Shown piece after piece: positions 1 to 36,562 of a DNA stretch of 36,562 bases. Position 1 is the first letter of the stretch. Each line of letters starts with the position of its first letter. The notes below the pieces were generated by a model. The model saw nothing but the letters and a program-made list of their open reading frames with translations. It did no database searches and was not told where the DNA came from. This DNA is from Bryobacteraceae bacterium (lineage in GTDB: Bacteria; Acidobacteriota; Terriglobia; Bryobacterales; Bryobacteraceae). The DNA lies in the NCBI GenBank assembly GCA_013388415.1, contig JACADU010000009.1, positions 1 through 36,562 on the forward strand, written 5' to 3'. A program made the position numbers and the translations under genes.

Positions 1-56
1 CCACCCTTTCATCGCGGGCTCTTCCGCCCGGTTTCATCCGGCAATCGCCGTAGAAC

Positions 57-94
57 GGAAGGGGGGATCGCCCAATCCTTGCGATCCCCCTTCC
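57..94 (-). terminator. Strong hairpin downstream of nrdJ
   Basis: Arms at 57-71 and 81-94 pair almost perfectly (about 14 base pairs with one bulged G) around a 9-base loop. It lies about 95 bases beyond the nrdJ stop codon. No T-run follows on the minus strand, so it may be a terminator of unusual form or an mRNA 3'-end stabiliser. The rest of 1-188 holds no gene that I can support. Confidence 0.5.
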
Positions 95-188
95 ATTTCA
101 CTCCAACAAAGGCCGTCAGGCTGCGACGAGCCGCCGGTTCCGTTCCGTTGCGGCCGCGGCTCTGCAAAGTCAACGGCTTGCACGGCAG

Positions 189-3026
189 CTAGGAGCAGCC
201 GCTGGTTCCGCCGCAGTTCTCGCACTTGTAGCAGGAGCCGTTGCGGATCATCAAACCACCGCATTCCGAGCAGACAGGGGCGTCTTCCATCCCTTCGGCG
301 GGAGCGAACTGGAGCTTCTGCTGAGGTTCAGGTTCGGTGGGCCGCAGTCTGGTGGTGACGGTGTCGGAGACTTCATTTTCGACGGCGTTCGGGCCGATGA
401 ACTTCACCGCCAGCCAGCGGAAGATGTAGTCCATGATCGACTTCGCGTACGGGACCTGCGGGTTGCCGGTGTAGCCGCTAGGCTCGAAACGCACATGGCT
501 GAACTTGTCGACGAAGAATTTCAGCGGGACGCCGTATTGCAGCCCGTAGCTGACGGCGGTGGCGAAGCTGTCCATCAGGCCGGAGATTGTGGAGCCTTCT
601 TTGGCCATGGTGATGAAGATCTCGCCGGGGCTGCCGTCCTCGAACAGGCCCACAGTGATATAGCCTTCGTGGCCGGCGATTGAGAACTTGTGGGTGATGG
701 CCTGGCGCTCGTCGGGGAGCTTGCGCCTCACGGGGCGGTAGACGATCTTTTCTTCGACGCGCACGGGCGCCATTGTCCCGGCTTTTTTCTCGCCTTTGGC
801 GCTGCCTGAGCTGAGCGGCTGGACGCGCTTGGAGTTGTCGCGATAGATTGCCACAGCCTTCAAGCCAAGCTTCCAGCTCTCGATGTAGGCGTTCATGATG
901 TCCTCGGGGGTGGACTCCTCGGGCATATTGATGGTTTTCGAGATCGCGCCGGAGATGAATGGCTGCACGGCGGCCATCATGCGCACGTGGCCCATGTGGT
1001 GAATGAAGCGCCTGCCGTTTGGCGCCTTGAAGCTGCAATCGAAGACCGGCAGGTGCTCGTCCTTAAGACCTGGCGCGCCTTCGATCGTGCCCGTCTGGTC
1101 GATATGGTTCACGATCTTTTCGACGACATCGGGCGCGTAGCCCAGCCGGATGAGGGCCTGAGGCACGGTGTTGTTGACGATCTTGATGACGCCGCCGCCG
1201 ACGAGTTTCTTGTACTTGACGAGCGCGAGGTCGGGCTCGATGCCGGTGGTGTCGCAGTCCATCATGAAGCCGATGGTGCCGGTGGGGGCGATGACGGTCG
1301 TTTGCGCGTTGCGGAAGCCGGTGCGCTGGCCAAGTTCGTAGGCGAGTTTCCAGACTGAGGCGGCGGCTTCGAACAGGGGGGGCGGAACGAGCTTGGAGTC
1401 GATGGCGTTTACGGCCTCGCCGTGCATGCGAATCACGTCGAGAAACGGCTCTTCATTGACGCCGTAGCCGGGGCAGGGGCCGACGACTTCGGCCACGCGG
1501 GCGCTGGTCAGATAGGCCTGGCCGCACATGACGGCGGTGATGGCGGCGGCCCACGCGCGGCCCTGGTCGCTGTCGTAAGGTACGCCCATCGACATCAGGA
1601 GGCTGCCGAGATTGGCGTAGCCGAGGCCGAGGGGGCGGAAATCGTGGCTGTTCCGCGCGATCTTCTCGGTGGGGTAACTGGCGTTATCGACGAGGATTTC
1701 CTGAGCGAGGATGATGGTGTCCACGGCGTGGCGGAAGGCCTCGACGTCGAACTGCCCGCCGGGGGCGACGAACTTCAAGAGGTTGAGCGAGGCGAGGTTA
1801 CAGGCCGAATCGTCGAGGAACATGTACTCCGAGCAGGGGTTGGAGGCATTGATGCGGCCAGTGTTCTTGGAAGTATGCCACTTGTTGATGGTGGTATCGA
1901 ACTGCATGCCGGGGTCGCCGCACTGCCAAGTGGCCTCCGCGATGGCTTTCAGCAGGTCGCGCGCCTCGTAGCGTTTCACGGGCTGGCCGGAGACGACGGA
2001 CTTGGTCCACCAGTCCTTGCCGTCGACGACAGCCTGCATGAACTCGTCGGTGGCTCGGACGCTGTTATTGGCGTTCTGGAAAAAGATGGAGGCGTAGGCC
2101 TCGCCGTCGAGGGAAGGGTCATAGCCGTTGTCGATGAGGACGTGGGCCTTGCGCTCTTCCTTCGCCTTGCACCAGATGAACTGTTCGATATCCGGGTGTT
2201 CGGCGTTCAGAATGACCATTTTGGCGGCGCGCCGGGTTTTGCCGCCGCTCTTGATGACGCCGGCGAAAGCGTCGAAACCCTTCATGAAGCTCAAGGGGCC
2301 TGACGCGCGCCCACCGCCCCAGAGCAGACCGTTTTCCTCGCGGAGGGTCGACAAGTTGGTGCCCGTTCCCGAGCCCCACTTGAAGAGCATGCCTTCAGTC
2401 TTGGCCAAGTCGAGGATTGACTCCAGAGAATCCTGCACGGAGTTGATGAAACAGGCTGAACACTGCGGCTTGTGGATGGAGCGGTCCAGTTTCTTGACCG
2501 TATCCGTCGCCTCGTCGTAGTACCAGCCGTAGCCCCTGTTCTCTTCCTTCACACCGACGTTGAACCAGACCGGCGAATTGAAGCAAGCCTTCTGAGTGAG
2601 CATCAGGTGGGCGAGTTCATTCCTGAAATTGGCGGCGTCTTCGAGGCTCTTGAAGTACCGCCCCTCGATGCCCCATTCGGCGATGGTGTCGACGACGCGG
2701 TGGACCAACTGGGCCACGCTGCGCTCCCGCTCTGGGGTTCCCATTCTGCCGTGGAAGTACTTGCTCACCACGATGTTCGTGGCGGTCTGCGACCAGTCCG
2801 CCGGAACCTCGGCGTCCTTCTGCTCGAAGATGACAGCGCCCTTCGAGTCGGTGATGCTGGCGGTCCGCAGCTCCCATTTGACCTCGTCGTATGGGGTCCT
2901 TCCTCCCTCCAACCGCGCCGTGAAATAGCGCGGGAAGGTCAGACCAATGCGCTCCTCCTTCTTCAGATTCCGGCGGAACCTGTTGGCGTGCGCGCCCAAA
3001 TCAACGCTCAATTGTCCCATTTCCAA
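189..3026 (-). CDS. nrdJ: Adenosylcobalamin-dependent (class II) ribonucleotide reductase
   Basis: Reduces ribonucleotides to deoxyribonucleotides in the cytoplasm, using adenosylcobalamin to generate the radical, so it needs no oxygen and no small subunit. The 945-residue product has the class II NrdJ layout: an N-terminal Cys in QCSACFINS, the glycine-rich stretch WGSGTGTN, the NPCSE active-site motif with Cys398, and a C-terminal tail of about 28 residues with paired cysteines (CSECGG, CYKCENCGG) of the type that re-reduces the active site or binds zinc. The ATG at 3026 has an AGGAG ribosome site a few bases upstream. It is transcribed alone, with a hairpin after the stop. The upstream region carries an NrdR-like box and a palindrome. 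No other RNR gene is in the window. Family assignment is firm. Confidence 0.96.
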   Translation of the reverse strand: MEMGQLSVDLGAHANRFRRNLKKEERIGLTFPRYFTARLEGGRTPYDEVKWELRTASITDSKGAVIFEQKDAEVPADWSQTATNIVVSKYFHGRMGTPERERSVAQLVHRVVDTIAEWGIEGRYFKSLEDAANFRNELAHLMLTQKACFNSPVWFNVGVKEENRGYGWYYDEATDTVKKLDRSIHKPQCSACFINSVQDSLESILDLAKTEGMLFKWGSGTGTNLSTLREENGLLWGGGRASGPLSFMKGFDAFAGVIKSGGKTRRAAKMVILNAEHPDIEQFIWCKAKEERKAHVLIDNGYDPSLDGEAYASIFFQNANNSVRATDEFMQAVVDGKDWWTKSVVSGQPVKRYEARDLLKAIAEATWQCGDPGMQFDTTINKWHTSKNTGRINASNPCSEYMFLDDSACNLASLNLLKFVAPGGQFDVEAFRHAVDTIILAQEILVDNASYPTEKIARNSHDFRPLGLGYANLGSLLMSMGVPYDSDQGRAWAAAITAVMCGQAYLTSARVAEVVGPCPGYGVNEEPFLDVIRMHGEAVNAIDSKLVPPPLFEAAASVWKLAYELGQRTGFRNAQTTVIAPTGTIGFMMDCDTTGIEPDLALVKYKKLVGGGVIKIVNNTVPQALIRLGYAPDVVEKIVNHIDQTGTIEGAPGLKDEHLPVFDCSFKAPNGRRFIHHMGHVRMMAAVQPFISGAISKTINMPEESTPEDIMNAYIESWKLGLKAVAIYRDNSKRVQPLSSGSAKGEKKAGTMAPVRVEEKIVYRPVRRKLPDERQAITHKFSIAGHEGYITVGLFEDGSPGEIFITMAKEGSTISGLMDSFATAVSYGLQYGVPLKFFVDKFSHVRFEPSGYTGNPQVPYAKSIMDYIFRWLAVKFIGPNAVENEVSDTVTTRLRPTEPEPQQKLQFAPAEGMEDAPVCSECGGLMIRNGSCYKCENCGGTSGCS

Positions 3027-3175
3027 GCTCCTAACAAGGTGTATCAGACCACCACTGCTTCATGGTGTGAAGGCGGCGGCCATAGCGGGCTTTTAATGTG
3101 TGAAGGAACCCGTTCCCGCGGCGTTTTTCGACGCTGGTCGAGGCCAGTGGCAGCCGGGGTGCGCTTGTAACGGTA

Positions 3176-3191
3176 CCCCAACATATTGTGG
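3176..3191 (-). promoter_or_regulatory. NrdR-box-like sequence upstream of nrdJ
   Basis: On the minus strand this reads CCACAATATGTTGGGG, which fits the NrdR box consensus (acaCwAtATaTwGtGt) in its AT-rich core. NrdR is the usual repressor of bacterial RNR genes. A TTGACC hexamer lies just upstream at 3194-3199 (minus strand), so the box would sit between -35 and -10. NrdR boxes usually come in pairs about 31 bases apart. I see no second good box at that distance, so this is tentative. Confidence 0.45.
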
Positions 3192-3210
3192 CAGGTCAAT
3201 ACCCTAATCT

Positions 3211-3225
3211 ATAGACAGTGTCTAT
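3211..3225. promoter_or_regulatory. Perfect 15-bp palindrome, candidate operator
   Basis: ATAGACAGTGTCTAT is a perfect inverted repeat (ATAGACA / TGTCTAT) around a central G, 185 bases upstream of the nrdJ start. Its minus-strand TAGACA could itself act as a -35 hexamer, so a bound dimer would block transcription. The cognate regulator cannot be named from the sequence and no regulator gene lies beside it. Confidence 0.45.
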
Positions 3226-3269
3226 GTGCTTGATTTTGGGCGGAATCGAGATCTTGCGAGAGGGGGAGT

Positions 3270-4100
3270 TCAGCGCAAGGAGTTGAGCAGTTCGACCGCC
3301 TGTTTGAGGGCGGTCCAGCGCTGCTGTTCGCCATGCACGCCGGTCTCGACGCAGACGGGTCCGGTATAGCCGGTTTCCTTGAGCGTGGACATAAATTTAG
3401 GAATATTCACGGAGCCTGTCCCCAGCGGCTTTTCCGTGCCCAGGGCGCCGGGTTTGGCGGGGTCGGGCCAATCGCCGTCCTTGCCGTGGACGCTCACGAC
3501 GTGCTTGCGAAGGAGGCGGAACGCAGCGATGGGCTCGCCGGAGCCGTAGAGGATCATGTTGGCGGGGTCGAAGTTGATGCGGAGGTTGGGCCGGGCGGCG
3601 TCTTCGAAGAAGCTCAAGAGTTCTTCGGCCGGCTCCTGGCCGGTTTCGAGGCAGAACGTCATGCCGTAGGAGGCGGCGTAGTCCGCGACCCTGCGCACGA
3701 GTTGAAGCACAGGCTGGTAGATGGGATGAGACTTGGATGACGGGATGCAACCGACATGGCAGCCGAAGCTCTTGACACCGAGGGCGGCTGCGAAGTCGAT
3801 GACCTGACGAGTGCGGACCTCACGGGCGGCCCTTGTGGCTTCAGGGACGAAGCCGACGGTGCGTTCGACGGTGGGGATGTCGGCGTAGCTTTCGCCGTCG
3901 TAGGCGGCGAAGACGGTCCAGAGATGGAAGTCTTCAGCCTGAAGGGCGGCGCGCCAAGCGCGGGCGTCGAGGTTCGCGCTGCCGTCGACGCCGAGTTGGC
4001 CTGATTGCACGCCCAGAGACCGCAGGGTCCTGACCGTGGCGAGGGCGTCCGGCTCGGCCCAGAAGAAGACTCCGATTTCAAGTTCCTTCAGAGTTGGCAT
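3270..4100 (-). CDS. Sugar phosphate isomerase/epimerase family protein (xylose isomerase-like TIM barrel)
   Basis: A 276-residue protein of the AP-endonuclease-2/xylose-isomerase TIM-barrel family. Metal-ligand stretches typical of the family are visible: FCLETGQEP, RINFDPANM, VSVHGKDGDW and GPVCVETGVHGEQ, the E, D, H and E positions of the divalent-metal centre. Members interconvert keto- and aldo-sugars or act on inositol-type and keto-glucoside intermediates; the substrate cannot be told here. No signal peptide is visible, so it is cytoplasmic. Its ATG at 4100 lies inside the end of the dehydrogenase gene upstream (13-base overlap), so the two are translationally coupled and probably act in one catabolic route. 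Confidence 0.85.
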   Translation of the reverse strand: MPTLKELEIGVFFWAEPDALATVRTLRSLGVQSGQLGVDGSANLDARAWRAALQAEDFHLWTVFAAYDGESYADIPTVERTVGFVPEATRAAREVRTRQVIDFAAALGVKSFGCHVGCIPSSKSHPIYQPVLQLVRRVADYAASYGMTFCLETGQEPAEELLSFFEDAARPNLRINFDPANMILYGSGEPIAAFRLLRKHVVSVHGKDGDWPDPAKPGALGTEKPLGTGSVNIPKFMSTLKETGYTGPVCVETGVHGEQQRWTALKQAVELLNSLR

Positions 4101-5116
4101 GGGATCAGTTTTCCTTTCTCAGTTCGGGCCACGTCCAGCAACCGGGCAAGGGCGACGGCCTGTGCGGAGGACTCGGGCGAGCACCGGCGGGGCTCTGCTC
4201 CGGAGCGGACGCACTCGACGAAATACTCGATTTCGGCGAGGTAGCCATCCTTTTCGGGCATTTCGGGCCGGCGGTCGGCGCCGGGGCCGTAGAAGCGTGG
4301 CGTTTCCGGGTTCGCGCTCGAGAACTCCATCGCGCCGTGTTCGCCGACGACGGTGTACTCCATCGAGAAGGGGTAGGCCGAGGGCAGATGCCATCCGCCT
4401 GTGATCTCGACGTTCAGCCCGCCGTGGTAATGGAGCGAGGCGTCGAGGATGTCCAGACCTTTCTCGAGGTCCTCGTGCCCGGTGGCGCTGACCGACTCGG
4501 GGGCGCCGAACAGCACGAGGGCCATGTCGATGTCGTGAATCAGGAGGTCGAAGACGCCGCCGCCGGAGACGTCCTTTTTGCTCAGCCATGCCGACCATTT
4601 GGGGGCAGCGCAGCGGCGGCGGAACAGGGCGTGGCGGACCGGCCCGAGTTCGCCGCCAAGGACCGCGGAGATGAGAGCGGTGTAGGCCGGGAAGAAGCGC
4701 AGCACCTGAGCGCACATCAGCGTGCGGCCTGCCGTGCGGGCGGCTTCGATCATGCGCCGGCACTCGTCGCCGTCCATGGCCATCGGCTTTTCGACAAGAG
4801 CGTGGAGTCCGTGCTCGAACGCGGCGACCGTGACGGGGGCGTGCATGGAGGTCGGCAGGCAGATGTCGACCGCGTCGAGGCCTTCCATGCGAATGGCCTC
4901 CATGGGATCGGCAAGCCGCGGAACGTTGGTGATGTCCGCGGGCGTGGAGCCAGTGTCGAGGTTCCCCTGAATGTGGGAGACGTCACCCTCGAGGACGCGC
5001 GGGTCCGCGCTGACGATGGCGGCGATCTCGATGTCCTGAATCTGTTGCCAGGCCTTCAAGTGAGTGAGGCCCATGAAGCCCAATCCGACGACGGCGACTC
5101 TCATGTCACCGGCCAT
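4088..5116 (-). CDS. Gfo/Idh/MocA family NAD(P)-dependent oxidoreductase
   Basis: A 342-residue protein starting with a Rossmann dinucleotide-binding motif (VAVVGLGFMGLTH), then CLPTSMHAP and the catalytic-region motif VEKPMA, where the lysine of EKP is the hallmark of the family. The C-terminal half is the alpha/beta substrate domain, with LLIHDIDM supplying the usual His. It probably oxidises or reduces a sugar or inositol-like hydroxyl group. ATG codons exist at 5116 and 5104 (MRVAVVG); neither has a clear ribosome site, so the start could be four residues later. It lies 24 bases after the unknown gene upstream and overlaps the TIM-barrel gene downstream. Confidence 0.88.
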   Translation of the reverse strand: MAGDMRVAVVGLGFMGLTHLKAWQQIQDIEIAAIVSADPRVLEGDVSHIQGNLDTGSTPADITNVPRLADPMEAIRMEGLDAVDICLPTSMHAPVTVAAFEHGLHALVEKPMAMDGDECRRMIEAARTAGRTLMCAQVLRFFPAYTALISAVLGGELGPVRHALFRRRCAAPKWSAWLSKKDVSGGGVFDLLIHDIDMALVLFGAPESVSATGHEDLEKGLDILDASLHYHGGLNVEITGGWHLPSAYPFSMEYTVVGEHGAMEFSSANPETPRFYGPGADRRPEMPEKDGYLAEIEYFVECVRSGAEPRRCSPESSAQAVALARLLDVARTEKGKLIPCQL

Positions 5117-5140
5117 CGTAACAATTCGGACGGCTCAACT

Positions 5141-5764
5141 TCAGACGTGGCAGACCTGAAAGGTAAACCTTTCGGGCGGCAGGGAGGAGACCGGTTCCGG
5201 CGTCAGTCTGGCCCACACGGCATAGGCGCTCACGGCGAGGTTCGGGTTCAGGTAGAGCAGGAATTGATCGGAGCAATACCTGAGCGGGGGCGGCTGGCGG
5301 AAGGTCAGGCGCAGACCGACCGCCTCTTCGGGCGCGATGCCTTCGACGTCTACGGCTTTGTCCTTGAGCAAGGTCACGAAGCTGGAGCGGCCGGCGTGGG
5401 GCCAGAGGTCGGGCTTCAGCAGCGGGCGCAGTTCGGGTCTCGCCTCGAAGGTCGTTTCGCACTGCCTGATCCACTCGAGGATGGACTCGCCGGCTCGCCA
5501 GTGGTCGACGAAGACCTGATACTGCTGGACCAGTTGCAGGGCGAGGTCGAACTTGCGGGACTGCTGTTCAGCGGAGTCAGCGCCGGATAACGGCAGCATC
5601 TCCTCCGCCTCAACCAGTTGAGTCGCGTCCTGGAGCGTCTTGCTGGTTCGGCGAGCCTGCGGAAGGGCCGGCAGCAACAAGGGCGGCAGTTCGTGCAGGC
5701 GGTCGCCGGGGATCTCAACATAATGCCGGTCGCCGATGGTCGCCATAACGTACTTTCCGGTCAT
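5141..5764 (-). CDS. Hypothetical protein, family not recognised
   Basis: A 207-residue soluble protein with no signal peptide and no membrane segment. The first half is charged and probably helical (QQSRKFDLALQLVQQYQVFVDHW region); the second half is richer in beta-type sequence and ends in QVCHV. I recognise no domain or catalytic motif. Codon use resembles its neighbours and the minus-strand frame is open throughout. It precedes the Gfo/Idh/MocA gene by 24 bases on the same strand and may share its transcript. Confidence 0.7.
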   Translation of the reverse strand: MTGKYVMATIGDRHYVEIPGDRLHELPPLLLPALPQARRTSKTLQDATQLVEAEEMLPLSGADSAEQQSRKFDLALQLVQQYQVFVDHWRAGESILEWIRQCETTFEARPELRPLLKPDLWPHAGRSSFVTLLKDKAVDVEGIAPEEAVGLRLTFRQPPPLRYCSDQFLLYLNPNLAVSAYAVWARLTPEPVSSLPPERFTFQVCHV

Positions 5765-5849
5765 TATGTAAGACGCAACCGGGCCGGGGCAAGTTGCAGC
5801 TTGTGGGCTGAGGCGAAAAATGGCAGCGAATCAGCGGGACTGCTAACAG

Positions 5850-9065
<3,216 letters not shown>

Positions 9066-9108
9066 TCAGCCGAGCCTGCGGGATGAGGGCCGAGATAGGG
9101 GAGCCGCC

Positions 9109-9519
9109 ATGGATGCCGAGGTTGTGAGGATCTATGAGGAGAGCCTGGAGAGGTGCTCTTCGAATCCTCGTTTTCTGGAGCGCTTTTACGAGATTTTTCT
9201 CGCTTGTTCGCCCAAGATCGCCGAGAAGTTCAAGAATACCGACTTTGCGCGTCAGCGGGAGGCGTTGAACGGGTCACTGCACGCGATGGTGCTTGCGGTG
9301 AGGGACGAGGGCGGGCTGCTGGAGAAACACCTGGCGGAGCTGGCCGAGAAACACAGCAGCCGCGGTTTCGGAGTCGGCTCCGAGCTGTACGACTACTGGC
9401 TGGACAGCCTGCTGGCGGCGGTGAAGGAGACCGACCCCCAATACGACAAGCGAGTCCATGACGCGTGGGAGCGGGTGATGCTGATTGGCATCGAGTATAT
9501 GCTTTCGCGCTACGCCTGA
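9109..9519 (+). CDS. Single-domain globin
   Basis: A 136-residue haem protein of the globin fold. Phe41 sits at the CD corner (RFYEIFLACSPKIAEKF), and His82 in AEKHSSRGFGV is at the position of the proximal F8 haem ligand. The later helices (YDYWLDSLLAAV, AWERVMLIGIEYML) match helices G and H. The open frame extends upstream to 8899, but the ATG at 9109 has a good ribosome site (AGGGGAG) and begins the domain exactly. It has no reductase domain, so oxygen or NO sensing, storage or detoxification are all possible. The HDOD gene follows 67 bases downstream in the same direction. Confidence 0.85.
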   Translation: MDAEVVRIYEESLERCSSNPRFLERFYEIFLACSPKIAEKFKNTDFARQREALNGSLHAMVLAVRDEGGLLEKHLAELAEKHSSRGFGVGSELYDYWLDSLLAAVKETDPQYDKRVHDAWERVMLIGIEYMLSRYA

Positions 9520-9586
9520 GAGCCGCTTGGCGCTTTTCCTCAATCTCCGCGGCCGGCTGCCGAAGAGCGAATTGCAGGAGGCCCCG

Positions 9587-10429
9587 ATGACCTCTACATT
9601 CGTCAGACCTCAGGCGCCGTGGGCGCTGAGGCTTGTGCCGCCACTGCCGGCGTTCGCCCAGCGGATTCTGGCGCTGGCGAGTCAGGAAGATGTGAGCGCG
9701 CAGCAGGTGAGCGAGCTCACGCGCATGGATCCGTCCTTCTCGGCGGAGCTGCTTCGCGTGGCCAACTCGGCGCTTTTCGGCGTGCGCCGGGAGGTCACGA
9801 GCCTGTCGCAGGCGATTGTCATTGTCGGGATGGACCGGGTTCGCTCGATGGCGATGCTGTTGTGCGTCAACAAGATGGTTCGTTCCTCGCTGAGGATTCA
9901 GGCGTTGCGCCGGGTGTGGCAGCACAGCGTAGCCACAGCGATTCTGTGCGAGGAATCGGCGCGCGCGGCGGGGTTGCCGCGGGATGAAGCCTACACGGCG
10001 GGGTTGCTGCACAATCTGGGTTCACTCGGGCTGATGTCGGCCTATCCGGATGAATACGCCCGAATGTTGCAGGTTTCCGACGACTATGGTTTCGACCTGC
10101 TCAAGACGGAGCGCGACCTGTTCGAGATTGACCACTGCGCCGCCGGCGCTTACCTTGCGCAGGATTGGGATTTTCCCGACGAACTCGCTGCCACGCTGGC
10201 GACGCATCATGACGAGCCCGAGGCGGGCGTGTACAGCATGGACAACATCGTGCGCATCTGCTGGCGACTGGCGGACAGTCTTGGCTTTGCGGCGTTTTCG
10301 CCGGCGCGGGTCTGGCGAGCCGGGGAATTGCTGGATCTGGCTCCAGCGTTGAGGGGCGGGTGGCTCGGCGGGACGGAGGAGGAGTTGCGATCGGCATTGC
10401 AGGAGCGGCTGAAAGAATCGCCTATTTAG
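9587..10429 (+). CDS. HDOD domain signalling protein
   Basis: A 280-residue HDOD-domain protein, a relative of HD hydrolases usually acting as a regulatory output module. Visible hallmarks are LPPLPAFAQRIL, then VSELTRMDPSFSAELLRVANSALFG, LSQAIVIVGMDRVRSMAM and, further on, YTAGLLHNLGSLGL, where a partial HN pair replaces the catalytic HD of true phosphodiesterases. The start at 9587 is chosen for its GGAGG ribosome site. The N-terminus has no receiver or other sensory domain, so it is a stand-alone HDOD protein. It lies just after the globin gene; co-transcription and a joint gas or redox signalling role are inference only. Confidence 0.88.
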   Translation: MTSTFVRPQAPWALRLVPPLPAFAQRILALASQEDVSAQQVSELTRMDPSFSAELLRVANSALFGVRREVTSLSQAIVIVGMDRVRSMAMLLCVNKMVRSSLRIQALRRVWQHSVATAILCEESARAAGLPRDEAYTAGLLHNLGSLGLMSAYPDEYARMLQVSDDYGFDLLKTERDLFEIDHCAAGAYLAQDWDFPDELAATLATHHDEPEAGVYSMDNIVRICWRLADSLGFAAFSPARVWRAGELLDLAPALRGGWLGGTEEELRSALQERLKESPI

Positions 10430-10718
10430 GCTGGCCGTTCTTGCCTGGCCGGCTCGCGGCGGGCGCTGCCTGCGCAGGCGGCATTGGGCTGGAGGGTTTG
10501 TCTGGCCGGACGAGATTGGCGGGCGGTGCAGCCCAGCAGTTGGGACTCACCTCATCCATCCGGGCGGGCGTTCGAGCTGGAGGGATTTCAATCCGGTCCT
10601 TGAAGTCCTTTGGAATCGGAAAGATCCGGATGAAGTAGCAGTGTTTTTCCGCCGGCGGGTTGGAAGATGGGGCGAGCGCTGGTTGGGCCAGGAAGAGAGC
10701 CGTCAACAGGGAAGTCAT
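10422..10718 (-). CDS. Small exported hypothetical protein
   Basis: A 98-residue product starting with a probable signal peptide (MTSLLTALFLAQPALA), followed by a proline- and alanine-rich mature part with two cysteines. A purine-rich GGGGGTGG stretch precedes the ATG at 10718. It converges on the HDOD gene and overlaps its last eight bases. No family is recognised and short proline-rich frames can occur by chance in GC-rich DNA, so confidence is moderate. Confidence 0.5.
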   Translation of the reverse strand: MTSLLTALFLAQPALAPSSNPPAEKHCYFIRIFPIPKDFKDRIEIPPARTPARMDEVSPNCWAAPPANLVRPDKPSSPMPPAQAAPAASRPGKNGQPK

Positions 10719-10805
10719 CTGCCACCCCCGCCCACATTGTAGTACCGGCGCATCCGAACTGAATCAGGAATTCAATACTTTACAGTTGTCAAGTCGCCGA
10801 GGCGA

Positions 10806-11483
10806 TCAGCGAAACACCGCGACCGCTTCAAGCGGCTTGCGGGAGATGTCCGGCACGAGGCAATTTTCGGCAGGATAGCCGACAGGAATGAGCAGAAACG
10901 GCCTTTCATTCGCCGGGCGATCGAGAATTGACGAGAGGAAGCCCATGGGGCTTGGGGTGTGGGTGAGTGTGGCCAAACCCATCGTGTGCAGCGCGGTGAG
11001 GAGGATGCCGCAGGCGATGCCAACGGACTCCTGAACGTAATAGTGCTTGATCTTTCTCCCGGAGGAGCCGATGCCGTAGTCGATGCGGAACACGGCGATG
11101 AGCCACGGGCAGATCTCGAGGAATGGCTTTTCCCAGGTGGTTCCAAATTGGGCGAGAGCCTGGAGCCATTCATCTGGGAACCGGCGCTCGTAATTCTCCA
11201 TTTCCTCGGCTTCGGCGGCGGCGCGGATGGCGCGTTTGGTTGCGGGGTCGGAGACGGCGGCGAAAGTCCAGGGTTGCTGGTTGGCGCCGGAGGGCGCGGT
11301 TGCGGCGGCTTTGATGGCGTGTTCGATGAGAAGGCGCGGGACCGGCTCGGAGGAGAAGTGGCGAACCGAGCGGCGGCGCGCCATCAACGCTGCGAACTCG
11401 GCGGCGCGGCGCGCCTGCTCTTCCGGTTCGAGCCGCAGGAAGTCAAGCGGAAGGAAGGAAGGCTTACTTGCTGTTTTTGACAT
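10806..11483 (-). CDS. Nitroreductase family flavoprotein
   Basis: A 225-residue FMN-dependent oxidoreductase of the nitroreductase superfamily. The FMN-phosphate motif RRSVRHFSSEPVP opens the domain, followed by AATAPSGANQQPWTF and the late GLATLTHTPSPMGFL segment. The pattern resembles the iodotyrosine deiodinase/BluB side of the superfamily as much as classic NfsB, so the substrate is open. The frame is open back to 11585, but the start at 11483 is supported by a TGGAG ribosome site and by family length; upstream sequence codes for the preceding rhodanese in another frame. Its start overlaps the end of that rhodanese by 20 bases, so the two are translationally coupled. Confidence 0.88.
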   Translation of the reverse strand: MSKTASKPSFLPLDFLRLEPEEQARRAAEFAALMARRRSVRHFSSEPVPRLLIEHAIKAAATAPSGANQQPWTFAAVSDPATKRAIRAAAEAEEMENYERRFPDEWLQALAQFGTTWEKPFLEICPWLIAVFRIDYGIGSSGRKIKHYYVQESVGIACGILLTALHTMGLATLTHTPSPMGFLSSILDRPANERPFLLIPVGYPAENCLVPDISRKPLEAVAVFR

Positions 11484-11880
11484 CTCCAGGGAAGACGAGA
11501 TCCTTGCCGCGTTTGGCGCGGAACTCAGACAGACCGCATGAGCCGAGGGTCTTATAGCCTCTGGCTTCGAGGAGGGCCGCCGCACGGGCAGCCCGGCCGC
11601 CCTGGTTTCAAAGGGTGACGATGAGTTTATCTTTGGGTATTTCGCTGAGGCGGGAGTCGATCCGGCTGAGGGGGATGTTCACATAGCCCTTAACGGAGCC
11701 GAGCCGCGCAATCTCTTCGGGCTCGCGGACGTCGAGGAAGAAGACCTTTCCGGGCGTTTCCAGCAGTTTGGCCAACTCCTCGGAGGATAAGGTCTTGGAA
11801 GCGGCGGAAGGAGCCTGAGCGCAGGCAATGCCGAATGCGATTACGCCGGCCAGCAGGCAGGCGCCACAATAGAGCCTCAT
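11464..11880 (-). CDS. Exported rhodanese-like protein with in-frame UGA (probable selenocysteine) at the catalytic position
   Basis: A 138-residue single-domain rhodanese if the TGA at 11610-11608 (codon 91) is read through. Before it lie a signal peptide (MRLYCGACLLAGVIAFGIACA) and the domain: FFLDVREPEE, then GYVNIPLSRI, then KDKLIVTL. The UGA falls on the catalytic residue of the CxxGxR loop, giving U-N-Q-G-G-R, and the frame continues as AARAAALLEARGYKTLGSCGL to a TAA at 11464. A hairpin follows the UGA at once. The reading ends 20 bases inside the nitroreductase gene, as expected for a real operon partner. A standard call would stop at 11608 and yield a protein without an active site. 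The alternative is a nonsense mutation of the Cys codon. With Sec, the enzyme would be a periplasmic sulfur- or selenium-handling sulfurtransferase or redox protein. Confidence 0.78.
11573..11603 (-). promoter_or_regulatory. Candidate bacterial SECIS hairpin
   Basis: Starting 5 bases after the UGA, AGGGC pairs with GCCCT; then, after a G/G mismatch, GCCG pairs with CGGC around an 11-base loop (GGCTGCCCGTG) that begins with G and contains GU. Position and general form fit a bacterial SECIS, which SelB binds to deliver Sec-tRNA. An alternative fold puts CGGG against CCCG with a 3-base loop. The loop is slightly closer to the UGA than usual, and GC-rich DNA forms hairpins easily. Confidence 0.5.
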
Positions 11881-11903
11881 GGGCGGAGTGTAGCATAGAC
11901 ATA

Positions 11904-13097
11904 ATGGGATCTTCGACTGAAGAATACTATCGAATCGGGAAGCTGCCGCCTTACGTCTTCGCGGTTGTGAACGAGATGAAGGCGAAGCTGCGCGCGGCAC
12001 AATACGACGTTGTCGATTTTGGAATGGGCAATCCGGACGGCGCCACGCCGCGAGTGGTGGTGGCGAAGCTCGCCGAAGCAGCGCGCAACCCGAAGAACCA
12101 CCGCTATTCGGTCTCTCGCGGCATTCCGAATCTGCGTCATGAGATCACCAAGCGATACGCGCGGAATTACGGCGTTGAACTCGATCCGGAGACTGAGGCG
12201 ATTGTGACGATCGGCGCGAAGGACGCGCTGGCGCACCTGATGTTCGCGGTGATCGGTCCTGGCGACGCGGTGGTGACGCCTTCGCCTTGCTACCCGATTC
12301 ACCAATGGGGCGTGATCATGGCGGAGGGGGAAGCGGTTCCGCTGCCAGTGGCGAATCCGCCCGAATTCCTCAACCGGCTTGAGGACGTTTACCGCAAGGC
12401 GGTGAAGCCGCCGAAGTTGATTCTGTTGAATTATCCGCACAATCCGACGACGGCTACGGTGGACCTCGAGTTCTTCAAGTCTGTGATCGCGCTGGCCAGC
12501 CGCCACGGCACGATGGTGCTGCACGACTTCGCCTACGCCGACCTGTGTTTCGACGGCTACAAAGCCCCCAGCATCTTGCAGGTGGAGGGAGCCAAGGAAG
12601 TGGCGGTCGAGATCTTCTCGATGACCAAAAGCTACAACATGGCGGGCTGGCGGGTCGGTTTCTGCCTGGGTAACGCCCGCATGATCAAGGCGCTGGCGAG
12701 GATCAAGAGCTATCTGGATTACGGGATCTTCCAGCCCATTCAGATCGCGGCGATCATCGCACTGCGGGAGTGCGAGGAGGAGGTCCACAAGATCTGTCAT
12801 GTTTATGAACGGCGGCGGGATCTGCTGTGCGAGGGGCTCACGGCAGGGGGCTGGCCGGTCGGGAAACCGAAAGCGTCGATGTTCGTCTGGGCGCCGATTC
12901 CGGAGGGGTTCCGGGGGATCGGCTCGCTGGAGTTTTCGAAACTGCTTCTTGAGAAAGCGCTGGTGGCAGTCAGCCCTGGGATCGGGTTCGGGCCGGCGGG
13001 GGATGGCCACATTCGTTTCGCATTGATCGAGAATCACCACCGCACGCGGCAGGCAATCCGCTGCATCAGGCAATTTCTGAAGGACGCGAAGAGCTGA
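11904..13097 (+). CDS. alaC: PLP-dependent aminotransferase, alanine-synthesising (AlaC) type
   Basis: A 397-residue class I/II aminotransferase. It has the usual order: YSVSRGIPNLRHEI, the Ala-Lys-Asp cofactor region GAKDALAHLMF, LNYPHNPTT, HDFAYADLCFDGYKAPS, and the PLP lysine Lys242 in FSMTKSYNMAGWRVGF. The length and the PHNPTT and SYNMAGWR motifs match AlaC-type glutamate-pyruvate transaminases and their diaminopimelate aminotransferase relatives, so the main reaction is probably pyruvate plus glutamate to alanine plus 2-oxoglutarate. Cytoplasmic. The ATG at 11904 has no ribosome site, only a TAGCAT 7 bases upstream, and only 23 bases separate it from the start of the divergent rhodanese gene. 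Confidence 0.85.
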   Translation: MGSSTEEYYRIGKLPPYVFAVVNEMKAKLRAAQYDVVDFGMGNPDGATPRVVVAKLAEAARNPKNHRYSVSRGIPNLRHEITKRYARNYGVELDPETEAIVTIGAKDALAHLMFAVIGPGDAVVTPSPCYPIHQWGVIMAEGEAVPLPVANPPEFLNRLEDVYRKAVKPPKLILLNYPHNPTTATVDLEFFKSVIALASRHGTMVLHDFAYADLCFDGYKAPSILQVEGAKEVAVEIFSMTKSYNMAGWRVGFCLGNARMIKALARIKSYLDYGIFQPIQIAAIIALRECEEEVHKICHVYERRRDLLCEGLTAGGWPVGKPKASMFVWAPIPEGFRGIGSLEFSKLLLEKALVAVSPGIGFGPAGDGHIRFALIENHHRTRQAIRCIRQFLKDAKS

Positions 13098-13103
13098 GGC
13101 TGC

Positions 13104-13109
13104 TATGAT
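13104..13109 (+). promoter_or_regulatory. -10-like hexamer close to the GNAT start
   Basis: TATGAT, one base from the -10 consensus, ends 6 bases before the ATG at 13116, and no ribosome site lies between. If used, the transcript would be leaderless or nearly so. Confidence 0.35.
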
Positions 13110-13115
13110 CAGCCC

Positions 13116-14078
13116 ATGGCGGCGCGCCCCGAGGCGTCAGGACTGCGTGTCGTGGAGCTGGCCACGCTCCACGCGGGATCTCTCAGCGCGCTGCTGAGGG
13201 AAGAGACAGAACGCTGGCGCATCCTGCTCGACTGGGACTTCAGCAGTTCGGCCGAGCTGGTGAGCCGGTACGCTTCGTGCCGCGCGCTGGAGGGTTTTGC
13301 CCTGCTCGACGAAGACCGGGCGGTCGGCTACAGCTACTGGGTGGTGGATGAGCGCAAGGGTCTGATCGGAGACCTGTATGTTCGCGACGCCTGGCGAAGT
13401 CCGTTCAATGAACTGACTCTGCTTGAAGCCACATTGCGCCAACTGCGGCGGCAACCTTGGTTGCGCCGCGTGGAAGCGCAACTGATGCAGCTTGGCATCC
13501 GCGGACCGCTGGGAGATTTGCAGCCGCAGCCGGCGCGGTTTCCGCGGTGCTTCATGCTGGCGCAGCTTGAGCGGCTGAACAGCCACAGGCCGGTCGCATA
13601 CGCCGGGGAGCTTGCGTTCGCGCCCTGGCACATGCGGTACGCCGACGAGGCGGCTGAACTGATCGCCAGGGTCTATGCAGGGCATATCGACAGCGAGATC
13701 AATGACCAGTACAAGTCTGCGGCGGGGGCGATGAAGTTCTTGCAGAACATCGTGCAGTACCCGGGCTGTGGCCAGTTCTGCCCCGAGTGCTCGCTGCTTG
13801 CATTCGACCAGGATGGGCGCGCCTGCGGACTTCTGCTGGCCACCATGGTCGCCCGCACGTCCGGGCACGTGGCTCAACTCTGTGTGGAGCAGGGACGGAG
13901 GGGGACCGGGCTGGGTTACGAACTGCTGCGCCGCGCTTTGGAGCTGTTCGCTTCACGGGGCGCCACATCGGCGTCACTGACAGTGACGGCATCGAATCGT
14001 CCGGCGGTCGGGCTGTATGAAAGATTCGGCTTCCGGACGATTCACCACTTCGACGCCTACGTCTGGGATCCGTTTTAG
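13116..14078 (+). CDS. Tandem GNAT acetyltransferase
   Basis: A 320-residue protein. The C-terminal half (about 165-320) is a complete GNAT domain: LCVEQGRRGTGLGYELLRRAL carries the acetyl-CoA pyrophosphate loop (Q/RxxGxG), followed by SLTVTASNRPAVGLYERFGFRTI. The N-terminal half has GNAT-like strands (ALLDEDRAVGYSYWVVDE, GLIGDLYVRDAWR) but a weak acetyl-CoA loop, so it is probably a degenerate, substrate-shaping copy. Two cysteines in CGQFCPEC lie in the second half. The acceptor may be a small amine, antibiotic or protein N-terminus; nothing in the context decides. It starts 18 bases after the aminotransferase stop. Confidence 0.8.
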   Translation: MAARPEASGLRVVELATLHAGSLSALLREETERWRILLDWDFSSSAELVSRYASCRALEGFALLDEDRAVGYSYWVVDERKGLIGDLYVRDAWRSPFNELTLLEATLRQLRRQPWLRRVEAQLMQLGIRGPLGDLQPQPARFPRCFMLAQLERLNSHRPVAYAGELAFAPWHMRYADEAAELIARVYAGHIDSEINDQYKSAAGAMKFLQNIVQYPGCGQFCPECSLLAFDQDGRACGLLLATMVARTSGHVAQLCVEQGRRGTGLGYELLRRALELFASRGATSASLTVTASNRPAVGLYERFGFRTIHHFDAYVWDPF

Positions 14079-14608
14079 GGGCGCGAGCCCCAGATGAGCA
14101 GAAGCGCTGCGAGGGCAATGGTGACGGCGCGGGGCATTCCGAAGGAGGCTTCGTTGCCCGCCTCGAGTTCGGCGCTTTCCTTGTAGGGGGCCTTGCCCTG
14201 GGCAAGGAGGCGGAGGATTTGTCCGATGTTGAGCAGAGTCCTGCGCACACGCCCGCGGACGATCACGCCGATGAGGGCGACGATTCCCCCGAGAATCGCG
14301 TCTAGGACAAACACCACGAGCAGATTCGCCGGACCGGCGAAGGTTCCGACAGCCGCCATCAGTTTCACGTCTCCGCCGCCGAGGAAGCCGAGAAGAAAGG
14401 GAATGAGGAACAGGAGCGAGGCCAGGAATCCGAGGCCGGCGGTTTTGAGTCCGGCGAGGCCGGCGGCGTAAAAATTGATGGCGAATCCAAGGAGGATGCC
14501 GCCCAGGGTCAGCCAATTTGGGATGGACCGGGACCTGAGATCGCTGAGCGCGGCGGCGAGAACCACCGCGGCAAGGGCCCAGGATACTGAAACGGGCAGT
14601 GGAGTCAT
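14075..14608 (-). CDS. Type IV prepilin peptidase, A24 family (TadV/CpaA-like)
   Basis: A 177-residue inner-membrane aspartic protease with about five hydrophobic segments. The two catalytic aspartates are visible: Asp23 in ALSDLRSRSIPNWLT and Asp80 in the GxGD-type motif GGGDVKLMAA. It lacks the N-terminal cysteine-rich methyltransferase region of PilD, which is typical of the short TadV/CpaA form that cleaves Flp-type prepilins. No pilin or tad gene is nearby, so it is an orphan here. The start at 14608 is the first Met giving a natural membrane N-terminus. It converges with the GNAT gene (4-base overlap) and diverges from the next gene across only 24 bases. Confidence 0.88.
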   Translation of the reverse strand: MTPLPVSVSWALAAVVLAAALSDLRSRSIPNWLTLGGILLGFAINFYAAGLAGLKTAGLGFLASLLFLIPFLLGFLGGGDVKLMAAVGTFAGPANLLVVFVLDAILGGIVALIGVIVRGRVRRTLLNIGQILRLLAQGKAPYKESAELEAGNEASFGMPRAVTIALAALLLIWGSRP

Positions 14609-14632
14609 GCTGCGCGATAAAATCCTATCGTC

Positions 14633-15856
14633 ATGAGTTCTTATTCTCGCAGAGGCTTTATCGCAGCGGGCGCTGCGGCGGCGTGGACGGCGAAATCCTA
14701 CGCTTCGATTCAAGGCGCCAACGAGCGGGTTCGAATGGGCGTCATCGGCTGCGGCGGGATCGCCGGCCACCATATGCAGACGCTGCTCAGGATGAAGGAG
14801 CCGGACCGCATTGACATCGCCGCCGTCTGCGACGTCTACACAAAGCGGCGGGAGGCGGCCGCAAAGCTGACCGGTGGGCGTCCGGAGAAAGTCTACAAAG
14901 CGATTCTGGACGATAAGAACATCGACTATGTGCTGATCGCGACTCCCGAGCACTGGCATTGCCAGATGACGCTGGACGCGCTCGATGCCGGCAAGCACAT
15001 CTACGTCGAAAAGCCGATGACGCACTCCATCGAGGAATCCAAGAAAGTGCTGGCGAAGCTCGCGACCAAACGCGGGATCCAACTTCAGGTTGGCGTTCAG
15101 GGGATGAGCGACAACAGTTACGTCTCCGCGTGGGAGTATGTCAGCAAGGGCGCCCTGGGCAAGGTGGTCCTCGCCCAGATCGATTACTCGCGCAATCACG
15201 TGAAGGATTACTGGGACTATCCGATCGACCAGGACGCCAAGCCGGGCCCGGATCTCGACTGGAAAGCCTGGCTTGGGCCCGCGCCCAAGCGGGACTGGGA
15301 CCCCAACCGGTATTTCCGCTGGCGCTGGTTCTGGGACTATTCCGGCGGCATCGCGACCGACCTATACGTTCACCGGGCCACGCGGCTGATCAAAGCGCTG
15401 AACCTGAGGTTCCCGGAGAAGGTGGTTGCCACCGGCGGGAAGTTCGAGTTCGTCGATTCGGCGGCCGAGGTTCCGGACACGTTCAACGTGCTGGCCGATT
15501 ACCCCGGCGGTCCGACCATGCAACTGGTGAGTTCTCTGGCCAACGACACGCCGGTTGAGCACATGCTGCGCGGGCACAAGGCGACGCTGCGATTCACGCG
15601 CACAGGCTTCACGATCACGCCGCAGCGGCTGTTCGCGAAGGAAGCGCAGACGGTCGAGTTCAAGAAGACGGGCGCGGAGAGCACTGAACTCCATCACCGG
15701 AACCTGCTCAACGCGGTCCGCAAAGGCGAGAAGCTGAACTGCGACGCGCAACTCGGCTTCTACGGCGTTGTGGTGTGCGAGATGGCCGTTCAAAGCTACC
15801 GGAAGAGACAGTATCTGGTGTGGGACAACACAAAGCAGAAGGCGAAGAAGGCCTGA
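14633..15856 (+). CDS. Tat-exported Gfo/Idh/MocA family oxidoreductase
   Basis: A 407-residue protein with a twin-arginine leader ([18 protein letters not shown]), so it folds in the cytoplasm with its cofactor and is exported by Tat. The Rossmann motif is [13 protein letters not shown], the family motif is YVEKPMTHS, and GIATDLYVH marks the substrate domain. Exported members of this family often hold NAD(P) tightly and act on extracellular or periplasmic sugars, as in glycoside-modifying oxidoreductases of Acidobacteriota, Planctomycetota and Bacteroidota. A TAAAAT hexamer lies 9 bases before the ATG and there is no ribosome site. It stands alone on this strand. Confidence 0.9.
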
Positions 15857-15990
15857 GGCGGCTACAACGGATCTTCAGCGCCATAGCCTGGGGGGGCGGC
15901 GCAAGGTTCGCCGGTCACAAACAGGCGGCGCATGGCGCGATGAACGTAAGGCCCGATGAGTTCGCGGCCCCTGCTGCCCAGGCTGGCGAT

Positions 15991-17217
15991 TTACGCCTCG
16001 ACGCGCTGCCGGAGCAAGATTCGCGGCCTGGCTGCCAGAACCTCTTCGAGGAAATCAGCGAGCCGTTCGCCATAACTGTCTGCGTCGAAGCGGGATGAGG
16101 AGTAATCGCGCGCGGCGGCGGCGGTCCGTTCGCGCAACGCCTTGTCGCTCACGACCCGGAGAAGCAGCTCATGAAGCCTGTCGAGCTTGTCAGGCTCAGC
16201 CTGGACGACGGCGCCGTCGGGCAGTTCGGCGTAGAAGCCTTCCCGGATCACGACGACCGGCTTGCCGTGTCTCATCTGTTCGATCACGGAGCAGGATGCT
16301 CCCTCGGTATTCGGGCGACGGAGATTGATGCAGATGTCCGCGTTCTGCAGCCAGCCGTGCAGGTACTCCTCGGTCTGGTATCCGGTGAAACGAACGCAGT
16401 CTTCGAGATGGAAATCCCGCACCATCGCCCTCAGCCGCGGTCCCTCGACAGGGCAGTCCTGTCCGACGACGGCGAAGAGGGCTTGCGAGGAGAGTTGGGG
16501 CGAGCGATGGAGGGCTTCGATGACCGTGTGGAGCAGCTTTGTCCGGTTGATGTAGCCGGAGGCGACCATTAGGACGCGGTCATCGGGAACGCCGAGAGCG
16601 GCGCGAGTCAGGCAGGTTCGCGGCGGGACAGGCGCCACAGCCAGATCGATCCGTGTGGAGGGACCGTCGAAGACCGCCTGGACCGCCTCCAGGTGGTGGT
16701 TGGAATGCACGACGGCGCCCAGAGCGTTGGCCAGCACGGGCTCGAAGAGCGGATACCGGCTCACCAGATCCGTCTCCCAGAGGCCGTTGTTTCTGCCGGC
16801 TACGGTTTCTTCGGCGTACCGGCGAACCGCCTTGCCGTAGGCCTTTTCGATCTCATGCAAATAGCCCATTGGGTGGCGGAGGAGTTGAAGGTAGTAGTTG
16901 GAGACGAGATGATGGAGGACGAAGTCATGGAGGATGTGAACTCCTGGTCTCTGGAGGCTCAGCTCCAGGATACGGGGGAAGTGGTTGGCGTCGTTGCCCA
17001 TCTGGTAGAGGAGCAGATCGTAGGCGTCGAGCCGCGGGTCACCGAGCGCCAGACTCGATTCGAACGGGATCACGGGCGTCTGCGCCTCGATCAGCCTTGA
17101 GGAGAGAGGGCACCAGACATCGACATTGTGCCGCTTGCAGAGCGAGGGCAGGATGAGGCGGGCGTATTTGCCCATCGTGGCGTCGGGATCAAAGGGCGTA
17201 ACGAGCGCGATTCTCAT
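15991..17217 (-). CDS. Glycosyltransferase, GT4-like
   Basis: A 408-residue cytoplasmic transferase with two Rossmann halves. The start MRIALVTPFDPDATMGKYA and the C-terminal donor-binding part (VGQDCPVEG, GYQTEEYLHGWLQNADICINLRRPNTEGASCSVIEQMRHGKPVVVI) are typical of GT4 enzymes, with the E-x7-E-like element in the last stretch. HILHDFVLHHL is the usual His-rich acceptor-side motif. The ATG at 17217 overlaps the TGA of the preceding gene (ATGA), so I reject the longer frame to 17271. It is the last gene of the glycan cluster. Sugar donor and acceptor unknown. Confidence 0.87.
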   Translation of the reverse strand: MRIALVTPFDPDATMGKYARLILPSLCKRHNVDVWCPLSSRLIEAQTPVIPFESSLALGDPRLDAYDLLLYQMGNDANHFPRILELSLQRPGVHILHDFVLHHLVSNYYLQLLRHPMGYLHEIEKAYGKAVRRYAEETVAGRNNGLWETDLVSRYPLFEPVLANALGAVVHSNHHLEAVQAVFDGPSTRIDLAVAPVPPRTCLTRAALGVPDDRVLMVASGYINRTKLLHTVIEALHRSPQLSSQALFAVVGQDCPVEGPRLRAMVRDFHLEDCVRFTGYQTEEYLHGWLQNADICINLRRPNTEGASCSVIEQMRHGKPVVVIREGFYAELPDGAVVQAEPDKLDRLHELLLRVVSDKALRERTAAAARDYSSSRFDADSYGERLADFLEEVLAARPRILLRQRVEA

Positions 17218-18251
17218 GAGAGCAACTTGCCGATGACGTGTTCCCAACTGTTGGGTATGGACAGCGCCCATTGGCGGGCATTCTCACCGAGGAGGCGGGC
17301 GAGCGCCCGGTCGCTGTAGAGACTGTCGAACGCCTCGGCGATCGCGCGAGGGTCCGGCTCGACCACAAAGCCGTTCAAACCGCTTCTGACGGCGGAAGTC
17401 ACGCCCCCCGAATCGTGGCACGTCACGCAGGCTTTTTGAGAGAAGAAGGCTTCCGCCGTGACGTAGCCGACGGCGTCTTCGTCGAAGGGGACGTAGACGG
17501 CAGCCAGGCAACTGGCCAGCAGAGCGGTTTTCTCCTCTTCGGAGATGAAGCGCGGTTCGAAGGTCACCTTGTCTTCGAGCTTGCGGGCGCGGATCAGCGC
17601 GCTGATGGATTCGGTCAGTTCCGCCTCTTCGCTGAAGCCGGCGACGTGGAGCTTGACGGGCGTCCGGGTGTAAGCCATCGCCTCAACTGCAAGCGCCTGC
17701 CGTTTGACCCGGGAGATCCTTCCGATGGCAACAATGGTGTCCCCATACCCGGCGCAATGGAAGCGGCTGGAGTCGCCGAAGGGGCAGGTCAACGGCTCGG
17801 CCAGGATTCCGTTGTAGCGCCGCAGGCGGTCCGCGGTGGTTGCGTGGTTTGTGTAGATCTTTCTGACTTCGCGCAACGCTTCGTCGTCGGCGCGACGGAT
17901 GATCTGGCGGATCCGCCTGCCCTCTTCGTTGACCGGGAGCGATTTGAACGGCGTGTTCCACAGCTCGTAGGCGCCGCGATACTGATGAAGCAGCCAGAGC
18001 ACTTTGTCTTCATGAGGGATGAAGTAAGTGGGAAATCTCATGCAGATGATGCGGCCGGCGAGGGGGATTCGGAGGAGCCTGGCGGCCAGGATCGAGCGGG
18101 CGACGGCGGCGTGGGGAGTCTGGATGAAGGGCAGTTTCAGCAGAACCGCATCGTGGCCGAACTCCCTCAGCTTCGCAGTCAGGCTGCTGGCGAGGTGCTC
18201 CGCGCCCCCGTAGAGGAACGGCCATGCGTGGTTGACGACTGCGACTTTCAT
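17214..18251 (-). CDS. Glycosyltransferase, GT4 family
   Basis: A 345-residue transferase with a GT-B fold. VVNHAWPFLYGGAEHLASSLTAKLREFGHDA is a classic GT4 N-terminus. The donor domain has VAIGRISRVKRQALAVEAMA, then KLHVAGF, and VPFDEDAVGYVTAEAFFSQKACVTCHDSGG, which carries the catalytic-site acid/E-x7-E region. It overlaps the genes on both sides by ATGA, so it is made with them. Acts on the cytoplasmic face during glycan repeat-unit assembly. The longer open frame to 18431 lacks family similarity and is not used. Confidence 0.9.
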   Translation of the reverse strand: MKVAVVNHAWPFLYGGAEHLASSLTAKLREFGHDAVLLKLPFIQTPHAAVARSILAARLLRIPLAGRIICMRFPTYFIPHEDKVLWLLHQYRGAYELWNTPFKSLPVNEEGRRIRQIIRRADDEALREVRKIYTNHATTADRLRRYNGILAEPLTCPFGDSSRFHCAGYGDTIVAIGRISRVKRQALAVEAMAYTRTPVKLHVAGFSEEAELTESISALIRARKLEDKVTFEPRFISEEEKTALLASCLAAVYVPFDEDAVGYVTAEAFFSQKACVTCHDSGGVTSAVRSGLNGFVVEPDPRAIAEAFDSLYSDRALARLLGENARQWALSIPNSWEHVIGKLLS

Positions 18252-19252
18252 AGTGCGGTGATGGCCGAGATGGCGTAATCCCAGTTCGCACCCCACTCGC
18301 CGAGCCGCTCGCGGCCTGCGCGGCCGAGAGATCGCATGGCATCCGGGCGGGAGGTCAATTGGGTGAGGATCGAGGCGAGCGCGTGGCTGTCGAGCGGAGA
18401 GAGCAGGCCGTTCCGTCCGTCTTCGATCCATTCGGCAGCCGCTGGAGAATCGAATGCGACGACGGGCGCATCGCAGGCGTGAGCGTCGATCGCGAGACGG
18501 CCGAGGACACCGGCGTTGTCAGAAAGCCCGATGACACCCATGGCCGCAGGGAGAGATTCCGCCCACTGTGCCGCGGGCAGCACCTTCACGCGGTCTTCGA
18601 GGCCCAGGCGGCGCAGCAGGCTGCTCCACTGTTCGGCGGAGAACGGCAAGTTCCCGAAGAGCCACAGCAGAAAGTCTTGCGGTACGGCGGCAAAGGCCTC
18701 GAGCGACAACAGGAGCTGAACGCGGGATGCGCTGTGGAGGCTTGCCGCCAGGATCTTTTGCTTTGGCATTTCCCGGCGGGCAACACACGAGGGAAAGGGG
18801 AGGAACGACGCCTCGATGCCCTCTTCCCGCTTGAAGCTTTCGCAGGAGGATGGCGAATCGAAGAAGATCTTGCGCGCTTCGGCGAACGCCATCCTGTCAC
18901 TCACCCGCATGGATGCGAGAACGGAGTTGGAAGCCGGGTCTTGCCTGAAGTAGCCCTCGGGCATCAAGTGGCCGCAGCGGAATGCCTTGCCGCCGGCCCA
19001 GATGACTTTGCGGCGGTGATGGACGACGTGACAGGGCGGATGAAGGCTAATCAGGAGATCGCCGTATTCAACCGGCTCCAGCAGCCTGAAAGCCAGGATT
19101 TGCTCCAGGGGAGGGGATGCCGGGTCGAAGGGCATCCGCATCTCCTCGCACTTGTGGCCGCGGGATTCCAGTTCGCGCGAAAGGGCGGCAGCGATGTGGC
19201 TAACCGAATCGCCGGCCGAAGGGCAGAACGTGTGCAAAACGATTATCTGCAC
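18248..19252 (-). CDS. Glycosyltransferase-like protein (GT-B fold)
   Basis: A 334-residue protein. IIVLHTFCPSAGDSVSHIAAALSRELESRGH resembles the start of GT4 enzymes and the C-terminus (GVLGRLAIDAHACDAPVVAFDSPAAAEWIEDGRNGLL) matches their nucleotide-sugar half, but the central part is divergent and the usual E-x7-E glutamates are not evident. It may use an unusual donor or be weakly active. The start is GTG at 19252, supported by a strong GAGGAGG ribosome site; it overlaps the aminotransferase end by 10 bases and the following glycosyltransferase by ATGA. Confidence 0.78.
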   Translation of the reverse strand: MQIIVLHTFCPSAGDSVSHIAAALSRELESRGHKCEEMRMPFDPASPPLEQILAFRLLEPVEYGDLLISLHPPCHVVHHRRKVIWAGGKAFRCGHLMPEGYFRQDPASNSVLASMRVSDRMAFAEARKIFFDSPSSCESFKREEGIEASFLPFPSCVARREMPKQKILAASLHSASRVQLLLSLEAFAAVPQDFLLWLFGNLPFSAEQWSSLLRRLGLEDRVKVLPAAQWAESLPAAMGVIGLSDNAGVLGRLAIDAHACDAPVVAFDSPAAAEWIEDGRNGLLSPLDSHALASILTQLTSRPDAMRSLGRAGRERLGEWGANWDYAISAITAL

Positions 19253-20367
19253 CCGGCCTCCTCGATGATCTCGCGAAGGGCGGACGCAACGTAGGCGGCT
19301 TCTTCGCCCGACAGGTTCTCCGCCGTCGGCAGGCTCAATCCGCTGTCAGCGGCCAGATCGGATCCCGGATAGCCATTCTTCTCGTTGTATGCGGGCAAGC
19401 GGTGCATGGGGATCACGACCGGCCGGGTCTCGATTCCGCGAGCGGCGAGGCGCGCTGCCAACTCGTCGCGGCCGATGGGCGCATCGGGCGCCACATGGAC
19501 GGTATAAAGCCAGTGAACGCGTCTTGCCCAAGAGCGCGTCTGCGGCAGCAGCAGCCAACGCGACAAAGGAGCCAGCAGTTGATCGTAAAGCGCGCCGACA
19601 CGGTCTCTCGCGGCGAGCTTTTCGGCGGCGCATTCGAGCTGCGCCAGACCCACCGCTGCCTGGAGATTGGTCATCCGGTAGTTGTAGCCGATCTCGGGAA
19701 ACCAGTATCGGCGGTTGGGGTCCATGCCATGCGCGCGGAGGATTCGCATGCGGGCGGCCAGGCGCTCATCGCCGGTGAGCACCATGCCGCCCTCGCCGGT
19801 CGTGAGGATCTTGTTACCGAAGAACGAAAACACGGCGGAGTGCCCGAGCGCGCCGACACGTTTCCCCTTGTATTCCGCGCCGTGAGCCTCAGCCGCGTCC
19901 TCCAGCAGGAGCAATCCGCGGCTGGCTGCGATTTCGCGCAGCGGGTCCATGTCGGCGGGGTGTCCGTAGAGATGGACGGCGAAGATTGCGCGAGTCCGCG
20001 GCGTGATCTTTTCGCGCAGCCGGTTTGGATCAATCACCATCACCCGCGGATCGCAATCGGCGAAGACGGGCGTCGCGCCACAGTAGCGAACGGCGTTCGC
20101 CGTCGCGACGAAAGTCAAGTCGGGGACGATGATCTCGTCGTCCGGGCCGATGCCCAAGGCGTCGAGCAGGAGATGAAGCGCGGTGGTTCCTGAAGACGTG
20201 GCGACGGCGTGGGGCGCTCCGCACCAGGAGGCGAAAGCATTCTCAAACCGGGTGACGAAGCTGCCGATGGAGGAGATCCAGTTGGTTTCGATGCATTCAG
20301 AGACGTATTTCAGTTCATTGCCATTCAACAGAGGGCGCGAGACAGGGATGTGGCGGGGCGCGGTCAT
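19243..20367 (-). CDS. DegT/DnrJ/EryC1 sugar aminotransferase, GDP-perosamine-synthase-like
   Basis: A 374-residue PLP enzyme that transfers an amino group from glutamate to a nucleotide-linked keto sugar. Visible are SSGTTALHLLLDALG (phosphate binding), DLTFVATANAVRYCGATPVFADCDP, LLEDAAEAHGAEYKG, the PLP lysine Lys186 in SFFGNKILTTGEGG, and GYNYRMTNLQAAVGLAQLE. The length and lysine position match GDP-perosamine synthases as I recall them, and a gmd gene in the same cluster would supply the substrate GDP-4-keto-6-deoxymannose. A UDP-linked substrate (PglE/WbpE type) is the main alternative. The ATG at 20367 overlaps the acyltransferase stop by ATGA. Confidence 0.88.
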   Translation of the reverse strand: MTAPRHIPVSRPLLNGNELKYVSECIETNWISSIGSFVTRFENAFASWCGAPHAVATSSGTTALHLLLDALGIGPDDEIIVPDLTFVATANAVRYCGATPVFADCDPRVMVIDPNRLREKITPRTRAIFAVHLYGHPADMDPLREIAASRGLLLLEDAAEAHGAEYKGKRVGALGHSAVFSFFGNKILTTGEGGMVLTGDERLAARMRILRAHGMDPNRRYWFPEIGYNYRMTNLQAAVGLAQLECAAEKLAARDRVGALYDQLLAPLSRWLLLPQTRSWARRVHWLYTVHVAPDAPIGRDELAARLAARGIETRPVVIPMHRLPAYNEKNGYPGSDLAADSGLSLPTAENLSGEEAAYVASALREIIEEAGCR

Positions 20368-21008
20368 TCGCCGCTCTCCACGATCTTCAGCTTCCTGGCG
20401 GGAAGGCCGACCACCGTGGCGCCGTCTTCGACGTCGCGCATGACGAGGCTTCCTGCGCCGATGGTCGCCCACTTGCCCACTTTCACTCCGAGCCCGACTG
20501 TGGAGCCGGGCCAAACGTTGGTTCCCTCTCCAATCACCGTCCGCCCGCAGATGATCGATGCTGCGATGTGGGCGCCGCGCTCCAGACGGGCATCATGGGC
20601 GACGGCGGTGCGGTGATTCAGAATGACGCCGTCGCCGAGATCGACACTGACGCCTACGACAACTCCATGCATGATGACGACGCCTTGCCCGAGGCTGGCG
20701 TGAGGCGACACATAGGAGCGCGGGCTGATCGCGTTCGGCAATTTGAAGCCCATGCCTCGCAGCTTCTCCATCAGGTCGAGACGGGCACGGTTATTGCCAA
20801 TAGCCACAAACGCGTGGTCCACGCCCTGCTGCAACAACTCGGGGAGGATGGCATCCGCGCCAAGATAAGGATGGCCGTACAACGCGCCACCTTCAGGCGG
20901 CTCGTTCGCGACGATCCCCGCGATGCGATAAATGGCGGCTTGCTCGAAGACATCGATCACCTCTCGCGCCTGAGGTCCGCCGCCCAGGATGACAACTCGT
21001 TCTTTCAA
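20364..21008 (-). CDS. NeuD/PglD-family sugar O/N-acyltransferase
   Basis: A 214-residue enzyme with an N-terminal Rossmann-like domain (VVILGGGPQAREVIDVF) and a C-terminal left-handed beta helix of hexapeptide repeats (SYVSPHASLGQGVVIMHGVVVGVSVDLGDGVILN). The catalytic histidine of the family is in LNHRTAVAHDARL. PglD and PerB relatives N-acetylate 4-amino sugars using acetyl-CoA, which fits the aminotransferase next to it. The start codon is TTG at 21008, backed by an AAGGAGG ribosome site 8 bases upstream; it overlaps the previous stop as TTGA. Confidence 0.9.
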   Translation of the reverse strand: MKERVVILGGGPQAREVIDVFEQAAIYRIAGIVANEPPEGGALYGHPYLGADAILPELLQQGVDHAFVAIGNNRARLDLMEKLRGMGFKLPNAISPRSYVSPHASLGQGVVIMHGVVVGVSVDLGDGVILNHRTAVAHDARLERGAHIAASIICGRTVIGEGTNVWPGSTVGLGVKVGKWATIGAGSLVMRDVEDGATVVGLPARKLKIVESGE

Positions 21009-22255
21009 CCCGGCTCCTCCTTGGATTCCTCATCTCGCGCAATCCACAATGAAAGGCGGCCCGCAGGGGATTGCGGGACCGGAAGCAGAACCCCGGTATC
21101 GGGACAGATGCGGGAACTGCGGAAGCCCGCGCCGCGCAGGGCATCGAGCAATGCTTCGGCCTCTCCCGCTGCGAGCGATGCCCGATCTGCATCAAATTCG
21201 CAGAGAACCTTCAGGCCCGGATGCAGAGCGGCGAGCCGCAGGATCGAATCGGCCACCCCAGTGGACGCCGCCGTTGAGCCTGTGAGCCGCACGAGATCCG
21301 GGCGGAAGCCGTCCGAGCGCAGCAAATCCTCGAGAGGGCGTGTCGCCCCGGAACCTGACGGAGCCATCACCACGCAAATTTGGAGCAGGTCATTGGCCTC
21401 CAGATTGCGCGTCAAAAATGAATGATGCAGCATGTCCGCCGCAACGGCCCAGACCTTCCCGCTGGGCATGACCAGTCTCGCTGCGATCAGCGAGAACACA
21501 CCGCAGCCCGCGTCGGAATCGAAGACGGTCATGCCGGGACGAAGCGTCCGTTCAAGCAAGCTCTTCGTTCCGGGAAGAATGTGGCGGCTGACGGCTTGCC
21601 GCACGAGTTCTTCCGATTCCGCGCGTGGAAGCGTGATCCGGAGACCGTCGAAGCGGATTCCGCCACTCGAGTCCCCCGGGAACTCCGCGTCTGCTGCCGG
21701 TTTGAATTCACGGTTCAGCCGCCCGAGTTCAGCTTCGATCCGGCTCAGGTCCCGGGCCATCTCGCGGCGCCAGAGATGAAGGAGCGATTCGAAACGCTGT
21801 TGGCGGTGCAAATCGCTGACGGAGGACTTGTAGGCCAGATCCCAGTATTTTTCAGGAGCGGCCACGGCGATCAGTTGTTCTGCGATCTCGTTCGGCCTCT
21901 CCCAGAACCACCAGAGGAGCCAGCGTGTTTTCAGCCATGCGAACCGGCCAAGCCTTCGCCAGAATCCGAGCGGCGTTTGGGCCGGCAGATTCACGACCCG
22001 CACCGCTTTCTCTCGGGCTTCCTCAGATTGCGCCAGCGACCGGAGAATCTCCAGCCGTGGATATCCCGCTCGCAAAAGGAAACGGTAATCCACCAGGCCA
22101 ACGGGGTCTGGAACCCTATTGAAGAGCAGGGAATAGGCGGCGGCGATGAACTCGGCATCTCCCGCCGTGGCAAGCAGCGGGCTGGCATCCACCTCCAAAG
22201 GAGATTCGCGGTATTCCGCGTTGACATCCCGATGGCTCCGCGTGTGTGAGTTCAT
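21005..22255 (-). CDS. DUF4214 plus FkbM-like methyltransferase-fold protein
   Basis: A 416-residue two-part protein. Residues about 35-75 (AAYSLLFNRVPDPVGLVDYRFLLRAG) match the DUF4214 repeat often fused to glycan enzymes. Residues about 215-400 follow the FkbM methyltransferase layout (PGMTVFDSDAGCGVFSLIAARLVMPSGKVWAVA), but the SAM motif is altered: the usual DxGAxxG glycine is Asp, and the acidic residue ending the second strand, which binds the SAM ribose, is Ala. It may be a binding or scaffold protein instead of an active O-methyltransferase. It sits in the glycan operon after gmd; its TGA overlaps the TTG start of the acyltransferase. Confidence 0.75.
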   Translation of the reverse strand: MNSHTRSHRDVNAEYRESPLEVDASPLLATAGDAEFIAAAYSLLFNRVPDPVGLVDYRFLLRAGYPRLEILRSLAQSEEAREKAVRVVNLPAQTPLGFWRRLGRFAWLKTRWLLWWFWERPNEIAEQLIAVAAPEKYWDLAYKSSVSDLHRQQRFESLLHLWRREMARDLSRIEAELGRLNREFKPAADAEFPGDSSGGIRFDGLRITLPRAESEELVRQAVSRHILPGTKSLLERTLRPGMTVFDSDAGCGVFSLIAARLVMPSGKVWAVAADMLHHSFLTRNLEANDLLQICVVMAPSGSGATRPLEDLLRSDGFRPDLVRLTGSTAASTGVADSILRLAALHPGLKVLCEFDADRASLAAGEAEALLDALRGAGFRSSRICPDTGVLLPVPQSPAGRLSLWIARDEESKEEPG

Positions 22256-22287
22256 CCTGGTCAGTTCAAGCCCGGCGGCCGTCAGGC

Positions 22288-23298
22288 CTATGCAGAAGCC
22301 CTGGCCATCACCTGAGCCGGGTCGAGCCCGGAGAGCTGAAGGTCGGCTTCGACCATTTGACGGACCAGGTTGTCAAAGGATGTTCTGGACCGCCAGTTCA
22401 GCTTCTGCAAGGCGCGGGACGGGTCGCCGGTCATCGCCGGCTCGCCGGAGCCTGTTGCGCTCGCGGCAGCCCCGGAGGCGACGAATCGGGTCCAATCCAG
22501 CCCGGCTGAAGAAAACGCAGCTTCAGCGAATTGAGCAACCGTCCTGGCCGTGCCAGTGGCGAGAACGTAATCCTCCGGTTCCTCGGCCTGGAGCATCAGC
22601 CACATACCCTCGACGAAATCGGGCGCAGCGCCCCAATCGCGGGCCGCGGAGACGTTCCAAAGGTCAATCGTTTCTGCGCGGCCGGCCAAGATCGCCGCGA
22701 CCGCCCTGGTGATTTTGCGTGTAACGAATTCCATTCCCCGCCGCGGGCTTTCGTGGTTGAACAGGATGCCGGTTGCGGCAAACAAGCCGTGCTTTTCCCG
22801 GTAGTGCCTGGCGAGCTCGAAACCCGCGAGTTTGCTGATGCCATAGAGAGAGCGCGGCTGGAAGGGGGAGGTTTCAGTGCGAGGCGAGCCGTCGCCGGCG
22901 CCGAAAATCTCGCTCGAGGCGGCGAAAAACATCTTGCAGCGGGGCGCCAACTGCCGAAGAGCCGCCAGCAGGTAATGCGTTCCGGAGACGTTCACGTTCC
23001 AGGTTTGGAACTCGTCCTGCGCGCCGTAGCCCACCGAGCTCTGCGCCGCGAGGTGATAGCACTCGTCCGGCCTTACCTTCTCTACAACATTGAAAACACT
23101 GGGCTGGCACTCAAGCGAGCCCGCCTGAATCTGTATTCTGGGCAAGATGTGAACAATCCGGCTATACCGCTGGTCAGGGTCTTCCGCAGCAACCCGCCGG
23201 ACCAGACCATGGACCTCGTAGCCCTTGGCGAGCAGGAGCTCGGCGAGATAGCTCCCATCCTGGCCAGTGATGCCGGTGATCAGCGCACGCTTCGACAT
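22288..23298 (-). CDS. gmd: GDP-mannose 4,6-dehydratase
   Basis: A 336-residue extended SDR enzyme converting GDP-D-mannose to GDP-4-keto-6-deoxy-D-mannose with bound NADP. The evidence is the N-terminal TGITGQDGSYLAELLLAKGYEVHG, the catalytic Tyr152 and Lys156 in YGISKLAGF, and the Gmd signature NHESPRRGMEFVTRKI. The product is the precursor of perosamine, rhamnose and fucose; the following aminotransferase points to perosamine. The gene is first in the glycan cluster, 32 bases before the DUF4214 gene and 59 bases after the propeller gene. Related RMD reductases lack this full signature. Confidence 0.92.
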   Translation of the reverse strand: MSKRALITGITGQDGSYLAELLLAKGYEVHGLVRRVAAEDPDQRYSRIVHILPRIQIQAGSLECQPSVFNVVEKVRPDECYHLAAQSSVGYGAQDEFQTWNVNVSGTHYLLAALRQLAPRCKMFFAASSEIFGAGDGSPRTETSPFQPRSLYGISKLAGFELARHYREKHGLFAATGILFNHESPRRGMEFVTRKITRAVAAILAGRAETIDLWNVSAARDWGAAPDFVEGMWLMLQAEEPEDYVLATGTARTVAQFAEAAFSSAGLDWTRFVASGAAASATGSGEPAMTGDPSRALQKLNWRSRTSFDNLVRQMVEADLQLSGLDPAQVMARASA

Positions 23299-23357
23299 CT
23301 GTCAATCCAACTAAACTATCACCCTGGGTGCATCGGATACCACTCTGCACTCTCTTG

Positions 23358-24467
23358 TCAGGCGGATGACACCAAAAGATGGGACGGCTGAGCGCAGACC
23401 GGAATCATCGTGAACAAAGGGGCTCTTTTCTCCCTGCCCGGGGTGATTGCGGCGGCCCGGATCACGGCGACATCACCGCTAAGTCGATTCAGGACAAGCG
23501 CATAGCTCTGGTCTGGCGTGACGGCGATGGGGCCGGGGCCCATTCCTACCTGCGTCACGGCTACCACCTTTTGGGTCTCGAGGTCGAAGACCGTCAGTGA
23601 ATTCGCCTCGGGGTTGGAGACGAAAAGATAGGCGGGCGCCACTGAATCCGCCATCTCCCCGGGTTTGCGCCCGCTGAGGAATGTCTGGGCCACTTCGGTG
23701 CGGTAGGGGTAGACGATGGTGATCGCGTCGCGGCCCTCGCCCGTGATGAAGATCTGCCCGCCGTCTCGTTTCATCCACATGCGGTCGGGTCTCAGGGGAA
23801 GCGGCAGTTCGACGACCACCCTTCCGTTGCGCGGTTCCAGGATCGAAACGGCTATCCGGCCCTTGTTGGCGGCGATGGCAGCCCGCCCGTCCGAGCGAAA
23901 TCGCAACTGCCCGAGATCAGGCCCTAACTCGATCCGGCTCAAGAGACCGCCGGCTTCGAGATCGACGAAAACCGCCTCGCCTGAGCGGAGGGTCGCCGCG
24001 GCCAGAGGCGCCGCGGGGGAGACGTCCAAAGAGACCGGATCAGAGGGCAGGAGGACCGCCCGGCCCTGGCGCAGCGTTTCCAAATCGATGGGCGCGATTC
24101 GCGGTGGACTACAGGCCGCCACCCAAAGTCTGTGCGATCGAGGATCCGGCCGGACTCCTGTGATAGGCCCCGAGATCTGCATGAATCTCGACCGCCTGGC
24201 CGCCGCGCCATCGACTTCTTCAATCAGACCGGCCAGGAAATCGCAGGCGTAGAGGAACCTGGCATCCTCCGCCCCGCGCCGCACCAACCGTTTGGGCCTG
24301 CCCTTGAGTTCCACGCGCCGTCTGACTGCGAAGGCAAGAAGATCCACGACAGCCAGCACAGGCTCCACTTCGCTCGCAATCCAGGCGCTGCCGTGATAGC
24401 CCTCGCCGGGCTTGCCGCGGCAAGCGCTCAGCGCCGGCAGGGTCAGGAGGAAATCACGGCGATTCAC
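23358..24467 (-). CDS. YncE-like beta-propeller lipoprotein
   Basis: A 369-residue protein built from repeated beta-propeller blades of the WD40/YVTN (YncE) kind, clearest at AYLFVSNPEANSLTVFDLETQKVVAVTQVGMGPGPIAVTPDQSYALVLN. The N-terminus VNRRDFLLTLPALSAC combines twin arginines with a lipobox (LSAC), so it is probably a membrane-anchored lipoprotein with Cys16 lipidated. I start it at GTG 24467, whose bases overlap the TGA of the upstream gene (GTGA), instead of at 24515. These propellers are usually non-catalytic binding proteins. It precedes gmd and may belong to the same transcript. Confidence 0.8.
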   Translation of the reverse strand: MNRRDFLLTLPALSACRGKPGEGYHGSAWIASEVEPVLAVVDLLAFAVRRRVELKGRPKRLVRRGAEDARFLYACDFLAGLIEEVDGAAARRSRFMQISGPITGVRPDPRSHRLWVAACSPPRIAPIDLETLRQGRAVLLPSDPVSLDVSPAAPLAAATLRSGEAVFVDLEAGGLLSRIELGPDLGQLRFRSDGRAAIAANKGRIAVSILEPRNGRVVVELPLPLRPDRMWMKRDGGQIFITGEGRDAITIVYPYRTEVAQTFLSGRKPGEMADSVAPAYLFVSNPEANSLTVFDLETQKVVAVTQVGMGPGPIAVTPDQSYALVLNRLSGDVAVIRAAAITPGREKRAPLFTMIPVCAQPSHLLVSSA

Positions 24468-24760
24468 AGGAACGCCAGCGTCTTGATTCCGGACACTTCG
24501 AAGGTCCGCCCGCAACGCGCGGACTTGCAGCGCACCTTGTCGTCCATCAGGACCATGTAACTTTGCGCTTTGGCGAACTTAGCCCTGTCCCGCTCATCCG
24601 CGCCGGGTGGGAGGCGGTCCTTCTTCTTTCTGACCAGCCATCGCAACTCGTATTCTTCGACTCCGCGGCAGAACTGGCAGTTCAGGCGGGCGGTCTTCTT
24701 CACCTGGCTTTCGACGTAAAACAGCCTCTCGTCCACGAACAGCTCCTTCTCGATTCTCAC
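24464..24760 (-). CDS. Small Cys-pair (zinc-ribbon-like) protein
   Basis: A 98-residue protein with CQFC (Cys28, Cys31) and CKSARC (Cys78, Cys83), a spacing that could hold one zinc ion. The middle is strongly basic (RWLVRKKKDRLPPG). It could bind nucleic acid or protein; no named family is recognised. The start codon is GTG at 24760 with no clear ribosome site. The gene diverges from 24806 across 45 bases and overlaps the propeller lipoprotein start. Confidence 0.65.
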   Translation of the reverse strand: MRIEKELFVDERLFYVESQVKKTARLNCQFCRGVEEYELRWLVRKKKDRLPPGADERDRAKFAKAQSYMVLMDDKVRCKSARCGRTFEVSGIKTLAFL

Positions 24761-24805
24761 ACGGCGCGGCGCCGGTCAACGTCCGGAAAGCGATAGCCTG
24801 AAAAC

Positions 24806-25597
24806 ATGATGGTCCTGATGGCGCTTCTGCTGGTCCCGCCGGGCATTCCGGAAGCCATCAGCGCGTGGCGGAGCGATCTGGAGCGCCAATTCGGCGTGAA
24901 GACGCCGATCGTCTATGTGGGGGAGAGGATTCAGGGCGATCCGGAAGGCCTTGACCTTGCCCGCAATCAGCTCAGAAATCCGGATTTCCAGCGCCAATTC
25001 GCGATGATGCAGGCGGCCATGGTGAGCCATCGTACGGGCGGGACCGACCGTTGGGTCGTCATCCTGAATATGGATCTCTACGAATCCTGGAAGGGTTATG
25101 AAGAAGCCCTGCTTGGGCATGAACTGGGCCACATCTGGCTGCGGGCCAGGAGGCTCCCTACGCCGGCTTTTCGCGGCGGAGACTACGGGTGTCTGGCAGT
25201 GCACACCGGCGATGTCGTCCAACATGTGCTGATTCGAGCGGAAATGGACCGGCGGGGGATCGATCACAGAGGATTCCTGATGAAGAACCTGGACGACTCC
25301 GCGCGCGCCATGGAGGAGCGGCAGGCTGCCGGCGACCCCTGCGCGTGGGCGCGACAGGCCGCGCTCTGGGTGGATGCCAGGCTGGCCTTCGCCGCTCATC
25401 CCTGGCCCGGCCGGGCCCGTTATGAGGCGGCCGCGGCAGCCATGTTTCCGGAGTCCGGCAAGGCCGCCGCCGAGATCATCGATCTGATTGCCGGGCTCGA
25501 CCTGGACGACCCGCTCGTTCACCGGCAAGCCCTCATGGACGTGTTCTCGATTCTGAGCAAACTCGCGGTCAGGCAGAAAGATCTGAGCGGCAGATAG
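24806..25597 (+). CDS. Probable HExxH zinc-peptidase-like protein
   Basis: A 263-residue protein with the zincin motif HELGH (His105, Glu106, His109) in EEALLGHELGHIWL, which would give two zinc ligands and the general base. Later acidic residues (RAEMDRRG) might give the third ligand. The N-terminus is short and hydrophobic (MMVLMALLLVPPG) and could be a weak signal peptide or anchor. No known peptidase family is recognised beyond the motif, so activity is inferred. It is read away from the Cys-pair gene and 117 bases before mreB. Confidence 0.7.
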   Translation: MMVLMALLLVPPGIPEAISAWRSDLERQFGVKTPIVYVGERIQGDPEGLDLARNQLRNPDFQRQFAMMQAAMVSHRTGGTDRWVVILNMDLYESWKGYEEALLGHELGHIWLRARRLPTPAFRGGDYGCLAVHTGDVVQHVLIRAEMDRRGIDHRGFLMKNLDDSARAMEERQAAGDPCAWARQAALWVDARLAFAAHPWPGRARYEAAAAAMFPESGKAAAEIIDLIAGLDLDDPLVHRQALMDVFSILSKLAVRQKDLSGR

Positions 25598-25674
25598 CGC
25601 GTCAGCGCCAAAAACGCGATATCCTGAGCCTTGGGAGTCAGGCCATTCTCAAACTGACGGGTGTGCGGAAATCC

Positions 25675-25702
25675 TTGCGCGCACCCTAACGTAGTACAAA
25701 AT
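25675..25702 (+). promoter_or_regulatory. Possible promoter of the mre-rod operon
   Basis: TTGCGC at 25675 and CAAAAT at 25697 are 16 bases apart, 12 bases before the mreB ATG. Both hexamers are weak. A 7-bp hairpin (arms 25661-25667 and 25678-25684) overlaps the -35 and may end the transcript upstream or modulate this promoter. Confidence 0.3.
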
Positions 25703-25714
25703 CCTTCCGAAACA

Positions 25715-26740
<1,026 letters not shown>

Positions 26741-26764
26741 CCCATCTGGGCGCGACGAGGGCGC

Positions 26765-27988
26765 ATGGAATCCTTCCCGAGCCGGTACCGAAACCTCAGC
26801 GTCCTGCTGCTGCTTCTGGTGGCCCAACTGTTGCTGCTGGCCTACCAGGTGAAGACGAGCCAGGACGTGCGGCTCATCCGGCTGTGGGCGGTGACGGCGG
26901 TGACGCCGGTTGCCCGCGCGATCGAATGGGTGAGGAGCGGCGTCGCCGGCGCCTGGGAAAACGTCTTCGTGCTCGGCGACGTCCGGGCCGAAAACAAGCA
27001 ATTGAAACGCGAATTGGCCGAACTCCGGCTGAAGAACCAGCTCCTTGCCGCTGAGTTACAGACCGCCGACCGCACCAAGGCGTTGATCGAGTTCCGCTCG
27101 CAGGTGCCGTCGAAGACCATCGCCGCCAGAATCATCGGCACCGGCACCGGCGCCAACGCCCGCACGGTCTTTGTCGACCGCGGCAGCGTCGAGGGCGTCA
27201 AGCGCGGCATGGCAGCCATTACGGACAAGGGCATCGTCGGCAAAGTGGTCGCTGCTTACCCCACTGCCTCGCTCGTGCAATTGATCACCGAGCAGGGTTC
27301 CGCCGCCGGAGTCATTTCCCAGAAGAACCGCGTGAGAGGAACGCTGAAGGCCCAGGGCTCGGGGACGCTGATTGTCGACTACATCCGGAACGAGGAGAAG
27401 GTCGAAATCGGGGAGTGGTTCTACACGAGCGGGACCGACCGCATTTATCCGCGGGGACTGCCTGTCGGACGCGTCAAGTCGACGCGAGAGGGCCGGGGTT
27501 CAAAAGAGGTCATTATCGAGCCGAGCGGGTTGCAGGGCGGGCTCGAGGAAATGCTCATCGTGCTGGACGGCGTTCATGGCTCCGTTCCCGAACCTGAGAC
27601 GCCTCCTTCCCCAGGGATCGCCATCCTGCCGGCTCCGCCGGAGGCGGCTCCTGCCGCACAAACAGCGCAGCCCGTGGGGGCTCAGCAGGCAGGTGGAACC
27701 CAGCAATCCGCGGCTCCGCCCGCTTCGGCTGCGCCATCTCCGAGCCAGCCTGCGCAGGCGTCCTCGAACGGGCTCGCGACAGATGCCGACCGGCTTCGCG
27801 AAAGGTATCGCCGGGTGGGCGAGTCGCAGGGCATCGTTCTCGGCACGACGAAGCTCCGCGTGCCGGATTTCAACAAGGCTCCCGCCGACCCTCCGAGACC
27901 CGCCCCACCAAAGCCTGAAGCGCCGCCGCCCGCCTCGCCCAAACCGGGCGCTGCCGATCAGACGCCGCCGGCGGTTCCCAAGCAATGA
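26765..27988 (+). CDS. mreC: Cell shape protein MreC
   Basis: A 407-residue bitopic protein that links MreB to periplasmic wall synthases and activates PBP2. It has one membrane helix (VLLLLLVAQLLLLAYQV, about 12-28), a coiled coil (ENKQLKRELAELRLKNQLLAAELQ) and the double beta-barrel core (VDRGSVEGVKRGMAAITDKGIVGKV). About 130 residues after the core form a Pro/Ala/Gln-rich, probably disordered tail in the periplasm, longer than in model MreC proteins. It follows mreB by 24 bases and overlaps mreD by ATGA. Confidence 0.95.
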   Translation: MESFPSRYRNLSVLLLLLVAQLLLLAYQVKTSQDVRLIRLWAVTAVTPVARAIEWVRSGVAGAWENVFVLGDVRAENKQLKRELAELRLKNQLLAAELQTADRTKALIEFRSQVPSKTIAARIIGTGTGANARTVFVDRGSVEGVKRGMAAITDKGIVGKVVAAYPTASLVQLITEQGSAAGVISQKNRVRGTLKAQGSGTLIVDYIRNEEKVEIGEWFYTSGTDRIYPRGLPVGRVKSTREGRGSKEVIIEPSGLQGGLEEMLIVLDGVHGSVPEPETPPSPGIAILPAPPEAAPAAQTAQPVGAQQAGGTQQSAAPPASAAPSPSQPAQASSNGLATDADRLRERYRRVGESQGIVLGTTKLRVPDFNKAPADPPRPAPPKPEAPPPASPKPGAADQTPPAVPKQ

Positions 27989-28521
27989 GCTCGTACGATG
28001 AGAGCCTGATTCCGAATGCTCCGCGGCGGCAGAAGGTTTCTCGTTTCCGCATCGCGGCGTGGGTTCTTATTCCTCTGGCGGCGATCCTGTTTCAGGTTTA
28101 CGTCCGGCGGTTTGCGGAGTTCCTCGGATACCTGGAGCTCCCCCTGCTCGTCACGGTTTACTTCTCGCTGATGCGCCGGCAACCGGTGGGCGGGGCGTTG
28201 ATTGGGGCGCTGATCGGCTTGGCGCAGGACTCGCTGTCGCAGCATCCGCTGGGAATGTTCGGAATCGTCAAGACCCTGGTCGGCTACTTCGCCGCCTCGA
28301 TCAGCATGAGGTTCGATGTCGACAATCACGCGCTCCGGTTCATCCTCAGCTTCTTTTTCTTTCTGTTTCACCAATTCTTCTTCTGGGTGCTGACCCAGGC
28401 GCTGCTCGGCCAGTCGCTTGACGTGCCGATCCCGCAGAGCATCATTTTCGCTTTCCTGAACGCTGTTGTCGCGGTTCCCCTATTCATCATCTTGGATAGA
28501 CTGAAGACTGAGGAGCGCTGA
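27985..28521 (+). CDS. mreD: Rod shape-determining protein MreD
   Basis: A 178-residue inner-membrane protein with about five to six helices (AAWVLIPLAAILFQVYV, GYLELPLLVTVYF, FILSFFFFLFHQFFFW and others), the usual MreD size and layout. It is a partner of MreC in the elongation complex. The order of genes decides the call, since MreD sequences vary widely. Its ATG overlaps the mreC TGA. Confidence 0.9.
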   Translation: MSSYDESLIPNAPRRQKVSRFRIAAWVLIPLAAILFQVYVRRFAEFLGYLELPLLVTVYFSLMRRQPVGGALIGALIGLAQDSLSQHPLGMFGIVKTLVGYFAASISMRFDVDNHALRFILSFFFFLFHQFFFWVLTQALLGQSLDVPIPQSIIFAFLNAVVAVPLFIILDRLKTEER

Positions 28522-28532
28522 ATCGTTGGCCT

Positions 28533-30437
28533 ATGGCCGGCAGAACCATCCCCCAAGAGCGGCCGCCCGATTCCACCGAATCGCGTCCACTGGTGCGCGA
28601 CGACATCAAATTCGCGCAGAGCAAGATTGCCGCGTTTCAATACGTCACCGTGGCCATCTTCGTCTTCCTGATCACCGGCTACTGGGACCTCCAGGTCCTG
28701 AAGGAGGAGATCTTCAAGGCGAAAGCCCAGCAGAATCAAATCAAGTCCCTGCCGGTGCCCGCGCCTCGCGGCCGAATCCTCGACCGCGACGGACGCGTCA
28801 TCGTGGACAACCACTCCTCTTACCGGCTCATTCTGTCCCGCGAGAGCCTGCGCGAGGAGCATATCGCGCCCATCGCCATGGGGCTCAACCTCGACGCCGA
28901 CGAGTTGATGCGCAAAGTCGACCGCTTCCGCAAGCAGCCCACATACTTCACCATTCCGCTCAAGGAAGACCTGACGCCGGACGAGCTTACGTTTGTGGAG
29001 GCTCACCGCGGCGATGATGCGTTCCCGGAAATGGAGCTGATTCGAAGCCAGCATCGCCTGTATCCCCGCGATGGAGTCGCCGCTCACTTGCTCGGCTATA
29101 CGGGTGAAATCAATGATGCCGAGTTGAACAGCCAGGAGTTTGCGAAACACAACCCCGGCGAAATCATCGGAAAGATGGGCATCGAGCGCTTTTACAACGA
29201 TGTCCTCAGCGGCATCGACGGGCAGCGGCAGGTTCGAGTCGACAACCGCATGAACACGCGGGAAGTGCTCGGCATCAAGGAAGCTCAGCCCGGGCGTGAT
29301 CTTCGTCTCACCATCGATCTCGATTTGCAGGTGGTCGCCGAACTCGCCATGGAAGGCAAGAGCGGTGCGGTCGTCGCCCTCGATCCCAGGAATGGCGAGG
29401 TCCTGGCGCTTGTTTCCACTCCCGCTTACGACCCGAATCACTTCGTCGGGAGAATCAACGCGCGTGAATGGCGCGCCTTGAATGAGAACCCGAACCTCCC
29501 GCTGCTCAACCGGGCGATTCAGGCTCAGCTTGCCCCCGGCTCCACCTTTAAACCGATCATGGCCCTGGCGGGTTTGGAGGAGGGGGTGATTGACGAGACC
29601 ACCACCGTCTTCTGCCCGGGAAGCGCCACGTATTACGGCCGTACGTTCAAATGCCACAAGAAAGGCGGCCATGGTACGGTCAACCTGCACCGAGCCCTGG
29701 CTCAGTCCTGCGACGTGTTCTTTTATATGGTGGGCAACCGGCTTGGAATCGACAAGATCGCCAAGTACGCCGAGATGGCCGGTTTGGGCAAGGAGACAGG
29801 CATTGACCTGCCCCATGAAAAGGCCGGCGTGGTCCCCTCCAGCGCCTGGAAGGTCCGGCGCTACCGCGAGAAATGGTACGCCGGCGAAACCATCTCGGTT
29901 TCCATCGGCCAGGGCGCTCTGACGGTCACGCCTATCCAGTTGGCCCATGCCATCGGTGGAATCGTCACCGGCGGCGTCTGGATGAGGCCACATCTTGTCA
30001 AGGACGAAAAGCAGACGGTCCCGGCGCGGAAGGCTGAATTGAACTTGGAGAACGTCAACCGTGTGATGTACGGGATGTACGCGGTCGTCAACGAAGGCGG
30101 AACGGGCGCTGGATCCCGGATTCCCGGCGTTGAGTTCTCTGGCAAGACTGGTTCCGCTCAGCGCGCCTCCAACGAGTTCATGAAGAAGAAAGACCCCTCA
30201 GCCGACTATCGAGACGACGGCTGGTTCGTGGGCTTTGCCCCACGCTCGCAGCCCGAGATCGTTGTCGCCGCACTCTTCGAGCATGGCGAGCATGGCGATC
30301 TCGCGGCGCCGATTGTGCGCGATGTCATCAAGGCCTGGCACGACAAGAAAATCCGCCTCGAACGGCCGCGGCCTGCGCCGAGTCTCGCCAAGGCGCTCTC
30401 GCCGCTCCAACCTCTCTCCGGGAGTCCTGCCCGATAG
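28533..30437 (+). CDS. mrdA: Penicillin-binding protein 2 (peptidoglycan transpeptidase)
   Basis: A 634-residue class B PBP that cross-links peptidoglycan during elongation. It has one N-terminal membrane helix (VTVAIFVFLITGYWDLQV), the dimerisation/pedestal region starting PAPRGRILDRDGR, and the transpeptidase with Ser337 in GSTFKP (SxxK), S392-C-D (the SxN position) and Lys538 in SGKTGSAQ (KTG). The C-terminal 25 residues are basic and proline-rich. It lies between mreD and rodA, spaced by 11 and 2 bases. Confidence 0.96.
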   Translation: MAGRTIPQERPPDSTESRPLVRDDIKFAQSKIAAFQYVTVAIFVFLITGYWDLQVLKEEIFKAKAQQNQIKSLPVPAPRGRILDRDGRVIVDNHSSYRLILSRESLREEHIAPIAMGLNLDADELMRKVDRFRKQPTYFTIPLKEDLTPDELTFVEAHRGDDAFPEMELIRSQHRLYPRDGVAAHLLGYTGEINDAELNSQEFAKHNPGEIIGKMGIERFYNDVLSGIDGQRQVRVDNRMNTREVLGIKEAQPGRDLRLTIDLDLQVVAELAMEGKSGAVVALDPRNGEVLALVSTPAYDPNHFVGRINAREWRALNENPNLPLLNRAIQAQLAPGSTFKPIMALAGLEEGVIDETTTVFCPGSATYYGRTFKCHKKGGHGTVNLHRALAQSCDVFFYMVGNRLGIDKIAKYAEMAGLGKETGIDLPHEKAGVVPSSAWKVRRYREKWYAGETISVSIGQGALTVTPIQLAHAIGGIVTGGVWMRPHLVKDEKQTVPARKAELNLENVNRVMYGMYAVVNEGGTGAGSRIPGVEFSGKTGSAQRASNEFMKKKDPSADYRDDGWFVGFAPRSQPEIVVAALFEHGEHGDLAAPIVRDVIKAWHDKKIRLERPRPAPSLAKALSPLQPLSGSPAR

Positions 30438-30439
30438 CA

Positions 30440-31531
30440 ATGGCCGGATATCGCAGCTTCCGCGACTTCGATTGGGCCCTGATCATCCTGGCCGTGGCGA
30501 TTTGTGGACTGGGGATCCTGCAAATATACTCCGCCACGCTGGATACGGCCTTTCGAACGGCCTGGTGGAGGCAAATCGTCTGGATGGCCGTGGGCCTGGT
30601 GGTGATGTGGTTTTCGTCCCGGATCGATTACCATACGCTGATGGGGCAAGTCCCCATACTATATGGGCTTACGATTCTCCTCCTGGTCCTGACGCCGTTG
30701 TTTGGGCGCTTCGTCTGGGGGTCGAAGCGTTGGATCCCGGTTGCCTTTGGGTTCCACTTTCAGCCGTCGGAGTTTGCCAAACTAGTGATAATATTGCTTG
30801 TAGCCCGCTACCTGTCGGAAATGAACAAGGACCGGCTGGACCTGCGGGATGTGCTGCGGCTGGCAGGACTGGTCGGATTGCCTTGTGCGCTTGTGCTGGC
30901 CCAACCGGACTTGGGGACGTCGCTGACGTACATACCAGTCGTGGTAACGGGATTGTTTTTGGGCGGGATCCGCTGGCAGCATGCTGCCGCGATCATCGCT
31001 CTAGCGGTGGTATTGGCGCCTGTTAGCTACTTCCTGATGAAGCCTTATCAGAAGGCGCGGATTGAGAGTTTTTTCGATCCGCAGAAGGATCCAACCGGTA
31101 GGGGCTACCAGGTGATCCAATCGAAGATTGCCGTGGGCGCCGGAGGAATGTGGGGCGCTGGAGTCACGCAAGGCTCACAGACGCAACTCCGGTTTCTGCC
31201 GATCGCCCATACCGATTTCCTGATCTCGGCATTTGCCGAGGAGCATGGATTTGTCGGGGTCCTCGTACTTCTGGGGCTCTACTTCCTGCTATTGATGCAG
31301 ATTGTGCAAAACGCGCAGACAGCCCCTGATCGAGCCGGCATGTTCGTATGCATGGGAGTATGTTCGATTCTGCTGTTTCATGTCCTGGTCAACGCCGGCA
31401 TGGCGGTGGGCAGGATGCCGGTGGCCGGTATTCCGCTGCCGTTGATGAGCTACGGAGGGTCGAGCATGATTTCGTTCTTTATGATGCTGGGGCTGGTCCA
31501 CAATGTCCGGCTCCGGCGGTTTGTGTCGTGA
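30440..31531 (+). CDS. mrdB: Peptidoglycan glycosyltransferase RodA (SEDS family)
   Basis: A 363-residue polytopic SEDS protein that polymerises lipid II with PBP2. It has about ten membrane segments and the SEDS signatures WGSKRWIP, QPSEFAKL, QPDLGTSLTY and the late PLPLMSYGGSSM. The ATG at 30440 lies 2 bases after the mrdA stop. This closes the mre-rod operon. Confidence 0.96.
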   Translation: MAGYRSFRDFDWALIILAVAICGLGILQIYSATLDTAFRTAWWRQIVWMAVGLVVMWFSSRIDYHTLMGQVPILYGLTILLLVLTPLFGRFVWGSKRWIPVAFGFHFQPSEFAKLVIILLVARYLSEMNKDRLDLRDVLRLAGLVGLPCALVLAQPDLGTSLTYIPVVVTGLFLGGIRWQHAAAIIALAVVLAPVSYFLMKPYQKARIESFFDPQKDPTGRGYQVIQSKIAVGAGGMWGAGVTQGSQTQLRFLPIAHTDFLISAFAEEHGFVGVLVLLGLYFLLLMQIVQNAQTAPDRAGMFVCMGVCSILLFHVLVNAGMAVGRMPVAGIPLPLMSYGGSSMISFFMMLGLVHNVRLRRFVS

Positions 31532-31551
31532 AGCGACGTCGAGCGAGAGCA

Positions 31552-31574
31552 GCCGGGAAGGGAGACTTTCCGGC
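31552..31574 (+). terminator. Hairpin after rodA
   Basis: GCCGGGAAG (31552-31560) pairs with CTTTCCGGC (31566-31574), 9 pairs including one G-T, around a 5-base loop, 20 bases past the rodA stop. No T-run follows, so it may be a terminator of weak form or an RNA 3'-end or processing structure. The rest of 31575-31810 shows no gene beyond frames of about 20-30 codons. Confidence 0.4.
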
Positions 31575-31810
31575 ACAGGGATCGAATCCTCGGGATTATC
31601 GGCTGCTTCGGCGGCCCCGGTGAAAGGTCAGTTCCACCAGGATGTGAGAACGCTGGCCCGGACCGGCAAAGAGATTGTTTGAGCGAGCGGCGAATCTGAT
31701 CAAGTCAGCCGCGCAAAGACGCCAATCGGCGCCCCCTGGATAAGACGGCTTCCCTCGACCGGGCCGCTCCGGCCGCGCGCCGCTTCACCCGCCTGATGGA
31801 GGTGAAGACC

Positions 31811-34468
31811 ATGGTGTCGAAAGAATTGGTGGTCAGCCAGAACCGCCACGAGAAAAAAGTCGGCATTCTCGAAGATGGCCAACTGGTGGAGATCTATCTC
31901 CAGCGCGCCAACGAGTACTCTCTTGCCGGCAGCATTCACAAAGGCCGGGTCACCCGCGTCCTTCCTGGAATGCAGAGCGCGTTCGTCGATCTCGGCCTTG
32001 AACGCGACTGCTTCCTTTACGTTTCGGACTTTTTCGAGGAGAACGCCGACGAAATCGACCGCATCAGCGGGGACGACCGCGGGCGCGGGCGGCGTCACGG
32101 GCAGCAGAATCCGGCCTTGATCCAGCAGGCCGCTCCTTCAGCGGCGGTGTCGGAAGTGGCCGGGATTGAGCTTCCGCGCGTCGACGGGCCTGCGCCGGCC
32201 GAAGGCGCCGAGCCGGCCGACGACTCACAAGGCCGGGGGCGCGGTCGCCGCAGCCGCCGCCGCCGCCGCGGACGCGGGTTTCCGGAATCGAAGTATGCTT
32301 CCGAAGCTCCGCTGGCAGGCGCCAGCGAGCCGGGCGGCAACGAAGTGGATGAAGCGGCGGAAAGTGAATTCGCCGGCGATGCGGTGGAAGAGCCTCGGAC
32401 GAGCGGCGAGGACGAGGAGTTCCTCGTGCTTCCGGGGGAATCTCTGTCCAAGTACCGCCGCAGCGCGCCGGCTCCCACGGACGCCGCCGCGGAAGAAGTA
32501 GCCGGCCTGACTGCGGAGGAGATGGAACTCGCCGCGGAAGCCGCTGCCGAGGACGCCGCGGAGGCTTTGCTGGATCGCGTCGACGAGATAGACGAGCGCG
32601 AGGCTCACTCGGGCCTTGTCGAGTCCTTCGAGCCGGAGCAAGAGCCGGGCGTAGTGGATGAAGGGCCGGAGGCGGCCGCGGATGAAGAGGTCGAAGACTC
32701 CGTCGATGAGGACGAATTGGACGAGGTGGAGACGGAGGTCGAGGCTGAAGTACCCGAGGCGCGGCTTGAGCCGGAAACCGAGGTCTCCCTCTCCGCCGAG
32801 CCGTTCGCGGAGACCGCGGCCGGAGCTGAGGCGGGTATTGCCGCGGACACTTCGGCCGCCCCGGGTGAACCTGCCGGCGAAGCCGGCGAGGAGCCGGTCA
32901 CTGAAGAAGAACCTGAAGGTCCGGAGCCGGCTCGAATGCCGCAGAGCCTGACCGCGACGCTTCGCGCGCAGGGCGGCAGATTGCCGCACAGGATCTCCCG
33001 CAGAAGCCGGCGCCGCCGCGGCGGCCGCGGCCCGGAGGTCGAGGCGCTGTCCGCCCCGGCGGAGCCGCCGGCGCCGTTGGAGGAACGTCCAATCAATCTC
33101 GCCGAGTTTGGCGAATCCATCGAAATCGCTCGTCCGGCGCGGGAGCCTGCGCCGCCTTCTCCTGGCCGCCCGGAACGCACCGAAGGGGACCGCGACCGCG
33201 GTGGACGCGGCCGCAGGGACCGCGACCGCGCCGAACGCGGCGAGCGGGAACGCGAACGGCCCGCCCTGCCCTCGATCGCTGAACTTCTGAAGGAGGGGCA
33301 GGAGATCATCGTTCAGATCGCCAAGGAACCACTCGGCCAAAAGGGCGCGCGCATCACCTCTCACATCGCTCTGCCGGGCCGCTACGTCGTCTATATGCCC
33401 ACGGTCGATCACCTGGGCGTTTCCCGCAAGATCTCAACCGACGAGGAGCGCCAGCGCCTGAAGCGGATTCTGCAGCGTCATCGTGAAGGCGTGCAGGGCG
33501 GCTACATCATGCGCACGGCGGGGGAGGGCCGCACCGAAGAGGATATCGCCGCCGACATGCGCTATCTGGCCAACCTCTGGCTCGACATCCGCGAGAAAGC
33601 CGAAAAGCGCCGTGCGCCCGCGCTTCTCCATCACGACGTTGAGATCGTGGAGCGGCTTCTGCGCGATCAACTGACCGAAGGCTTCAAGGCGGTCTGGGTC
33701 GACAATGAGGATCTCTACGAGCAGGTTCTGCACGCCGTGGAGAGACTTCAACCCGCGCTCCTGGGCCGGGTCAAGCTCTACACGAGGCCCGAACCGATCT
33801 TCGAGGCGTTTGGCATCACCCAGGAACTCGAGAAGGCGCTGCGTCCCAAAGTCTGGCTGAAATCGGGCGGCTACATCGTCATCAATCAGACGGAGGCGCT
33901 CGTCGCAATCGACATCAATACGGGCAAGTATGTCGGCAAGTCCAACAAGCTCGAGGATACGATCGTCAAGACAAATCTCGAGGCGGTGAAAGAAATTGTC
34001 CGGCAATTGAGGCTTCGCGATCTGGGCGGCATCATCGTGATCGACTTCATCGACATGGAGGAGCGCAAGAATCGCCAGAAAGTGATGCAGGCGCTCGAAG
34101 ATGCCATGCGGGCCGACAAGGCTCCTTACAAGGTGCTCCAGTTTAACGATTTCGGCTTGGTCGCGATTACGCGCAAGCGTGTCAAGCAATCTCTTGAACG
34201 CGCGCTCTGCTCGCCCTGCCCGTATTGTGAGGGCGCCGGCTACGTCAAGAGCGTCCAGACGGTCATCGGCGAGATCCTGACTGAAGCCCAGAAGTACGCC
34301 AAGGTCGTCGACACCAAGGATGTCGTCTGCCGCGCGAACCCGGAAGTGGCGCGAGTCCTCAAGTCAACCGAAAACGAATATCTCGAAGAGCTCGAAGAGA
34401 TCCTCGGCAGACCGGTCGCCGTCATCAGCGACCCGAATCTGCACCAGGAGAAGTTCGACCTGGCATAG
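31811..34468 (+). CDS. rng: Ribonuclease E/G with large insertion in the S1 domain
   Basis: An 885-residue endoribonuclease for rRNA maturation and mRNA decay. The start at 31811 has a near-perfect GGAGGTGA ribosome site; an ATG at 31796 would place that site inside the gene. The S1 RNA-binding domain begins normally (SIHKGRVTRVLPGMQSAFVDLGLERDCFLYVSDFF, to about residue 80), is then interrupted by about 400 residues of acidic Ala/Glu/Pro-rich sequence with arginine-rich patches (SRRRRRGRGF near the start, a block of RD/RE repeats at the end), and resumes at LPSIAELLKEGQEIIVQI (residue 486). The DNase I-like catalytic aspartates are Asp701 (AIDINTGK) and Asp745 (VIDFIDMEE), and CPYC (803-806) is the zinc link. 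It ends soon after this, like RNase G; the disordered arm of RNase E is replaced by the insertion. The symbol rne is equally possible. Confidence 0.93.
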   Translation: MVSKELVVSQNRHEKKVGILEDGQLVEIYLQRANEYSLAGSIHKGRVTRVLPGMQSAFVDLGLERDCFLYVSDFFEENADEIDRISGDDRGRGRRHGQQNPALIQQAAPSAAVSEVAGIELPRVDGPAPAEGAEPADDSQGRGRGRRSRRRRRGRGFPESKYASEAPLAGASEPGGNEVDEAAESEFAGDAVEEPRTSGEDEEFLVLPGESLSKYRRSAPAPTDAAAEEVAGLTAEEMELAAEAAAEDAAEALLDRVDEIDEREAHSGLVESFEPEQEPGVVDEGPEAAADEEVEDSVDEDELDEVETEVEAEVPEARLEPETEVSLSAEPFAETAAGAEAGIAADTSAAPGEPAGEAGEEPVTEEEPEGPEPARMPQSLTATLRAQGGRLPHRISRRSRRRRGGRGPEVEALSAPAEPPAPLEERPINLAEFGESIEIARPAREPAPPSPGRPERTEGDRDRGGRGRRDRDRAERGERERERPALPSIAELLKEGQEIIVQIAKEPLGQKGARITSHIALPGRYVVYMPTVDHLGVSRKISTDEERQRLKRILQRHREGVQGGYIMRTAGEGRTEEDIAADMRYLANLWLDIREKAEKRRAPALLHHDVEIVERLLRDQLTEGFKAVWVDNEDLYEQVLHAVERLQPALLGRVKLYTRPEPIFEAFGITQELEKALRPKVWLKSGGYIVINQTEALVAIDINTGKYVGKSNKLEDTIVKTNLEAVKEIVRQLRLRDLGGIIVIDFIDMEERKNRQKVMQALEDAMRADKAPYKVLQFNDFGLVAITRKRVKQSLERALCSPCPYCEGAGYVKSVQTVIGEILTEAQKYAKVVDTKDVVCRANPEVARVLKSTENEYLEELEEILGRPVAVISDPNLHQEKFDLA

Positions 34469-34476
34469 GGATCGCA

Positions 34477-35367
34477 GTGCGCAGGCTCGCGGGTTGGATC
34501 GTTGCGCTGGCCGCTGGGGCAATCAGCCTGGGCGGACAGACCGTGATCGTCACGAGCGAATTCGTGCGTTACCGGCCCGACGGAACCGTCGTTGCGGTGG
34601 ACAAGGCTCCAAAGCACCGCGAGCTTCTTTCTCCGGCGGTGGCGCGAAATGCGCATTTCACCTTCCGCGCCACCGTTGTCTTTCCCCGGGGGAAGGGCCC
34701 CGGCGAGGTTTGGCCCGAAAGCGCCCCGTACACAATCCATATCGCCCAGAATCCCGAGGACACCGCGAAAATCGCTCTGTATCAAGAGCAATACACGAGC
34801 GTGGGCGGTGAGTGGATCCCGGATCGGCTCAAGCCGGTCGAGATGCCCCACGGCGCCGCGCTCGAAAAGGGGCAAGCGGCGCAAAGCTACCTGGTCGATC
34901 TCTTCATTCCTGCCACCGCGGCGGCGAATCAGCGCTTTCGGGTCGAGGTGCAATTCCACCGTGGCGATGGTTGGATGATCTATCCAATGGAATTGCGAGT
35001 CAGGCAAGCAGCGGTCGATTCGCGGATTGAAGTCAAGGGAGTTCTGCCCCCGGTTGGCCAACCCTTGGCGGCGCTGATCGAGGGACCATTGAGGAGCTAC
35101 GCCTGCGGCGGCAAAGCTGTTGCAGCTCCTGCGCCCGCGATGGACTCGGGCCGCGCGCTGCTTCTGCGGAACATCCTCGAGGACCTCAATCTGGCCCGGC
35201 AGCGCGAGCAGAGCGACACGCGCGATGGTGTGGTCTTCATGCTTCTCAAGGCGGCCGGTCTATCCGATTTGCCTGCATTCTGCGCCGCCAAGGCGCAGCC
35301 CCGCGCCGAAACGGAGTGGTGGCTTAAGGCGCGCGACTATTTGTATCAGGCGATCCCGGTCCGCTAA
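34477..35367 (+). CDS. Exported hypothetical protein
   Basis: A 296-residue protein with a signal peptide (MRRLAGWIVALAAGAISLGGQ) and a mostly beta-type mature part. Two cysteines (Ala-Cys-Gly-Gly and Ala-Phe-Cys-Ala) lie late in the chain and could form a disulfide. No family is recognised. The start is a GTG at 34477, 8 bases after the RNase stop, so it may be co-transcribed with it. Confidence 0.75.
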   Translation: MRRLAGWIVALAAGAISLGGQTVIVTSEFVRYRPDGTVVAVDKAPKHRELLSPAVARNAHFTFRATVVFPRGKGPGEVWPESAPYTIHIAQNPEDTAKIALYQEQYTSVGGEWIPDRLKPVEMPHGAALEKGQAAQSYLVDLFIPATAAANQRFRVEVQFHRGDGWMIYPMELRVRQAAVDSRIEVKGVLPPVGQPLAALIEGPLRSYACGGKAVAAPAPAMDSGRALLLRNILEDLNLARQREQSDTRDGVVFMLLKAAGLSDLPAFCAAKAQPRAETEWWLKARDYLYQAIPVR

Positions 35368-35423
35368 AAGCCGCATGGTAAACTGGCCTTTAGACCCGCC
35401 TTCACGCTTCAGCGTGACTTCCC

Positions 35424-35513
35424 GGAGAGGTGGCCGAGTGGTTGAAGGCGCACGCTTGGAAAGCGTGTATACGGGAAACTGTATCGAGGGTTCGAATCCC
35501 TCCCTCTCCGCCA
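35424..35513 (+). tRNA. tRNA-Ser (anticodon GGA)
   Basis: A 90-base tRNA with paired acceptor ends GGAGAGG (35424-35430) and CCTCTCC (35503-35509), discriminator G and encoded CCA (35511-35513). The anticodon stem CACGC/GCGTG encloses TTGGAAA, with GGA at 35458-35460. A long variable arm and TTCGAATCC T-loop confirm class II tRNA-Ser. It reads UCC/UCU codons. Its 3' half is a likely attachment site for the integrase next to it. Confidence 0.97.
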
Positions 35514-35528
35514 GCTTCAAACACCTCA

Positions 35529-35557
35529 TTGTAAACATCTTAGTGGCGTGACATAAT
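35529..35557 (+). promoter_or_regulatory. Candidate sigma-70 promoter of the integrase gene
   Basis: TTGTAA at 35529 and CATAAT at 35552 have the ideal 17-base spacing (4/6 and 5/6 matches to consensus). It lies between the tRNA and the integrase start at 35603. Confidence 0.5.
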
Positions 35558-35561
35558 CTCT

Positions 35562-35579
35562 TGTACGATTCGTGTACGA
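35562..35579 (+). repeat. Two direct TGTACGA repeats, 11-base period
   Basis: TGTACGA occurs at 35562-35568 and 35573-35579, one helical turn apart, just after the candidate -10 box of the integrase promoter. They could be binding sites for the integrase or an excisionase, or an operator for self-repression. Confidence 0.4.
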
Positions 35580-35602
35580 CGGACCGGCCATGGGAGCTCC
35601 TC

Positions 35603-36562
35603 ATGTTTACCCTCTACCGCCGACACCGGCAATCCTGCGAGCATAAAGCCGACCGCTTCTACCGCCGCTGCCGCTGCTCGATGTGGATCGAGGGCACCGG
35701 GCCGGCTGGCTACATCCGGCGCTCCCTCAAGGTGAGTTCCTGGGAGAAGGCCGAAGCCCTGCGGCGCGAGCTCGAAGACCCCAAGGACCCCCAGTCTCCG
35801 GAGCTTCGGGCCATCACCGTCGCCGAGGCCGCCCAGAAGTTCCTGGGCGAGAGCATCGCCCGCAATCTCGCCCCGGCCAGCCTGAAGAAATACCGGGCCT
35901 TCTGCGATCTGTTGCGCCGATTCGCCGAGCGGCACTGCCCGCTACTGACCAGCTTCACGCCCGAACTGGTCCGCGAGTTTCGCGACAGCTGGAAGGTCGG
36001 ACCCTACACAACCGCCAAGCGGCTGGAACTGGTGCGCTCGTTCTTCCGGTTCTGTGAAGAAAATGATTGGATCGGCCGAAGCCCGGCTCGCGGGCTGAAG
36101 GCGCCGGTCCTACGCCAGAATCCCACCCTGCCATTCACCGCCGACGAGATGGAACGCATCCTTGAGTGCTCGGGCGATCTGCTGACCTTCGTCCTGCTGC
36201 TGCGGCACACGGCCCTCCGGATCAGCGACGCTGCCCGGCTGCGGACTTCACAGTTCGATGGAGAGCGCATCTTCTTGTACATGCAAAAGACGGGTGTACC
36301 CGTCAGTCTGCCGGTGCCACCGCAGTTGTCGCGGCTGCTCAAAGAAACGACGCCTCGCGGCGGCTACTTCTTCCTGCGCGGGCAGTCGACAGCGCTCGAT
36401 AACTGGACCGATCTTTGGCGGCGGCAACTGGCCAAGGTGTTTGACAAAGCCGGGATCGTCAACGGCCATCCTCATAGATTCCGCGACACCTTCGCGGTCG
36501 ACCTGCTCGAGAACGGCGTCTCGCTCGAAGAGGTCTCGGTGTTGTTGGGACATGCTTCGATC
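35603..36562 (+). CDS. Tyrosine-type site-specific recombinase/integrase (cut by window end)
   Basis: At least 320 residues, open to the window edge. The N-terminus has Cys12/His14 and Cys23/Cys25 (CEH and CRC), a possible small zinc knuckle, followed by a SAM-like core-binding domain (about 75-160) and the catalytic domain. Visible catalytic residues are Arg206 (HTALRISD), Lys229 (MQKTG), His291-x-x-Arg294 (PHRFRD) and His317 (LLGHAS). The nucleophilic Tyr is expected about 9-10 residues beyond the edge. The ATG at 35603 has GGGAG upstream. Being 90 bases from a tRNA 3' end, it is probably the first gene of an integrated element that continues to the right. Confidence 0.9.
   Translation, partial: MFTLYRRHRQSCEHKADRFYRRCRCSMWIEGTGPAGYIRRSLKVSSWEKAEALRRELEDPKDPQSPELRAITVAEAAQKFLGESIARNLAPASLKKYRAFCDLLRRFAERHCPLLTSFTPELVREFRDSWKVGPYTTAKRLELVRSFFRFCEENDWIGRSPARGLKAPVLRQNPTLPFTADEMERILECSGDLLTFVLLLRHTALRISDAARLRTSQFDGERIFLYMQKTGVPVSLPVPPQLSRLLKETTPRGGYFFLRGQSTALDNWTDLWRRQLAKVFDKAGIVNGHPHRFRDTFAVDLLENGVSLEEVSVLLGHASI

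Follow-up and report, generated by a model that had tools for sequence, protein, structure and literature searches.

An RNase E/G family gene behind cell-shape genes

The window, by which we mean the whole 36,562-nucleotide stretch of Bryobacteraceae DNA analysed here, contains an rne/rng-family gene that encodes 885 amino acids in a frame open from ATG to stop, without an internal stop. The ATG at 31811 has a good ribosome-binding site, GGAGGTG, which the upstream ATG at 31796 overlaps. The gene, its subdivisions and its upstream neighbours are listed by window coordinate.

25661..31531, + strand: mreB-mreC-mreD-PBP2-rodA cell-shape genes, upstream of the enzyme gene (annotation of the window)
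31811..34468, + strand: rne/rng-family gene, 885 amino acids plus stop
31811..32038, + strand: N-terminal strands and first half of the S1 domain, residues 1–76 (alignment, pLDDT)
32039..33265, + strand: disordered insertion in the S1 loop, residues 77–485 (alignment, profile break, pLDDT)
32231..32278, + strand: Arg-rich patch, putatively RNA-binding, residues 141–156 (sequence, class comparison)
32279..32299, + strand: FPESKYA, second short motif, residues 157–163 (motif count)
32429..32455, + strand: LPGESLSKY, class-wide linear motif, residues 207–215 (sequence comparison)
32513..32593, + strand: predicted Ala/Glu-rich helix in the insert, residues 235–261 (10-residue-block pLDDT 64–83)
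32987..33031, + strand: second Arg-rich patch, residues 393–407 (sequence)
33185..33259, + strand: RG/RD/RE-rich tail directly before S1 resumes, residues 459–483 (sequence)
33266..34465, + strand: rest of S1, 5′-sensor (R568, T569), catalytic domain (D701, D745), Zn-link (C803, C806) and C-terminal small domain, residues 486–885 (profile, alignment, model)

The Pfam profile PF10150 (RNase_E_G) matched residues 521–791 with 342 bits against a cut-off of 25.5, and the C-terminal RNase E/G domain PF20833 covered residues 802–884 of 885. The protein stops directly behind this small domain and has no C-terminal arm that could form a degradosome scaffold. Among NCBIfam equivalogs, RNase G (NF008689) scored best with 470.5 bits, under its curated cut-off of 594, followed by mycobacterial (301.1), cyanobacterial (270.5) and E. 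coli-type RNase E (266.1). D701, D745, R568, T569, C803 and C806 were invariant in an alignment of 48 sequences; transferring by alignment the roles of the E. coli residues, we take D701 and D745 to be catalytic, R568 and T569 to form the 5′-sensor and C803 and C806 to make the Zn-link.

A single PF10150 gene was found in the source assembly (4.35 Mb, 84% complete, 504 contigs). In a draw of 297 genomes from the phylum, the profile was detected in 255; the 33 genomes of the class Terriglobia in this draw carried one copy in 32 cases and two in one. The position behind rodA recurs: among 80 class loci, 64 have rodA upstream in the same orientation, 11 had too little DNA and 5 gave no match. Across 13 near genomes, including the source genome, PNPase exceeded the cut-off in 13 and RNase J in 11; RNase Y did so in 0 of the 13. 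Downstream of the gene, a tRNA-Ser (35424–35513, + strand) is closely followed by a phage-integrase frame (PF00589; 35561–36562, + strand) that is still open where the window stops; integrated elements commonly sit behind tRNA genes.

A long insertion inside the S1 domain

Residues 6–75 align with residues 12–81 of E. coli RNase E and residues 486–846 with 94–454 (alignment to the crystal-structure sequence). Residues ~77–485, about 400 in total, are therefore an addition compared with E. coli RNase E and lie inside S1. A first-pass annotation, made from the sequence alone, had described an RNase E/G with some 400 disordered residues (about 87–485) dividing its S1 domain; the intact open reading frame, the alignment and the pLDDT values agree with both the split and its position inside S1.

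We built an AlphaFold2 model of the 885-residue protein with 48 homologues. Its pLDDT, averaged over 10-residue blocks, was 88–97 over residues 1–70 and at least 87 over residues 491–885. The E. coli S1 domain alone (1smx_B) matched the model with a Z score of 11.1 (rmsd 2.6, 78 of 81 residues) over a span of 40..527, and a Caulobacter fragment comprising S1 and the 5′-sensor (4oxp) matched with a Z score of 20.9 (179 of 200 residues, rmsd 2.6). E. coli RNase E (2bx2_L) gave a Z score of 32.5 over 451 residues at an rmsd of 13.9, probably because the domains sit differently. The matches to 1smx_B and 4oxp indicate that the two S1 halves join over the insert. Thus, in the model of the window protein, S1 forms a closed fold with the insertion in place, which is the question that the first-pass annotation had put to structure prediction (PMC3991390 gives background on S1 closure). 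Structure-match lists (VIA/Foldseek) were used solely for this closed fold. For a second orthologue (L089), the AlphaFold model had a mean pLDDT of 61 and a poorly predicted S1 domain, with residues 49–62 and 575–580, for example, below 50; this model, in which S1 is not confidently closed, counts against our best explanation.

Disorder and charge layout of the insert

The insert is rich in E (19%), A (16%), R (12%), G (10%) and P (10%). Its pLDDT was below 50 across residues 91–468 apart from 204–215, 234–263 and a few single residues, and just two stretches longer than three residues rose past 50: 234–263, which forms the helix, and 204–215, which holds the class-wide motif. Arg-rich runs lie near the insert start (90–95), at 141–156, in the middle (393–407) and at the end (459–483), with acidic stretches between them.

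We compared this layout across 81 distinct Terriglobia inserts, all of the same kind, of 265–863 residues (median 441). Charge segregation in the window insert (SD 4.85) exceeded that of all 1000 shuffles (maximum 3.70); across the set, charge segregation had a z above 3 in 69 of the 81 inserts. Scored as a 12-residue window with at least 6 K/R, an Arg-rich patch preceded the class-wide motif in 73 of the 81 inserts and followed it in 75. The stretch between motif and tail was net negative in 81/81, and the final 60 insert residues were net positive in 63/81. Composition, runs and charge shuffles thus support the original description of an acidic and arginine-rich insert with arginine patches at its start, middle and end. 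Most of the insert is unconserved, and its length varies about threefold.

A short motif shared across the class

The most conserved feature of the insert is a motif that the first-pass annotation missed, with the class consensus [VIL]LPGES[LI]xKY. LPGE[STFAV][LI] was present in 81/81 distinct class inserts (300 shuffles: mean 0.03, maximum 1), as was bare LPGE (300 shuffles: mean 1.9, maximum 9); the nine-residue form LPGE[ST][LI][ASRGK][KRN][YFH] was found in 74 of the 81 rather than in all. LPGE occurs once in 48 inserts, twice in 27 and three times in 6, such that 33/81 have two or three copies. The 81 motif sites comprise 81 different DNA 27-mers and 25 peptides, with LPGESLAKY written in 28 DNA spellings in 28 inserts, and this diversity of DNA points to selection on the peptide. 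In the AlphaFold2 model of the window protein, the motif reached a pLDDT just over 50, marginally above its surroundings; of the three copies in L089, the last (286–294) was just over 50 at residues 288–295 and the first two were not. Together with the basic/acidic/basic layout, the LPGES motifs answer the proposal that the arms of acidobacterial homologues be compared for conserved short motifs, and both are as expected of a scaffold.

The 81 inserts include 34 that were not chosen by motif (the window, 13 named loci and 20 from the phylum draw), 16 from genomes without a strict DNA pattern of the motif and 31 chosen through the presence of that pattern; because the pattern was their selection criterion, the 31 are no independent evidence of universality. 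Rows of our own gene (L001, L144), of genomes already represented (L151, L165) and with inserts identical to those of L012 and L006 (L187 and L201) were left out, as were open reading frames cut by the end of a stretch (L147–L150, L153–L155, L157), seven of which were replaced as L207–L213. The set also lacks G372, which stayed unread, and G330, the insert of which was unreadable.

At the DNA level, the strict pattern was present in 101 of 121 class genomes, and a reversed-pattern control in 0/121. Reading placed the site within rne in 46 genomes and, as far as read, only outside rne in G329 and G330; the remaining 53 of the 101 were counted by pattern alone. Among the 20 class genomes lacking the pattern, 18 had rne, and all 17 readable inserts contained LPGE variants. 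In one genome (G363; L236, L237), the profile hit the catalytic domain twice on one contig, over ranges that overlap, which may reflect a frameshift; an insert with the motif lay at the end of a different contig.

We also looked for other genes that carry the motif. In the source genome, the pattern search returned the rne site only. Of 40 stretches around pattern sites, 34 were rne inserts (L186 and L194, cut by contig ends, were judged by context); the other 6 lay outside rne in no consistent gene, and three of these fall in an odd-frame region shared within a single genus. Among the titles and abstracts of the open-access matches listed, we found no description of the LPGES motif or of an acidobacterial S1 insert, and by eye the motif did not match the published PNPase-binding motifs quoted in PMC11964227.

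A second motif, [LF]P[ED]SK[YF] with near variants, occurred in 33/81 class inserts (shuffle mean 0.04), directly behind the Arg patch in most carriers. A third candidate near the insert end, A.[LV]R..., was dropped at 13/81 by the pattern used.

Distribution and origin of the insertion

A profile of 13 compact homologues was interrupted at overlapping nodes in Terriglobia with full-length open reading frames, in numerous Acidobacteriota outside this class and, within the named set, in seven alphaproteobacteria (L067, L068, L070, L074–L076, L078). Compact acidobacterial enzymes do exist (L139, for example, has an open frame of 511 residues); among the Terriglobia sequences read, none was compact. 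LPGE was found in 0/30 inserts of other acidobacterial clades and in 0/7 alphaproteobacterial inserts. A sister acidobacterial clade carried FER[IV].D[DE] in 8 of 10 inserts (11 sites; L105, L116, L117, L127–L129, L134, L226), and another acidobacterial clade, with shorter inserts, carried ILP[EADPSR].[LF] in 11 of 20 (17 sites, mostly paired; L111, L118, L121, L123, L133, L217–L222).

To place these enzymes, a quick IQ-TREE phylogeny was computed from enzyme cores (185 rows, near-duplicates removed; midpoint root for drawing only; five rows with an insert near zero, L147, L149 and L153–L155, are loci cut by the stretch end). A group of 132 rows (SH-aLRT 97) united the acidobacterial insert enzymes with Geobacter and E. 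coli RNase G; E. coli RNase E lay on the opposite side of the tree, as did the S1-insert enzymes of the alphaproteobacteria. Nearly all insert-bearing acidobacterial rows formed one group (100 rows, support 94), which suggests a single gain. From the opposite placement we conclude that the two insertions converged: judged by this tree, the acidobacterial S1 insertion is independent of the alphaproteobacterial one. The family profile upholds the RNase E/G identity given in the first-pass annotation; its comparison with RNase E fits less well, as NCBIfam scores and tree both put the enzyme closer to RNase G.

Other extensions were seen in the set. In six of seven alphaproteobacterial sequences, the Bradyrhizobium-type RNase E S1 inserts (L067, L070, L074–L076, L078) share a DDVLEEVPER-like conserved end, and His/Asp-rich runs occur in several of them. 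The acidobacterial enzyme L115 lacks an S1 insert; it has instead what looks like a real N-terminal arm, ~110 residues long, Arg-rich and acidic. Apparent N-terminal extensions of other acidobacterial enzymes (L106, L107, L015 and L017) were dismissed on visual inspection as read-through, in a different frame, of genes lying upstream.

A putative scaffold within the S1 loop

Our preferred reading, to which we assign a probability of about 0.6, is that the gene product is an RNase E/G-family endoribonuclease with a complete set of catalytic residues, that it belongs to the RNase G side, and that it has evolved a degradosome-type, RNA-binding and partner-docking scaffold inside a surface loop of S1. 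The arm exits and re-enters the S1 fold beside the RNA channel; its Arg-rich patches would hold RNA near the channel, LPGES[LI]xKY would dock a protein partner, and the acidic middle may keep the arm extended and tune its charge. The feature is very probably functional, because it is class-wide and under selection. Since one short motif is present in every class member with a readable arm, and the arm otherwise changes fast, the arm is probably a docking platform. The closed S1 fold, the shared motifs and the charge layout lend partial support to the first-pass proposal that the arm could scaffold a degradosome or drive condensate formation. Weighing against our reading are the marginal pLDDT of the motif, its mismatch with the quoted PNPase-binding motifs, an RNase G score under the curated cut-off, and the absence of the nine-residue form from 7 and of the second motif from 48 of the 81 inserts.

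Such a scaffold has to be weighed against a cis gate, in which the acidic stretches and the motif would fold back on the RNA channel or 5′-sensor and inhibit or tune cleavage, partner-free. Published inserts offer precedent: PMC4245959 reports that a helical part of the Caulobacter insert reaches into the site predicted for RNA, and that the Arabidopsis enzyme loses activity when its insert is deleted; the acidic middle of all 81 inserts would also suit a gate. However, one to three LPGE copies in inserts of 265–863 residues fit an array of docking sites better than a single gate. The low model confidence neither shows nor excludes docking of the insert on the core. Overall, we consider a gate unlikely.

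Far less probable is that GC-driven growth of low-complexity sequence, neutral and functionless, has been tolerated in a loop at the surface. The roughly threefold length range and the lack of conservation over most of the insert are what such drift would leave, but 81 DNA spellings that keep the motif in 81/81 inserts are not, nor is charge segregation with z above 3 in 69/81. A frameshift or assembly artefact, the doubt raised with the original description, has nothing in its favour that we found beyond a source assembly fragmented into 504 contigs; the frame has no stop, the same architecture recurs in genomes from many assemblies and, because 81 distinct class inserts are of the same kind, we regard this explanation as ruled out.

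The scaffold reading can be taken further, though more tentatively and at slightly less than even odds. A Terriglobia enzyme of the RNase G lineage may have independently built a degradosome hub in the S1 loop, where [VIL]LPGES[LI]xKY would recruit one conserved partner beside the RNA channel and sister clades would use FER[IV]xD[DE] repeats or ILPx..[LF] pairs on the same loop. We found no described counterpart of an S1-loop hub among the matches listed in the open-access literature. If true, this would be a degradosome type in a phylum that PMC3071783 lists without degradosome potential. As the motif is conserved across the class sampled, its partner could be captured with a peptide bait.

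Comparison with known RNase E/G systems

By tree, the nearest characterised relative is E. coli RNase G (cafA/rng). The two genes share a position behind cell-shape genes, mreBCD-PBP2-rodA here and mreBCD-yhdE-rng in E. coli. Unlike scaffold-free E. coli RNase G, however, the window protein has ~400 extra residues, and it does not reach the curated RNase G score.

In E. coli, a C-terminal extension sets RNase E apart from RNase G, and PMC4435900 places the large noncatalytic scaffolds of RNase E-like enzymes at the N-terminus, the C-terminus or both. The insert resembles the C-terminal scaffold of E. coli and Pseudomonas RNase E in being a long disordered A/E/P/R-rich arm with Arg patches and short motifs (PMC4435900, PMC11964227), but differs in lying inside S1. 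By eye, no membrane-targeting or known partner motif was recognised in the insert. In P. aeruginosa, PMC11964227 shows RNA binding by Arg-rich motifs of RNase E, which also drive the formation of foci; PMC10412687 reports that RNase E condensates recruit and stimulate PNPase.

The closest precedent for the position is the S1 insertion of alphaproteobacterial and plant RNase E. According to PMC4245959, these insertions have about 50–150 residues, are charged and disordered and, location aside, share no other consistent property; Caulobacter RhlB binds an S1 plus 5′-sensor fragment that carries the insert. The seven alphaproteobacterial inserts read here had 166–260 residues by the cut used, longer than published. 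The window insert is likewise a highly charged, predicted disordered insertion in the same S1 loop, and so of the Caulobacter type. The position called unusual in the first-pass annotation is therefore so relative to E. coli, but not relative to these published enzymes. In contrast to them, the Terriglobia inserts have 265–863 residues, sit on the RNase G side and carry other motifs, and the window protein has no C-terminal arm.

These long inserts also contradict a size-based survey, PMC3071783, whose Table 2 gives the Fibrobacteres/Acidobacteria group 511 amino acids and a minus for degradosome potential. An insertion at this place in S1 has already been published and is thus not new. What appears to be new, from our sequence comparisons, is its placement on the RNase G side, where it is much longer than known S1 insertions, and a motif conserved across the class sampled.
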